DNA of 64,000 bases from Amphiura filiformis. Its lineage: Eukaryota; Echinodermata; Ophiuroidea; Amphilepidida; Amphiuridae. The notes under the pieces were generated by a model. The model saw nothing but the letters and a program-made list of their open reading frames with translations. It did not search any database and was not told the DNA's origin. Made by a program: the position numbers and the translations under genes. Positions 1-64,000 of this stretch are shown one piece after another. The stretch lies in assembly GCF_039555335.1 (NCBI RefSeq), contig NC_092640.1:33597887-33661886 (forward strand). The letters run 5' to 3'. The stretch's first letter is position 1. Each line of letters starts with the position of its first letter.

Positions 1-350
1 AATATGATCTGCCGACAACGTGCAGTGGCTAACCTGATTGACATTTTCACATACACCTCGTTTGTATGTCGCCGTATCACCACATGGTGTATCCCAATTG
101 TAGGTTAGCCCAGCACAGATGGTACATGCTGGACATCACAAGCATAAATCATACGTGAGGACGGATTCTTATATAAAAAAAAAGGCATTTTACGTTAGTG
201 TGATTTATTAGTATCAGAAATGTGTTTACAAGGAAAGGTATACAGAAATTGATGAAAGAAAATCTGTAGTTTAGATTTATTTGTTGGAATAAAAGTACGA
301 ATTTAAAATTTACATTTGAATGGCTAATTATTTAAAGTGAGTTTCCATAT
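1..350 (+). other. 3'UTR-like end of an upstream ZNF unit
   Basis: This segment is homologous to 8960-9320, which follows the ZNF pseudogene at 6600-8590, and in part to 13750-13900, which follows the pseudogene at 12694. Shared landmarks include GTGCAGTGGCTAACC near base 20 and a polyA signal AATAAA at 288-293, matched by signals at 9280-9285 and 13833-13838. The inference is that it is the 3' untranslated tail of a ZNF unit whose coding part lies to the left of the window, so the cluster continues upstream. No ORF is credible here. Confidence 0.55.
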
Positions 351-435
351 ACTTTTTTACCCAAATAATGACCCATCTCAGGTAGACTCTCCACCTAACC
401 CAGCAGCTTTTCACTGTACACAAACCCCAAGTGAA

Positions 436-680
436 GTAAGCCTTGTAATCTGTCATCAATCCATATATTTGCAGTTATGATAAAATCTCAGGAGTTATCT
501 TTGTAATCTGCCATCAATGCATGTATTGACAGTTACAATCAAATCTCAGAAGCAATCCTTGTAATCTGCCATCAATACATGTATTGGCAGTTATAATCAA
601 ATCTCAGATGTAATCCTTGTAATCTGCCATCAATACATGTATTGGCAGTTATGATCAAATCTCAGAAGTAATCCTTGTGT
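436..680. repeat. 58-bp minisatellite, about 4 copies
   Basis: The motif AATCTGCCATCAATACATG recurs at 505, 563 and 621, exactly 58 bases apart, followed each time by GGCAGTTAT and AATCAAATCTCAG. The same unit forms a longer array at 9418-10262 at the equivalent place in the next ZNF unit. Confidence 0.9.
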
Positions 681-861
681 GCATTATCAGCTATAAATAA
701 TCAGGAGATAAATTAAAAGGCCAATCAGTTTTGTCTAAATGCATTAAAGCCATATAACATTTTTTTTAAAATAGATTAGTATTAATTTTCAATAAAATAT
801 TAGCATTTACTGTCAGATATGTCCCCTTTTAATTTTGAGCCAAACAAATGAGGTAACCCTT

Positions 862-1230
862 ACCAAACTTGAATGCATTCCTGTTGCATTCTGAATGCAT
901 TCGGCAGCATTGTGGTAGAATGCATTATGAATCCTAACAACCACAACCTATATAACCACAACCATAAGGTCACCATGCTTAACTTTTGTTGTCGAATGCA
1001 TTCCGAATGCAAAATAGCATTCGAGTTGCCCTCAATATGCACGAAATATTTAAATGAGCTCCGAATGCATTCGGAATGCATTCAGAATGCATTCGCCGAA
1101 TGCATTAGGAATGCATTCGGAGCAAATGCTAATACCACAATAATTGCATTCGGAATGCATTCGAATGCATTCGGAGCAAATGCTAATACCACAATAATTG
1201 CATTCAGTCTCCTGTTGCATTCATGGAAAT
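862..1230. repeat. GAATGCATTC palindrome cluster, left end
   Basis: The 10-base palindrome GAATGCATTC and one-base variants recur more than a dozen times. A segment of about 60 bp containing GGAGCAAATGCTAATACCAC occurs twice, near 1128 and 1173. The short ORFs across this stretch are low-complexity shadows. Confidence 0.85.
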
Positions 1231-1336
1231 GATGGAAACTTACGTTTTATGCATAGGCCTATGTAGGAAGATTGAGAAAAAGCTTACCTTGTTTCATGCA
1301 TTTTTGCATCAAGCACGTTTGCTTGATGCTTTAAAG

Positions 1337-1423
1337 CAGGGTTGGGTGATATTTTGATTAATCAAAAATAATTGATTAAAAAATTAATCAATATCTGTTA
1401 TTTTTAACAATCACCCAAGCCTG
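1337..1423. mobile_element. 87-bp hAT-like MITE
   Basis: The TIRs are CAGGGTTGGGTGAT and ATCACCCAAGCCTG. They are flanked by near-identical 8-bp target duplications, CTTTAAAG (1329-1336) and CTTTTAAG (1424-1431). The middle is an AT-rich fold-back. The CAGGG ends and 8-bp duplications are typical of hAT elements. Confidence 0.75.
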
Positions 1424-1689
1424 CTTTTAAGACACTCAAGATCTACTATATTTGTTGTTCCTACATGTATTCTCTTACATTTTTGCAAAGGGTGATTCCA
1501 GTTGAAATCCATTAATCCCCTATGGAAGAGACATATACCATGATCTCCCACACAAGGTGTAGATTTCAAATGGAGCCACCCATTTAAAATCCCATTTGCA
1601 ATACAATTCATTTACACATGATTTTTACATTTATGATAAATACAATTAACAATTGAGTATGGAAGATTATACATAGGGCTATGTCTTGG

Positions 1690-1915
1690 TATATGGAAAT
1701 TCTGTGTGGCGATCTGTACGACACCAAGCCCTTAAGGATTCCAGCACACTGAGTGGCAATTGTCTGCCGCACACGTGTGGTGATCCTCCAAGCCTTGATG
1801 GGATTCCCGCACACTGTGTGGCAATCCTCCGCTGTGGGAGGTTTAATTGGCACACACTGTATGGTGATCCTCCGAGCCCTCGTCCGTCGCACACTGTGTA
1901 GCAATCACACATGGA
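1690..1915. repeat. Degenerate tandem repeat with CACACTGTGTGGC core
   Basis: Units of about 50-55 bp contain variants of GCACACTGTGTGGCAATCCTCC, repeated four times. Overlapping ORFs on both strands here are products of the repeat and are not called as genes. Confidence 0.6.
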
Positions 1916-1964
1916 CGCCGTACATACATCTACAAAATCGAAATACAATTGAAATGTATTAGTA

Positions 1965-2355
1965 AGGGGTTGTGCAATAATTATAAGCCCCCAGGGGTAA
2001 AATTCCAAACAGCGCTCCAAAAATTGTTTGCTCCCCCCTCTCGTCCTGCCAAAAATTGCTTGTCCCGCCCCCTCGGCCTGCCAAAAAATCTTTGCCCCTC
2101 CTTGCACATCATGCCCAATTAGCAGACGTGGTCTATAGATACATGTTGCGAGCGCAGCTAGCAGGAAAATTTGCATATTTAAGCGTTTCCATCAGCATTT
2201 TATTCAAAAGGCACCCCATAAATGTGTGCCAAAGATTTCTCCCCCTTTTCGCTTGCCCCCTCTTGCTTACGTCCCCCCTCTTTCAGCTCGCCAAAACTTT
2301 CTTGCCCCCCCATTTTACCCTCCCACCAGGGCTCATAATTATATTGCACAGCCCC
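1965..2355. mobile_element. GGGGCTGTGCAATAATTATGAGC-type MITE (family G), copy 1
   Basis: The left end reads AGGGGTTGTGCAATAATTAT and the right end is its inverted partner, ATAATTATATTGCACAGCCCC. The interior is C-rich with repeated GCCAAAAATT-CTTGCCCCCC blocks. Related copies lie at 13995-14385, 15178-15403, 25316-25655 and 55927-56078. Confidence 0.75.
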
Positions 2356-2884
2356 AAAGAACTATAAAGTGTACAAATTCTCACTTACTTGCTTGTACTA
2401 CATGTACGTACGTTATGTATACGTATGTACATATACATATGTACTCTATGTACAGCATACGTCAGAGATTCATACATGTAGAACAGATACTATACACCTG
2501 GATTACATGTGGCATAATATTACAAAACTGTAAATTTCAACAGGAACCCATAGCTATATGCCACAATGACCATTTATATAAGCTTATAAGCTTACCTTAA
2601 TTGTTAGATTCATGAATATTCTACTCTTGGAGTACTGTTGTAATTAATACCATTTGCTATACTAATACTGCACATTGATCTAAATATAGTCCAGAGCCTT
2701 GGTATGTATTTTATTCACAAAAAACCAAACATTTCCTGTGGTAATATCACAATACCAGCAGCTCACATCCATACAACCAGGAAGCTAGTGGAGACTATAA
2801 CTGCCAGTATCAACTGCCACTTTTGTAGCATAATTTGAAAAAAACATGTGATGAACATGTGATCATCATTTGTGGTTGGATTAG

Positions 2885-3118
2885 AATGCAACCGAATGCA
2901 AAGATTTTTGTTGAAAATAGTCTAAGTCCTTAGTTGTCAGATCCGAATGCAAAAATACCACAAAAATGTAGATATTGCATTCGAAAGGATTAAAAAATGT
3001 TGTGGTCTGTTGCATTCGAATGCATTCAAATGCGAAATACCACAAAATGCCACATCACTACCACAATGGTAAGATACGAATGCATTCCGAATGCATTCTG
3101 AATGCAATAATTGTATTC
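2885..3118. repeat. GAATGCATTC palindrome cluster, right end
   Basis: Variants of the palindrome recur together with CCACAA/TTGTGG blocks, mirroring the left cluster. With the TIRs, this marks subterminal repeats of the 857-3132 element. Confidence 0.75.
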
Positions 3119-3420
3119 GGGTTTGGTAAGGGAAAGCAAAGAAAATCGGAATTTACAACTAGCGCCAATGTATGTCACGCCGGCGGTTGTAATATGGTAC
3201 GACCCTCTGGCGTGTGTGTGTGTGTGTTCCGCACGCCGTGTACGTAGTACTGTGTTGACATCGCATACGCGTTCGACTAATATTTCTATCGTAATAATAA
3301 AACGCTGATTCAGGCGGTTTATTCAAAATCTCGGTTTATTCAGAATCTCGGATTTTGACAAAACTACAGCACCTAAAGTCTTGATTTTTGCAGAGAATCT
3401 TTGTTTACTAAAGTACATTA

Positions 3421-3648
3421 AAGTTGTTTTCTTTAAACTTCAGTGGTCGTGCCTGTGCGTATCGCGTACATGAGCGTAAACACAAAAACAATAAACAATC
3501 ACGCTGATTGGCTGATCAATGCACTTGACAACAAGCCGGCTGACCCATTGGTCTTCGGCGCGGCGCGTAGTAGGAGACCTTGTCACTTCTACGCGATCGC
3601 AATTCACCAGCGCGTACCCGGACCACGAAAGTTTAAAGAAAACAACTT
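3421..3648. mobile_element. 228-bp TA-flanked MITE (Tc1/mariner-like)
   Basis: Terminal repeats begin AAGTTGTTTTCTTTAAACTT (20 bases identical at both ends) and extend to about 28 bp with two mismatches. TA dinucleotides flank both sides (3419-3420 and 3649-3650). The uninterrupted sequence is present in the other family X copies, so the insertion is confirmed by comparison. Confidence 0.85.
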
Positions 3649-3739
3649 TACAATCGTGTAAAAACCTAAATTTAACATTTTTTGAGGGCGTTCTCCTCAG
3701 CAAATGTTATAATATGGCTAAAGTAAAAAATCTGGTACG

Positions 3740-4272
3740 TATATAATATTTCATGCTTATTGCACTGCAACAACTCACACTGCACTATGTCATAATGTAG
3801 TATAATACCAAACTACTCCTTGTATAATTGACCAGTTGGTATCATCTGTGAACACAAAAGATCACGTAAAGAGGATCATTTTCGAGATCGAAATACTGTA
3901 CATAGGTAATGTAAGGTATATCAAACAAGCAAATATGAGAAAATGGTACCTTGCTGAATAATCAAAACAAAATCAGGTGAACTTTTTGACCTTTTGAGTT
4001 TTTACCAGTTGTATATAATGCAGAGTCAAGATAATTTTTTGCACCACACCAGATAATGCCAATGCTTGATTAGGATATAGAAATTAAATTGCCATACATG
4101 TACATGTATTACTTGTGTAGGGGTGCATTTTCAATTCAATGTTTATATGTGTGCTTTTTGAATGTGACGGATGATACTCCCTTGTCAATGTCAAATTAAA
4201 ACAGAGATTGCCATTATTAACACTTCTTACAGATGTAATATATAAATATGAGCTATTCACAAATGCACCTAT
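3740..4272 (+). other. 5' flank of ZNF unit A
   Basis: Non-coding. It is homologous to 10465-11125 upstream of ZNF B: both contain CTGCAACAACTC-like and GTGCATTTTCA-like blocks and the run to AATGCACCTAT. Conservation between two units suggests promoter or leader sequence, but I cannot place a TATA box or start site with confidence. Confidence 0.45.
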
Positions 4273-4349
4273 TAAGGGACCGTTCACAAACACTTGTAAG
4301 GGGGGGGCTGATGCAAAAAGGGGGCCCAGAAAAATGTTGACCATCCTAG

Positions 4350-5024
4350 AAATTGAAAACCCACATGAATAGATATGTACGAGCCCATGTCTGTGTTGTC
4401 GGAAATTCGTGTCAAAAACTGGCGAGCTGCAAAGACAGTTCCATAGCCACAGGATGATATGGTATCAATTTAATAATTTCTTGAAGAAAAGGGCACCCTA
4501 TCAGTGTGATAACTGAGAAATGTGTGATGCTATCAAGCAAAATCAGTCGGAACCCGGAAATATTGATTATATTTCCTTTTGTTTCCTGTTGTTTTGGAAA
4601 TTCTTCAATTTCTCATATCTTTGGAACTAACTGTTCAATTCGGTATTCTGCAAAATGCAGCTTTGTAAATGCTTTTTAATGCCCATAAGAAAATGAAAAT
4701 GTAATAATTCTGAGTTCCGACTGATTTTGCTTGATCGCATCACATGTTTTGTTGACAGAAGTCACTTTGTTCAACACAATCAGAACTCACACTAATGAGA
4801 AATTCTTTTCGTGTGAATACTGTCAGAAATGTTTTTGTCAGAACTCTGATCTTTAAAGGCATATCAGAACTCATGCCAAAGAGAAACCCTTTCAGTGTGG
4901 ATACTGCTAGAAATGTTGTAATTACAACTGTGATCTTAAAAGGCACATCAGAAATGTTTTGGTAACAAAGGTGTCCTTATGTGCCACACTAGAACTCACA
5001 CTAAAGAGAAAACCTTTCTGTGTG
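4350..5024 (+). pseudogene. ZNF pseudogene fragment inside a MITE
   Basis: This is nearly identical to 6756-7430, including that copy's internal MITE and the same stop codons. It encodes broken parts of the shared N-terminal module and a few degenerate fingers. Stops such as CTTTAA after the HCQNSD-like helix and TGCTAG in the next finger are identical in both copies, so it was already a pseudogene when copied. It has no leader and no intact reading frame. Confidence 0.85.
4524..4743. mobile_element. GTGATG-type MITE inside the ZNF fragment
   Basis: Ends are GTGATGCTATCAAGCAAAAT and the inverse ending GCTTGATCGCATCAC, with ATGT on both sides (4520-4523, 4744-4747). In intact ZNF genes this site reads GAGAAATGTTTTGTTGAC with one ATGT, so the MITE interrupts the first finger. 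The same insertion is present at 6931-7149. Confidence 0.85.
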
Positions 5025-5334
5025 GGGGGGGCCTGAAAAAAATGACCACAAATTTTCCTTGGAAAATTGAGTTTATATGCTTTTCTATGGGGTTGACACA
5101 TAATTTTCATGTCTAAAAGGGCGGCCTTGAAATTTTGAGATCTGTAAAGGGGGGGGGGCCGAAAAATTGTCGCGATAAAATTTGTTTGCATCAGGCCCCC
5201 CTTACAAGTGTTTGTGAACGGTCCCTAAGTGATCATTTAGTGGAACAGTAAGGTAACATTCTGTACAGAAGAAAATCAATATGTGGTTTGAAAAGGTATA
5301 CTAAACATTTATTAATGTTGTTTTAACATTTCAG

Positions 5335-5514
5335 ATATATTGATCCACTGAGACAGAAGCCACTGAGGACTGCTGTGGTCTTGTATTGCTTGCTGCTTTA
5401 CTCCAGGACATCTATGCTAGAGTTAACTTTCATGGTGGGTTTGAGGTGCATGCAATCACTTGATCTACATCTTTGAATATTGTTGGGTTAATCTAAAGTT
5501 CACTATGTAAATAC
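5335..5514 (+). other. Leader part of ZNF A exon
   Basis: A candidate splice acceptor TTTTAACATTTCAG ends at 5334. The following sequence (TTGATCCACTGAGACAGAAG...) is conserved at 11253 in unit B and, more loosely, at 15713 in unit C. Several in-frame stops before the ATG indicate 5'UTR. The inference is that the finger exon is the last exon and carries the whole coding sequence. Confidence 0.5.
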
Positions 5515-6595
5515 ATGTTGGCAATGAAATGTTTGAAACCATTTGCTTGTGCATATTGCACACTTAACCATTCGTCTTTGGCAAATTTGAAAACCCACAT
5601 TAACAGACACCTTATAAAATATGTACGAGCCCATAGATGCAAATGTATGTGTTGTCAGAAAATCTTGTCAAAAACTGGTGAACTGCAAAGACAGTTCAAT
5701 GGCCACAGGATGTTATGGTATCAATTTAATAATTGCTTGAAGAAAAGGACACCCTATCAGTGTGTGTACTGTGAGAAATGTATTGTTGACAGAAATCACT
5801 TTGTGCAACATATCAGAACTCACACTAACGAGAAATTCTTTCAGTGTGAATACTGTCAGAAATGTTTTTGTCTGAACTCTGATCTTATAAGACATGCCAG
5901 AACTCATACCAAAGAAAAACCCTTTCAGTGTGAGTACTGTCAGAAATGTTTTACGAGAAGGGTCATCTTAAAAGACATATCAGAACTCGCACCGATGAGA
6001 AATCCTTTCAGTGTGTGTACTGTCAGAAATGTTTTTGTCAGACCTCTGATTTTAAAAGGCATATCAGAACTCATGGCAAAGAGAAACTCTTTCAGTGTGA
6101 ATACTGCCAGAAATGTTTTGATTACAACTGTGATCTTAAAAGGCACATCAGAACTCATACCAAAGAAAAACCCTATAAGTGTGAGTACTGTCAGAAATGT
6201 TTTGGTGACAAAGGTGGCCTTATGCGCCACACTAAAACTCACACTAAAGAGAAACCCTTTCTGTGTGAGTACTGTCAAAAATCTTTTACTTTCAGACATC
6301 ACCTTCTACTCCACATCAGAACTCACACCAAAGAGAAACCCTTTCAGTGCGAGTACTGCCAGAAATGTTTTGCTAGAAAAAAAATGACCTTGTGAACCAT
6401 ATCAGAACACATACCAAAGAAAAACCCTTTCAGTGTGAATACTGTCAGAAATGTTTTAGTCAGAGGACTCATGTTATAAGCCACATCAGAACTCACACCA
6501 ATGAGAAACCCTATCAGTGCGAGCACTGTCAGAAATGTTTTCGTCGTAATTCTGATGTCAACAGGCACATGAGAACTCACAACAAAACATGCTAG
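5515..6595 (+). CDS. Polydactyl C2H2 zinc-finger protein A (two frameshifts)
   Basis: A likely nuclear DNA-binding protein. The ATG at 5515 is followed by a second at 5524, which matches the conserved MKxLKPF start of the paralogues. An N-terminal module (CAYC...H...H, then CCQKILSKTGELQRQF) precedes ten fingers of the CEYCQKCF-x-HIRTHTKEKP type, ending in HNKTC and TAG. The frame breaks twice: near 5949 one T appears missing from a T-run (TGTTTTACGAG), and near 6376 an A8 run has two extra A relative to paralogues. Both indels are in homopolymers, so sequencing error is a real alternative to inactivation. Finger 3 ends RTRT, losing its last histidine. Fingers vary mostly at helix positions, as expected for target recognition. 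A tandem pseudogene copy follows 5 bases after the stop. Confidence 0.75.
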
Positions 6596-6930
6596 AATTG
6601 ATTTTCATGGTGGGTTTAAGATGCACTCAATTAGATTTACATCTTTGAATATTGTTGGGTTTTATCTAAAGTTCACTATGTAAATACATGTTGGCAATGA
6701 AACGTTTGAAACCATTCACTTGTGCATGTTGCACACTTAATCATTCATCTTTGGCAAATTTGAAAACCCACATGAATAGATATGTACGAGCCCATGTCTG
6801 TGTTGTCGGAAATTCGTGTCAAAAACTGGCGAGCTGCAAAGACAGTTCCATAGCCACAGGATGATATGGTATCAATTTAATAATTTCTTGAAGAAAAGGG
6901 CACCCTATCAGTGTGATAACTGAGAAATGT

Positions 6931-7149
6931 GTGATGCTATCAAGCAAAATCAGTCGGAACCCGGAAATATTGATTATATTTCCTTTTGTTTCCTGTTGTT
7001 TTGGAAATTCTTCAATTTCTCATATCTTTGGAACTAACTGTTCAATTCGGTATTCTGCAAAATGCAGCTTTGTAAATGCTTTTAATGCCCATAAGAAAAT
7101 GAAAATGTAATAATTCTGAGTTCCGACTGATTTTGCTTGATCGCATCAC
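6931..7149. mobile_element. GTGATG-type MITE in ZNF pseudogene
   Basis: Same element and same insertion point as 4524-4743, differing by one T in an internal run. TSD ATGT lies at 6927-6930 and after 7149. Shared insertion dates the 675-bp copying event after this MITE landed. Confidence 0.85.
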
Positions 7150-7224
7150 ATGTTTTGTTGACAGAAGTCACTTTGTTCAACACAATCAGAACTCACACTA
7201 ATGAGAAATTCTTTTCGTGTGAAT

Positions 7225-8358
7225 ACTGTCAGAAATGTTTTTGTCAGAACTCTGATCTTTAAAGGCATATCAGAACTCATGCCAAAGAGAAACCCTTTCA
7301 GTGTGGATACTGCTAGAAATGTTGTAATTACAACTGTGATCTTAAAAGGCACATCAGAAATGTTTTGGTAACAAAGGTGTCCTTATGTGCCACACTAGAA
7401 CTCACACTAAAGAGAAAACCTTTCTGTGTGAGTACTGTCAAAAAAGAACTGTCAGAAATGTTTTACTAGACAAAATGATCTTGTGAACCATATCAGAACT
7501 CATACCAAAGAGAAACCCCTTTCAGTGTGAGTACTGTCAGAAATGTTTTAGTCAAAACTCTGATCATAAAAGGCAGATCAGAACTCATGCCTAAGAGAAA
7601 CCCTTTCAGTGTGAGTACTGTCAGAAATGTTTTAGTCAGAACTCTGATCTTAAAAGGCATAGAAGAACTCATGCCAAAGAGAAACCCTTTCAGTGTGAGT
7701 ACTGTCAGAAATGTTTTAGTCAGAACTTTGCACTTAAAAGGCATATCAGAACTCACGCCGATGATAAGACCTTTCAATGTGAGTACATGTACTGTCAGAA
7801 ATGTTTTTGTCAGAACTCTGATCTTTAAAGGCATATCAGAACTCATGCCAAAGAGAAACCCTTTCAGTGTGGATACTGCTAGAAATGTTGTAATTACAAC
7901 TGTGATCTTAAAAGGCACATCAGAAATGTTTTGGTAACAAAGGTGTCCTTATGTGCCACACTAGAACTCACACTAAAGAGAAAACCTTTCTGTGTGAGTA
8001 CTGTCAAAAAAGAACTGTCAGAAATGTTTTACTAGACAAAATGATCTTGTGAACCATATCAGAACTCATACCAAAGAGAAACCCCTTTCAGTGTGAGTAC
8101 TGTCAGAAATGTTTTAGTCAAAACTCTGATCATAAAAGGCAGATCAGAACTCATGCCTAAGAGAAACCCTTTCAGTGTGAGTACTGTCAGAAATGTTTTA
8201 GTCAGAACTCTGATCTTAAAAGGCATAGAAGAACTCATGCCAAAGAGAAACCCTTTCAGTGTGAGTACTGTCAGAAATGTTTTAGTCAGAACTTTGCACT
8301 TAAAAGGCATATCAGAACTCACGCCGATGATAAGACCTTTCAATGTGAGTACATGTAC
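7225..8358 (+). repeat. 566-bp tandem duplication of finger sequence
   Basis: Landmarks recur 566 bases apart: 7299/7865, 7493/8059 and 7527/8093. The copies look nearly identical. Because 566 is not a multiple of three, the duplication itself shifts frame. Either recent unequal exchange within the finger array or an assembly duplication could explain it. Confidence 0.85.
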
Positions 8359-8599
8359 TGTCAGAAATGTTTGTATCATAACTTTGATCTTAAAAGGCAT
8401 ATCAGAACTCATGCCAAAGAGAAACCCTTTCAGTGTGAGTACTGTCAGAAATGTTTTAGTCAGAACTTTGCACTTAAAAGGCATATCAGAACTCACACCG
8501 ATGAGAAAACTTTTTTTTGCAGTGCGAGTAATGTCATTCCGAAGAAAAAATCTAGAAGTGTGAGTTGTAGAGTACTTTCAAAGACCCCCTGACTTAAAG

Positions 8600-8960
8600 C
8601 CATAATACGATCTTATAATATGAAGTTGGGTAATTTTTTTCAAACCTGATTTTTTTGCATATTTGTAATGTTTACATGTGTCCCAACTTGCACCTAAATG
8701 GAAACGGCCAAATGTGTTGTCTTTGTAGGTCAACAGAGCAAAGTTCGACATAAAGTCATAATTGACTTTATGTCCTCCCATAGAACTGCATGTTAAATGG
8801 CCAAAATAACCAGTGGGATTTTTTCCACTTTATTTTGTTATTTCAGCTTAAAATGGACAGCAACCCTTCCCTGCAGTTATTACTAATAATATTTCAACAT
8901 TTCGAATGAAGAATAACAAAATTAAAGGCTTTAAAATGCAATGATTTTTCATCAAATTTA
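8600..8960. other. Intergenic, no gene seen
   Basis: AT-rich non-coding sequence between the pseudogene and its 3'UTR-like tail. It begins CTTAAAGCCATAATACG, resembling a transposon edge, but no matching second end was found. Confidence 0.3.
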
Positions 8961-9320
8961 ATCTCCTCTTTGTTTTTTTTTGCTCAGGCAAAATCGAGAA
9001 CAAATCGGTCTGCAAATGTGCAGTGGCTAACCAGATTGAACATTTTCACATACACCCTTGTTTGTATGTCACCGTATCACCACATGGTGTATCCCAATTG
9101 TAGATTAGCTCCGCACAGATTGCACATGCTTAAAATCACGAGCATTAATTATATGCAAGGACAGATTATTCAAAAGAATATTTGGTATTTTATGTTAGTA
9201 CAGTATCAGAAATGTGTTGGCAAGGAAAGTTATACTGAAATTGATGAAAGAAAAGCTGTAGTTCAGATTTATTTGTTGCAATAAAAGTATGAACTTAAAA
9301 TTTGAATGGCTAATTATTTA
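8960..9320 (+). other. 3'UTR-like segment with polyA signal
   Basis: Homologous to 1-350. AATAAA at 9280-9285 is followed by the same AT-rich tail and GAGTTTCCATATAC block. It marks the end of the A/pseudogene unit and the repeat boundary of the roughly 9-kb duplicated block. Confidence 0.55.
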
Positions 9321-9417
9321 AAGTGAGTTTCCATATACTTTTTTACCCAATTAATGACCCGTCTCAGGTAGACTCTCCACCTAACCCAGCAGCTCTTCAC
9401 TGTACACAAACCCCAAG

Positions 9418-10262
9418 TGAAGTAAGCCTTGTAATCTGTCATCAATCCATATATTTGCAGTTATGATAAAATCTCAGGAGTTATCCTTGTAATCTGCCAT
9501 CAATGCATGTATTGGCAGTTATGATCTAATCTCAGAAGTAATCCTTGTAATCTGTCATTAATCCATGTATTGGCAGTTATAATCAAATCTCAGAAGTAAT
9601 CCGTGTAATCTGCCATCAATACATGTATACAATTCAGTATCGAAGTTACGTAATGTTACTATGTCAACGGGATCACGCGCTAGAGTAATGAACCACGATC
9701 GAAATGATCACCACATAAAGTATATGGCACTCGAAGGCATACTAAAGTAGCGTGATCCGGTAACCAAGAGAATTACGTAACCACTTCGATGCTGAATAGG
9801 CAGCTACAATCAAATCTCAGATGTAATCCTTGTAATCTGTCATCAATCTGTGTATTGGCAGTTATGATCAAATCTCGGCAGTAATCCTTGTAATCTGTCA
9901 TCAATCCACACATGGGCAGTTATAATCAAATCTCACAAAGTAACCCTTGTAATCTGTCATCAATCCATGTATTGGCTGTTATGATCAAATTTCGGAAGTA
10001 ATCTTTGTAATATGTCAATCCATATATTGACAGTTATGATCAAATCTCAGAAATATCCTTGTAATCTGTCATATCAATCCACATATTCATAATCAAATCT
10101 CAGAGTTAATCCTTGTAATCTGCCATCAATACATGTATTGCTAGTTACAATCAAATCTCAAGTAATCTTTGTAATCTCATCATTCCATATCAAATCTCAA
10201 ATAAGTCAAGTAATCCTTGTAATCCATGTTTTGGCAGTTATAATCAAATCTCAGCTATGATC
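9418..10262. repeat. 58-bp minisatellite, about 12 copies, MITE-interrupted
   Basis: Same unit as 436-680 (CTTGTAATCTGTCATCAATC...), more copies and more divergence. A TIR element splits the array at 9630-9798. Direct repeats without unique spacers rule out a CRISPR-like reading. Confidence 0.85.
9630..9798. mobile_element. MITE of the ATTCAGYATCGAAG family
   Basis: Left TIR ATTCAGTATCGAAGTTACGT and right inverse ACGTAACCACTTCGATGCTGAAT are close inverted repeats. The interior ACCACGATCGAAATGATC matches, in reverse complement, the element at 34410-34587. The surrounding 58-bp minisatellite gives the empty site. Confidence 0.75.
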
Positions 10263-10464
10263 ATTGAATAGAGTTTAATGAACTGTGCCATTGACTATGA
10301 AATTACCAATGCCATCACCAGCCAATTATTTAATTAAGAGCGGTGTTTGACCTGATTCATTCTATTAGTGTGAATTCAATATGTGCATTCTCAGCTACAT
10401 ATTTTGTAGGAGTTAATGAAGTTTTGTCTAAATGCTCCAATAAATGTAATGTAATTAAGTTCAC

Positions 10465-11437
10465 TTGATATACATAATGTTTATTGCATTGCAACAACTC
10501 GCACTATACTATGTTGCAATGTGGTATACCTACCTACCCATTGTATTATTGCACCAAACCCAGGGGCGGGCCCCCGGGGGCGGGGCAGGTTGTTAGCTAG
10601 CCACCTGTCATTTGGGACAGACATTTTGCTCCTGGACAAACATATGCAAAATTCTAGAGAACTCGAAACAAGAATACACAATAAATCAAGGCTACATGTA
10701 TAACAAGCTATTTGACACTGGGAGACATTTTTCTGTGAAAAATTTGGAAAATCTTTGCTGGATTTTCACGGATTTTCAACCAGCCATCTACACAGTACCA
10801 ACACAACATTTGTTTTATTTTGGTTGAGTAATATGCGACCACCTCAAGTGATATCACCTGAGTGATGTCACCTGAGGTTGAAAGTTGCATGAGCATATAT
10901 CCATGTCTGCGCGTAGCTGTACATACATTGTGTAGGGTGCATTTTCAGTTCAATGCTTATACGTGTGCTTTTTGACAGTCGATGTTCACAGATTCACAGA
11001 TTATCAATGTCAAGTACCCCCCCCCCGTGACACCAAATGAGGCGGTAGAAACATAAAATCCCATTAACACTACTTAAAAATGGAATATATATGAGCTTTT
11101 TATATTAAATGCACCTATAAAGTGATCATTTGGTGGGACAGTTTTGTACAGAAGATCCCTGCTTGCAGATCGACCCTTCTCATCAAGGTATAAAATCAAT
11201 ATGTGTGGTTTAAAGATATACCTAACATTTATTAATTGTTTTAACATTTCAGATTTTGATCCACTGAGACAGAAGCCAGTGAGGACTGTGGTCTTGTGCT
11301 GCTTGCTACTTCACTCCAGGACATTTATGCAAGAGTTGACTTTCATGGTGGGTTTGAGGTGCATGCAGTCACTTGATCTACATCTTTGAATACTGTTGGG
11401 TTTATGTAAAGTTCACTATGTAAATTATATATTGGCA
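10465..11437 (+). other. 5' flank, leader exon and short intron of ZNF B
   Basis: Homologous to 3740-4272 and 5226-5514. A candidate donor CATCAAG/GTATAA lies at 11187/11188 and an acceptor TTAACATTTCAG ends at 11252, defining a 65-bp intron in the leader. GC-rich and palindromic patches at 10560-10600 and 10830-10875 are unit-specific. Transcription start is not identifiable by eye. Confidence 0.45.
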
Positions 11438-12595
11438 ATGAAACGTTTGAAACCATTTACTTGTGCATATTGTACACTTAACCATTCATCTTTGGCAAAT
11501 TTGAAAACCCACATGAACAGACATCTTATTAAATATGTACGAGCCCATAGATGCAAATATGTGTGTTGTCAGAAAATCTTGTCAAAAACTGGCGAGCTGC
11601 AAAGACAGTTCAATGGCCACAGGATGTTATGGTATCAATTTAATAATTGCCTGAAGAAAAAGACACCCTATCAGTGTGAGTACTGTGAGAAATGTTTTGT
11701 TGATAAAAATCACTTTGTGCAACACATCAGAACTCACACTAATGAGAAATTCTTTCAGTGTGAATTCTGTCAGAAATGTTTTTCTCTGAACTCTGATCTT
11801 ATAAGACATACCAGAACACATACCAAAGAAAAACCCTTTCAGTGCGAGTACTGTCAGAAATGTTTTGCCAGAAAAAATGTCCTTGTAAACCATATCAGAA
11901 CTCACACTAAAGAAAAACCATTTCAGTGTGAGTATTGTCAGAAATGGTTTGCTAGAAAACATGGCCTTGTAAGCCATATCAGAACTCATACCAAAGTAAA
12001 ACCCTTTCAGTGTGAATACTGTCAGAAATGTTTTAGTCAGACGACTCATCTTAGAAGCCACATCAGAACTCACACCGATGAAAAACCCTTTCAGTGTGAG
12101 TACTGTCAGAAATGTTTTTGTCAGAACGAGCATCTTATAAAGCATATCAGAACTCATACCAAAGAAAAACCCTATACGTGTGAATACTGTCATAAATGTT
12201 TTACCAACAAAAGTGGCCTTAAATACCACACCAGCAGTCACACTAAAGAAAAACCCTATAAGTGTGAGTACTGTCAGAAATGTTTTGCTAGCAAAAGTAA
12301 CCTTGTACTCCACACCAGAACTCACACTAAAGAAAAACCCTTTCAGTGCAAGTACTGTCAGAAATGTTTTGCTAGAAACTATAACCTTGTGAACCACACC
12401 AGAATTCATACCAAAGAAAAACCCTTTCAGTGTGAGTACTGTCAGAAATGTTTTAGTCGGAGGGCTCATCTTAAAAGCCACATCAGAACTCACACCAATG
12501 AGAAACCCTATCAGTGCAAGCTCTGTCAGAAATATTTTGGTCGCAAATCTGATGTCAGCAGGCACATGAGAAGAACTCACAACAAAAAATGCTAG
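11438..12595 (+). CDS. Polydactyl C2H2 zinc-finger protein B (intact)
   Basis: 385 residues. The start ATG at 11438 is chosen because all paralogues share TTGGCAATGAAACGTTTGAA there; an upstream in-frame TTG is not used. Residues about 8-28 form an atypical finger (CAYC-x12-H-x3-H); a second degenerate Cys/His segment (CCQKILSKTGELQRQFNGH) follows. Eleven regular fingers then run to the C-terminus with TKEKPFQC-type linkers; the last is HMRRTH with an extra residue. There is no KRAB, SCAN, BTB or ZAD domain, so any effector function must lie in the N-terminal module or partners. Expected role: nuclear sequence-specific DNA binding. It is the only clearly intact member here, and the antisense ORF across it is a shadow. 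Confidence 0.9.
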   Translation: MKRLKPFTCAYCTLNHSSLANLKTHMNRHLIKYVRAHRCKYVCCQKILSKTGELQRQFNGHRMLWYQFNNCLKKKTPYQCEYCEKCFVDKNHFVQHIRTHTNEKFFQCEFCQKCFSLNSDLIRHTRTHTKEKPFQCEYCQKCFARKNVLVNHIRTHTKEKPFQCEYCQKWFARKHGLVSHIRTHTKVKPFQCEYCQKCFSQTTHLRSHIRTHTDEKPFQCEYCQKCFCQNEHLIKHIRTHTKEKPYTCEYCHKCFTNKSGLKYHTSSHTKEKPYKCEYCQKCFASKSNLVLHTRTHTKEKPFQCKYCQKCFARNYNLVNHTRIHTKEKPFQCEYCQKCFSRRAHLKSHIRTHTNEKPYQCKLCQKYFGRKSDVSRHMRRTHNKKC

Positions 12596-12693
12596 AATTG
12601 AATTTCATGGTGAGTTTTGAGGTGCACACAGTCATTTGATCTCATCTACATCTACATGTTGTCGGGTTTATCTAAAGTTCACTATGTAAAAAA

Positions 12694-13212
12694 ATGGCAA
12701 TGAAACGTTTGAAACTATTTGCTTGTGGATATTGCACACTTAATCATTCATCCTTGGCAAATTTCAAAACCCACATGACAAAAACTGGCGAGCTGCAAAG
12801 ACAGTTCAATAGCCACAGGATGTTATGGTATCAATTTAATAATTGCTTGATGAAAAGGACACCCTATCAGTGTGAGTACTGTGAGAAATGTTTTGTTGAC
12901 AGAAATCACTTCGTGCAACATATCAGAACTCACACTAATGAGAAATTCGTTCAGTGTAAATACTGTCAGAAATGTTTTTGTCTGAACTCTGATCTTATAA
13001 GACATGCCAGAACTCAGAGTCAGAAGACTCATCTTAAAAGCCACATCAGAACTCACACCGATGTTCAGTGTGAGTACTGTCAGAATATAAAATGTTTTTG
13101 TCAGATCAGGCAACTTATAAGGCATATCCGAACTCATACCAAAGAAAACCACTATACGTGTGAATACTGTCATAAATGTTTTGCCAACAGCACTCACACA
13201 CAAAAAAAGTGA
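12694..13212 (+). pseudogene. Degenerate ZNF copy after gene B
   Basis: It lies 98 bases after B's stop with the same leader and MAMKRLK start. A deletion of about 80 bp removes the middle of the N-terminal module (KTHMT joined to KTGEL). Two fingers look regular; then ARTQSQKTHLKSH shows loss of a finger's CxxC half, and CEYCQNIKCF has a two-residue insertion. The frame ends at 13212 in a finger start. It could be transcribed with B, but as a protein it is badly eroded. Confidence 0.75.
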
Positions 13213-13525
13213 GTACTATCATAAATGTTTTGCTATCAAAAGTAACCTTGTGCAGCACACCAGAGCTCACACCAAATAAAAACCCTACAAGTGTGTGAAC
13301 TGTCATAAATGTTTTGCTAGCACAATTATCCTTATCAGAATTCGCACCAAAGTGACACCCGTATGAATAAGAGTAATATGTGATGTGATTAAGCAAATCA
13401 GTTGGAACTCGGAAATATTGATTTTGAGATATAGACAAACACACCAGAACTCAATGTTTTATTCGGAACATTGATCTTAAAATGCATATCAGAACTCATA
13501 CCAAAGAAAACCCTATAAGTATAAG
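13213..13525 (+). pseudogene. Trailing finger remnants
   Basis: Finger fragments with stops: CATAAATGTTTTGCTA near 13222 and 13302 and CATATCAGAACTCATACC near 13485. A partial GTGATG-type MITE end (13380-13430) lies between them. Confidence 0.7.
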
Positions 13526-13528
13526 TAT

Positions 13529-13738
13529 GTGATGTGATTAAGCAAAATCAATGCGATATAGCCAAACAAAGGAAATATTTCCTGTTGTTTTGGAAACTCT
13601 TTAATTGCTCATAGCTTTAGAACTGGTTGGTTAATTTCAATGCGGTTTTCTGCAAAATGCAGCTTTGAAAATGCGTTTTACTATCCTATAAGAAACTGAT
13701 ATTTCCAAGTTCAGACTGATTTTGCTTGATCGCATCAC
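13529..13738. mobile_element. GTGATG-type MITE, third copy
   Basis: Starts GTGATGTGATTAAGCAAAAT and ends GCTTGATCGCATCAC, with internal CTGTTGTTTTGGAAA shared with the copies at 4524 and 6931. More diverged than those two. Confidence 0.75.
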
Positions 13739-13749
13739 ATATGTGACGA

Positions 13750-13900
13750 TGGATGTGTAATTAGAATTTGGTATTTTACTGTTAGTATCAGAAATGTTGT
13801 TTCTAGGGAAAAACTGTAGTTTTATTTCTTGCAATAAATATTCAAACTTAAAATTGGAATTTGAATGGCATATTATTTAAAGTAAGTTTCCATACACTCA
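13750..13900 (+). other. 3'UTR-like tail of unit B
   Basis: Matches 190-350 and 9180-9340 (GTTAGTATCAGAAATG..., AATAAA at 13833-13838, AAGTTTCCATACAC). Third occurrence of the ZNF-unit end. Confidence 0.5.
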
Positions 13901-13994
13901 TGTTCACCGGAGTGAGGGGGTCACATGAATATAAAAGGGCCACACATGCTGGTTAATAAAAGCTACATAATGGGGTCATGAGCTTACAGCGGTA

Positions 13995-14385
13995 TCAGGG
14001 TGGGGGAGGGTCCTTTTTTGACTACATAGACATATTTAGGTGTCCTATATCGAAAAAATCGCTTGCCCCACCTCTCACCCCGCCAAAAAAACTGTGCCCC
14101 CCCTTTACACATGCCAAATTTTGGGATCCCAATTTGCAAACCTTAAATGGTCTATATATATGTTGCGAGCGCAACGAGCAGGAAAATTTGCATATTAAAG
14201 CTGTTTCCGTACTGTTTTCCTAAGCCTTTTATTTAAAAGGCGCCCATGAATGTGTGCCAAAATTGCTTTCCCCCCTCTCGGATGGCCAAAAAGTACTTGC
14301 CCCCCCCTTTCGACTCGCCAGAAAGTTCTTGCCCCCCAATTTTACCCTCCCCAGGGCTCATAATTATTGCACTGCCCCTTACTAA
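13995..14385. mobile_element. Family G MITE, copy 2 (left end eroded)
   Basis: Right end CAGGGCTCATAATTATTGCACTGCCCC is clear; the interior has the CGCTTGCCCC and GCCAAAA blocks. The left TIR is not recognisable. Confidence 0.6.
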
Positions 14386-14427
14386 TTCCGTGGTTACAAA
14401 GATTTTTATAAGAATTACACTAAAATA

Positions 14428-14894
14428 ACACTTAAAGCCATATTATAACATTTGCTGAGGAGGACTCCCTCACTGATTTTTTAAAATTCATTTTTTACAT
14501 GATTATATTGTACTTTATCAAACCAATATACCCTGCAAAAATCAAGACTCTAGGTGCTGTAGTTTTGTAAAAATCCGAGATTTTGAATAAAACGACAGAA
14601 CCGGCGTTTTATTATTACGATGGAATTATTAGTCGAACGCATACACAATGTCCATAACACACAATACGTACACGGCGTGCGGGACGGTGATCTACACAAC
14701 AAAGGGTCGTACCATAACATGACCGAAGGAGTGGTACGTATTGGCGACATATGCGCTGGTAGTAAATTCCAATTTTCTTTGCTTTGCCGTAGTTGTTCGG
14801 CTCAAAAATAAAAGGGATATATCTGACAGTAAAACTAACATTTTATGGCAAAGAAATGCTAATCTATTTTGTATGAAAATGTTATAATATTGCC
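14428..14894 (+). mobile_element. Family X element, copy 2
   Basis: Begins CTTAAAGCCATATTATAACA and ends with ATGTTATAATATTGCC, an eroded inverse. Contains AAATCCGAGATTTTGAATAA and TACACGGCGTGCGGGAC, shared with copies 1 and 3. Uninterrupted, so it serves as the reference for insertions in the others. Confidence 0.75.
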
Positions 14895-15177
14895 TTCGAA
14901 TATTCACTATGAACCGACCCTTCGGCCCATTATGCGACTCAAAACTATTAAACAGGTCGGAACAGAATGGCCATGGTGGATTCAACCTACCATGGCGATT
15001 TCTGCCATGAAGATATCTGGGCGATGACACTTTGGGGCACACAGTAATTGAACTACGTCGCGTCTTTATGGTTACTCTGTATTACATGTTGCAAACAGCA
15101 ACAGATTGCAATTAAAGCATATGATACAATTTACCATTTTTGTGGACAAATTTAAAACCTATGTGAACAGACGTTTT

Positions 15178-15403
15178 AGGGGTGGTGCAATAGTTAAGTG
15201 TACCCCTGGGGTGGTGAATTATGGGGGGGGGGAAAGATTTTTTGGCAGGCCAAAAAGGGGCAAGCATTTTTTGGCAGCGTAAAAAAAGGGGGGGGCGGTC
15301 AAGCGATTTTTGGCAGGTCAAAAAGGGGGAAGTGATTTTTAGCACAGATATTTTGGGCACGTCAAAAGGGGAGGGGGGGGCAAATATTTTTGGCACAGCC
15401 AAA
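15178..15403. mobile_element. Family G MITE, copy 3
   Basis: Starts AGGGGTGGTGCAATAGTTAA, then G-rich blocks with TTTTTGGCAGG repeated four times, the reverse complement of the GCCAAAAA blocks of copy 1. Right end truncated. Confidence 0.6.
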
Positions 15404-15712
15404 TACCAGTTTTGCTATGTGCTGGACCATCTGGTGAATATCGTGGTCATATGCTCCTGTTGGTATATTAAATAACGAAAGCTCGAATTAATTTCATATA
15501 TTCACATGAGGAAAATATTCACAAGTGAAATAAGTAAAAATGAAATAGGATACAAATATCAGAAATCGGTGTGACCAGACACTCAAGCTCTCAGGCAGTC
15601 TATCCCTGCTGGTCTGAAATATTTTAACCCGGCTGTGTGCATGGAGCCTGCTTCAATGTTGGGTCCGAAAAAAATTTATTAGCAATAATAACAAACATTT
15701 TTGACATTTCAG

Positions 15713-15908
15713 GTTTGTTGATCCACTGATGTATATCTTCAATTAGAAACAACTATAACTAGAAACAACTATAAGTAGAAACAGAATAAAGACAGAAGCC
15801 AGTGAGGATTGATCAGGACAAAGAGAGAAGAGTGAGGATTGAACAAAGACTTTGAATTTTGCTGGGTACATCTAAAGTTCCATGTAAATACATGTAACAA
15901 GAAGCAAC
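15713..15908 (+). other. Leader part of ZNF C exon
   Basis: Candidate acceptor TTTTTGACATTTCAG ends at 15712. The next bases (TTGATCCACTGA, later GACAGAAGCCAGTGAGGA) match the leader of units A and B, with inserted ACTATAA-type short repeats near 15760. Confidence 0.45.
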
Positions 15909-17060
15909 ATGATGGTAATGAAACATTTGAAGCCGTTTACTTGTGGATTTTGTGGAATTGAGCATTATTCTTTGGACAAATTGAAACTCCACATAAACAG
16001 ACATCTTATTAAATATGTGCAAGCTCGTAGATACAAAAGTGAATTTTGTCAGAAAAGTTTGTCAAAAAAAAATCTGGAAAGACATGTGATTAGCCATGGC
16101 GGAAGCCATGGGAAGAAACGGTACCAATGTAATAACCGCTTGGACATCAAAGAAAAGCCTTATCAGTGTGAGTACTGCCAGAAACTTTTCGTCTGGAAAC
16201 TTAAACTAGTGAGACACATCAGAACTCACACAAAAGAGAAACCCTTTCAGTGTGAGTACTGTCAGAAATATTTTAGTCAGAACTGTCATCTGAAAAGGCA
16301 TATCAGAACTCATACCAAAGAGAAGCCCTTTAAGTGCGAGTACTGTCAGAAATGTTTTGGTGACAGAGGTCATCTTGCATACCACATCAGAACTCACACT
16401 AAACCCTATCAGTGTGAGTACTGTCAGAAATGTTTTGCTGGAAAAAATGTCCTTGTAAAGCACATCAGAACTCATACCAATGAGAAACCCTATCAGTGCG
16501 AGTACTGTCAGAAATGTTTTGCTGAAAAACATGTCCTTGTAAACCACACCAGAACTCATACCAAAGAGAAACCCTTTCAGTGTGAATACTGTCAGAAATG
16601 TTTTAGTACGAAATGTAATCTTAAAAAGCATATCAGAACTCATACCAAAGTGAAACCCTTTCAGTGTGAATACTGTCAGAAATGTTTTGCCTACAGAAAT
16701 GTCCTTGTAACCCACACCAGAACTCACACTAAAGAGAAACCCTTTCAGTGCGAGTACTGTCAGAAATGCTTTAGTCAGAACACTGATCTTAAAAGGCATA
16801 TCAGAACACATACCAAAGAAAAACCCTATAAGTGTGAGTACTGTCAGAAATGTTTTGGTAACAGAGGTGGCCTTGTGCGCCACACTAGAACTCACACTAA
16901 AGAGAAACCATTTCTGTGTGAGTACTGTCAGATATGTTTTACTTACAGCAGAGACCTTGTAAAGCACACCAGAACTCACACCGAAGAGAAATCCTTGACG
17001 GGTGTAACCTTAAGCACTGACCACCCCATCCTTAACCAAGAGGTATCGTCTGCAATATAG
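15909..17060 (+). CDS. Polydactyl C2H2 zinc-finger protein C (C-terminus disrupted)
   Basis: 383 residues from ATG 15909; ATGs at 15912 and 15918 are alternatives, the last matching the paralogues' MK(H/R)LKPF start. The first finger-like segment (CGFC...H...H) is kept. The second has lost one cysteine (KSEFCQKSLSKK), unlike A and B. Ten regular fingers follow; between fingers 3 and 4 of this set the linker is shortened to THTKPYQC. After finger 10 the frame runs into unrelated sequence at about residue 362 and stops, while finger remnants resume at 17116, so the ancestral protein was longer. Helix residues differ from A and B in most fingers. Expected nuclear DNA-binding role; likely still translatable. 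Confidence 0.85.
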   Translation: MMVMKHLKPFTCGFCGIEHYSLDKLKLHINRHLIKYVQARRYKSEFCQKSLSKKNLERHVISHGGSHGKKRYQCNNRLDIKEKPYQCEYCQKLFVWKLKLVRHIRTHTKEKPFQCEYCQKYFSQNCHLKRHIRTHTKEKPFKCEYCQKCFGDRGHLAYHIRTHTKPYQCEYCQKCFAGKNVLVKHIRTHTNEKPYQCEYCQKCFAEKHVLVNHTRTHTKEKPFQCEYCQKCFSTKCNLKKHIRTHTKVKPFQCEYCQKCFAYRNVLVTHTRTHTKEKPFQCEYCQKCFSQNTDLKRHIRTHTKEKPYKCEYCQKCFGNRGGLVRHTRTHTKEKPFLCEYCQICFTYSRDLVKHTRTHTEEKSLTGVTLSTDHPILNQEVSSAI

Positions 17061-17115
17061 TGCACACCCCACCGCATTGCTTTGGTGTGTATCGGGGGTG
17101 AGGGGCCAACAATTT
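16997..17115. mobile_element. About 120-bp insertion truncating ZNF C
   Basis: Finger spacing breaks after GAAGAGAAATCCTT and resumes at TTGGTGACCGCGGTGTCC. The intervening sequence (CTTAAGCACTGACCACCCC ... GTGTGTATCGGGGGTGAGG) has no similarity to fingers. It introduces the stop codon of C. Element class unknown. Confidence 0.5.
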
Positions 17116-17678
17116 GGTGACCGCGGTGTCCTTGTGTACCACACTAGAACTTTCACTAAATAGAACCACATTAAAGTACTCACATTTTTGTAATGGAATG
17201 TTTTGCTATAAAAAGTCCTTGTGAGCCATATCATAATTCACACCAAAGATAAACCCTTCCAGTGTTAGTATTGAGAAATGTTTTAGTGAGAACAGTAATC
17301 TTAAAAGGCATTTGCGAACTCATGCCGAAGAGAAAGCCTATTAGTGTGAGTACTGTCAGAAATACTTTGCTGACATTAGTGTGCTTGCACGCTACATTAG
17401 AACTCACACCAAAAAGAAACCGTTTCATTTGATAGAATTAGATGTTTTGCCCAAGTAAGTGATCTGAAAAATCACATTGAAATTCATGTTAAAGAGAAAT
17501 GCTTTCATTGTAATGAGTACTTTAAGAAACATGTTTACTTTAAGAAAAATGTTTTGCCCAAAAATGTACCCTTGTCATTAAACCACATCGGAATTCACTC
17601 CAATGAGAAACCCCGATGAGAAACCCTATTAGTATGAATATTGAAAGAAGCACGTTGCAATTCATGCTTTAGTCTATA

Positions 17679-17878
17679 CCTTCCTCGAGTCAGTAAAGTA
17701 AAATCAAATTTTGAGATTTTTTCAAAAACCGTTAATTTTTGCAGGAATCTGTTATGCTAGTTGGATTCCTTGCACAATTTTCTCTCTGAAAATGTATACT
17801 TTTTATAAATTATACTTATCATTAAAACATTTAGAAAAACAATAAAAAACAACATCTAAATTACTGACTCGAGGAAGG
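17679..17878. mobile_element. 200-bp TA-flanked MITE
   Basis: Perfect TIRs CCTTCCTCGAGTCAGTAA and TTACTGACTCGAGGAAGG, with TA at 17677-17678 and 17879-17880. Consistent with a Tc1/mariner-type non-autonomous element. Confidence 0.85.
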
Positions 17879-17887
17879 TAAGCAGAA

Positions 17888-18287
17888 TATATGTGACGAG
17901 TCAGAACGAAAGGTACTTCTTGTCGGTTGCTATTTGTCTCTTTTTCCACATTGCAAGGAGCAAAATCAATCAATATCAGACCATCATAATTGGCGGTCAA
18001 TTCAAATCATCCCCAAGTCAACGAGGGTTCAGGAATGTCCTTCCATTGTTAACGGTTGGCTAATATGTGCACCTATACAAATTACAATGCTTTGTTGTCC
18101 ACCACTTGAGCAGGGTTTATCCAAAGCAAATATTAGAGCTATATAATAATCCTATAGAAATCCTAGCTATCCTAGTATCCTATCCAACAATAGGGGATTA
18201 TTTAAAAGGTGTATGACCGTCATTACCAAAATGAGCTGTGTGTAGGAACCGACAAGAGGTACCTTTCGTTGTGACTCGTCACATATA
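17888..18287. mobile_element. TATGTGACGAGTCA-type MITE
   Basis: Ends TATATGTGACGAGTCAGAAC and its inverse are near-perfect for about 40 bp (to CTTGTCGGTT). The interior (TAATTGGCGGTCAATTCAAA, CCACTTGAGCAGG) is shared with 53362-53949, which has different outer TIR sequence. Confidence 0.8.
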
Positions 18288-18477
18288 AGAGAAACGCTTT
18301 CAGTGCAAGTAATGAGGAAAGTCCCAAAATATACCCTTGTCACAGAGAAATTACCCTTTGTGAGAACTGTCAAAGTAATGCCTTCACATACAACACGAAA
18401 GTGAAATGTCATTGCATTGACACGGGAATCATGTGATGAAGTGGCACGATTCCTACCTGATTTTTGTAAGGTTGTGT

Positions 18478-20556
18478 TATTTATGGCAGTATTGAATTTC
18501 TACCCTGCCCACACTCCACAAATTTACCCCCTCCCCTCGTGTTTTCTTCATGCCAAATGGACGACAAAATTGGGCTAATAAAAACCCTTGCTTATAGATT
18601 TTAATGACCAGAATGTCAAACATCCAACTTTGGATAGAACGATCTGTCAGGTAGCTCCTAATCCACTTAGGCATGTTAGGTGAGCAGCTTGCCGGATGCT
18701 CCTTTTGCCATGCGTTTCGAGCAAAGGTCATTATGCCAGACCTTGTCAAATGCTCCTTTGATGTCCACCCATATCAAAATATAATAGGTATCGGGATAGT
18801 ATCTGATACTAATACCGGAATAGTACCCGCTACCTAGTGGGATATTAGTATCGGTATAGTATCCGGATATGTTTCACATGCAAATTTTTTGCCCATATAT
18901 GGACATATAGTATCGGGATAGTATATCCGATACTGTTACTGAAGATACTGATAAATAGTATCCGGAGGTATTCTGAGTGCCCGATATCTAGTATCAGGAT
19001 ACTAGTTGATACTAGTATCGGTATAGTGGTATTATTCCGATACTATTTGTTTCGATACATAGTATCGGAATAGTACCTGTTTTGGCGCCAAATATGGTCA
19101 TAATTAGAATAACTGCCATATCTACTTGGAGCAAATTGATATACGGTCAAGGAACTGAGTTCCTTTTCAAATGATTATATACTGTTGTACCAACATTAAA
19201 TGTGACAGTGTGTTCTATTTCTGGGCTTCACAATACAGGTATGGTTGTATTTGGGCAAAAGCAATTGAAAAGAACTTATATTTTATCTAAATTTAGTATG
19301 CTAAGAACATCGTACAATATAGGCATATCAAACCATTTAGTTGCATGAATTTTGCACCATTTTGACAAAATTGGTGCTCAATGCATGCATACTGTGAATT
19401 TGTATAATCTGTATATTATATGTTTTAGCTTATACAATTTAGATTATAAGTTACATGTTCAATTGCTGTTTGCAATACAAATTTCAATACCTGTATTGTG
19501 TAGTGCAGAAATAGAACAATTGCTACACATTTCACATTTAATGTATGTATAACTATAATCATTTGAAATTTTCAGTGAACTTTCCGTATACTGTATGTAA
19601 ATTCTGAAGCCGATATGGCTTATTCTATGACCATATTTGGGCAAAACAATTAACCTGCTAAACAAATAGTAGCAGATACTATCCCGATACTAGTATCAGG
19701 TACACTCTCCCGATACTACTATCGCGCACTATTCCGATACTATTTGTCAGTGTCCTACCAGTAACAGTATCGGATACTATCCCGATACTATATGTCCATA
19801 TATGGGCAAAAAAAAAGAAAGGTTTGCATGTGAAATATATCCGGATACTATACCGATACTAATATCCCACTAGGTAGCGGGTACTATTCCGGTATTAGTA
19901 TCAGATACTATCCCGATACCTATTATATTTTGATATGGGCAATCAGGCGCACTACGTTGCCTCTGTCCAGGGAGTTGGACCACCCTTTGAATCAGAATGG
20001 TAATGCCAGCTGTGCTGTGGTGTGGCCTAAATCCAAACTGTCTATCTGAAATCAGTTGGTTTCCAAGGAGGTATTTCTGAAGATGGTTCTGTACAACAGC
20101 CTCCATGATCTTGCTGATGATGCAGAGCAGAGAGACGGGCGGTACATAGATGGATTCGAATCTCCCTTGTGAATAGGGATGGCAGATGCAGTCTTCCATT
20201 GGCTTGGGAAAACTCCCTTGGAGAAGCAAAGCTCAAACAGCAGACTGAGTGGTCTTGCAAGTTCTGCGCTTCACTGCTTCAGGACTATTGCAGGGATTTC
20301 TGTGAAGTGTCCTAACATCCTTGACCTTGAAGGCTATCTTTTCCATTGAGCACGTTCTTGAATGCTGAAGGTTTGGCAGAATTTTTCAGCTTTGTCTTTT
20401 AATGTAGTGTAGACTTGACGGCCATCCTTAAGCACTGGTATATCAACTCTGGTGGACTTACCAGGTAAGGTGTTAATAGTGTTCCACCATTTCTTGCTGC
20501 TGAGGCTGCAATCTGAGAGTTCTTTCCTCAACTTGCTGTTATAGCTCTAGTCATAA
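18478..20556 (-). mobile_element. LINE (non-LTR retrotransposon) remnant, split by a foldback element
   Basis: Minus-strand reading, from high to low coordinates, gives KKWWNTINTLPGKSTR and a DGRQVYTTLKDKAEKFCQTFS segment (20334-20531), then PVSLLCIISKIMEAVVQNHL and RQFGFRPHHSTA (20042-20229), reverse-transcriptase N-terminal motifs. After an insertion it resumes at 18768 with VDIKGAFDKVW and WIRSYLTDRSIQ. Several frame changes and the absence of the YADD region show a dead fragment. A jockey/CR1-like clade is likely; exact clade uncertain. Confidence 0.8.
18768..19939. mobile_element. Foldback element with ~340-bp arms, in the LINE
   Basis: Begins CCCATATCAAAATATAATAG and ends with the exact inverse. 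The arms (about 18768-19110 and 19600-19939) are inverted copies rich in the motif AGTATCGGGATAGTATC and variants, spaced irregularly. The unique centre is AT-rich and non-coding. It lies between LRLI and VDIKGAF codons of the reverse transcriptase; only a dinucleotide CA is shared by the flanks. Confidence 0.85.
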
Positions 20557-20599
20557 GGATTCTGGAAAGAGGAGTCACACCCATGTATCTCCTGTGTTT

Positions 20600-21035
20600 C
20601 ATGCTCACCCCGAGTGGGGGGGGGGCACTAACTAAAAATGGGGAATGTGCGGCCACATTGACCCCCTCCCTCTCACCCAATGACCCCTTTTTGTTTTCCT
20701 GTCACCAAAAGAACCCCCTTTTCAAAAAATTTGGGGACATTTCTGATAATCATTCACCATGTTCACTGAATTGTTTCATTATTTTTCTTCAAATTTTCAA
20801 ATTTTTAAAAATTATGATGCCATTTTTTTTTAAAATTTTGTATCAACTTTTATATCATGACCCAAAATTTGTCCCAGTCTCACTGAATGGCCCCTTTTTT
20901 GTCAGATTGTCCACTTTCTTACGGAAAGACCCCTTTTTCATTTGAGACCTCACTAAAAGACCCCCTTTTTTTTTCGATGTCTAGGCTCTCACCGAAAGAC
21001 AGCTAGTTTCGAACTGCTGTCCGCACATCCCCGTC
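20600..21035. mobile_element. Probable TIR element with GACCCCTTTTT blocks
   Basis: GGGGAATGTGCGGCC near 20640 is mirrored by GTCCGCACATCCCC near 21020. The middle repeats ACCCCCTTTTT/AAAGACCCCC blocks. The + strand ORF here (20583-20945) follows the repeat and is not called as a gene. Confidence 0.4.
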
Positions 21036-21204
21036 GCTTCCAAAGTCGAGTGCCCAGTTAGTGAGGGTGTGTGGACTCTCGATGTAAACAATAAGTACTC
21101 CAGACACGAGTAGTTTACCAATTTAGTAATCTACAAGACATAGATCAACTTTATTTCATTAAACAAGTTGATCATCATTACATTTATATTATCAGTGTAC
21201 TTCG

Positions 21205-21829
21205 GTTATATATATAAATGCGCTTTTATAAATGCGCACGTGACCACCTCCGTGCTGCCATAACAGCTTGTAGACAGTAAGTCTCGAAGTGACCTTCTAC
21301 ATAGCGAGTGGTCTTTCTATATATTTGAATGCACAAATGCGGAACAACATGAGACTGCTGTGCAGCAAAATTGTCTATTTTGTTAAACTTTGTGATTGTG
21401 AATAAACGTTTCCGTCGTTAAATATTTTTGCCGTCGTCATTTTCAAAATGTTGTTTTTGATAACATATTACAAATTCGGAATTGCAAAATGTGTAATAAT
21501 TTTGCAATTCAATTAATACTTAAATTTGATGATATTTATCTAGACACAAGAGGAAGTTTTGAATGAGAAAACGGACAACGTTGAGAACTGGTGAGAATTG
21601 GTAATCCCCGCTGAGCTTAAACCAAACATGATTATTTTCTCATCCAAAAGAATGAGAACATTTAAATTCTTTCCATTTTGGCCGTTTCTCATCAAAATGT
21701 CTAGTGAGAGTTCCTATCCCTTTCTGTATAGTGGTCAATGCATGAGGATTTGGTCACGCTTGCTGGTCTTGGTATGTCGTTCCCATGGGTCACGTGCGCA
21801 TTTATAAAAGCGCATTTTATAGATATAAC
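21205..21829. mobile_element. TIR element, AAATGCGCTTTTATAAATGC ends
   Basis: Left AAATGCGCTTTTATAAATGC followed by GCACGTGACC is mirrored at 21784-21815. TIR about 40 bp. Interior AT-rich, with no transposase. It abuts family X copy 3. Confidence 0.65.
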
Positions 21830-22556
21830 TTAAAGCCATATTATAACATTTGCTGAGGAGAACGCCCTCAAAAATGTTTTAAATTCTGGTTTTTACATGA
21901 TTGTAATGTAATTTAGTCAATAAAGATAATCTGCAAAAATCAAGACTTTAGGTGCTGTAGTTTTGTCAAAATCCGAGATTTTGAATAAAACGATGGAACC
22001 GGCGTTTTATTATTACGATGGAAATATTAGTCGAGCACGTATGCACAGTACGTACACGGCGTGTGGGATACACATACACACACACCCCCAGAGGATCGTA
22101 CCGTATTACAACCGCGGGAGTAACATGCATGGGCGCTAGTATAAATTCCAATTTTCTATGCTTTACCTCACTTGTTCGGCTCAACATTAAAAGGTGTCAT
22201 ATCTGACAGTAAAAGCCAGGCGGTGATGGAAGCGATATCGCCAGTTTTGAGGTCGCCATTGGATTAACACATACTCAAATACTTCACAAACAATTCTAAA
22301 TTTGTTATGTGGTGTCAAAGCAATATTATCTTACTCTAAAACCGTCGGGGTTCGACAAAGTACCCCACTGCAAGTATGTTAATTTTCCATTTGTAATTGC
22401 TAACCGTGTATTTTGAATGGGGCTGTCAGCCCTATCTTCGCCAGCCTCGTACGTCACGTGTTGCGCTTCCTATGCCGCCTGGTAAAAGCTAACATTTTAT
22501 GGAAAATAAATACTAATCTATTTTTACAGAAATGTTATAATATGGCTTTAAGTACA
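21829..22556 (+). mobile_element. Family X element, copy 3, hAT-interrupted
   Basis: TIRs CTTAAAGCCATATTATAACA and its inverse ending ATATGGCTTTAAG are both intact, the best-preserved ends of the family. A hAT-like MITE is nested at 22217-22481. Confidence 0.8.
22217..22481. mobile_element. 265-bp hAT-like MITE
   Basis: Ends CAGGCGGTGATGGAAGC and GCTTCCTATGCCGCCTG. Perfect 8-bp duplication GTAAAAGC at 22209-22216 and 22482-22489. Family X copy 2 (near 14835) reads AGTAAAACTAACATTTT across the empty site. Confidence 0.9.
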
Positions 22557-22559
22557 CTG

Positions 22560-22730
22560 ATTATTTGTATAAGGATCCGACTTAAAAATTTGACCGAAGT
22601 GGATTTCGAACCGATGCTTCTGACCGCTCAGATGCCAGATGTTGCAAGTTCCGCTTTATCCAAGTTTTCTCCCGGAATTTGATTTACAAATTTTAAGTCC
22701 AGTATTATAAGAATTCACTAAATTTCAAAT
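22560..22730 (-). mobile_element. tRNA-derived SINE, copy 1
   Basis: Minus strand contains a B-box-like GGTTCGAAATCC and an upstream CTGAGCGGTCAGAAGCATC resembling a tRNA anticodon arm. Homologous to 24335-24545, so interspersed rather than a functional tRNA. The acceptor stem is incomplete. Confidence 0.55.
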
Positions 22731-22929
22731 GTGTGATTTATCAAACTGTTTTAAATGTCAAACATTTTATTATTATTCAAAGTTGATTGTCACAATACTC
22801 GAGTGTTTTTTAAAATGATGTAACCTAGGAACGATTATAGCGGCAACACAACATCTTACTTGGGTATATGGACTCTAGATGTAAACAATAAGTACTCCAG
22901 ATTAGTTCTGGACTCCAGAACTTTGTGGA

Positions 22930-23945
22930 ATTTGTTAATTTTGATCAATTTCAACTAAAAACGAAGTTGTTTTAATCACGTTTTAGTGACGCGTCACCAC
23001 TACACCAGTGGTGGTTTCACCAGTCCAGGACCCTGACAGCAAGTTCAGAAGTATGTTACTGCGTGGAAGCGGCCATTGACCCTGTCATCGAGTATCAGGA
23101 ACTACCGGTCGCGTACGGCGCACATGAATGCGCCCTATACGCGTTATTTATCGCTTGTGCTGGCGACGCGTTCGTTAGCACCCGGCGACCCCCACGTTGC
23201 CGTTAGCACCCGTTAGCACCCCATTGCAGCTCCCATACGTTTGTCAATTTGTGATTCTCGGGATCTTATTTTTCAGGCTCTGTAGCGTGCAAATGTGGCT
23301 GGTCCGATTTTTACAGTGGGGGACCTGATCAGACTAGCAACGTCTCACACCAGACTGTTTCCTTTTATGGGCACCACCGTAGAGGAGTGATGAGTTGGTC
23401 AAATTATGTTACGTCCTTGTTATTAAGAGTGTCATGTCCTTTTCTGCGGATCCAAATGGCTTCTTTCGTATTCTTCACAATCAATGGCTTTAGAGTCATT
23501 GCAATTGATGGAGTGATTTGTAGAGGACACATGATCAGTAATGGCAGATTTGTATGTAACAGAATATTTAAGATTTGCACGCGTAAATGGTCTGGATTCA
23601 AATTTCCCCACCTCTTTTTGGAGCCCGTTAAGTCGAATACCATAGGGACGGCCAGTTTCACCAATGTAGGAACTGGAGCAGTCACCGCAGGGGATCTCGA
23701 TCATCTCGTAAATGGCCTCCGCCTTTTGTTGAGGTAGAAGTTTGTCCTTTGTGTGAACAAGCATAATGCGGATGATACGGTGTGGCTTCATGGCAGCAGA
23801 AAACCCGACTCATCACGTCCCCTACGGCGGTTCCTGTTGCCCATAAAAGGAAACAGTCTGATGTGATGAGTTGCCATGCAGCCTGATGAAACTACTAGTG
23901 AGTAAAACAACTTCGTTTTAGTTGGAATTGTTATCAAAATCCACT
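22930..23945 (-). mobile_element. Penelope-like element remnant with inverted flanks
   Basis: The GIY-YIG coding fragment is bracketed by inverted segments: AACTAAAAACGAAGTTGTTT near 22955 against AAACAACTTCGTTTTAGTTG near 23907, and CAGACTGTTTCCTTTTATGG near 23351 against its inverse near 23855. Such inverted terminal segments are known for Penelope-like elements. The reverse transcriptase part is missing. Confidence 0.6.
23395..23800 (-). pseudogene. GIY-YIG endonuclease domain of a Penelope-like element
   Basis: Minus-strand residues IPCGDCSSSYIGETGRPYG carry the Y-x-GET-GR hallmark of GIY-YIG nucleases as found at the C-terminus of Penelope-like elements. SAITDHVSSTNHSINCNDSK follows, matching the usual H-x-x-x-x-x-HxI block. 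A one-base shift moves the reading to KEAIWIRRKGHDTLNNKDVT, the usual end. In active elements this nuclease nicks target DNA for insertion. The fragment has no reverse transcriptase and no start, so it is dead. Confidence 0.8.
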
Positions 23946-24043
23946 GTTCCCAATTAACAACATTCTGAATGAACATGTTCAAAGATACCAACTTTATTTC
24001 ATTAATATAAGTTTATTACCATTACATTTCCAATATAAACTAC

Positions 24044-24336
24044 GCAAAAAAAGTTTCTTTATGGTTAGGAAATTTCCCGGGAAATTTACCCACTATTAAA
24101 ATCTAGCGACCAATTTTGTACGTTTGCTAAATAATCGCATGCGGGAGATTGTCCTGCGCATTTTGACACCTCAATCACTACCCCACACTACCCCACGACA
24201 CTCCTGAGAAAAGATACGAATTCGAAAAAGGACAATCACTCGCATGCGATTATTTAGCACACGTACAAAATTAGTCGCTAGATTTTAATAGTGGGTAAAG
24301 TTCCTAACCATAAAGAAACTTTTTTGCGTAGTGTAA
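24044..24336. mobile_element. Long-TIR MITE, ACTACGCAAAAAAAGTTTC ends
   Basis: ACTACGCAAAAAAAGTTTCT at the left is mirrored by GAAACTTTTTTGCGTAGT at the right. Arms are about 110 bp and include TAATAGTGGGTAAA and GCTAAATAATCGCATGCG blocks. The internal spacer is short, so it folds almost completely. Confidence 0.8.
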
Positions 24337-24545
24337 TACTTATGTCAAGGATCCAATTTGAACAGTTAGGTGAAGTGGAATTCGAACCGGTGCTTCAGAC
24401 AGCGCAGACGTTAGAACACTAGACTGGCGATTCGAATCCCGCTTCATCCAAAGTTTTCCCGTTTACCTGGTCAGTTCCTCTGTATGTGTTCTTGAATATG
24501 ATTTTATTAAAAAGAAGTCCAATATTCTAAAAACTCGCTAAAAAA
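24335..24545 (-). mobile_element. tRNA-derived SINE, copy 2
   Basis: On the minus strand, TGAAGCG pairs imperfectly with CACTTCA, and GTTCTAACGTCTGCG plus GGTTCGAATTCC give tRNA-like A- and B-box regions. The flanks match copy 1 at 22560-22730, so a stand-alone tRNA gene is rejected. Confidence 0.6.
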
Positions 24546-25247
24546 TATATTATACAAGTATATACGCCATGAAAGGGGATAAAGCTATTAGCACGGGGGG
24601 GGAGGGGTGACATAAATTCATATCACCAAAGGCCAATACTTTAAACCAGGAGCCCGGGACCAGGAGCCCCGAAAGAAGCAGTATATAATATCATTGAACA
24701 CTTATCTTAATGAAGGGTATATTATTTATACTCAAACAATTAGCATCCAATAAAGGATTAAAAAGAAGTCCAATATTCTAAAAACTCGCTAAAAAGTATA
24801 TTATACAAGTATATACGCCATGAAAGGGATAAAGCTATTAGCACGGGGAGGGGGGAGGGCTGACATAAATTCATATCACCAAAGGCCAATACTTTAAACC
24901 AGGAGCCCCGAAAGAAGCAGTATATAATATCATTGAACACTTATCTTAATGAAGGGTATAATACTCAAACAATTAGCATCTAATAAAGGATTAAAAAGAA
25001 GTCCAATATTCTAAAAACTCGCTAAAAAGTATATTATACAAGTATATACGCCATGAAAGGGGATAAAGCTATTAGCACGGGGAGGGGGGAGGGGTGACAT
25101 AAATTCATATCACCAAAGGCCAATACTTTAAACCAGGAGCCCGGGACCAGGAGCCCCGAAAGAAGCAGTATATAATATCATTGAACATTTACATTAATGA
25201 AGTGTATATTATTTATACTCAAACAATTAGCATCTAATAAAGGATAT
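24508..25247. repeat. Three tandem copies of a ~240-bp unit
   Basis: AAAAAGAAGTCCAATATTCT recurs near 24510, 24759 and 24992. Each unit has a GC-rich block (GCACGGGGAGGGGGGAGGG, CCAGGAGCCCCGAAAG) in AT-rich surroundings. Copy 2 lacks the CGGGACCAGGAGC duplication, so its length is about 233 rather than 249. Nothing coding. Confidence 0.85.
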
Positions 25248-25315
25248 ATATTTACACTCAAACATCGAGCAATTTTAAATCTTTTTAGTGTAATTTTGTG
25301 TTTGCTAAGCTATTA

Positions 25316-25655
25316 AGGGGCTGTGCAATAATTATGAGCGGGGGGGTAAAATTTCCAAACGGCTCGCCAAAAATCGCTTTCCCCCTCCCTCTAGGCCTGC
25401 CAAAAATTCTTTGCCCCCTGTTGCGCATGCTTTTTTTGGGATAATAGTCTAGATACAAGTCGCGAGTGCAGCGAGCAGGAAAATTTGCATATTTAAGCGT
25501 TTCTGTACTGTTTTCCTAAGTCTTTTTAGAGCGTTTTATTTATCCCTTAAATGTTTGCTAAAAATCGCTTGCCCTCCTCTCAGCTCGCCAAAAATTTCTT
25601 GCCCCCACCCCCCAATTTTACCCTCCCCCAGGGCTCATAATTATTACACAGCTAG
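25316..25655. mobile_element. Family G MITE, copy 4 (best ends)
   Basis: GGGGCTGTGCAATAATTATG at the left and CATAATTATTACACAGC at the right. Interior C-rich GCCAAAAATC and CTTGCCC blocks as in copy 1. Confidence 0.8.
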
Positions 25656-25732
25656 TCCTTAGATTTGCTAAACTATCAGGAAAAAAGATCACATTTTTTG
25701 TGCTACTATGGCTAGAATATCCAAGCTCTACA

Positions 25733-25933
25733 CAGTGGCGGCACCAGGGGGGGATTGAGGGCAAAGTGAATTTCAGGGGGGTAAAATCACCAAATTTTGC
25801 GCAAAATTACAGCAAAATATGGAAATTTTCGTAATTTTGCGTTTTTACTGGGAGGGGCTACAGGGGGGCAAGAGTTCTGACTGGGGGGCATTTGCCCCCT
25901 CATGCGACCCCCCCTCCCGCGGCGCCGCCACTG
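25733..25933. mobile_element. 201-bp hAT-like MITE
   Basis: CAGTGGCGGCACCAGGGGGG at the left is mirrored by GCGGCGCCGCCACTG at the right. Perfect 8-bp duplication GCTCTACA at 25725-25732 and 25934-25941. Confidence 0.9.
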
Positions 25934-26166
25934 GCTCTACATTGCATTACATTTTGCATCCCAGTATTTCGAATCGTAATCCATAAGCGAGACCTTTCCC
26001 CGTCAAACAGGTGATGCGTACAATACGGGCATAAACTGGCGCAGGAAAAGTTGCTGTCACCGCTGTATCTTTGTCAGTGTTGCCCGGGAAAATCTGTAGC
26101 AAAACAACCAATTGTTTAGGCTCTCTTCGGATTTATTAATTCACGCGGGTGTCGACTGCAGACGAC

Positions 26167-28966
26167 TATGGCAAGTATATTGCACAATAGAACAGAAAAA
26201 CCTGGTTTTTCGTCGATAAACCTGGTTTTTCAATCGAAAAACCAGGTTTTTCGAATTTGATTGTCATAGTTTTTGAAAAACCAGGTTTATCGACCGAGAA
26301 ACCTGGTTTTCGCCGATAAACTTGGTTTTTCAATTCGATTGTCATAGTTTTTTTGATAAACCTGGTTTTCAATCAAAAACCAGGTTTTTCGAATTCGATT
26401 GTCATAGTTTTTGAAAAACCAGGTTTATCGACCGAGAAACCTGGTTTTCGCCGATAAACTTGGTTTTCAATTCGATTGTCATGGTTTTTTTGATAAACCT
26501 GGTTTTCAATCTAAAACCAGGTTTTTCGAATTTGATTGTCATAGTTTTTGAAAAACCAGGTTTATCGACCGAGAAACCTGGTTTTTCGCCGATAAACTTG
26601 GTTTTTCAATTCGATTGTCATAGTTTTTTTGATAAACCTGGTTTTCAATCAAAAACCAGGTTTTTCGAATTCGATTGTCATAGTTTTTGAAAAACCAGGT
26701 TTATCGACCGAGAAACCTGGTTTTTCGCCGATAAACTTGGTTTTTCAATTCGATTGTCATGGTTTTTTTTGATAAACCTGGTTTTCAATCTAAAACCAGG
26801 TTTTTCGAATTTGATTGTCATAGTTTTGATAAACCAAGTTTATCGACCGAGAAACCTGGTTTTCGCCGATAAACTTGGTTTTCAATTCGATTGTCATAGT
26901 TTTTTGATAAACCTGGTTTTTCAATCGAAAACCAGGTTTTTCAAATTCGATTGTCATAGTTTTGAAAAACCAGGTTTATCGACCGAGAAACCTGTTTTTT
27001 CGCCGATAAACTTGGTTTTTCAATTCGATTGTCATAGTTTTTTTGATAAACCTGGTTTTTCAATCGAAATACCAGGTTTTTCGTATTCGATTGTCATAGT
27101 TTTTGATTAACCTGGTTTATCAAAAAACTATGACAATCGAATACTATACGCTTGCACTCCCCGATTGCACTTAGGCTAGATCCTCCAGGCCTCGAATACC
27201 GGTACTCACGCACGGCCGCTTCACTGTGTTGTATTGAGGACTGGAGCAGGGCCTGGACTGGAGCAAACAACGTTCGAAAATATGAATATTGAGTAGATTT
27301 TGATTACGTCATTGATTTTAGAGACGGGGAATATAAAAACAACAGACGCTTATGAAGCCGAGTGGATTTGCTGATTTATTGTGGTTTGTACGCTACATAG
27401 GCCTACAAGGAGCTTGAAAAAAACTGTCGAGTACCACAACTTCGTACACGCATCGATTCCCCTGGTACTGGACACTCCATGCCAGCAAATTTTCAGCAAT
27501 TTTCCGTCCGCCATTTAGTGTCATGATGATCTGGAACGGCGACTGAAGGCGAAATTTCGAAAAGTGGTAGAGTTGTTTAGCGTGGCAACACTGATGAAAT
27601 ACCAGATTCAGGCGTGCTTGCCTTAATAAAATGGGGACGGAAAAAGAAGAGAAAAGAGAAAAGAAGGGAAGGAGAGGGAAAAAGAGAAGGGAAGGGAGAA
27701 GGAGAGGGAAAAAAAAGGAAAAAAAAAGGGAAAGAGAAGGGAAAGGAGAGGAAGAGGAGGAAAGGAAAGAAAGAAAGAGGGAGGAGAAGAAAAAGGGGAG
27801 AAGGGAGATTTAACCCAAAAATTTCGGCTCACTCGCTACGCGCGCTCGTTATTTACCAAAACAAATAGACTCGCGTACTACGCACACGCGACATTGCGAT
27901 AAAAAAGAATAGGGACGATAACGACGTTTTAGGGACGATAAAGACGTTTGCCCCCTCGGACTGACAATGCTGGCTACGCGCCTGTTTGTGTATCTATACA
28001 GCACCCAAACCGGCTTCACAGATTCGGCGAGCAGGGCGCTCTATCCTGTCTACCTCGTTGATCACACCATGCCCGCGCGCCATGAAGTGTGTCGCCATTA
28101 CTAATGGTTTGGAAATTCCGGTTTTTCGAGGAGCATTCGATTGTCATACAATGTAGTTTTTTTATAAACCTGGTTTTTCGAATTCGATTGTCATAGTTTT
28201 TGAAAAACCAGGTTTATCGACCGAGAAACCTGGTTTTTCGAATTCGATTGTCGTAGTTTTTGAAAAACCAGGTTTATCGACCGAGAAACCTGGTTTTCGT
28301 CGATAAACTTGGTTTTCAAATCGATTGTCATAGTTTTTTGATAAACCTGGTTTTCAATCGAAAAACCAGGTTTTTCGAATTCGATTGTCATAGTTTTTGA
28401 AAAACCAGGTTTATCGACCGAGAAACCTGGTTTTCGCCGATAAACTTGGTTTTTCAAATCGATTGTCATAGTTTTTTGATAAACCTGGTTTTCAATCGAA
28501 AACCAGGTTTCTCAAATTCGATTGTCATAGTTTTGATAAACCAGGTTTATCGACCGAGAAACCTGGTTTTTCCCTGATAAACTTGGTTTTTCAATTCGAT
28601 TGTCATAGTTTTTATTGATAAACCTGGTTTTTCAATCGAAAAACCAGGTTTTTCAAATTCGATTGTCATAGTTTTTGAAAAAACAGGTTTATCGACCGAG
28701 AAACCAGGTTTTTCGAAAAACTATGACAATCGAATTCAAAAAACCTGGTTTTTCGTTTGAAAAACCAGGTTTATCAGTGAAAAACCAAGTTTATCGGCGA
28801 AAAACCAGGTTTCTCGGCCGAAAAACCAGGTTTCTCGGCCGAAAAACCTGGTTTTTCAGCGAAAAACCAGGTTTCTCGATCGAAAAACCAGGTTTCTCGA
28901 TCAAAAAACAGGTTTATCTACGAAAAACCAGGTTTTTCTGTTCTATTGTGCAATATACTTGCCATA
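26167..28966. mobile_element. 2.8-kb foldback element with AAACCTGGTTT-repeat arms
   Basis: Outer 29-base TIR TATGGCAAGTATATTGCACA... is identical at both ends and flanked by GACGAC duplications (26161-26166, 28967-28972). Inward, each arm is an array of short palindromic modules, AAAAACCAGGTTT and AAACCTGGTTTTTCG, joined by ATTCGATTGTCATAG spacers (to about 27135 left, from about 28140 right). The 1-kb centre (27136-28130) is unique, with a purine tract and no transposase. ORFs in the arms are repeat artefacts. Isolated related modules occur at 44325-44390. Confidence 0.9.
27630..27808. repeat. Purine (GGA/AAG) tract
   Basis: About 180 bases almost purely A and G on the + strand (GGAGAGGGAAAAAGAGAAGG). 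It lies in the centre of the foldback element. Such mirror-like purine tracts can form triplex DNA. The Lys/Glu-rich ORFs over it are rejected. Confidence 0.9.
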
Positions 28967-29169
28967 GACGACATGTTTCAAAACAATTTTAAAAATTCAG
29001 TATTTCAATGAATACTAAATAAAGTGTAATTGAAGTCTACCGAATTGACAAGGCTAAATCAGTGTAATTAATGACAACCATGTTTTAGAAAATATTATTT
29101 ATAAACCGCGCTCTTCCTCGTTCGCCATAATCTCCAAACCAGTCGTTTATAAGCTGTCTGTCGCATTAA

Positions 29170-30254
29170 GGTGGTATTTGAGGCATTTTGGAAGTGCTCC
29201 CAGCAAACACAAAAACGTTTTTACAACGTTTTAAACAGGTTATATTTTGGGTTTTGGTTTAAGTAAAAATGTTTTGATAACATTAAAACGTTTTGTATGA
29301 AAACACACTACAATAATTTTTTTAAATGTTTTCAAAGTGTTATTGTAGAATATTTGCAGAAGCCTATCAAAAATGTTTTCGAATGTTATGAAAACGTTTT
29401 ATACTCTTTATATAACCCGACAATTAAACGTTTTCTGGCAACCTTTTCTAACCTTTACAATTGATGTCAAAAACGTTTTGTGTCTGCTGAGTCTATGCAT
29501 GTTTTAGGGTTACGGAAAGAAATGTATAAAAAACCGTATAAAAAACGTATAAAGTTGTTCTCTAGAACCAAGTTTTTCCAGCAATTAAATATCGCAGTGA
29601 GAGGGCAAAGAACACTGATCAATACGCCTTTATATTTTAAGCTAATCGGACATACGGGTTTTATATACACACATTTTAAAATTTTTTGAATTGTGTAGTT
29701 TTGTATCAATAATCAATACAGTTAATGAGATAATATGACATGAAAGTGCTCATTAGTATATAATTGTTGCCAATATTTTGCTAAAAATAATGCATAAATG
29801 TTCATCACATTTGTATTTAATAGAATATTGGTTTGGTCAAAGTGTTCCTAATGACTTCCAGATAATTTATGCATAATTAATTAGCTAGCCGCCCTACTTT
29901 GCATAATTAATTAGCTAATCATGAAAATTGGCTCATTAATTATGCAAATATTCAAATTAGAGGGCGGCTAGACTATATAATACATTAGAACATATTATTA
30001 GAAACACTTTGACCAAGTTTCAAGGCAAAGGTCTGCAAAATAAAAGTACAATGAACTTTATGCATTGATTTTTGAGGCTTTTCACTGATTTTAGCTGTAT
30101 TGATTATTGATTATTATTTATTATATTATGGACACCGCATGTCTGATGTTCAAACAAAAGGCATATGATCAGTGCGCTTTACCCTACTCAATTAATCGGC
30201 ATAAAACATGCACAGAGCATTTACTAATTTCTAGAATATGCTTCAAATACCACC
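29170..30254. mobile_element. TTAA-flanked non-autonomous element (piggyBac-like)
   Basis: TTAA at 29166-29169 and 30255-30258; TIRs GGTGGTATTTGAGGCAT and ATGCTTCAAATACCACC. A nested palindrome at about 29828-30020 (TTGGTCAAAGTGTT, AGCCGCCCT and inverses) and repeated AAAACGTTTT motifs lie inside. No transposase. Confidence 0.8.
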
Positions 30255-30785
30255 TTAAGATAAACACATGGTGATAAACTTTTCTATTGTCGTTGCATGT
30301 AGTATTTAGTTCGTTCACTGCTAGCAACATTTGGCATTTAATGAACATTGACCTCAACGTACAGGCATTCTAGTTCAACCAAGTTAGCAGTTCAAGGTAT
30401 AACCAGTTAATGATTTTTTCTCCTGGTAATTGGTCAATGCATTGTGATATAAGCGAACACTTATTAATTGGCTTGAGCAAATTAGTCCAGGCGATTTAGT
30501 ATTGCACAGGGCTCAGAACTCATCAATGCTAATCACAATCTTGTATCTGAACTTGATATCGCTGAACGAGGCTTTGAAATTTGTGATAAAACATGCTTAA
30601 AAATGCTGTGTTTTAATCGATAATAAAGGAATTAATGTGTATGGTATTTATTCAATATTTGATTACTTACTGAATACGATGCGAATATTTAACAAAACTT
30701 AACAAATAAGTCGGGTCAGGTGGGGTATGAAAAGTAGGGTCACAAATTGTACCATCCCCTGTTGGCCAAATCACTGTATACTTAC

Positions 30786-30931
30786 TATCTCGGTTCCATC
30801 TTGATTCGTAACAAACACCTCGGTGTCACCAGTACTCAAGAACGTTGACACTTTAAATGACGTTACCCAGTTATCCAATCCAACACCACCATCACCTTGA
30901 GTTATTACTCCCAATACATCAGTCTTGTAAC
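30786..30931 (-). CDS. F5/8 type C (discoidin) domain exon, second part
   Basis: Minus strand: acceptor TATAACAG precedes GTTACAAGACTGATG; donor GTAAGT follows GAGATA. The 146-bp exon reads YKTDVLGVITQGDGGVGLDN then WVTSFKVSTFLSTGDTEVFV and TNQDGTEI, a typical middle of an F5/8C domain (V-x-TQG...W V T x F K V). It joins the exon at 31533-31697 in frame through a GGT glycine codon split by a phase 1 intron, and ends in phase 0. The domain's last third is not visible downstream, so the gene continues unseen or is broken. Such domains bind lipids or glycans outside the cell. Confidence 0.8.
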
Positions 30932-31039
30932 CTGTTATACCAAATTAATGATCAATGCATATTAATTACACAATGAATGCAGTTTTGTCACAATGAATTA
31001 ATGATAGCACGATATCATTGAATAGAATAACCGGCCTTA

Positions 31040-31335
31040 TAGACGAATCTATTTTCACGCATTCCTACACCTCAATAGCCGCCATAGCTGGGTCCCCCCT
31101 TAGGTCTATTTCACCTAAAATGTGGAATGATGTGGCCTTGGCGGGGATATTAAACTGCATTCTATCACCAATGTTACACGTAGACAAAAGAATGATGAAA
31201 GTTTACAAAACAATACAATTAACATCGATTTTTAAGCGGATTTAATCCACCCAATTGGGCAGTAACAACACCAGTTTTGTGCACCTAAATGGCCGACTGA
31301 ATTCTGACCATCACTTGGCTCGTTGGATTCGTCTA
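31040..31335. mobile_element. TAGACGAATC-type MITE, copy 1
   Basis: TIRs TAGACGAATC and GATTCGTCTA, TA at 31038-31039 and 31336-31337. Interior matches copy 2 (33371-33678) over its full length, including TTTAATCCACCCAATTGGGC. It lies in an intron of the mosaic gene. Confidence 0.8.
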
Positions 31336-31532
31336 TACCTTGAAAGGGCTAAAAGCTTGATTCCATGATGCTGCCTCCGTACCCTGCATCGCAACTAGTT
31401 TATGTTATTTTGTTCGTTTTTTTTTTCATTTTCGGCAATTTTTGCCACTCGTAAATTTACAAATAAATCTTAATACCGCCCTCAATATTTTTAGCTTTCA
31501 AAACGTTACAAATTATACAGGATGAGATTTAC

Positions 31533-31697
31533 CAATGTTAGCTTGAATCCACTCAATATTAGAATCATATGCTTGCCAGGCACCGTCACCATTCAGCCTT
31601 GCGTTCGTGGCTGGGTATGTGTCTGATTGTATCGCCGATGCATTAATATTGGCATCTTTTATATCACCACTTTCCATGCCCAAATAGTCAGAGCAAA
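31533..31697 (-). CDS. F5/8 type C (discoidin) domain exon, first part
   Basis: A 165-bp exon on the minus strand, phase 1 at both ends: acceptor ATTTCTAG before TTTGCTC, donor GTAAATC after AACATTG. It encodes CSDYLGMESGDIKDANINAS then AIQSDTYPATNARLNGDGAW and QAYDSNIEWIQANI, the conserved start of an F5/8C domain (C-x-x-x-LGMESG-x-I). It follows the EGF exon in the gene's order and shares its phase, so EGF-F5/8C is a plausible domain series in a secreted or membrane protein. Confidence 0.85.
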
Positions 31698-32840
31698 CTA
31701 GAAATAGAAACAAGAATGTCTAAAAGACAGCATGGGTTGTGCACAGATTATTCAAAACACCATCAGAGGTCATTCAAGGTGATGAGTTTTAACATTTTTC
31801 AGTACAATTTGCAGCTCAACAAACTAATGCACCACAAACACTTTCTTCTTAAGTATCCTTAAATTTCGAAGCTCGATAAACAAAATTTAACTTGATTGCC
31901 AAGAGTAAGCTTGGAATTCTTCCAGTTTCTTATTTGTGTTTCCTTTATTCTCCAATCAATGAATATCTTTTTTATAACATTATATAGAGTTTTTTGGAGT
32001 TCCTCTAAATTTCGATACAAATCCAAGGATCTTTTTCCGACGTTAATATATTTGAAATGAATTGAAGACCCTAGCCATGTGGGAGAAGGATTTTTAAAAG
32101 TGTCAAGAAATAAGTTATAACATAAAATGGAACCAGTTATCAAATACTTCAGTAACTGGCATACATTCAGACATCAAACTAACTTATCAACATAAACAGT
32201 TACCATAGGGTATTAAATAAAAGGCACCAAATTTAATGCCCACGTGACCCATGGGCGCCGCCATACCAAGACCACCAAGTGATCAGTAGATGTGCTACAA
32301 TGCTAAGAGATAATTTTATCTCTGTGCAACTTAATTAAAAATTGGGAGATTCTGTTTTTTTAGTATGTTTTCAAGAACTAAATGTTGTTGAAAGTTTTGG
32401 TCGACGGAAAAAAAAGTTATCGACGGAAACTCTTACAATAATACTACAAAGTTGCAAAAAATGACAAATATGCTAGAAAATTTGGACATGCATCCCGCGT
32501 TTCCAATTGAAATACACAGGAAGACCCCCGCTGTGCCAAAGGTCACTTTTCCAGACATCCTGTCTAGACGCTGTATAAATGTATGCGCCCATGTGGTCAC
32601 GTGGGCATTAAATTGTGTGCCTTTATTTAAATGCCCTAAGACGACTGATAAAACGAAACTATATGAAGACTGATTTTAAACAGATTGAGCAAAGTTTTCC
32701 ACACCTTAAAAACTTAACGCGAAATGTTCTAAGAACTAATTTTTACACTTCAGTACTTCTTCCACCACATTATTATTCTCTTTGTATTTACAAGTTCACG
32801 TTTATTTGACTTATTTTAATATTATTTTAATACATTTACC
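31698..32840. other. Intron, no exon supported
   Basis: AT-rich intronic sequence. A 94-codon minus-strand ORF at 31859-32143 (motif IRNWKNSKLTLGNQVKFCL) has no recognised homology or splice sites and is left uncalled. CACGTGACC blocks near 32240 and 32595 are inverted and look like element ends. Confidence 0.35.
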
Positions 32841-32892
32841 GCTATAGTTGAATCCATCCCCACTGAATCCTACATTACAGGTATAATTGAAG
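32841..32892 (-). pseudogene. Decayed EGF half-exon
   Basis: Reads YTCNVGFSGDGFNYSG followed by GTAAATG, closely like CTCNAGFSGDGLNCTG of the intact exon at 33166-33279, but two cysteines have become tyrosine (TGT to TAT). The upstream half is replaced by a transposon fragment (32893-33010). A dead duplicate EGF exon. Confidence 0.7.
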
Positions 32893-33010
32893 ACCTGAGC
32901 GCAAGAAGACCGTAAGTCCACTTGGCCCCTCAACATGAATATACTAAAGTTTAGTATTGTTTCGTGTAGTTTGGTAATGTTTTATACATTAAGGTTTTAT
33001 ACATTACATT
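32893..33010. mobile_element. Fragment of the repeat seen at 61145-61280
   Basis: CGTAAGTCCACTTGGCCCCT and the adjacent TTTGGTAATGTTTTATACAT match, in reverse complement, the sequence at 61150-61275. Its edge coincides with the broken EGF half-exon. Confidence 0.65.
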
Positions 33011-33165
33011 AAAGGACAAACGATCGTTTCAGCATAGGCCTACACGTGTTGACGACGAAACTGCGAGAAGACATCCAAAGTTTTTGAACAGCAATTTCTT
33101 ATTAATTATAGTCATGCTTTTTACGGCCACATTTTCAACTTAAAAATTATTTTCATAAAATGTAC

Positions 33166-33279
33166 CTGTACAATTTAATCCATCCCCACTGAATCCTGCA
33201 TTACAGGTACATTCAAAACTTCCAGGGTTGTTGCTACAAGCTGCGTTAGGGTCGCAGGGACTAGTCAGACACTCATTGG
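33166..33279 (-). CDS. EGF-like domain exon
   Basis: A 114-bp minus-strand exon, phase 1-1, acceptor CTTTCTAG, donor GTACATT. It encodes NECLTSPCDPNAACSNNPGS then FECTCNAGFSGDGLNCT with all six EGF cysteines. The leading D of a calcium-binding DxxEC is absent (ANEC), so calcium binding is uncertain. Phase 1-1 single-exon EGF domains are the classic shuffled module of extracellular proteins. Next exon in order is the F5/8C exon at 31533-31697. No signal peptide exon is in view. Confidence 0.85.
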
Positions 33280-33370
33280 CTAGAAAGAGGATAAGAACCA
33301 ATATTAACCAATTTGTATGAAGTCGCGACCACTTTAACAACAATGTATGAAGCAGACAAGTGGATATTTA

Positions 33371-33678
33371 TAGACGAATCCAATTTCATGCATTCCTGCA
33401 CCTCAATGGCAGCCATAGCCGCGACGGGGACCCAACTATCTCACCTAAAATGTGAAATGATGCGGCCTTGAAGGTTATTTTAAAATGCATTCTATCACCC
33501 GTGTTACACGTATAGACAAAAGAATGATGACAGTTTACCACACAAAAGAATCTAACATCGAATTTTAAGCGGGTTTAATCCACCCAATTGGGCACTCACA
33601 ACACCTGTTTGGTGCATGCGGGGACCCGAAAATGGCCGACCAAATCCTGACCATGACTTGGCTCGTTGGATTCGTCTA
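33371..33678. mobile_element. TAGACGAATC-type MITE, copy 2
   Basis: TIRs TAGACGAATCCAA and TTGGATTCGTCTA, TA at 33369-33370 and 33679-33680. Homologous to 31040-31335. Confidence 0.85.
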
Positions 33679-33837
33679 TACGTACATGTTGTGGTATAAA
33701 AATGATTTGTTTCCCTCACCTAGTAGTTTTGCTAGATAGTGCAATTGATTTCAGTTTACATGCACTACAATCATGTTAAAGTTGTTATATTAGGCAGATT
33801 TAAAAATCTGTGGTAGTACTTATAGTGCTAATTAATC

Positions 33838-34396
33838 TAGGCTATGGAGGCATTTTAACAGTACCCTCATTTTAGTAGAAAAAGGTCATACTTTGACATA
33901 TCTATGATGTAAGGTTATGGAGTTATGGGCAAAAGAGCAACATTGTGACGTCATAGGTCCAATTTTGCCCCCCCCGGGAGAAAATGAAATTTGCTCTGAT
34001 TTTGATAAAAAAATATTTGTCTTGTTGCAAGAAACCAGAAAAAGCATAGTTTTTAAGTATCTTGAGTGCTTTCTTATCCAGGTAACACAACAATTTGTCA
34101 AGGTCAAATTGATTTAATAATACTCAATGGGTGTTGTCGATTTGGATGTGCTACTAACGTAACAAAAAATCATAAATAGCGCAAAGTATTATTTTTCTGA
34201 TTTGTCATGAAAAGACCAGTAATTAGAGACCATTTTGCTACCTGTGGTGCCAAAATTAGACCTATGACGTCACGATGTTATATTTTTAATCGAACTATAC
34301 ATCGTAGATATGTCAAACTATACCTTTTCTGAATCCTTATGACTAAAGAAACACGAACACCAAATAAGGGTGCTGTTGAAATGCCTCCATAGCCTA
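33838..34396. mobile_element. Foldback element, TAGGCTATGGAGGCATTT ends
   Basis: TAGGCTATGGAGGCATTTTA is mirrored at the right end. Inner inverted blocks GACATATCTA.GATGT, GTGACGTCATAGGTC and TTTTGGCACC-like copies pair as well. A G-rich CCCGGGAG patch lies between. Non-coding. Confidence 0.75.
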
Positions 34397-34409
34397 TAAT
34401 GATCAGCGC

Positions 34410-34587
34410 TATTCGCCAGCGAAGTGGTTACATAACTCCCTGGTAACTGGATCACCACCTTTTGGAATTGGTAGTACATGCCATAGACTTTGTAATGCGA
34501 TCATTTCGATCGTGGTGCAGAACTCAAAAGCGTGATCCAGTTGACATAGTGATAATCGGATTACACGTAACACTTCCCTGGCGAATA
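34410..34587. mobile_element. MITE of the ATTCAGYATCGAAG family, copy 2
   Basis: TATTCGCCAGCGAAGTGGTT is mirrored by CACTTCCCTGGCGAATA. Interior GATCATTTCGATCGTGGT matches the reverse complement of 9685-9705 in the 9630-9798 element. Confidence 0.75.
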
Positions 34588-34734
34588 AGTACCGTATCTA
34601 TGCCAAATGCAGTAAATTTAAAATGATTTGCACGATGGTTTCGGGAATTTATTGGACTAAGAGAGACTTGTGTCTTGGTAGATCTACTATGACAGCCGGA
34701 TATTCCACGATTTATCGACAAGTGACTCATTTCG

Positions 34735-34822
34735 GAATGCGATCAGGCATCGATGGGACTCGAACCAGCGATTCGAAACTTCTTTGTTTACAAGTCCAGA
34801 TCATTACCGCTCGGTTTATAAA
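34735..34822 (-). mobile_element. tRNA-Ser/Leu-like SINE head
   Basis: Minus strand: CCGAGCGGTAATGATCTGGA resembles a class II tRNA A-box and anticodon arm, and GCTGGTTCGAGTCCC is a strong B-box. The acceptor stem is not complete, so a working tRNA gene is not supported. Confidence 0.45.
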
Positions 34823-35009
34823 TAGTCCAGGAGCAGCAACCTAAAAAAAAAAATGACTTCGTTCATCCCCCACTACATACAAGGTTTGACACCATAGGTA
34901 GTTAGTATGGACCCTCTAGATCACTGCTAGGTAGGTAGTGGTCTCAAATTGTGGTATCACTTATATTACAGGTCATTTTATATATATGGACGTAAAATCG
35001 CATAAAATC

Positions 35010-35328
35010 CCCGGGGGTCACTCGCTTACCAAAGTGGTATGCATGCTCGTCCCAGCACCTCAAAAATGGACCCTAAATGGCGTAATCAGTGTAGAACAAT
35101 TTCACCCCTTATTGGCGTAAGGCTCTGAAAATCTTACCCCTACAGGAACTAAAATGGACCCCTAAATGGCGTAAACTCTAAATCAAATCCATTGAAATTG
35201 AAAAAAGATACCCTAAACGTCGAAACTTTACCTGAAAAGCACCCTTTTTTCTAAAAACGTCGACGCCGCCACAAGGCCAAAAATCGACCCTTTTTCGACG
35301 TTTTTGGTATACGAGTGATCCCCCCGGG
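35010..35328. mobile_element. 319-bp hAT-like MITE in the left arm
   Basis: Ends CCCGGGGGTCACTCG and CGAGTGATCCCCCCGGG, 8-bp duplication ATAAAATC at 35002-35009 and 35329-35336. The right arm near 41670 shows the empty site GATTTTATGTGATTATACG. Confidence 0.85.
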
Positions 35329-37161
35329 ATAAAATCACAAAAAATAGGACAAAATTAAGGGGTAGGGGAGATATAAATTCCCATAACTCAACTTTTACTC
35401 GTGATTTTGAATTCATTTTGGTATCAATATGTAGCTAAATGATTTTCCTAACTTTCTAGTATTATTTTTAAACAAAAACAGGTTTCATTTGAGCATGTTT
35501 GGAAGTATATAGTCCATAAATGAGTGGTAATCTGATTTTTTAAAACCATATGTGTAATGTTTGACATTGGCCTCAAATCTCACAACTATACCACTTTATA
35601 TTTTCAAAATTGATTCAGTTTCCATTTTTAATTTTTTAATTTCCATTTTAATGTTTTATCTTGTTTTTAATGTTAAGAATATATAGGGAAACATTATTGT
35701 AACAGTTCCAATCATTATAATAGGTATGAGTTCGTTGGGGTGTCTGTGGGACGGGGTGTGTGTGGGGTACTGGGTGTACATAAGGTATGTGTGGGGGTAT
35801 GGGGAGGGGTGTGTGTGTACATGTTTTAATATGTCACTACACTGCACCAACTTCCATTTACAAAATCCGTTAAGTTTCCATTGATGTAATATTTTGAATA
35901 TTTATGTCTAGGACGTGAGAAACCACTGGGAAAAAGACAAAAATTTAAAAAAAAACCCAAAAAACCTAACAAAAACTGATGTTGATTTCCCTCGTATATC
36001 AGCATAACATAGAAAAATATTAAGGGGTAGGGGAACTTCTAACTTTTTAGTATTATTTTAAAGCAAAGCAACCATTAGTTGTCAGACAGATATACAGAAA
36101 CTGTGAGGAAAAGGTAACTTTTCTATGTCTAACAGCGTGAAGATGACAATATTACGGGGTAGGGGAAATGTATTACGTCATAACTCAACTTTTACTCATG
36201 AAAATGAATTCATCTTGGTATCAAAATATATCCAAGTTATTGGTCTAGCTTTCTAGTATTATTTTAAAGCAAAGCGACCATTATTTATCAGGCAGATATA
36301 CAGAAACTGTGAGGAAAAGGTAAATTTTCTATGTCTAACAGCGTAAAATGACAATATTAAGGGGTAGGGGAAATTTATAACTGCCATAACTCAACTTTTA
36401 CTCATGAAAATGAATTCATCTTGGTATCAAAATGTATCTAAGTGATTGTTCTAACTTTCTAGTATATTTTAAAGCAAAGCGACCATTATCTGTCAGGTAG
36501 ATACACAGTATTTGTGAGGAAAAGGTAACTTTTCTATGTCTAACAGCATAAATAAATATGACAATATTAAGGGGTAGGGGAAATATAAACTGCCACAACT
36601 CAACTTTTACTCATGAAAATGAATTCATCTTGGTATCAAAATGTATTTAAGTGATTGTTCTAACTTTCTAGTATTATTTCAAAGCAAAGCGATCATTAGT
36701 TGTCAGGTAGTTACACAGAAACTGTGATAAGAAGGTACGTTTTCTATGTCTAACAGCGTAAATATGACAATAGTATGGGGTAGGGGAAATGTACACTGCC
36801 ATAACTCAACTTTTACTCATGAAAGTGAATTCATCTTGGTATCAAAATATATCCAAGTGATTGGTCTAGCTTTCTAGTATTATTTTAAAGCAAAGCGACC
36901 ATTATTTGTCAGGCAGATATACAGAAACTGTGAATAAAAGGTAAATTTTCTATGTCTAACAGCGTAAAATGACAATATTAAGGGGTAGGGGAAATTTATA
37001 ACTGCCATAACTCAACTTTTACTCATGAAAATGAATTCATCTTGGTATCAAAATGTATCTGATTGGCTGTTCTAACTTTCTATAAACAAAGCGATCATTA
37101 GTTGTCAGGTAGATACAAAGAAACTGTCAGAAGAAGTCATTTTCTATATCTAGCAGCGTAA

Positions 37162-37435
37162 GGGCCGTTCACACTTGTAACGGGGAGGGGCCTGATGCAA
37201 AAAAATTTCATCGCAAAAAGTTTTCGCCCCCCCCCCCTTTACAGACCTCAAACATTTTTAGGCCCCCCTTTTTGACATGAAAATTATGGGTCAACCCCAT
37301 AGAAAATCATATAAACTAAATTTTTCCAGGAACATTTTTGGTCATTTTTTTCAGGCCCCCCTTAGGAGGGTCAAACATTTCCAGACCCCCCTTTTTTGCA
37401 TCAGGCCCCCCTTACAAGTGTTTGTGAACGGTCCC
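37162..37435. mobile_element. PIF/Harbinger-like MITE, 274 bp, without cargo
   Basis: Same family as 4276-5225: inverse end GTGTTTGTGAACGGTCCC, TAA duplication at 37159-37161 and 37436-37438. Neighbouring tandem units read AACAGCGTAAATATGAC, the empty site. It shows the intact middle of the family, where the other copy holds ZNF sequence. Confidence 0.9.
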
Positions 37436-40400
37436 TAAATATGACAATATCAAGGGGTAGGGGAAATATAAACTCCCATAACTCAACTTTTACTCGTGAT
37501 AATGAATTCATCTAACGTTCTAGTATCATTAGTTGTTATGTAGATACAAAGGAAATGTGAGAAAAAACTTCCATGTGTAACAGTGTCAAATATGATAATA
37601 TTAAGGGTAGGAGAAATATTACCATAACTCAACTTTGGCTGCATTAACTGTGAAGGGGAACACGGGAATACAAATCGTTGCACCAAAATTTGAATGTAGT
37701 ATTCGATTGAGGTTTCTTACGTTAATTGGTGCAATTGGACCATTTTTAAAATTTGACCTTTATTTATGATATTTTTGATATATTCGACGTTATAACCCCT
37801 GAACTAAGCTTCGTAGAACTATGACAATTGTCTTCTTTTAAATTCTTAGCGATGAGAGGAACAATTTGAGATTACAACATTACAACATGATAGGATCATT
37901 TTTTAGTATTGGCCCCATTATGACCTTCAACCCCTCGTGGGAAACTTAATTGCTTTTAAAATAATGCCAGAAAATGAGAACAATCAAATAGCTACATTTT
38001 CGTCAGTGAAACTTGTGTTTTGGTGATTTGTATGTCCCCTTACCCCTTAATATTGTCATATTTTACGCTGTTAGACATTGAATATTAACATTTTCATACA
38101 ATTTATGTCTATCTATCGGTATAGCATAATTATGTACATACTTTTAAAGTATGATGTTTTGCATAGACTTTTTGTATCGAGTTTGGTGATAAAAATATTT
38201 GTCAACTTGTGAATCAAATGTAAATTAAGAAATATATTGCATTATATCCTAACAATTTTGATTAACCTTTTGCAATTTTTAGGAAATATTCCACCCAGTT
38301 ATGTATCACCACGTGGTCATTTTAATTCAAGGGTTTATACCACTAAATCAGACTTCTGCCCGCTTCTGCCCAAGTTTATCAGTCATATAGTGCCATCTTT
38401 ACATTCAAAATGTGACAACTTGATATAATATTAGCAACTTTAGTGTTCAAAATCGTGTTTAAATACAATTTCTTAATGTAAATGTCATACAGGTTAAAAT
38501 GAAACGGGAATATTCGGGCAATATTTAAGACTATCTGCGCATGAATACACAAGGGAAAAATGTAGTTAGCAGTCGTCAAATCGGTGTTTTTATGTATCAC
38601 TGATTTTCTCAACAAGTAGACGAGTAATGTTAATTGCTTTTAAAATAATACTAGAAAGTTAGAACTATCAAAATAGCTACATATTGATACCAAAATGAAT
38701 TCATTTTCATCAGTAAAACTTGAGTATGGTGATTTGTATGTCCCTACCCCTTAATATTGTCATATTTTACGCTGTTAGACATGGAATATCAACATTTTCT
38801 CATTGTATGTTTAACTACCTGACAACCAATGGTTTAATTGCTTTTAAAATAATGCCAGAAAATGAGAACAATCAAATAGCTACATATTGATACCAAAATG
38901 AATTAATTTTCATCAGTAAAACTTGAGTTTGGGTGATTTGTATGTCCCTTACCCTTAATATTGTCATATTTTACGCTGTTAGACATTGAATATTAACATT
39001 TTGTGTCTATCTACCGGACAACTAATGAATTAATTGCTTTTAAAATAATACTAGAAAGTTAGCAGTCGTCAAATCGGTGTTTTTATGTATCACTGATTTT
39101 CTCAACAAGTAGACGAGTAATGTTAATTGCTTTTAAAATAATACTAGAAAGTTAGAACTATCAAAATAGCTACATATTGATACCAAAATGAATTCATTTT
39201 CATCAGTAAAACTTGAGTATGTCCCCTACCCCTTAATATTGTCATATTTTACGCTGTTAGACATGGAATATCAACATTTTTCTCATTGTATGTTTAACTA
39301 CCTGACAACCAATGGTTTAATTGCTTTTAAAATAATGCCAGAAAATGAGAACAATCAAATAGCTACATATTGATACCAAAATGAATTAATTTTCATCAGT
39401 AAAACTTGAGTTTGGGTGATTTGTATGTCCCCTTACCCCCTTACTATTGTCATATGTTGCGCTGTTAGACATTGAATATTAACATTTTCATACATTTTAT
39501 GTCTATCTACCGGACAACTAATGACTTAATTGCTTTTAAAATAATACTAGAAAGTTAGAACTATCAAATAGCTACATATTGATACCAAAATGAATTCACT
39601 TTCATCAGTAAAACTTGAGTTTTGGTGATTTGTATGTCCCCTACCCTTAATATTTTCATATTTTACGCTGTTAGACATGGAATATCAAAATTTTTCTCAT
39701 ATTGTATGTTTAACTACCTGACAACTAATGGTTTAATTGCTTTTAAAATAATGCCTGAAAATGAGAACAATCAAATACATATTGATACCAAAATGGAATT
39801 CATTTTCGTCAGTGAAACCTGTGTTTTGGTGATTTGTGTGTCCCTTACCCCTTAATATTGTCATATTTTACGCTGTTAGACATTGAATGTTAACATTTTC
39901 ATACATTTTATGTCTATCTACCGGGCAACTAATGGCTTAATTGCTTTTAAAATAATACTATAAAGTTAGAACTATCAAATAGCTACATATTGATACCAAA
40001 ATGAATTCATTTTCATCAGTAAAACTTGAGTTTGGTGATTTGTATGTCCCCTACCCCTTAATATTGTCATATTTTACGCTGTTAGACATGGAATATCAAC
40101 ATTTTTCTCATATTGTATGTTTAACTACCTGATAACTAATGGTTTACATGTAATTGCTTTTAAAATAATGCCAGAAAATGAGAACAATCAAATAGCTACA
40201 TATTGATACCAAAATGGAATTCATTTTCATCAGTAAAACTTGTTTTTGGTGATTTGTATGTCCCTACCCCTTAATATTATCATATTTTACGCTGTTAGAC
40301 ATGGAATACTAACATGTTCGTACATTTTATGTCTATCTACCTCACAACTAATGGTTTAATTGCTTTTAAATAATACTAGAAAGTCAGAACTATCAATTAA

Positions 40401-41933
40401 CTACATATTGTTACCAAAATGAATTCATTTTCATCAGTAAAACTTGAGTTTTGGTGATTTGAATGTCCCCTACACCTTAATATTGTCATATTTTACGGTA
40501 CTACACATGAAAAATTGACATTTTTGTAAACATTTTATGTCTTTCCAGCTAACAATTAATGGTTATTTTGCTTTAAAAGATTACAACAGCCAAATAGCTA
40601 TATATTAATGCCAAAATGAATGAATTATAATGAATAAATGTCGAGTTACGTTGGTTTGTACGTCCCCTAACCTTTAATATTGTCAAATTTTACGCTGTTA
40701 CACATTGGAAAATTAACATTTTTATCATATTTTATGTCTATCTTATGGTTTTTCTGTTAAAAATAATACTGGAAAGTTAGAACAATCAATTAGCTACATG
40801 TTGATACCAAAATGAATTCATTATTATGAGTAAAGGTTGAGTTATGGTGGTTTTTATTTCCCCTACCCTTAATAATGCCATATTTGACATGGTTATACAT
40901 AGAAAAGTAACCCTTTCTCACAGTTTATGGCTATCTACCTGACAATTAATGTTTGCTTTGCTTTAAAATAATACTAACACGTTTGAACAATCAATTAGCT
41001 ACAATTCCAAAATGAATTCATTATCATGAGTTGAAGTTGAGTTATGATGGTTTATATTTCCCCTACCCCTTGTTACACACGCTGCTACATGTGGAAAAGT
41101 AACTATTTTTTTACATTTTCAGTCTATTTTCCTGACAAACAGCGGTTGATCTCACCCCACACATATAAATATTCAAAATATTACATGAATGGCAACTTGC
41201 CAAACAAATTTTGTTAATAGAACTTATATAGTTCAGCCGAGTGACATATTAAGACATGTAAAACACCCCAACCCTGAACCATATACACACCCCGCACCCA
41301 CCCCACATACTCACACACACCTACCCCAAACCCACACAACACAAACCAACATGCAAGCAATACAAAATTAAAAAATGGAAACTTAATTAATTTTGAAAAA
41401 AAGAAATTGGCACAAATTGGTAAAATTTGAAGCCAATGTCACAAAAACACCCACCCTACGCATTGTTGTGAAAAAATGATTTTTCACTAGTGTATGGACT
41501 GACCACTTCCAATCATGATCAAATGAAACCTAGGTTTGCTTTCAAATAATACTAGGCAGTTAGAACAATCAATTAGCTACATATTCATACCAAAATAAAT
41601 TCATTATTATGAGTAAAAGTTGAGTTATGGGAATTTATATCTCCCCTACCCCTTAATTTTGTCCTATTTTTTTGTGATTTTATGTGATTATACGTCCATA
41701 TATAAAATACAATTTGAGACCACTACCTACCTAGCAGTGATCTAGAGGGTCCATACTAACTACCTATGGTGTCAAACCTTGTATGTAGTGGGGTATGAAC
41801 CAACACCTTATTTAGGGCCCCTGTGAGATCTTGCTCCTGGACTAAAAGATAGATTGGCCGTTTTATGCATAAATTACACGAACGTTTGGAAAGGTCTCAA
41901 ACAAATAATGAAGACACTGATACGATGATGAAA

Positions 41934-42455
<522 letters not shown>

Positions 42456-42466
42456 GAGTTTCTTAC

Positions 42467-42727
42467 CACAATATGAAGTGCGGTTCATAAGTTCATCAAG
42501 TATGTCCTTCTTCCAATGTTGTCTCATAATTAATTGACTTGGGTCATCGACAAACCACAGGTCTCTCTGGTCTCTTCCTGGACAAGTTTTGACATATTTA
42601 GGTGCTACCACTCCTTGGCAAAAACATATTTCCTTGTATGGAAGAGACCACCTCAAAGCACCCCCTCTAGATGGGTCTGGTCGTTGCTGAAGAATACAAA
42701 CATAGCTCAGCGCCACAGCTAGATAAG
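42467..42727 (-). CDS. Phase 1-1 exon of an unidentified cysteine-bearing domain
   Basis: Minus strand: acceptor CATTAACAG, donor GTAAGAAAC, 261 bp (87 codons), phase 1 on both sides. It reads YLAVALSYVCILQQRPDPSR then GGALRWSLPYKEICFCQGVV, APKYVKTCPGRDQRDLWFVD and DPSQLIMRQHWKKDILDELM ending NRTSYCG, with five cysteines and an N-glycosylation motif NRT. I do not recognise the family. Symmetric phase 1-1 exons typify shuffled extracellular modules, and the strand and phase match the EGF and F5/8C exons 9-12 kb downstream, so it may belong to the same mosaic gene. The alternative is an unrelated gene. Confidence 0.6.
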
Positions 42728-42747
42728 CTGTTAATGAAAATAATTAA

Positions 42748-42906
42748 GAAATAAAGGGTAATGCATGTTCCTTTACACGCAAATAATGTGTCCGAGGCAG
42801 TAAAAACGTAAATAATGGGTGAGGCGCAGCCGAACCCATTATTTAAACGTTTTACTGCCGAGGACACATTATTTGCGTGTAAAGGATAATGCTGCACCCT
42901 TTATTT
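42748..42906. repeat. Near-perfect ~75-bp-arm hairpin
   Basis: CCTTTACACGCAAATAATGT through TAATGGGT pairs with its inverse across a GAGGCGCAGCCGA loop, and pairing extends outward to AATAAAGGG. Only a few mismatches. A palindromic MITE is most likely; a hairpin RNA is possible if transcribed. Confidence 0.85.
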
Positions 42907-43375
42907 CTATTCTATTACCACAAAATAGTGCGATTTAAAGAGAAAATATCACATTTTTGCCCAAATATTTCAAGTTGTTTACCTCAAGATGGAGCGCCTA
43001 CGCGTAGCCAAAGTGTATGCACATTCCAATAACACAACCTAACATTCCCCTATAAGCAGGTATGCACATACAATAACACACCCCTGGCATTCCATTCTCC
43101 CCTACATAAGCAGGTGTGCTGTGCGCTTTGCTGTGCGCTTTGCTGTGCGCTGTGATGATAGAAGTTCGTTACCCCTGCCACTTTATCGCTAATTAATGGT
43201 TTTTCACGTGACGCGTTTCAACAAATCACAGTGCGCGATTTTGAATAGTGGGTCGTGGGGGTAATAGAATTAAAAATAGAAACAAGGTGTAAAATGTTAA
43301 CATTGTTGTGGCGATATATTATTTTATAGCCCGTGCCTTCTATTTTAATTTATTTATTTATTCAAAACTATGGTG

Positions 43376-43615
43376 TCATTCACCTCGAGTGAGATCACTC
43401 TCTCGTATCATTTCGATTAGACTATCGTTAAACGTCACAATGGTCTTTTGTGAACGAATGTCTTGTGTACGACGCAAACTGAGAATGAATTGTAGTCTGT
43501 GGCATTCACTCAGATGGTTAACATCTCTCCATAAACTCTCCGTGTGCGTCAAGATTTTAACACAACTTCTTAGTTTAGAGCGAGTACAATTCTCGCTAAT
43601 TATTACTGGATAATG
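43376..43615 (-). CDS. Possible terminal exon, function unknown
   Basis: Minus strand open frame beginning after a candidate acceptor ATTATCCAG and ending in TGA at 43376-43378. It reads SENCTRSKLRSCVKILTHTE, SLWRDVNHLSECHRLQFILS, LRRTQDIRSQKTIVTFNDSL and IEMIRESDLTRGE. Helix-like, mixed composition with no repeat character. No homologue recognised and no partner exon seen; could be chance. Confidence 0.25.
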   Translation of the reverse strand, partial: HYPVIISENCTRSKLRSCVKILTHTESLWRDVNHLSECHRLQFILSLRRTQDIRSQKTIVTFNDSLIEMIRESDLTRGE

Positions 43616-43629
43616 GAGTTTGTTCTACT

Positions 43630-46370
43630 CCTAGTTCTCTTGTTAGTTTTAATATAAAGTTTCATACCGAATGAAGAAGATGTAGTAAGTAATAAATATA
43701 ACTTAATTAACAGTAAATTGGGTTTTGATTGTCTTCATGTTTGTGTGATAATACTCGTGCTTGGCTGATTCTAAAAGCCTAAATAAGTCCCTGGTTGAAC
43801 CTCTGGTTCTATGAAGAACTTTATTTTAGCGCCCCTACTCAGGCCTATGATGAAGAGACGATGAACCGAATACCAATCTGAGGGACTAGTCGAGACGAGT
43901 GAACCAAGACGCATCTACCAAGCCGTGTGATTATTCCCTGGATTATTCGCCGGTTAAAATATATAGCGAGTCCTATTCCCAAAGTTCTTTATTAGAACAT
44001 TGAAATCGAGAGCGTTTTGTACATTATGTATGTTATGTGGCAAGAAGTCAGAATTTTTTCTGAAAACAATAATTTTAGAAAATGTGGTTGTTTTTGACCA
44101 AGGAAATAGTTTTTGGAAACGAGACCACTTTGGGTGGGTAGAAAATGATTCCTCTATTCACAGCTTTTGAATTTTTCAAATCAACAAACTGCATGTCAAG
44201 TTATCATAGTTATTCAAAGAAATGTTTTGTAATTTTAGGGTGGGGGTAATTCTTCGGAACTCTGTATGTATAAAACCTTACAAGTTACAAGAAAAACATG
44301 GGGTCATGTGTTTTTTCGCTCGGCAAGAAACCTGGTTTCTCGAATGAAAAATAACAGGTTTCTCGATTAAAAACCCAAGGTTTTTTCATCGCGTTATCGG
44401 TTGCTAAATCGGCAAACAAAAATGAGTTTCCAATAAATCGAATTGCCGATTTAATAAATGCAAACTTAGTTTAACCAAGTTCTTCGAAAAGAAACGCTAT
44501 TGTCTTTTTGAATTCGATAATGACCAGCTTTGTCAGTAATAAAGCAGTCCGAACACTTGGATTTTAGTTGAGTCCCACTTTTAGAAGTTAGTTGTGGCTG
44601 CGTCGGTTTGAAAAGTGTATTTAGTAGTTCCAATAAAGAAGTTCTGAAACAAACCGATTACATAAATGTGAATTTAATCCACACATTTATTTACGATATT
44701 TTACCCCTAGGGGTCTTTTTATCTTTTCAGTTTCTGGAGCTCTATTGTTCAGAAACGAAAACGCAAGGGATTATGTGAGTTGATCTGTAATTTGAATTCA
44801 TTGAAGTTTGAAGTACCAGAGAAGATGAGAAAAGAGGAGATCGCTCGAACATATAATCCGATTACCCACAGTTAACCTCTATTCACTTTTCTTTGTTTGG
44901 GGTACTTAAAACACCACTTGAAACTTCCTTTGTGGTAATCTGTTCATCCGCCACACGCTAGTCTGATTTGGTAGTTCTCTCTAGTGGAGAAAATATTCCA
45001 CACACGGAAGTACATCGTTAAAGTCCCAATTTTGCAGTCAAATCATGCTTTTTTTCTTTAAAAAAAATAATACTAACCAGGGTGACCATGATTTTTAAAC
45101 GAGTGAAAAAGCATTATATATATCGCAACTGCCATTAAAAAAAATCAAAAAATTGTTAAGTTATGGAAAGTCAAGCATAATTAATTTTCCAGTCAAATTA
45201 ATATAAGGTCAAAGGAAAAGAAATTTAAATGATAACTATTTGAATATTTGCGGCAGTTTACGGAAACTTAAAACCAGTGTAATCAGTAATTCAAACTCGT
45301 GTCAGTTTCTCCATATACTCCCGTTTTGTGTCCAAACGTGTCCAAAAATGCTATTTGGATCCAAAATGTGAGTCTTTTTCACAAGGATCTCGGGTCAAAC
45401 TTAGCAGCCAGTCATGCCAAACAATACAGAAATTATAATTCGCGGTCAACTGACGTAACAAATTGATATCAGGGCATGCGTCGTTTAGAGCTAGACAGTC
45501 GTGACTCGCAAAGCCACTTATCGTATTAGTTGATCAATCGGATTAGATCATTGTTTCCATCAATAGGCGGATGCACACATTATTTATTTGATGTGGGCAG
45601 CGAGCGACCTCCTCTTTTATCATCTTCTCTGGAAGTACCAATCAGTTTAGTATTTCAATATAGGTGGATGCCTGCTGTCAATCAAGGCTGGATAAGACAA
45701 GATTATATTTAAAGAATTACACACATAGTGTGTGGAATACCGGTGTTTTTAGTGGTCTAGTGCCCCTCTCGCTTTTATGTCCTCTAATACCTATAATAGG
45801 CCTTTGATGAAGTTAAAGTGATTCACATTAATGTGACAAATTGCCAATTCGAATGAAAAGGTCCACTTTTTTCTGTAAAAAACGTTAAAAATCAGCCCTT
45901 AAATCACAAAAGGTCCACTTTTGAGCCGATCACACCCCAATAAATCATGGCTACGGGTCTGTGTTGCCCTTCCCTCCTGACTTTTTGTATCAATGTAACA
46001 CACCCTATTTCAGTTCCTCCCTCCCCTCAGAATCAGTATCCCCCTCTCCCTCCCCGGCCCATTCTCTCTCTTCTTTTTCTAGTCTTTCCGTCTCTCCCTC
46101 TCCTCGCCTTTTCTATCGCCCCGTCCCCTCACTTGTTCAGTCAGTAAGTCAGTCTCAAGTATCTCCACCTCCCTCTTTGTGAAATTGATCATTTTGATCA
46201 ATGCCTGACAAAAATCAGCTTCGCAAAAATAAACATTTAAAATAAACTCGAGTCTCGCATATAGGCCCAACCAATTATCAGATTACGAATGAATAGAATA
46301 AATTATCTCCGCTCCAATGCAATTCTTTTGTATTGCATTCAATATAACATGATGACCAAATTGCCACTTG
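43630..46370. other. Intergenic; small repeat traces, no gene
   Basis: Contains short AAACCTGG modules at 44325-44390 related to the 26167-28966 element, a loose inverted pair around GAGAAGATGA at 44815 and 45620, GGTCCACTTTT repeats at 45860-45920, and a pyrimidine-rich tract at 46015-46140. ORFs in it (such as 45947-46147) follow the CT tract. Confidence 0.4.
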
Positions 46371-46750
46371 CACGCATGGAGCTAATATAGAAAGGAGATA
46401 GATTACGTAACGCCTATTGTTCCTTTGTGCCTATTTGAGTTTCCGAAACGCTATTCATCGAGAGGTACCTTTTGTTTGAGACAAAAGGGCTTCCGCCATT
46501 AAATCGGTTACTGACCTGACAGCGTATTAACGCTATAATAGGCAGGCTACTGTCAATAAGTGATGAAACGAAAGTCACGTGAAAGCATCTACACAAGCGA
46601 GAGGTACCCTTTGATGTAATCCAACCCAAGGGTGTGATTGAGTTGTCGCATGCACACAAAACAGAGGTTCGCCTACAATACAAACCTATTGCAGCGCCCA
46701 AATTGGTTTGTGCGCTCATTTGATTATACTCAGTGAACACGCTTTGCTCT
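46370..46750. repeat. Dispersed repeat, inverted partner at 53975-54250
   Basis: ATTCATCGAGAGGTACCTTT and CAACCCAAGGGTGTGATTGA match, in reverse complement, GGTACCTTTCGATGAAT near 54148 and TCAATCACACCCTTGGGTTG near 54068. The copy here carries an extra ~90 bases. Confidence 0.7.
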
Positions 46751-48115
46751 ACCATTTCGCTACGGACAGTTCCACAGCGATATTTCACCTATTGACCACG
46801 TACCAAATTATTATTTCTTTACTGGACTCGAACCAAAGACTGCATTGTACCTTTTTTCAAGGTTGTACCAAGCACGGCCAAAGCATGTTCAAGAGACAAT
46901 ACCAGGCATTTATCATGAGGGCTACCATGCTGGTATCATGAATACTCGGATAAACTCTTTTGTTCATATTGCTAACAGAGTATTCTTGTGATGAGTTTAT
47001 AAAAAATCGCTCTAGGAACTTTAGAGTTTAATTGCTTACCATGGGGGTATAGTTACATTCCATGCTATTATTCGGTATTTAACTGCAAACTGAAACTCGC
47101 TTTTATAAACCTCTACCTGTTTAAGTATGTCTGTGAGTTGTAATACATCCGATCGCATGCCGAGGCGTTGAATATGTAGTAAAAGGCAGGTCCGATAAAA
47201 TCCGAAGATATGACCAAATTGATGGTTAAAGGCGGAAAAATCCGCCAAAAGGCGGAAGATGCCATATGCTTGTATCTGTGCATTGTACTTGCACCCTAGA
47301 AAACTTCCAAAATTCTCAACAAAACAAAAATATTGTAAAATTGGAATACAAAATGTCATCATCATATTGGCCTTTGATGACAATTTTATCAAAATAGCCC
47401 TTCGGAAATTGCTTGAATCTATTCAAATATCAATCCATTTATTTTCTACAATACAGTATTGTATTCTTGGGAATATGAGAGTTGTAAAATGATCTTCTAC
47501 ATGCCGGGTTTTGTTTTGAAATTTGTTGTACGGATAGTTTTTCATAGTTCAGTTATCGGGATGTTTCGGAAACGCCTCAAAATATCGCCGTCAAACATTC
47601 CCGTATATCAAGAGATGGCGCTATTTTTTGGGTAGGGAAATATCACTGTGAGTTCAGCAGCATAGGCAAAGCACAGATATTAGAACACATATCTGTGGGC
47701 AAAGTGTGCGCTCTGTGTGGCGGATATAAGAATCTACACAATGTTTGCCAATAGGCCTACATATAAGGATTTGAAGTAATTATGATATCGCTCCTACTGT
47801 AGTATTTTTAAGGACATTAGCCGCGGTCCACATCATGTTTTATCATAATAGGCCTACCATAATAATTTACATAAGCACCGCGTATATAGGACTGGCAAGC
47901 GAGTCTACCCTGGACCTCAAATGTGATATATTTGCTAATAACTCGAGAAGCATATAGCCATACTATTTCTGAATCAATCAATAAAGCAAAGGAAATAATA
48001 CTTGTAGGCCTATTAAATATTAAATATTAAATATAATTGCGGATCCCGGTTGCGGACCAACCGATGCAGCTCGATACGCCCAATGTATGAATAAAAGCAC
48101 CTAACAATAAAGTCG
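46750..48115. other. Intergenic, no gene supported
   Basis: A 118-codon minus-strand ORF (47036-47392, motif FGHIFGFYRTCLLLH) has no recognised domain or splice context. Otherwise AT-rich sequence. The LINE 3' end begins at 48124. Confidence 0.35.
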
Positions 48116-48464
48116 CCCAATTGAACAATAATAATAATAATAATAAAACAGCATTTATATAGCGCATTGTGAATCGCAGATTCCTCAATCATGTCAATGC
48201 GCTTTACAGTAAAAACGAATTAATCACAAAATAATAATACATCGAGATATAATGAAATCAGTATAAAAATTAAAAAGCCTTAAAAATACTACACCTATAC
48301 ATCAACAAGCATAATAAAACATATCTTTTAAAAGCCAGACCAGCTGTGAATACAATTATTAATTACAGAATTAAATAGCATATTTACTAGTACAGAATTG
48401 CACAACATGATAAAATAGCACAACATTCATAAATAACAAAATAAATAAATTTCAGAAAAATAGT

Positions 48465-50472
48465 TAGACGGCAAGACTGAGTGCACCCAGCCACTTCCCA
48501 CACGGAGAAGCGACTGCGTGCAGACACATCACGAGAGATGTGAGATCCACCGACCTGAATCAAAAGGGCAGGTCGATGCACCTCACATGGAACAAAAGCA
48601 GAAAACTAAATATAAAAATAACAAAGCATCACTATCATTCAGCCAATAATAATAATAATCAATACAGTACAAATAAATAGTACAAATAAATAGATGGCCA
48701 GACTGAGTGCACCCAGTCCCTTCCCAACCAGGAAGTGACTGCGTGCACACAGATCAAAAACAATGTGAGACCCACTGACATGGCTCATGGGAGCCAGTCA
48801 GTGCACCTCACATGGAGCGAGAGCCAGAAACAAAGTATAGTTCAATACAAACCAGGAATACATCATAACATAACATAACATAACAGAAAACCTTTGGTGC
48901 GCTGTTCCTTATGACAAGCTCGTAGCGCTTACAAAGTAAAAATAAAAACATCTTAAGGTACACAAAGCAAAACCTTAAGTAAATAACATTATAGAGCACA
49001 AACCTTAAATTTACATAATACAAGTCATAAAATATAAAGATCAACAAAGTAAAACACATCATGGAAAAAGATTCTCTTATTGTGATGGATTCTCTTATTG
49101 TGATAGGAAGTTTATTCCATTCCCGTGAAGCACATAAAGTAAATGTCCTGTCGCCTGCTCTAAGGTGAGCCTAATTGGGGTAATCCAAACGAAGGAAATC
49201 ATTGACGGATCTGAGATTACGGGTTGGATGATAAATATGAAGACAAGTATTCAGATAATCTGGTGCTAAGTGGTTTAGAGTCTTGTAGACGTAGAGGAGC
49301 AGTTTGTAGATAATACGCTGTTGGACAGGAAGCCAATGAAGAGCAGACAACAATGGTTGCGAATCGTGCTTGCGAGGTACATTAAAAACAAGTCGAGCTG
49401 CCCAGTTTTGAAGACGTTGAAGACGAAGGATGATTACAAGTATCTTTATCAATATGATTACAAGTATCTTTATCAATATATTTCCGTATTCTAGTTAAAT
49501 TACGTAGATGAAATGTAGTTGTTTTGCATAAATTAGTGATGTGCGTTGTCATAGACATATTTGTATCAAAAAATGAACCAAGATTACGAATTGACTCTGA
49601 TGGCAAGATGGTTGAATCTCCCATTTCGAGCGAAACATTGTTGATAAAGCGTGTGTTATGAGGAGACGATGCAATGAAAAATTCAGTTTTATCATTGTTG
49701 AGTTGTAATTTGTTTTGGATCATCCAAGTTTTGATTTCATATATACAGTTGTGAAGTTTTGCAATAGCATTATCTAATTCACCAGGTATCTTAGGATTAC
49801 AGGAGACGTAGAGTTGAATCATATTTCAACAAGCATAAATTAATACAGTACACACAATTAATAATCACATACATGGCCAGACTGAGTGCACCCAGCCCCT
49901 TCCCAACCAGGAAGTGACTGCGTGCACACAGACCAAAACAATGTGAGACCCACTGATGTGGCTCCAGGGAGCCAGTCAGTGCACCTCACATGGAGCTGTG
50001 GCCAAAAACAAAGTATAAATTCAATATAAATCATGAACATGTATGATATCAAGCATAATTTACTGTAAATACATTACACAAAAACCTCATACGTGTAGAT
50101 GGCCCGACTGAGTGCACCCAGCCCCTTCCCAACCAGGAAGTGACTGCGAGCACACAGACCAAAACAATGTGAGACCCACTGACATGGATCCAAGGAGCCA
50201 GTCAGTGCACCTCACATGGAGCTGGGGCCAAAACAAAGACTAATTCAATATAAATCATGAACATGTTTGATATCAAGCAAAAATTTTACTGTAATTAACA
50301 CTGTCATAAATAAATACATTTCACAAATACCTCATAGATGGCTCGACTGAGTGCACCCAGCCCCTTCCCAACCAGAAAGTGACTGCGAGCACACAGACCA
50401 AACAATGTGAGACCCACCGACATGGTTCCAGGGAGCCAGTCAGTGCACCTCACATCCATGGAGCAAGAGCCA
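48465..50472. repeat. Five ~125-bp modules in the LINE 3' region
   Basis: GACTGAGTGCACCCAGCC followed by TTCCCAACCAGGAAGTGACT and ending GTCAGTGCACCTCACATGGA at 48470, 48693, 49873, 50100 and 50340. The last three are in tandem with a period of about 230-240. The middle pair is separated by the LINE fragment at 49060-49830. Confidence 0.85.
49060..49830 (-). pseudogene. Reverse transcriptase C-terminal fragment of a second LINE
   Basis: Minus strand: IKTWMIQNKLQLNNDKTEFF and IRNLGSFFDTNMSMTTHI (post-YADD region), then LQNWAARLVFNVPRK, LSALHWLPVQQRIIYKLLLY and AGDRTFTLCASREWNKLP, the usual end of CR1/L2-type polymerases. A 24-base direct repeat duplicates IDKDTCNH, and a short one duplicates ITIRES. 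Frame changes separate the parts. Distinct in sequence from the LINE that surrounds it. Confidence 0.8.
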
Positions 50473-50504
50473 GAAATTCAATACAAGTAAAATAATCATG
50501 ATCA

Positions 50505-52560
50505 TTAATGAAAAATAACACAGTCGTTAGACCACATGTCATTAAACAGGTACGTCTTTAGCATAGATTTGAAACTAAGTACAGTCTTTGCACATTTGAT
50601 TGTCATAGGCAGTTCATTCCATAGTCTTGGTGCAGATGCTGAAAACGATCTATCCCCGTATGATGTGGATGTTTTCACTGGTTCCAACAAGAATTTAGTA
50701 CCGGACCTTAGCGAACGCATGGGCTTGTATTCAGTCAGTAATTCCGAGATGTAATTCGGCGCAAGCCCATGAAGTGACTTGTAAGTCAGGAGCAGGATCT
50801 TGAACATAATTCGCTTCCGAACTAGCAGCCAGTGTAACTCTTGTAATACCGGGGAGATGTGATGTCGTTTCTTCACCAGAGCAACCATTCTCGCTGCAGC
50901 GTTTTGAACCTGCTGAAGTTTATCAAGCTCGCGTTCTGGTAAGCCGAATAACAGTCCGTTACAACAGTCCAAGCGTGATGAAATGAATGCATGTACAAGC
51001 TTTGCCGCTGTTACTTGATCCAAGTACTTGCGAATCTGACCGATCTTATATAGTGCAAAGTTCGCAGCTCGACAGATGTTGTTCACATGCTTGATCATGG
51101 TGAGATTGCTGTCAAGGATTACTCCCAGATTCCGAGCAGAAGACACAATGTTTACTTGCTCTGAACCGATCTACATTGCCTGAACTGGTGATGAACTCCT
51201 TAGGAACTTAGATGTGATATGCAGAATCTCTGTCTTCCCACCAATCAGTTTCAGCCTGTTTGCTGTCATCCAGGATTTAACCTGAAGCACACACTGCTCG
51301 AGTTGTGAAATCGCGGCAGTTCTTTCAGAAGGGTTGAAGACCATGTATAGTTGAGTGTCGTCTGCATACACCATCAACTCAATTCCATCAAATGATCTAA
51401 TAACGTCCTCCAGTGGTGCAGTATACATTGAGAAACATACTGGCCCAAGTACGGAGCCTTGTGGGACACCATCATGGAGGGGAGAATGTCCAGACTGGAT
51501 TCCATCAATGACCACTGATTGTGTACGGTCAGAGAGATATGACTGGAACCAACGAAGTGCGGTACCATTCACCCCGTACCGGTTTGACAATCTTTGCAGG
51601 AGGATATCGTGGTTAATGGTATCAACAGCGGCTGTTAGATCTAATAAAACAAGCGCAACTTCCCCGTGTACATCAGCTGCACGAAGAATGTCGTTTGAAA
51701 CACGTAATAGGGCGGTTTCGGTTGAATGGTGCTTGCGATACGCAGACTGTCGTTCGCCTTGTAGGTTGTGCGTGTCAAGGTGATTATTTAGTTGCAACTG
51801 CTCTTTCAGTGATCTTAGACATGAAGGACAGATTTGATACCGGGCGGTAGTTTGTTAAACACTCCGGATCAAGCGTTGGCTTCTTAATCAGTGGAGTCAA
51901 CCGGGCTTCTTTGAAACAACTAGGAACCTCGCCAGATGTTATCGAACAGTTCACAATATCGCAGATAGTAGGCAACAGTTCATCTAGACACCTCTTTACC
52001 AGCCAGGATGGAATTGGGTCAAGAGGGCAAGACTTAGACTTGGAGTCCATGATGATTTTGCGTATCGCATCGTGTGACACCTCCTGAAATTCGCAGAATT
52101 GGGGAACGTTTCTTTTAACATCCTGTACTGGAGTTGCGTCACAAAGACTGTCCAATTCTTTCTTCACTTTCTCAATTTTGCCTGTGAAGAAGGTGGCAAA
52201 ATCACATGCAAGATCATGAGCAGAGTCGTGAACTGGAAGAACTTTAGCTGGTTTAGCGCTAGAGAGCTTGTCGATGAAATGGAACAATTTGCCCTGCTCA
52301 CAGTCACTAACTTGAGCTCTGTGGTAATTGGTCTTAGTTTTCTCAAGCTCCTCCTTGTACTCTGTGCATTTTTCTTGGTACAGCTGTTTGTGCACTTCAA
52401 GTCCAGATGATGTCCACTTACGCTCAAGACGGCGTTTCTCTCGCTTTTTCTCACGCAACATGTCGTTATACCATGGCGCATGTGGTCTGAGGGTAATAGA
52501 TCGTGTCACAACAGCTGTAGGTGTCGATCGCACGACTTCATGAATATTGATTGGCAACAT
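50505..52560 (-). pseudogene. LINE reverse transcriptase, three reading segments
   Basis: Minus strand. Segment 1 (52560-51784) has the linker and TNYRPVSNLSFMSKITER. Segment 2 (51797-51171) has SAYRKHHSTETALLRV, DLTAAVDTINHDILL, GVPQGSVLGP and the catalytic YADDTQLY, then stops after SSPVQAM. Segment 3 (51146-50505) starts SARNLGVILDSNLTM and ends with LQQVQNAAARMVALV, LHWL and RSFSASAPRLWNELP. One frameshift and one stop separate nearly complete domains, so inactivation looks fairly recent. VD replaces FD in motif A. Confidence 0.85.
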
Positions 52561-52743
52561 TTTCCAATATGCCAGCGCTCAAATCGGACACAATAGAACA
52601 ATAGACCCTTCAGTGCGTTGCTTGCACGCCTCATTTGGGAGATATTTGGTTGTTTCAGACAACGCCTTGCATGGTCTATTGTTCTATTGTGTCCTGTTTG
52701 AGCGCTGACATATTGGAAAATGTTGACAATCAATATTCATGAG
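52538..52743. repeat. Hairpin at the 5' truncation of the LINE
   Basis: TTCATGAATATTGATTGGCA and CAACATTTTCCAATATG with CACAATAGAACAATAGAC are mirrored at 52668-52743. Arms about 80 bp, loop about 50 bp. The left arm overlaps the first codons of LINE segment 1. Confidence 0.85.
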
Positions 52744-52899
52744 AGTGTACATTCAACGTCCAATTTTCGAAATTGGGTGACCTTTGCTTGGTAAAGGCAT
52801 TGACATCATCGAATGGCTGCCTATAGTGCTGTTAGTGTTAGGCCTATGTGGGGGGGGTAGCTATGATTAGTTTCTATAATAATTATTATAATTTATTTG

Positions 52900-53051
52900 T
52901 CATTCCTTTCTTTTATTTTCTCTGTACTTATTCTTTCCTTGCTATAGTATTACTCCTTCTTCTTTTCTCCCTTCCCTTCTCCATCCCCTCTTACTTTTTG
53001 TCCCCTCTCATTCCTATCCTTTTCCTTACCTTTCTATATATTTACTTCTAT

Positions 53052-53098
<47 letters not shown>

Positions 53099-53270
53099 TT
53101 TCTCTTCATTTCTTCTTCTTTCTCTCTTCCTCCAGTCCCCTCTCATTCTTCATATCCCCTCCTCCACCTCTTCCTCCCTCATCCCCTCCCAAGACCTCTC
53201 ACAGAAGAGCTGCCCACCCCCCTTCGGTACGCCACTTTTTTATGCCAATCTCCTTCTTAAAATAAAATAA
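52900..53270. repeat. Pyrimidine-rich tract with (TTTA)n
   Basis: TTTA repeats at 53048-53103 flanked by CT-rich sequence. The ORF over it is compositional. Similar CT-rich stretches lie at 46015-46140 and 54775-54930. Confidence 0.85.
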
Positions 53271-53361
53271 AATGTCTATTTGTGAAACAACTTTTATATA
53301 GGCCTATACCGGTACTCATTATATGTTACATGTATACGTAGCTATTACCATTATACAGTAC

Positions 53362-53949
53362 TATATGTGACCGTCCACGGCGAATGAGCCGTAAATTCCT
53401 CCCCGGTCAATTTTGTTTTATTTCGTGTTTAAAAATAAACATCATAAACTTAAAAATGGTATATCATTTGACTTCAAACGATATCCAGAAGCGGAGTTAT
53501 GGTTAGTTAAACTTTGGTCCTTATAGCTTTTTTCGTTTCTATGTGTGTCTCTTTTTCCACATTGCTGGCAATAAATATCAAACAGTCATAATTGGCGGTC
53601 ATTTCAAATCATCCCCAAGTCAACGAGGTTTAAGAAGGTTCTCTCATTGTTAATTGTTGGTTATGCATACCTATACAAAATACAATGCCTGGTAACCCAC
53701 CACTTGAAAAGGATTTAGCAAAAGCAAACAAAGACCAGAGCTATTAAAAGTTCTATAGCCATCTAAGGTAGAAGCTTATTATCCACTTCAATAATAGGAT
53801 TATTGATTGGTGTTGTGACTATCAAAATAAGACAGATGTCGCGCCAGCTTAAGTGACCGATGAATACGACCTTCGTACACATTTTACACCATAACTCAGA
53901 ATACAATTTAGGGAATTTACGGCTCGTTTGTGCTGCCGGGTCACATATA
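53362..53949. mobile_element. TATATGTGACC-type TIR element
   Basis: TIRs TATATGTGACC and GGTCACATATA with inner ACGAGCCGTAAATTCC-like blocks. Interior shares CTTTTTCCACATTGC, TAATTGGCGGTCA and ATCATCCCCAAGTCAACGAG with 17888-18287. Confidence 0.75.
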
Positions 53950-53974
53950 CATGCGGACATGGCAGTCTTAGCGC

Positions 53975-54250
53975 ATTCAATTTATTTAAATGAAGCACCT
54001 AAAATCAGTGGGTGACAACGAACTGTACATCGGCGGCTAATGTGTGCCTTTTGTGTTCACGGCTACTCAATCACACCCTTGGGTTGTATGGTAACAAAAG
54101 GTACTTTTCGTTCCAGTAGGCGCTTTCACTCGACTTTCGAACAAAAGGTACCTTTCGATGAATAGCTTGTCGGAAATCAAATCGGCACAAGGGTTCAATG
54201 CGTTACGCAATCTATTGCTTCTCCATCTTTAATAGCTCCATGGTTTCAGA
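53975..54250. repeat. Dispersed repeat, inverted partner of 46370-46750
   Basis: See 46370-46750. This copy is shorter and has paired AAAAGGTAC blocks near 54095 and 54142. Confidence 0.7.
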
Positions 54251-55925
54251 CGTCATTTCATCGCCAATAGAGAGTTTGCGAAATGAAGTTTGAAAATTTA
54301 CTTCAACTGGAACGGCAACTTCAGAAATATCGATTGGATTTCAAATTTACTCCAACGCGAACGTATGATTGGTTACTGCGCCAACATCGTCGTGTCGCTT
54401 AAACTCGGGACATGTGTATCAACGTGCGTTCAAAAGAAGAGCATGTGTAAGAGCTTTTAACCGACTACATCAAAATGTATCTCTTTTGTTTAGTCACTTG
54501 GTTATTAGTCCGACGTCAAGACAAAAGACTCTATCTCAGGCGCTTCGTTTGAATAAACATAAATGAACTCGCGATAACCACTCAACGAGGATTATGTCAG
54601 GACCCAGCGCTAATCTCCTTATCACATTATTTTGAAACTAGCTATACGTTTCAATTAATATTCTTACGATAGTCATAGGCCTATATATTATTTAATAAAG
54701 GCTCGTCAGCTTTGTCAATTTCATATTCCAATTAACTACGCAAAGCCTAATGAAATATCTATTCTTTATTACTTCCTCCGGTTTCTTTCCCTCCTTCTCA
54801 ATCTCTCTCCCCTTCCCCTCCTGTTTCCCATCTCCGACCTTCTCCATATTCCCCCCTCCCTCTACTCTCTATCTGTACTCCCTGTCTCCAACTTGACCCC
54901 CTACTATAATACCCACTCGCACTCCTGTTTCCCCATCCCCAGTGACGTTGTCAGGGTTTTTCTGTTAGGAGGGCGTGGGGGCGATTCTCAAAGGAAAACA
55001 TTTTTACAAAAATGGGCAAAATATGGCAGAAAAAGGCCTTAAAGCGTAAACTATCACGGCGGCCAGCATCCAACAGGGAAGGGTCAAGAAGGAAGACAAG
55101 ATGTGCCATGGGGAGCTCCGGAGCTGCCCCCTGGCTACCGTCAACTTCAATACCCTCCCTTTCCTACTCCCTACCCCTCTCTTACCAGGCACAACCTATG
55201 ACATGTTATATTTAAAAATGTTATGCACCTACTTTACTCTTCCAGAAGAATGGCACAGTGCTTGCTGAAGTAAAACCAGGCCATTTTTACGGGAACTTAA
55301 TCCCCTTGAAGTGGAAGTCATGACAAAACTTCGTTTCGCAAACTGATTTGGTATACGTGATGAGCACACACAAAACTATATACCAAGCGTGACGTTTGGA
55401 ACAAAAATTTATTTTAATTTAATTTATTCAGTAATTTTCAGCAACATGTGCCACGTTTTTTACCCAAACCAAATAAGATTTCCAATAATTGGTCTATTAA
55501 CTAGATAATACATAAGAGGTAATTGTGAAGTCTATGAGGAAATATGCAAAACTATTGTTCTTAAAATGACATATTTTCATCATAATTTACGGCACACTAT
55601 AGTTTCTCGCGTTAACTTCTACTTCCAGCGGCTTTAATGGCACAGTGGTTTTGAATACATTATCCTCTATAATCCTTTAGACGTTAAAGTTTGTGGTTTC
55701 AAACTTCATCGCAATTTCTCTAATATAACTTATAACTTGGCAACTTGGTTAGTATTCAAAGCTCAGTCGGTTAGTATTCAAATCTGTCGGTTATCCCCTC
55801 TTTCTCTAGCATGTTTGTCATACCATTTTTTCATTTTGACCCGACCCCAAGGATTATAGTGTAGATTATAGATGTATTATGCCTGTTACACTGTTTATGA
55901 AACACCAAGAACAGATGCCCTCCTT
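54250..55925. other. Intergenic, no gene supported
   Basis: Holds a CT-rich tract (54775-54930), a short basic ORF at 55012-55215 with no recognised motif, and AT-rich sequence. Nothing here has splice or domain support. Confidence 0.4.
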
Positions 55926-55926
55926 T

Positions 55927-56078
55927 AGGGGCTGTGCAATCATTATGTGTACCCTCGGGGTGGTGAATTCTCAAAAAGGTCCGCCAAAAATCGCTTGCGC
56001 CCCCCTGCCTCACTTTGCCTCACCCCTTTTGACGTACCAGAAACCTTTGCCCTCCCCCCTTTGACGTGCCAAAAAATG
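55927..56078. mobile_element. Family G MITE, short copy 5
   Basis: AGGGGCTGTGCAATCATTAT at the left, then CCGCCAAAAATCGCTTGCGC and TTTGACGTGCCAAAAA. Right TIR missing. Confidence 0.6.
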
Positions 56079-56084
56079 GTTAGC

Positions 56085-56370
56085 AGACTAAATGCTTGTA
56101 GACCAAATAGACCAAATGGGTAATAGACCAAATGGCTATTAGACTTATTGGTAATAAACCAAATGGGTATTATACTAAATGGTTGTTAGACTAAATGGTT
56201 TTAGACTTATTGGTTACTAGACTAAATGGTCATCGGACCAAATGGTTATCGGACCAAACGGTTATGGGACCAAATGATTATTGGACGTAGTGGATATAGT
56301 CCTAATGGGTTTAGACGAAATGGATGTAGACCAAATGTATATTAGACAAAATGGTATTAGACCAAATGGC
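56085..56370. repeat. Degenerate 16-18-bp minisatellite
   Basis: About 16 units of GACCAAATGGTTATTA with substitutions (AGACTAAATGGT, GGACCAAACGGTTA). Confidence 0.85.
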
Positions 56371-56496
56371 AAATTCCCTGTATGACGCGCAGGGATTTAT
56401 CAATGAAAATAACTAAGTCTTCAAATTTTCATACTTCGGTCTGCATGGACAAGAATGGAAATCGTGTCTGAAATTTTATTATTAAAAAATCTACAT

Positions 56497-56676
56497 TATG
56501 AAGAACATTATGAATAAAATATAAAAAATAATAAAAAACAATATGACTAATGACAATGATACAGTGTGACTAATGGTTCCTTTTATGAAGAACATTATGA
56601 ATAAAATATAAAAAATAATAAAAAACAATATGACTAATGACAATGATACAGTGTGACTAATGGTTCCTTTTATTAC
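56497..56676. repeat. ~88-bp direct duplication
   Basis: GAAGAACATTATGAATAAAA through GTGTGACTAATGGTTCCTTTTAT occurs twice back to back, apparently identical. Confidence 0.9.
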
Positions 56677-57049
56677 AGTGCTACGAAACACTAATAAAGC
56701 TAGCGGTACTCCGAAGCACTAATTATGATGTTATGACTAATTGTGATGTTATCAATGTTAAAAATATTGTCTGATAGTTTTAGACCGGAATATAACTGGC
56801 ATCTTGTATTTTTTGAGACATTTGTCAAGGTAATTCCTACTCTCATCATTGTAAATAATATTTTTAAAGGCCGATATCTCAAACCGGCGTTGTGAAGCAA
56901 AATATCTCTATATTTAAGATATGTAAAAACCTCAAAATTGATAACCTGTCCAAAAAAGTGTCTCCTTTTGACATGACACGTCACATATGTCTATTCGTAT
57001 GTATTATTTGTAGACCAAGGTTATTAACTATATGTTTGAATTTCTTATA

Positions 57050-57958
57050 CAGGGTGTCCCACTAAAAAGAGGCCTCTCATTGCGCACTCTTTTTCTCCTA
57101 TTTCTGAAAAGTTGTTCAAATGTATTTTGGTATGTACAGAAACCTTAAATCGTTAGCTTTAATAAACCAAAACAATTATTTCAATCGGTTCACATTTTGT
57201 GAAGATGTGCCCTCTTTGAGAAATGTACCCGTTTTTCACTCTGTCCACGGATGAGGTTTGGCTACATCAAAGATTTAAAAGAAACACACGCTTAATGACA
57301 TGGATAGATAATAGCATTAGGCTTGGGAAAGCATTCACTATAAGCGAGGATCACCAGCTAGCTTCAAACATCTTCGCAACCCCGTATAACTGCTGCATTC
57401 GCAAGTATCCGGTTCACAAGGATGGTACGCAACGCAATTGATGCAATGAGGACATGGGCTGAAACCTTTATTCGTCAAGGAGGCAACCAGGTAGAGGGCA
57501 GAGCAGCACAGTAAACTCACTTCAAAAGAACCAAAGACAAACTAAACAGCCCTTTTCAGGGCTACCTTTTATTCCAAAAAGAGAAATGACTTTCATGTTG
57601 TCAATAAAAAGAAAGCAAGAAACAATAAAGTAAGAAAGTAAGAAACATAATATAACAAAAAGGCATAAAATAACCCTTAACAAAATCCATAACTCATAAG
57701 CCAACTGGTAAAGCCCATTCCCTAAAATAAAGTTATTTTATAAAGTTATCATCGAGGAATGTTTTATATTCATGCATGGTATATGCACTTAAAAAGGCAT
57801 ATCTTCAAAAGTTATGAACCGATTGAAATAATTGTTTCGGTTTATTAAAGCTAACGGGTACAGGCTTCTTTACATACCAACATATACTTGATCCGCTTTT
57901 CTCTGAAATAGGAGAAAAAGAGGGCGCAATGAGGGGCCTCTTTTTTTGGGACACCCTG
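57050..57958 (+). mobile_element. Mariner-like deletion derivative, CAGGGTGTCCCA ends
   Basis: TIRs about 45 bp (CAGGGTGTCCCACTAAAAAG; the inverse ends TTTTTTTGGGACACCCTG), TA at 57048-57049 and 57959-57960. A 30-codon tail at 57422-57514 (MVRNAIDAMRTWAETFIRQG, GNQVEGRAAQ, TAA) resembles the C-terminus of the transposase at 59193-60270 (RAMICIREQGGHVEGR), so most of the transposase has been deleted. A histone-type stem-loop follows the stop. Confidence 0.8.
57548..57563 (+). promoter_or_regulatory. Histone-type 3' stem-loop
   Basis: AGCCCT-TTTC-AGGGCT: a six-pair stem with the UUUC loop, preceded by an A/C-rich flank (ACCAAAGACAAACTAAAC) and followed by ACC, as in replication-dependent histone mRNAs. 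It lies 33 bases after the TAA at 57512. A purine-rich CAAAAAGAGAAATGA 10 bases on resembles a histone downstream element. The outermost pair is A-T instead of G-C. No histone coding sequence precedes it. Confidence 0.5.
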
Positions 57959-58059
57959 TATATTCTAAAATAATTCTAATATTCTAATATAATTAATGAA
58001 TAATTAAGTTGTCGTAGATTGTCAAATTACAACAACAGCTTTGAATTATAATAAAACAG

Positions 58060-58425
58060 TGATTATAGTGCACTACGCACATGCACAACGCCTAGACGTT
58101 GATCCACGAGCCTCAGCACACTTTACAGGACGTTGCTGACCACTACGGCCCCATATCATTAAAATACCATAAACCTTTTACCATCAACTCAGGGACTTTG
58201 CGGCTTCAGAGCGCAAACCCTAGACATTCCACAATTGACATTCGGACGAGTTTCGTTCGGGTTACAACGGGCCAATAAGCAGAAAGTTCCTTGTCCAGGG
58301 GAATTTCAAGCTAACTCAATTTTTCCACGAGAACGTACCAAACTACCGCCATTGTTCGAACCCGTAACCTCTCGCACCATAGTCGAACGCCTTATCGATT
58401 GAGCCAACTTGATTAATTGTATCCA
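58060..58425 (-). mobile_element. tRNA-derived SINE
   Basis: Minus strand head: TTGGCTCAATCGATAAGGCG (A-box region), ACTATGGTGCGAGAGG and GGTTACGGGTTCGAAC (B-box), followed by about 280 bp of body ending near CACTATAATCACTG. Intron-less, no matching acceptor stem. Confidence 0.65.
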
Positions 58426-58458
58426 GGTTGGTGGATGATGATGGTCCTGGTGTGACTT

Positions 58459-58564
58459 ATGGTAATGATGATAATGATGATGATGTGCATGATAATGTTG
58501 ATGACAACAATTAAGACGATGATGATGATGATGATGATGATGATATTGTTGTTGTTGTTGTTGT

Positions 58565-58604
<40 letters not shown>

Positions 58605-58614
58605 AATGATGATA

Positions 58615-58649
<35 letters not shown>

Positions 58650-58650
58650 A
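58459..58650. repeat. (GAT)n microsatellite with (TTG)n
   Basis: GAT/TGA runs interrupted by TTGTTGTTGTTGTTGTTG at 58545-58566. The Met/Leu-rich ORF is an artefact. Confidence 0.95.
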
Positions 58651-58659
58651 AGGAGGATT

Positions 58660-59190
58660 TGTTTTAAATAGTAAACCTACCTGACAAAAGAAAAAGCAGT
58701 CGGCCTCTCTCTATTAACCAATACATATTGCAAAGTGTAGAATGTGTGCAGTTCACATCTTGAAGCTGCGAACATTATTATTTAAAAACAATAGTATATG
58801 TGTAAAACATGTGTCGGCTACACATATTACAGAGTGAAATGCAATAAGAGGGGACCATGGTAACGATGATTTATAATTATGAAAAACGTGCAAAACCTGC
58901 AAAAGATTATAGCAACCATGTTAGTTGTGTTCGTTTTAATAACTTTAATAATAATTTTAATGAAATAATGCTTATTGCCGGGGTCATCGGACTCATGCGT
59001 GTATGAGTTGTTTACTGTTTGAAAATCATTCACCTGTGAAATTGACACAAAAGGCTGATTGGACATGCTCATTTACATAACAAATACACTAGTTTTGGAG
59101 GGAACTTTAAAATTTAAAATGCCTTGCGTGCGTTCTTGTCATTCATGTTAGAGACACGTGTAAGTACTTTGAGGTGATTCTTGCTGTTCA
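58660..59190. other. Upstream of transposase, no left TIR found
   Basis: Expected counterpart of the right end (CAGGGTGGGCCATTAAAAG) is not visible between the microsatellite and the transposase start, so the element appears left-truncated. No other gene. Confidence 0.4.
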
Positions 59191-59192
59191 AA

Positions 59193-60270
59193 ATGCGGCA
59201 GTTTACAAAGGAGGAACGAATTTTCATCGAGGAGGAAATTTCAAGAACCGGAAAGGTGCGCTCTGTCCTGAATGCATGGCCGAACCAGTTTCCGAATACC
59301 AGACTTCCTAGTCGCCGACACATCTATAATATTAAACAAAAGTTTCACTTACATGGAACTGTTCTCAATCGGAACAAATCTAACAGTGGGAGACCACGAA
59401 CAGGAAGATCAGCCAATCACATTGCCGATGTTAGAAGGGATTTGCAAGCTAACCCAAGATTGAGTACTCGACGGAACAATTGTCCCCATATTCCAAGGAC
59501 AACGTTCAGACGAATCATCACTCATGATATCGAATGGCACCCTTACAAGATCCTTAAGCGTCATGGACTGCAACCAGGAGATCCAAATCGGCGACTTCAG
59601 TTTTGTAACTGGTTAGTTAACAGAGCACGTCGCTTTCTTGATACCGCTGTTGTTGTTGACGAGGCAAATGGACGGGTCTGTCTCTTCTCAAAACGTACGG
59701 ATGTATGCACCGAAAGGCAATCCTCCGAGAGACTTTGCTTTTAACGTTCCACATGACAAACGCAAAGTTAGTGTTCTCGCAGCCGTCACAGGAAACAACC
59801 GGTTGATAGGATCGATATTCGTTGACCAGAACATAAATGGAAACGTTTACCTCGACATAATCAATGATCAACTAGAGCCTCAACTGGTCCAAATATTTGG
59901 ACAGCAAGCGAACGGGGCCATCCGCAGGGCGTGGTTCTTTCAAGACGGAGCGCCAGCCCACCATCTTATCGCTGTTAGAGACAGATTGCAGGAGTTGTTT
60001 CCGCATCGTGTTGTCGGCCATGGACATCATGTGGAGTGGCCTCCGAGGAGTCCTGATCTGACACCTTTGGACTTCTGGCTGTGGGGTGATGTCAAGGCGT
60101 ATGTGTATGCCGAAGGTCCGCAAAGGAATTTGCGGGAGCTGAGGAGACGTATTACAGATGCGTTCACAAGGATCCGACGCACCAGGGTTACTTCAAGAGC
60201 AGTTCACCATATGTACGATCGTGCGATGATTTGTATTCGCGAGCAAGGAGGCCACGTTGAAGGACGATAA
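59193..60270 (+). pseudogene. Mariner-like DD41D transposase with one frameshift
   Basis: ATG 59193 (MRQFTKEERIFIEEE). N-terminal helix-turn-helix regions follow (HIYNIKQKFHLHG, then SGRPRTG and FRRIITHDIEWHPYKILKRH). The first catalytic Asp is in VVVDEA near 59658. About 8 bases are missing right after it relative to the expected DEAxFxMxG, shifting the frame; the downstream frame reads SVSSQNVRMYAPKGN, FQDGAPAHH (second Asp) and PPRSPDLTPLDFWLWG (third Asp, 41 residues after the second). It ends RAMICIREQGGHVEGR. Cut-and-paste transposition function in active relatives, nuclear. All three acids survive but in two frames, so no single protein can be made as read. Confidence 0.85.
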
Positions 60271-61071
60271 GAACACTTTAAAGACAGAAGCATTTTCACT
60301 GTGGCATGCAAAAATACGTGACTTTATGATAAGCAGTAATGAAGAACAGAACTATTTTTATCAGAGTCAAATATGATTTTACTTGTATTCTTACTTTTCT
60401 AGTGCAATATTTTTAATTTCATGACAATTTGAGACAAATAACTCGTTTCCATTGAAGCACTGCTACGGTTTACATGTGTCTATATGAAGAAATAATTTCC
60501 GAAGAGAAAGAGAGACATTCCTGACAGCTATTTATAAATTTATCTTGTTATATCTCTATATAAGATTTATGTTATAGTGCAATAACCATCATGAAGACTC
60601 GGGTATAAAATTATGCACATTATCTAGAATGCGACTGCAAACAAACGTTAACTGCGCAGATTATTTAAAGCTACTGTTACATATTCTGTTCAACTGGAAG
60701 GCTACATATTCTGTTTGAAAAAGAAATATTTATTTAAATATGGTTAATTTACAAGAGAAATATTGACAGAACTTTCATGCGTACTGTCATTTTTCTTCCT
60801 TTGTTCCTAATCCATTGTGGTGTGAACCAGCGACCACCATATATCGCGTGATCATCCGCTCCATTTGACTTACTTGTGTGCAAAGTGGTTTTTGACCCCC
60901 TTGCTTCAAATGGCCGCCATTTTGTAATTAGACCATGGATGTTAATGCCCTTTTCAGCAATGACAGTCCAGACATAGAGGTTTACAACTATGTTCAACTT
61001 ATTTCAATATGTGTTTGCACTTTTGAGAAATAAGCCATCAAAAAAGTGTGAACTTTTAATGGCCCACCCTG
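60271..61071 (+). mobile_element. 3' part and right TIR of the mariner-like element
   Basis: Non-coding tail after the transposase stop. It ends AAAGTGTGAACTTTTAATGG then CCCACCCTG at 61071, followed by TA: a mariner-type end related in its first bases to the 57050 element (CAGGGTG). Confidence 0.65.
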
Positions 61072-61077
61072 TAGTTT

Positions 61078-61280
61078 AAAGTTACGTATAGTTTCTTAGG
61101 GTTTTATAATGTTTAATACATGTTCCAGGGTGACAACATCATGAAAGGTTGTGAAAGATTTGTTTTGGCCCCTGAACATGTATAAAACATTACCAAACTC
61201 TACGAAACTATACGCAACTTTAGTGTATACATGTTGAGGGGCCAAGTGGACTTACGGTCTTCTTGCTCTCAGGTCTTCAA
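61078..61280. mobile_element. Foldback repeat, AAAGTTRCGTATAGTTTC ends
   Basis: AAAGTTACGTATAGTTTCTT is mirrored by AGAAACTATACGCAACTTT-like sequence at 61203-61221, with TTTAATACATGTTCCAGGG paired inside. The rightward extension to 61280 matches 32893-33010. Confidence 0.7.
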
Positions 61281-61289
61281 ATGTGCTAA

Positions 61290-62985
61290 AGCTTGTGGTT
61301 CAATGACAATTTTCAATGGAAAATGGCTAATTTCGGGCAATTTCTTTTCATATTCAGAACTCTTGCATTTTAACGCCACCAATATCAGGTGAAACTAGAT
61401 GATTTAGATGCCAAATGATCAAAAACTCAACAAAATTGGCACAAAATGCTAATTGAGCAAGGTACATATGTAATGCATTAGTTTTCGAGAGGGGGTTATA
61501 CAAGTTATTTTTTATGTATTGTATGTCACTGGTATGTATGGTCTTTTCAAAAATATAATGTCCATCTGAAACGTGTGTGTGGACGTGTAAAATTTCTAAA
61601 TGAACACTTACCTGGAGGTTGGAGACAATAAACTGTGGTCTTTCCATCTTGGAGGAAGCCAAAAAAAATCCCCCGCTGATTATATATCAATTTGTAAACG
61701 CTCTTTAGCAAAGCCATAGTTCATTGAATTTACAACCGTATGACAAAACAGGCGAAATCAGTAACTTTTTGCACAAGATGTGGAATTTAAAGATAATTGG
61801 CCATTGCTCATTCTAATGAAGCTTGTATATGACCAATATACGTGTGTTCTTTCATTTAATGACATAAAATTTGAAAAATATTGTAAGGAACACTTTAGGT
61901 TTTGACTTTTGAAACCTACATTTTGTTCAAAAAATGTGCTTGGAAGGTAGTTTTCAACAGATTTACCACATTCGCGTTGCTATAACATTAAGAGAATCGT
62001 TTTTGTAGTCAAACCTTTTCATATGTCTCACTCAGTACGTTACTGACCAGCGTCTATTGTTATGCATAGTCGCTCGATACAATCATGTTGAAATCAGCAC
62101 AATTCAGAGACACCCTCCACAAAAACGATACAATAGATTGGTCTTACAATATTACATCAGTAATTATAGTTGTCCAACAAAGCCGTAGCTGCGCGAGGGT
62201 GGGAAACAACCCCCAAATGCCGATCCGAAAAAAGTCACTTTTTGTCCACGGAGTGAACTTCTAATGCCACTTCCACCCACATCTCACATGCTCAGTTTAT
62301 CATTTACATACCATGTGTCTTGAATAGTTATTGTAGCCCACAACCCTGTTGTTAAGAGGCTACGAAATAATTCCTAATATCGTATACCCTCGTTTGTATG
62401 GCTTTTTCTAATCATGCCCAACATAACAAGGACTATTTTAATCTTGCAATGAGACTGTACAGTGTATGAAAAAAAAAATTAGCCTTGTTTTCTAATCAGG
62501 GGCGTATACAGGAATTCATAGACCGAGGGCGCAAATTAGGTTTTGTATGCAGTAAATATGGCCGCGATGTACAGGGGGGGTCTAGGGTGCCCCCCACAGA
62601 TGTCGAAATATTTTGAAATATGAAGGCCTTATTGAAGCCATTTGGTGCACCCGTTTTACACTGTTATTGCTTTCAACAAAAGTGTACGGGTGTCCGAAAC
62701 TGCTACTTTTTCCATGAATGACATTTAATGTTTCCATGTTTCCACTCGCATTTCACGCATTAATAGTGTTTTTGACACAATCTTCATATTGCTTTAAGAT
62801 CACACGCAGAACATGCCCTAAAATAACCATACTGAGGCATATATATGATCAATCCTGCTCTGCGGTTTTAAACTTGAACCTACTCAACATCTTTACTTAT
62901 AATTGCAGCTCCTCCATCATGTCCATCTGGGTTTTTTTTTGGTTTTTTTAGGGGGGGGGGGTGTTTTTCTGTTATGGTTGTGTTT
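61290..62985. other. Intergenic, no gene confidently supported
   Basis: A minus-strand ORF at 61354-61662 starts MASSKMERPQFIVSNLQ followed by a donor-like GTAAGTG; it could be a small first exon but has no partner. GTATACAGG and G-rich blocks at 62498-62595 resemble a hAT-like edge without a partner. A poly-T/poly-G patch lies at 62930-62960. Confidence 0.35.
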
Positions 62986-62989
62986 TTAA

Positions 62990-63647
62990 GGGATCTAAAA
63001 TGAGCGTTTATTGCGTTTCGACAGTATTTTTTGTGCGACATGAGAGCACCTCAGACCTATCGAATTGCATTCTGAATACGAAGCATGTCTTTCTGATATC
63101 AAATAATTTTCATTTTTTGAAAATCACAATATAATACAAATTTTATGACAAATTATAAAAATTTGATATTTTTCACATTTTTGATATATAACAGTCCTCG
63201 AAGTGAATTATATAAATCTAATGATATATTCTTAAAGTGTATGTAGCAGGGAGGAAAAAGCCGACGGTCAAGTGAAAATTTTGACCTTTCATATTGAAGA
63301 TATGGATTTTTTCCCAAAAAGACCTAATTTTTTTGGTGTTTTGGGAAAAAAAATCCATATCTTCAATACGAAAGGTCAAAATTTTCAATTGATCGTCGGC
63401 TTTTCATCCCACCTACATACACTTTAAGTATAAATCATCAGATTTATAAAGTTCACTCAAGTACTGTTAAATATCAAAATATCAATTTTAATGATTTGCC
63501 ATAAAATGTGTATTAAATTGCAAATTTCCAAAATCAAAATTATTTGATATCAGAATGACATTCTTCGTATTCAGAATGCAATTCGATATGTCTGATGTGC
63601 TCTAATGTCCCAAAATAAATACCGTCCAAATGTTCATACCCCAGCCC
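62990..63647. mobile_element. Palindromic TTAA-flanked element (piggyBac-like MITE)
   Basis: TTAA at 62986-62989 and 63648-63651; the ends are GGG and CCC. Almost the whole 658 bp folds back: AGAGCACCTCAGACCTATCG, GAATTGCATTCTGAATACGA, TTATTTGATATCAGA and AATCCATATCTTCAATA all have inverted partners around a short centre near 63325. Confidence 0.85.
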
Positions 63648-63689
63648 TTAATGATGGAAAATAAATGAAATTTTCTCCTCTGCAATCTC

Positions 63690-64000
63690 CAAAAGCTGTG
63701 ACACTTGTTCAATTATGCGAAAGGAACATCCATTATTTCCACAAGGATTCCTAGAGGGTAGTTTACATTTGCATCGTACAAACTTAAGCAAGCTTTGTGG
63801 TGCTGCATCTTCTAGTGCTAGTACGGTGTCAGAGTGTTTCCAACCCCATTGCTTTGGATCCAAGTTATTGTTTGAGACCTGCAAAAGAAATCGCAGACTG
63901 AAAATATGCTGCTCTTTCAGTAGGTGGAAGCTTCTGTGGATCAAGTGATGCTTTATTTGGTGATACCATCGCCATGAACGCTATTGGGCTGTGGCCACAT
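63690..64000 (-). pseudogene. Partial Cys-cluster coding region, runs off the right edge
   Basis: Minus strand from 64000: HSPIAFMAMVSPNKASLDPQ, KLPPTERAAYFQ, then after a shift LDPKQWGWKHSDTVLALEDA and APQSLLKFVRCKCKLPSRNP with CGNNGCSFR. The series LPPT, QWGW, LLKxVRCxCK and CxxNxCxCR is one I recall from uncharacterised, often repeat-associated invertebrate proteins; the usual following cysteine block is lost (SFR in place of SCRK). It stops at the TTAA element. Likely a TE-derived or pseudogenised tail. Confidence 0.5.

Follow-up and report, generated by a model that had tools for sequence, protein, structure and literature searches.

How did a piece of a ZNF pseudogene come to lie inside a short DNA transposon, between the two halves of the element and a short way upstream of the sequence that it copies? 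The locus lies in a window of 64 kb (the whole stretch of Amphiura filiformis DNA that was analyzed, 64,000 nucleotides), and it makes a clean case, with the source, a cargo-free relative of the transposon, both target duplications and an empty site all within those 64 kb. A sequence-only reading had set two answers side by side: capture of a gene fragment by the transposon (Pack-type), and a conversion event that pasted ZNF sequence into a MITE already inserted.

A ZNF segment between the two halves of a MITE

The loaded element (MITE1, 4276..5225, plus strand) begins and ends in TIRs of 30 nt (4276..4305 and 5196..5225) that pair with 100% complementarity. The inverted arms as detected, 4275-4305 and 5196-5226, are 31 nt long and likewise 100% complementary, and they include one flanking base, which leaves 30 nt for the TIR itself. 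By reading, TAA stands on the left (4273..4275) and on the right (5226..5228), so that both of the target duplications previously described are in place. TAA flanks both ends of both MITE1 copies in the window, which fits the 3-bp TWA target duplication of a PIF/Harbinger MITE, and the element is also short with TIRs, as such a MITE should be (30-nt TIRs, cargo-free copy of 274 bp). On its target site and TIRs alone, MITE1 would thus be PIF/Harbinger-like. A 24-nt TIR pattern, allowing at most 3 mismatches, finds three sites in the 64-kb window (4276, 5202, and 37412), against 0.00 expected from 100 shuffles; this pattern misses the left end of the cargo-free copy, which has diverged too far. 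TIR patterns had no match in viral_contigs or in genome_contigs, two collections in which this organism would not be expected, and the TIR sequence occurs in none of the papers of the library searched.

None of the 10 ORFs of the window that were scanned with Pfam matched a Harbinger-family transposase. The sole transposase match among them is DDE_3 at 59617-60267, and in the region around it (59178-60267) overlapping frames carry pieces that resemble a transposase, the DDE_3 match being preceded by a weak helix-turn-helix match (DUF4817); the whole looks like a broken mariner/IS630-type element. On the minus strand at 49174-52578 there are ORFs that resemble pieces of a LINE reverse transcriptase by eye, and two of these, compared with Pfam, gave no match at an E-value of 0.001.

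Two copies of MITE1 are present in the window, and one of the two is loaded with cargo. The cargo-free relative lies at 37162..37435 on the minus strand and is 274 bp long, with TAA on both sides. When the left part (4276..4348) and right part (5025..5225) of the loaded element are joined, they align to the reverse complement of this relative with 240 matches and 26 mismatches, and they match it in extent to within 1 nt. At most one A of MITE1 sequence is missing at the insertion point (0-1 nt of ~274, with one relative as reference), in keeping with the earlier impression that no MITE sequence had been lost. The perfect 30-nt TIRs, the complementary halves and the 672-column copy between them bear out the description of a ZNF segment enclosed in a TIR MITE. 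Two independent half-insertions are rejected, as the two halves complement each other without overlap to make up a single element and have no target duplication between them.

The cargo and its source

The cargo (4353..5024, plus strand) is a copy of 6760..7430 (plus strand) in a ZNF pseudogene, with 672 aligned columns and one 1-nt indel. This indel, an extra T within a T run, is the sole difference, making the cargo 672 bp and the source 671 bp; there are no substitutions among the 671 paired bases, and the 95% upper bound on divergence is near 0.45% (3/671). The two copies have the same orientation with the source downstream, 2,407 bp apart from start to start and 1,534 bp from the right end of the element to the start of the source. 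Near-identity to sequence 2.4 kb away had been noticed from the letters and is confirmed by the alignment. The limits proposed for the two copies (4350-5024 and 6756-7430) stand at the right end, 5024 and 7430, while the start at 4350 takes in an ambiguous GAAA and moves to 4353 and 6760 in the alignment. No second full-length match to the cargo was found in the window. Positions 4818-5024 also match 7790-7996 (207/207), since a tandem duplication takes in this part of the source.

ZNF homology continues beyond both ends of the source, and no MITE1 TIR was found there with the 24-nt pattern in the window, so the copy was made from the source into the MITE. The reverse, a ZNF sequence derived from the MITE cargo, is excluded by the homology that crosses both source ends. 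The anatomy of the insert, its relation to the source and the direction of copying are thus shown by the sequence. There is no sign of a functional product of the cargo, which has stops in all three forward frames.

Source and cargo both hold a second MITE (MITE2), at 6931..7149 in the source (plus strand), with ATGT on both sides, and at 4524..4743 in the cargo (plus strand), where it was copied along (219/220 to 6931-7149, one gap). MITE2 is ~220 bp long and has imperfect inverted ends of ~41 nt (90%) that begin GTGATGC, with 4-bp ATGT flanking repeats; it is absent from the homologous fingers near 5773, 11687, and 12883. Since it is present in both the source and the cargo, MITE2 had evidently inserted into the source before the source was copied into MITE1.

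Another MITE2-like element, at 13380-13738, encloses a ZNF finger (13442-13527) and a second, truncated MITE2 left end, and its outer flanks, by reading, carry ATAT on either side. Aligned to MITE2 it gives 180/209 bases when 13442-13568 is omitted and 168/198 when the inner left end is used; identity hardly differs between the two alignments, and more bases are aligned with 13442-13568 omitted. The inserted stretch holds the second MITE2 left end at a similar finger position, and the finger parts (56/75) and MITE2 ends (38/40) disagree in age. The structure is either an older filler event or a duplication across the ZNF/MITE2 boundary, and the inner MITE2 end at a like finger position looks more like a boundary duplication than like an independent capture.

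Empty sites and the order of events

The paralogous unit B has an empty site at 11111..11128 (plus strand), located by alignment to the flanks of unit A, the unit that holds MITE1. Unit B reads GCACCTATAAAGTGATCA, where unit A reads CACCTATTAA, the element, and then TAAGTGATC; one T/A differs at the site itself, and unit B has one TAA-like site where unit A has two copies of TAA around MITE1. Joined, the flanks of unit A match unit B with 396 matches and 44 mismatches (90.0%), in an alignment that is good on the right side and has many gaps on the left. The empty site that the sequence-only reading saw in unit B is therefore present, and the lack of MITE1 in unit B is consistent with arrival of the element after the A/B duplication. 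The cargo copy is more than twenty-fold less diverged than the A/B flanks (10%), barring later refreshing by conversion, and it is far closer to its source than units A and B are to each other. We infer that MITE1 was resident before the cargo arrived.

The cargo-free copy at 37162 sits in a tandem array. Dispersed-to-tandem repeat units surround it at 36300-37520, with copies at 36344, 36553, 36965, and 37436, and one neighboring unit supplies its empty site. Four regions of the array were aligned and two of them span the site: one has a clean 3-base gap (one TAA instead of two), and the other is ungapped and reads TAAATAAATA. This second empty site counts as supportive without being clean. 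Its weakening leaves the relative weight of the explanations considered below unchanged, because that weight does not rest on the 37162 site.

The joins

At the left junction, the GAAA at 4349..4352 (plus strand) is ambiguous, its assignment to source or MITE being uncertain, and at the right junction there is a run of eight G (5024..5031, plus strand), the first of which is common to source and MITE. Depending on placement, microhomology at the joins is 0-2 nt. Among 20,000 random joins, at least 1 nt is shared in 45% and at least 2 nt in 17-18%, so that the microhomology here is at chance level and uninformative on mechanism. Being no better than chance, it was dropped as evidence for template switching. 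The sequence-only reading had named identity and junction microhomology as the things to look for in an alignment of cargo to source, and the alignment gives near-identity for the one and this chance-level 0-2 nt for the other.

Both joins fall inside MITE1, 73 nt from its left end (73/274), beside a G run. Between 2312 and 11016 there are four G/C runs of at least 6, all of them in MITE1 and one of them at the join, and by chance 24/275 positions of MITE1 (8.7%) would fall no more than 1 nt from an edge of such a run. The position of the join at a G run is weak evidence, and the run may owe one of its bases to the join. By reading, there is no direct repeat of MITE sequence and no poly-A around the insert; the junction sequences are those of a patch without a target duplication of at least 5 bp and without poly-A, the form that defines class 2 templated insertions. 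Insertion of the cargo in the manner of a Helitron or a LINE was rejected, since by reading the junctions lack a TSD, poly-A and matching ends.

A rearranging ZNF cluster

The source overlaps a perfect tandem duplication with a unit of 566 bp (7224..8355, plus strand), the copies of which, 7224-7789 and 7790-8355, are identical at 566/566 positions, and therefore the locus has been rearranged recently. The join of the two copies has 17 nt of identity, as expected of exchange between finger repeats, and there is a diverged third partial copy (7790-7925 versus 8356-8491, 119/136). We considered megablast self-matches of at least 60 bp and at least 90% identity, among which the tandem duplication is given as one match of 97.6%; this row extends into the diverged third copy, which holds all 17 of its mismatches. 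Among these self-matches the cargo pair and the 566-bp duplication are the only ones of at least 500 bp with 0-1 difference. That two local duplications so young lie within 5 kb suggests that the cluster is rearranging, and a faulty assembly could give the same picture. Further along, at 11390-12592 and 15888-17057, are long open C2H2 zinc-finger frames of 401 and 390 codons from stop to stop, apparently less decayed paralogues of unit A.

How the cargo came to be inside the element

We consider it probable that the cargo was acquired in cis and independently of transposition, by filling of a gap in a resident MITE from the nearby ZNF pseudogene, and that the result is a young Pack-TIR. A non-autonomous TIR element with TAA duplications, a PIF/Harbinger-like MITE, would have landed on the upstream side of one ZNF unit. 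Some time afterwards the resident element would have suffered a break or a stalled fork beside the oligo-G run ~73 nt from its left end; repair would then have taken the ZNF pseudogene 1.5 kb downstream as template, copied ~672 bp of it and rejoined the copy to MITE1 with 0-1 nt of the MITE lost. A break at the G run may have been the trigger, and either end joining of the patch or polymerase template switching could have done the copying. Gap filling in situ is favored over transposed cargo because the source has the same orientation and is only 1.5 kb off, MITE1 has a gap of no more than 0-1 nt, and the insert has no surrounding duplication. The source distance and orientation and the near-complete MITE, together with the joins by a G run, are also why a paste into a resident MITE is the better supported of the two earlier proposals. 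That proposal survives in its order of events and gives way in its mechanism: this is not classical gene conversion, because at the joins the MITE has no more than 0-2 nt in common with the source. The other proposal, Pack-type capture, fits the structure, in the sense of the Pack-TIRs of PMC8277862, while capture by transposition, movement of the loaded MITE1 and spread of the cargo are less likely.

The nearest body of data is that of Tan et al. 2021 (PMC8277862), who describe 370 Pack-TIRs in 100 animal genomes. By the definitions given there, the flank on each side of the insert takes in 10 bp or more of the ends of a single TIR element, the insert is within 100-5000 bp, with at least 90% identity to its parent and a length ratio within 80-120%, and the 100-bp flanks of the parent should be free of TEs; here those flanks have no MITE1 TIR, and MITE2 is inside the source and not in its flanks. 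They look for a unique best parental copy genome-wide; within the window, 6760-7430 is the only full-length match to the cargo. Two marks of single-copy gap filling are present, the source in cis (1,534 bp) and a small gap in the element (0-1 nt of ~274). In their data 160/281 Pack-TIRs (56.9%) have their source no more than 15 kb away, most of these under 5 kb, the median gap is 4.6% of the element, and an orthologous cargo-free element was found in outgroups for 91/97 primate cases; most single-copy Pack-TIRs are inferred there to be breaks in resident elements that were filled from nearby templates without transposition. Our case matches this model save for breakpoint microhomology, which exceeds chance in PMC8277862 and is at chance level here. 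The short distance to the source is partly ascertained, as the reader of one window could notice only nearby sources.

Four rival explanations were weighed. If a transposase had excised MITE1 from one chromatid, and repair templated by the sister had switched to the ZNF sequence and back, then the TIRs and target duplications would likewise be kept and a nearby template used; PMC8277862 cites gap repair after P element excision as a precedent, and the join being closer to one end (73/274) is mildly in favor. Repair of this kind is expected to delete more of the interior, from breakpoints close to the termini (PMC8277862), whereas here 0-1 nt was lost, and no transposase for MITE1 was found among the 10 ORFs scanned; we regard excision-dependent repair as unlikely. 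Slightly less credible to us is mobile capture, in which the ZNF fragment was acquired at another site or time and the loaded element then transposed into unit A. In its favor, the loaded element as a whole has intact TIRs and is flanked by TAA duplications, and unit B has an empty site; in plants, the main class II superfamilies are known to include Pack-type elements (PMC8903248). However, the loaded element must then have landed 1.5 kb from its own source, the source lacks the MITE1 ends that capture by tandem insertion would require, just one of the two copies in the window is loaded, and the multicopy transposed cases that PMC8277862 describes in frog and alligator are far from their sources.

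Reads or haplotypes of a repetitive ZNF array may be wrongly joined in an assembly, and two near-identical local duplications within 5 kb, the cargo and the perfect one of 566 bp in tandem, are also what mis-joining would produce, but the joined sequences share just 0-2 nt, which does not favor mis-joining driven by overlaps, and an indel separates the cargo from the source; an artefact of this kind is very improbable in our judgment. Still harder to credit is an old capture, in which MITE1 took up the ZNF fragment at a much earlier time and conversion afterwards homogenized the fragment with the nearby source. Exchange of sequence in ZNF arrays is suggested by the perfect tandem duplication, but identity reaches to within 0-4 nt of both joins, with no diverged cargo at the edges.

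Returning to filling of the resident MITE, a bolder version would have the MITE insert and the 566-bp tandem duplication arise from one replication-based episode of template switching at the G-rich MITE, with oligo-G MITEs as sites where templates are switched again and again, scattering ZNF fragments in the cluster, and with the finger inside a second, unrelated MITE at 13380-13738 as an older case. We would give this version little credence. Given its youth, the copy may still be polymorphic, and in that case in-situ filling and mobile capture would be directly distinguishable. The locus is thus of good value as a test locus, for a process that is itself already described in animals.

Comparison with known systems

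Templated insertions of another kind share some of these features. As in the class 2 templated sequence insertion polymorphisms described in PMC5110952, there is a copied patch with no target duplication or poly-A and with joins like those of end joining, but the templates in that report are distant and held to be RNA-derived, and the template here is 1.5 kb away.

In plants, where reports of Pack-TYPE elements extend to all main class II superfamilies (PMC8903248), a gene fragment lies between the two ends of one TIR element, as it does here (PMC8903248, PMC13317346). Unlike what the tandem-insertion model would lead one to expect, there are no MITE1 ends at the source. An animal element of the Harbinger superfamily with host gene fragments inside it is also described, Turmoil-1 of C. 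elegans (PMC2572040). Unlike MITE1, Turmoil-1 is 5,024 bp long and has a transposase, and its cargo, which is found again in partial copies, sits within TIRs of 760 bp.

The closest likeness is to the single-copy animal Pack-TIRs as presented in PMC8277862, in which a TIR element is split by a copy of nearby sequence with a small gap, from a source in cis less than 5 kb away, with the TIRs and target duplications intact. Besides the chance-level microhomology, two differences can be named. The cargo here holds a second, nested MITE, unlike the cases presented there, and the carrier is PIF/Harbinger-like by its TAA site, whereas hAT or TcMariner elements make up 323/370 (87.2%) of the carriers in that set; the words Harbinger and PIF are absent from its main text. 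The locus would thus add a TAA-type (PIF/Harbinger-like) carrier to a list dominated by hAT and Tc/mariner. A carrier of this type may be less usual, with Turmoil-1 already on record. There is no new mechanism here: the structure and the inferred mechanism are those of the single-copy animal Pack-TIRs.
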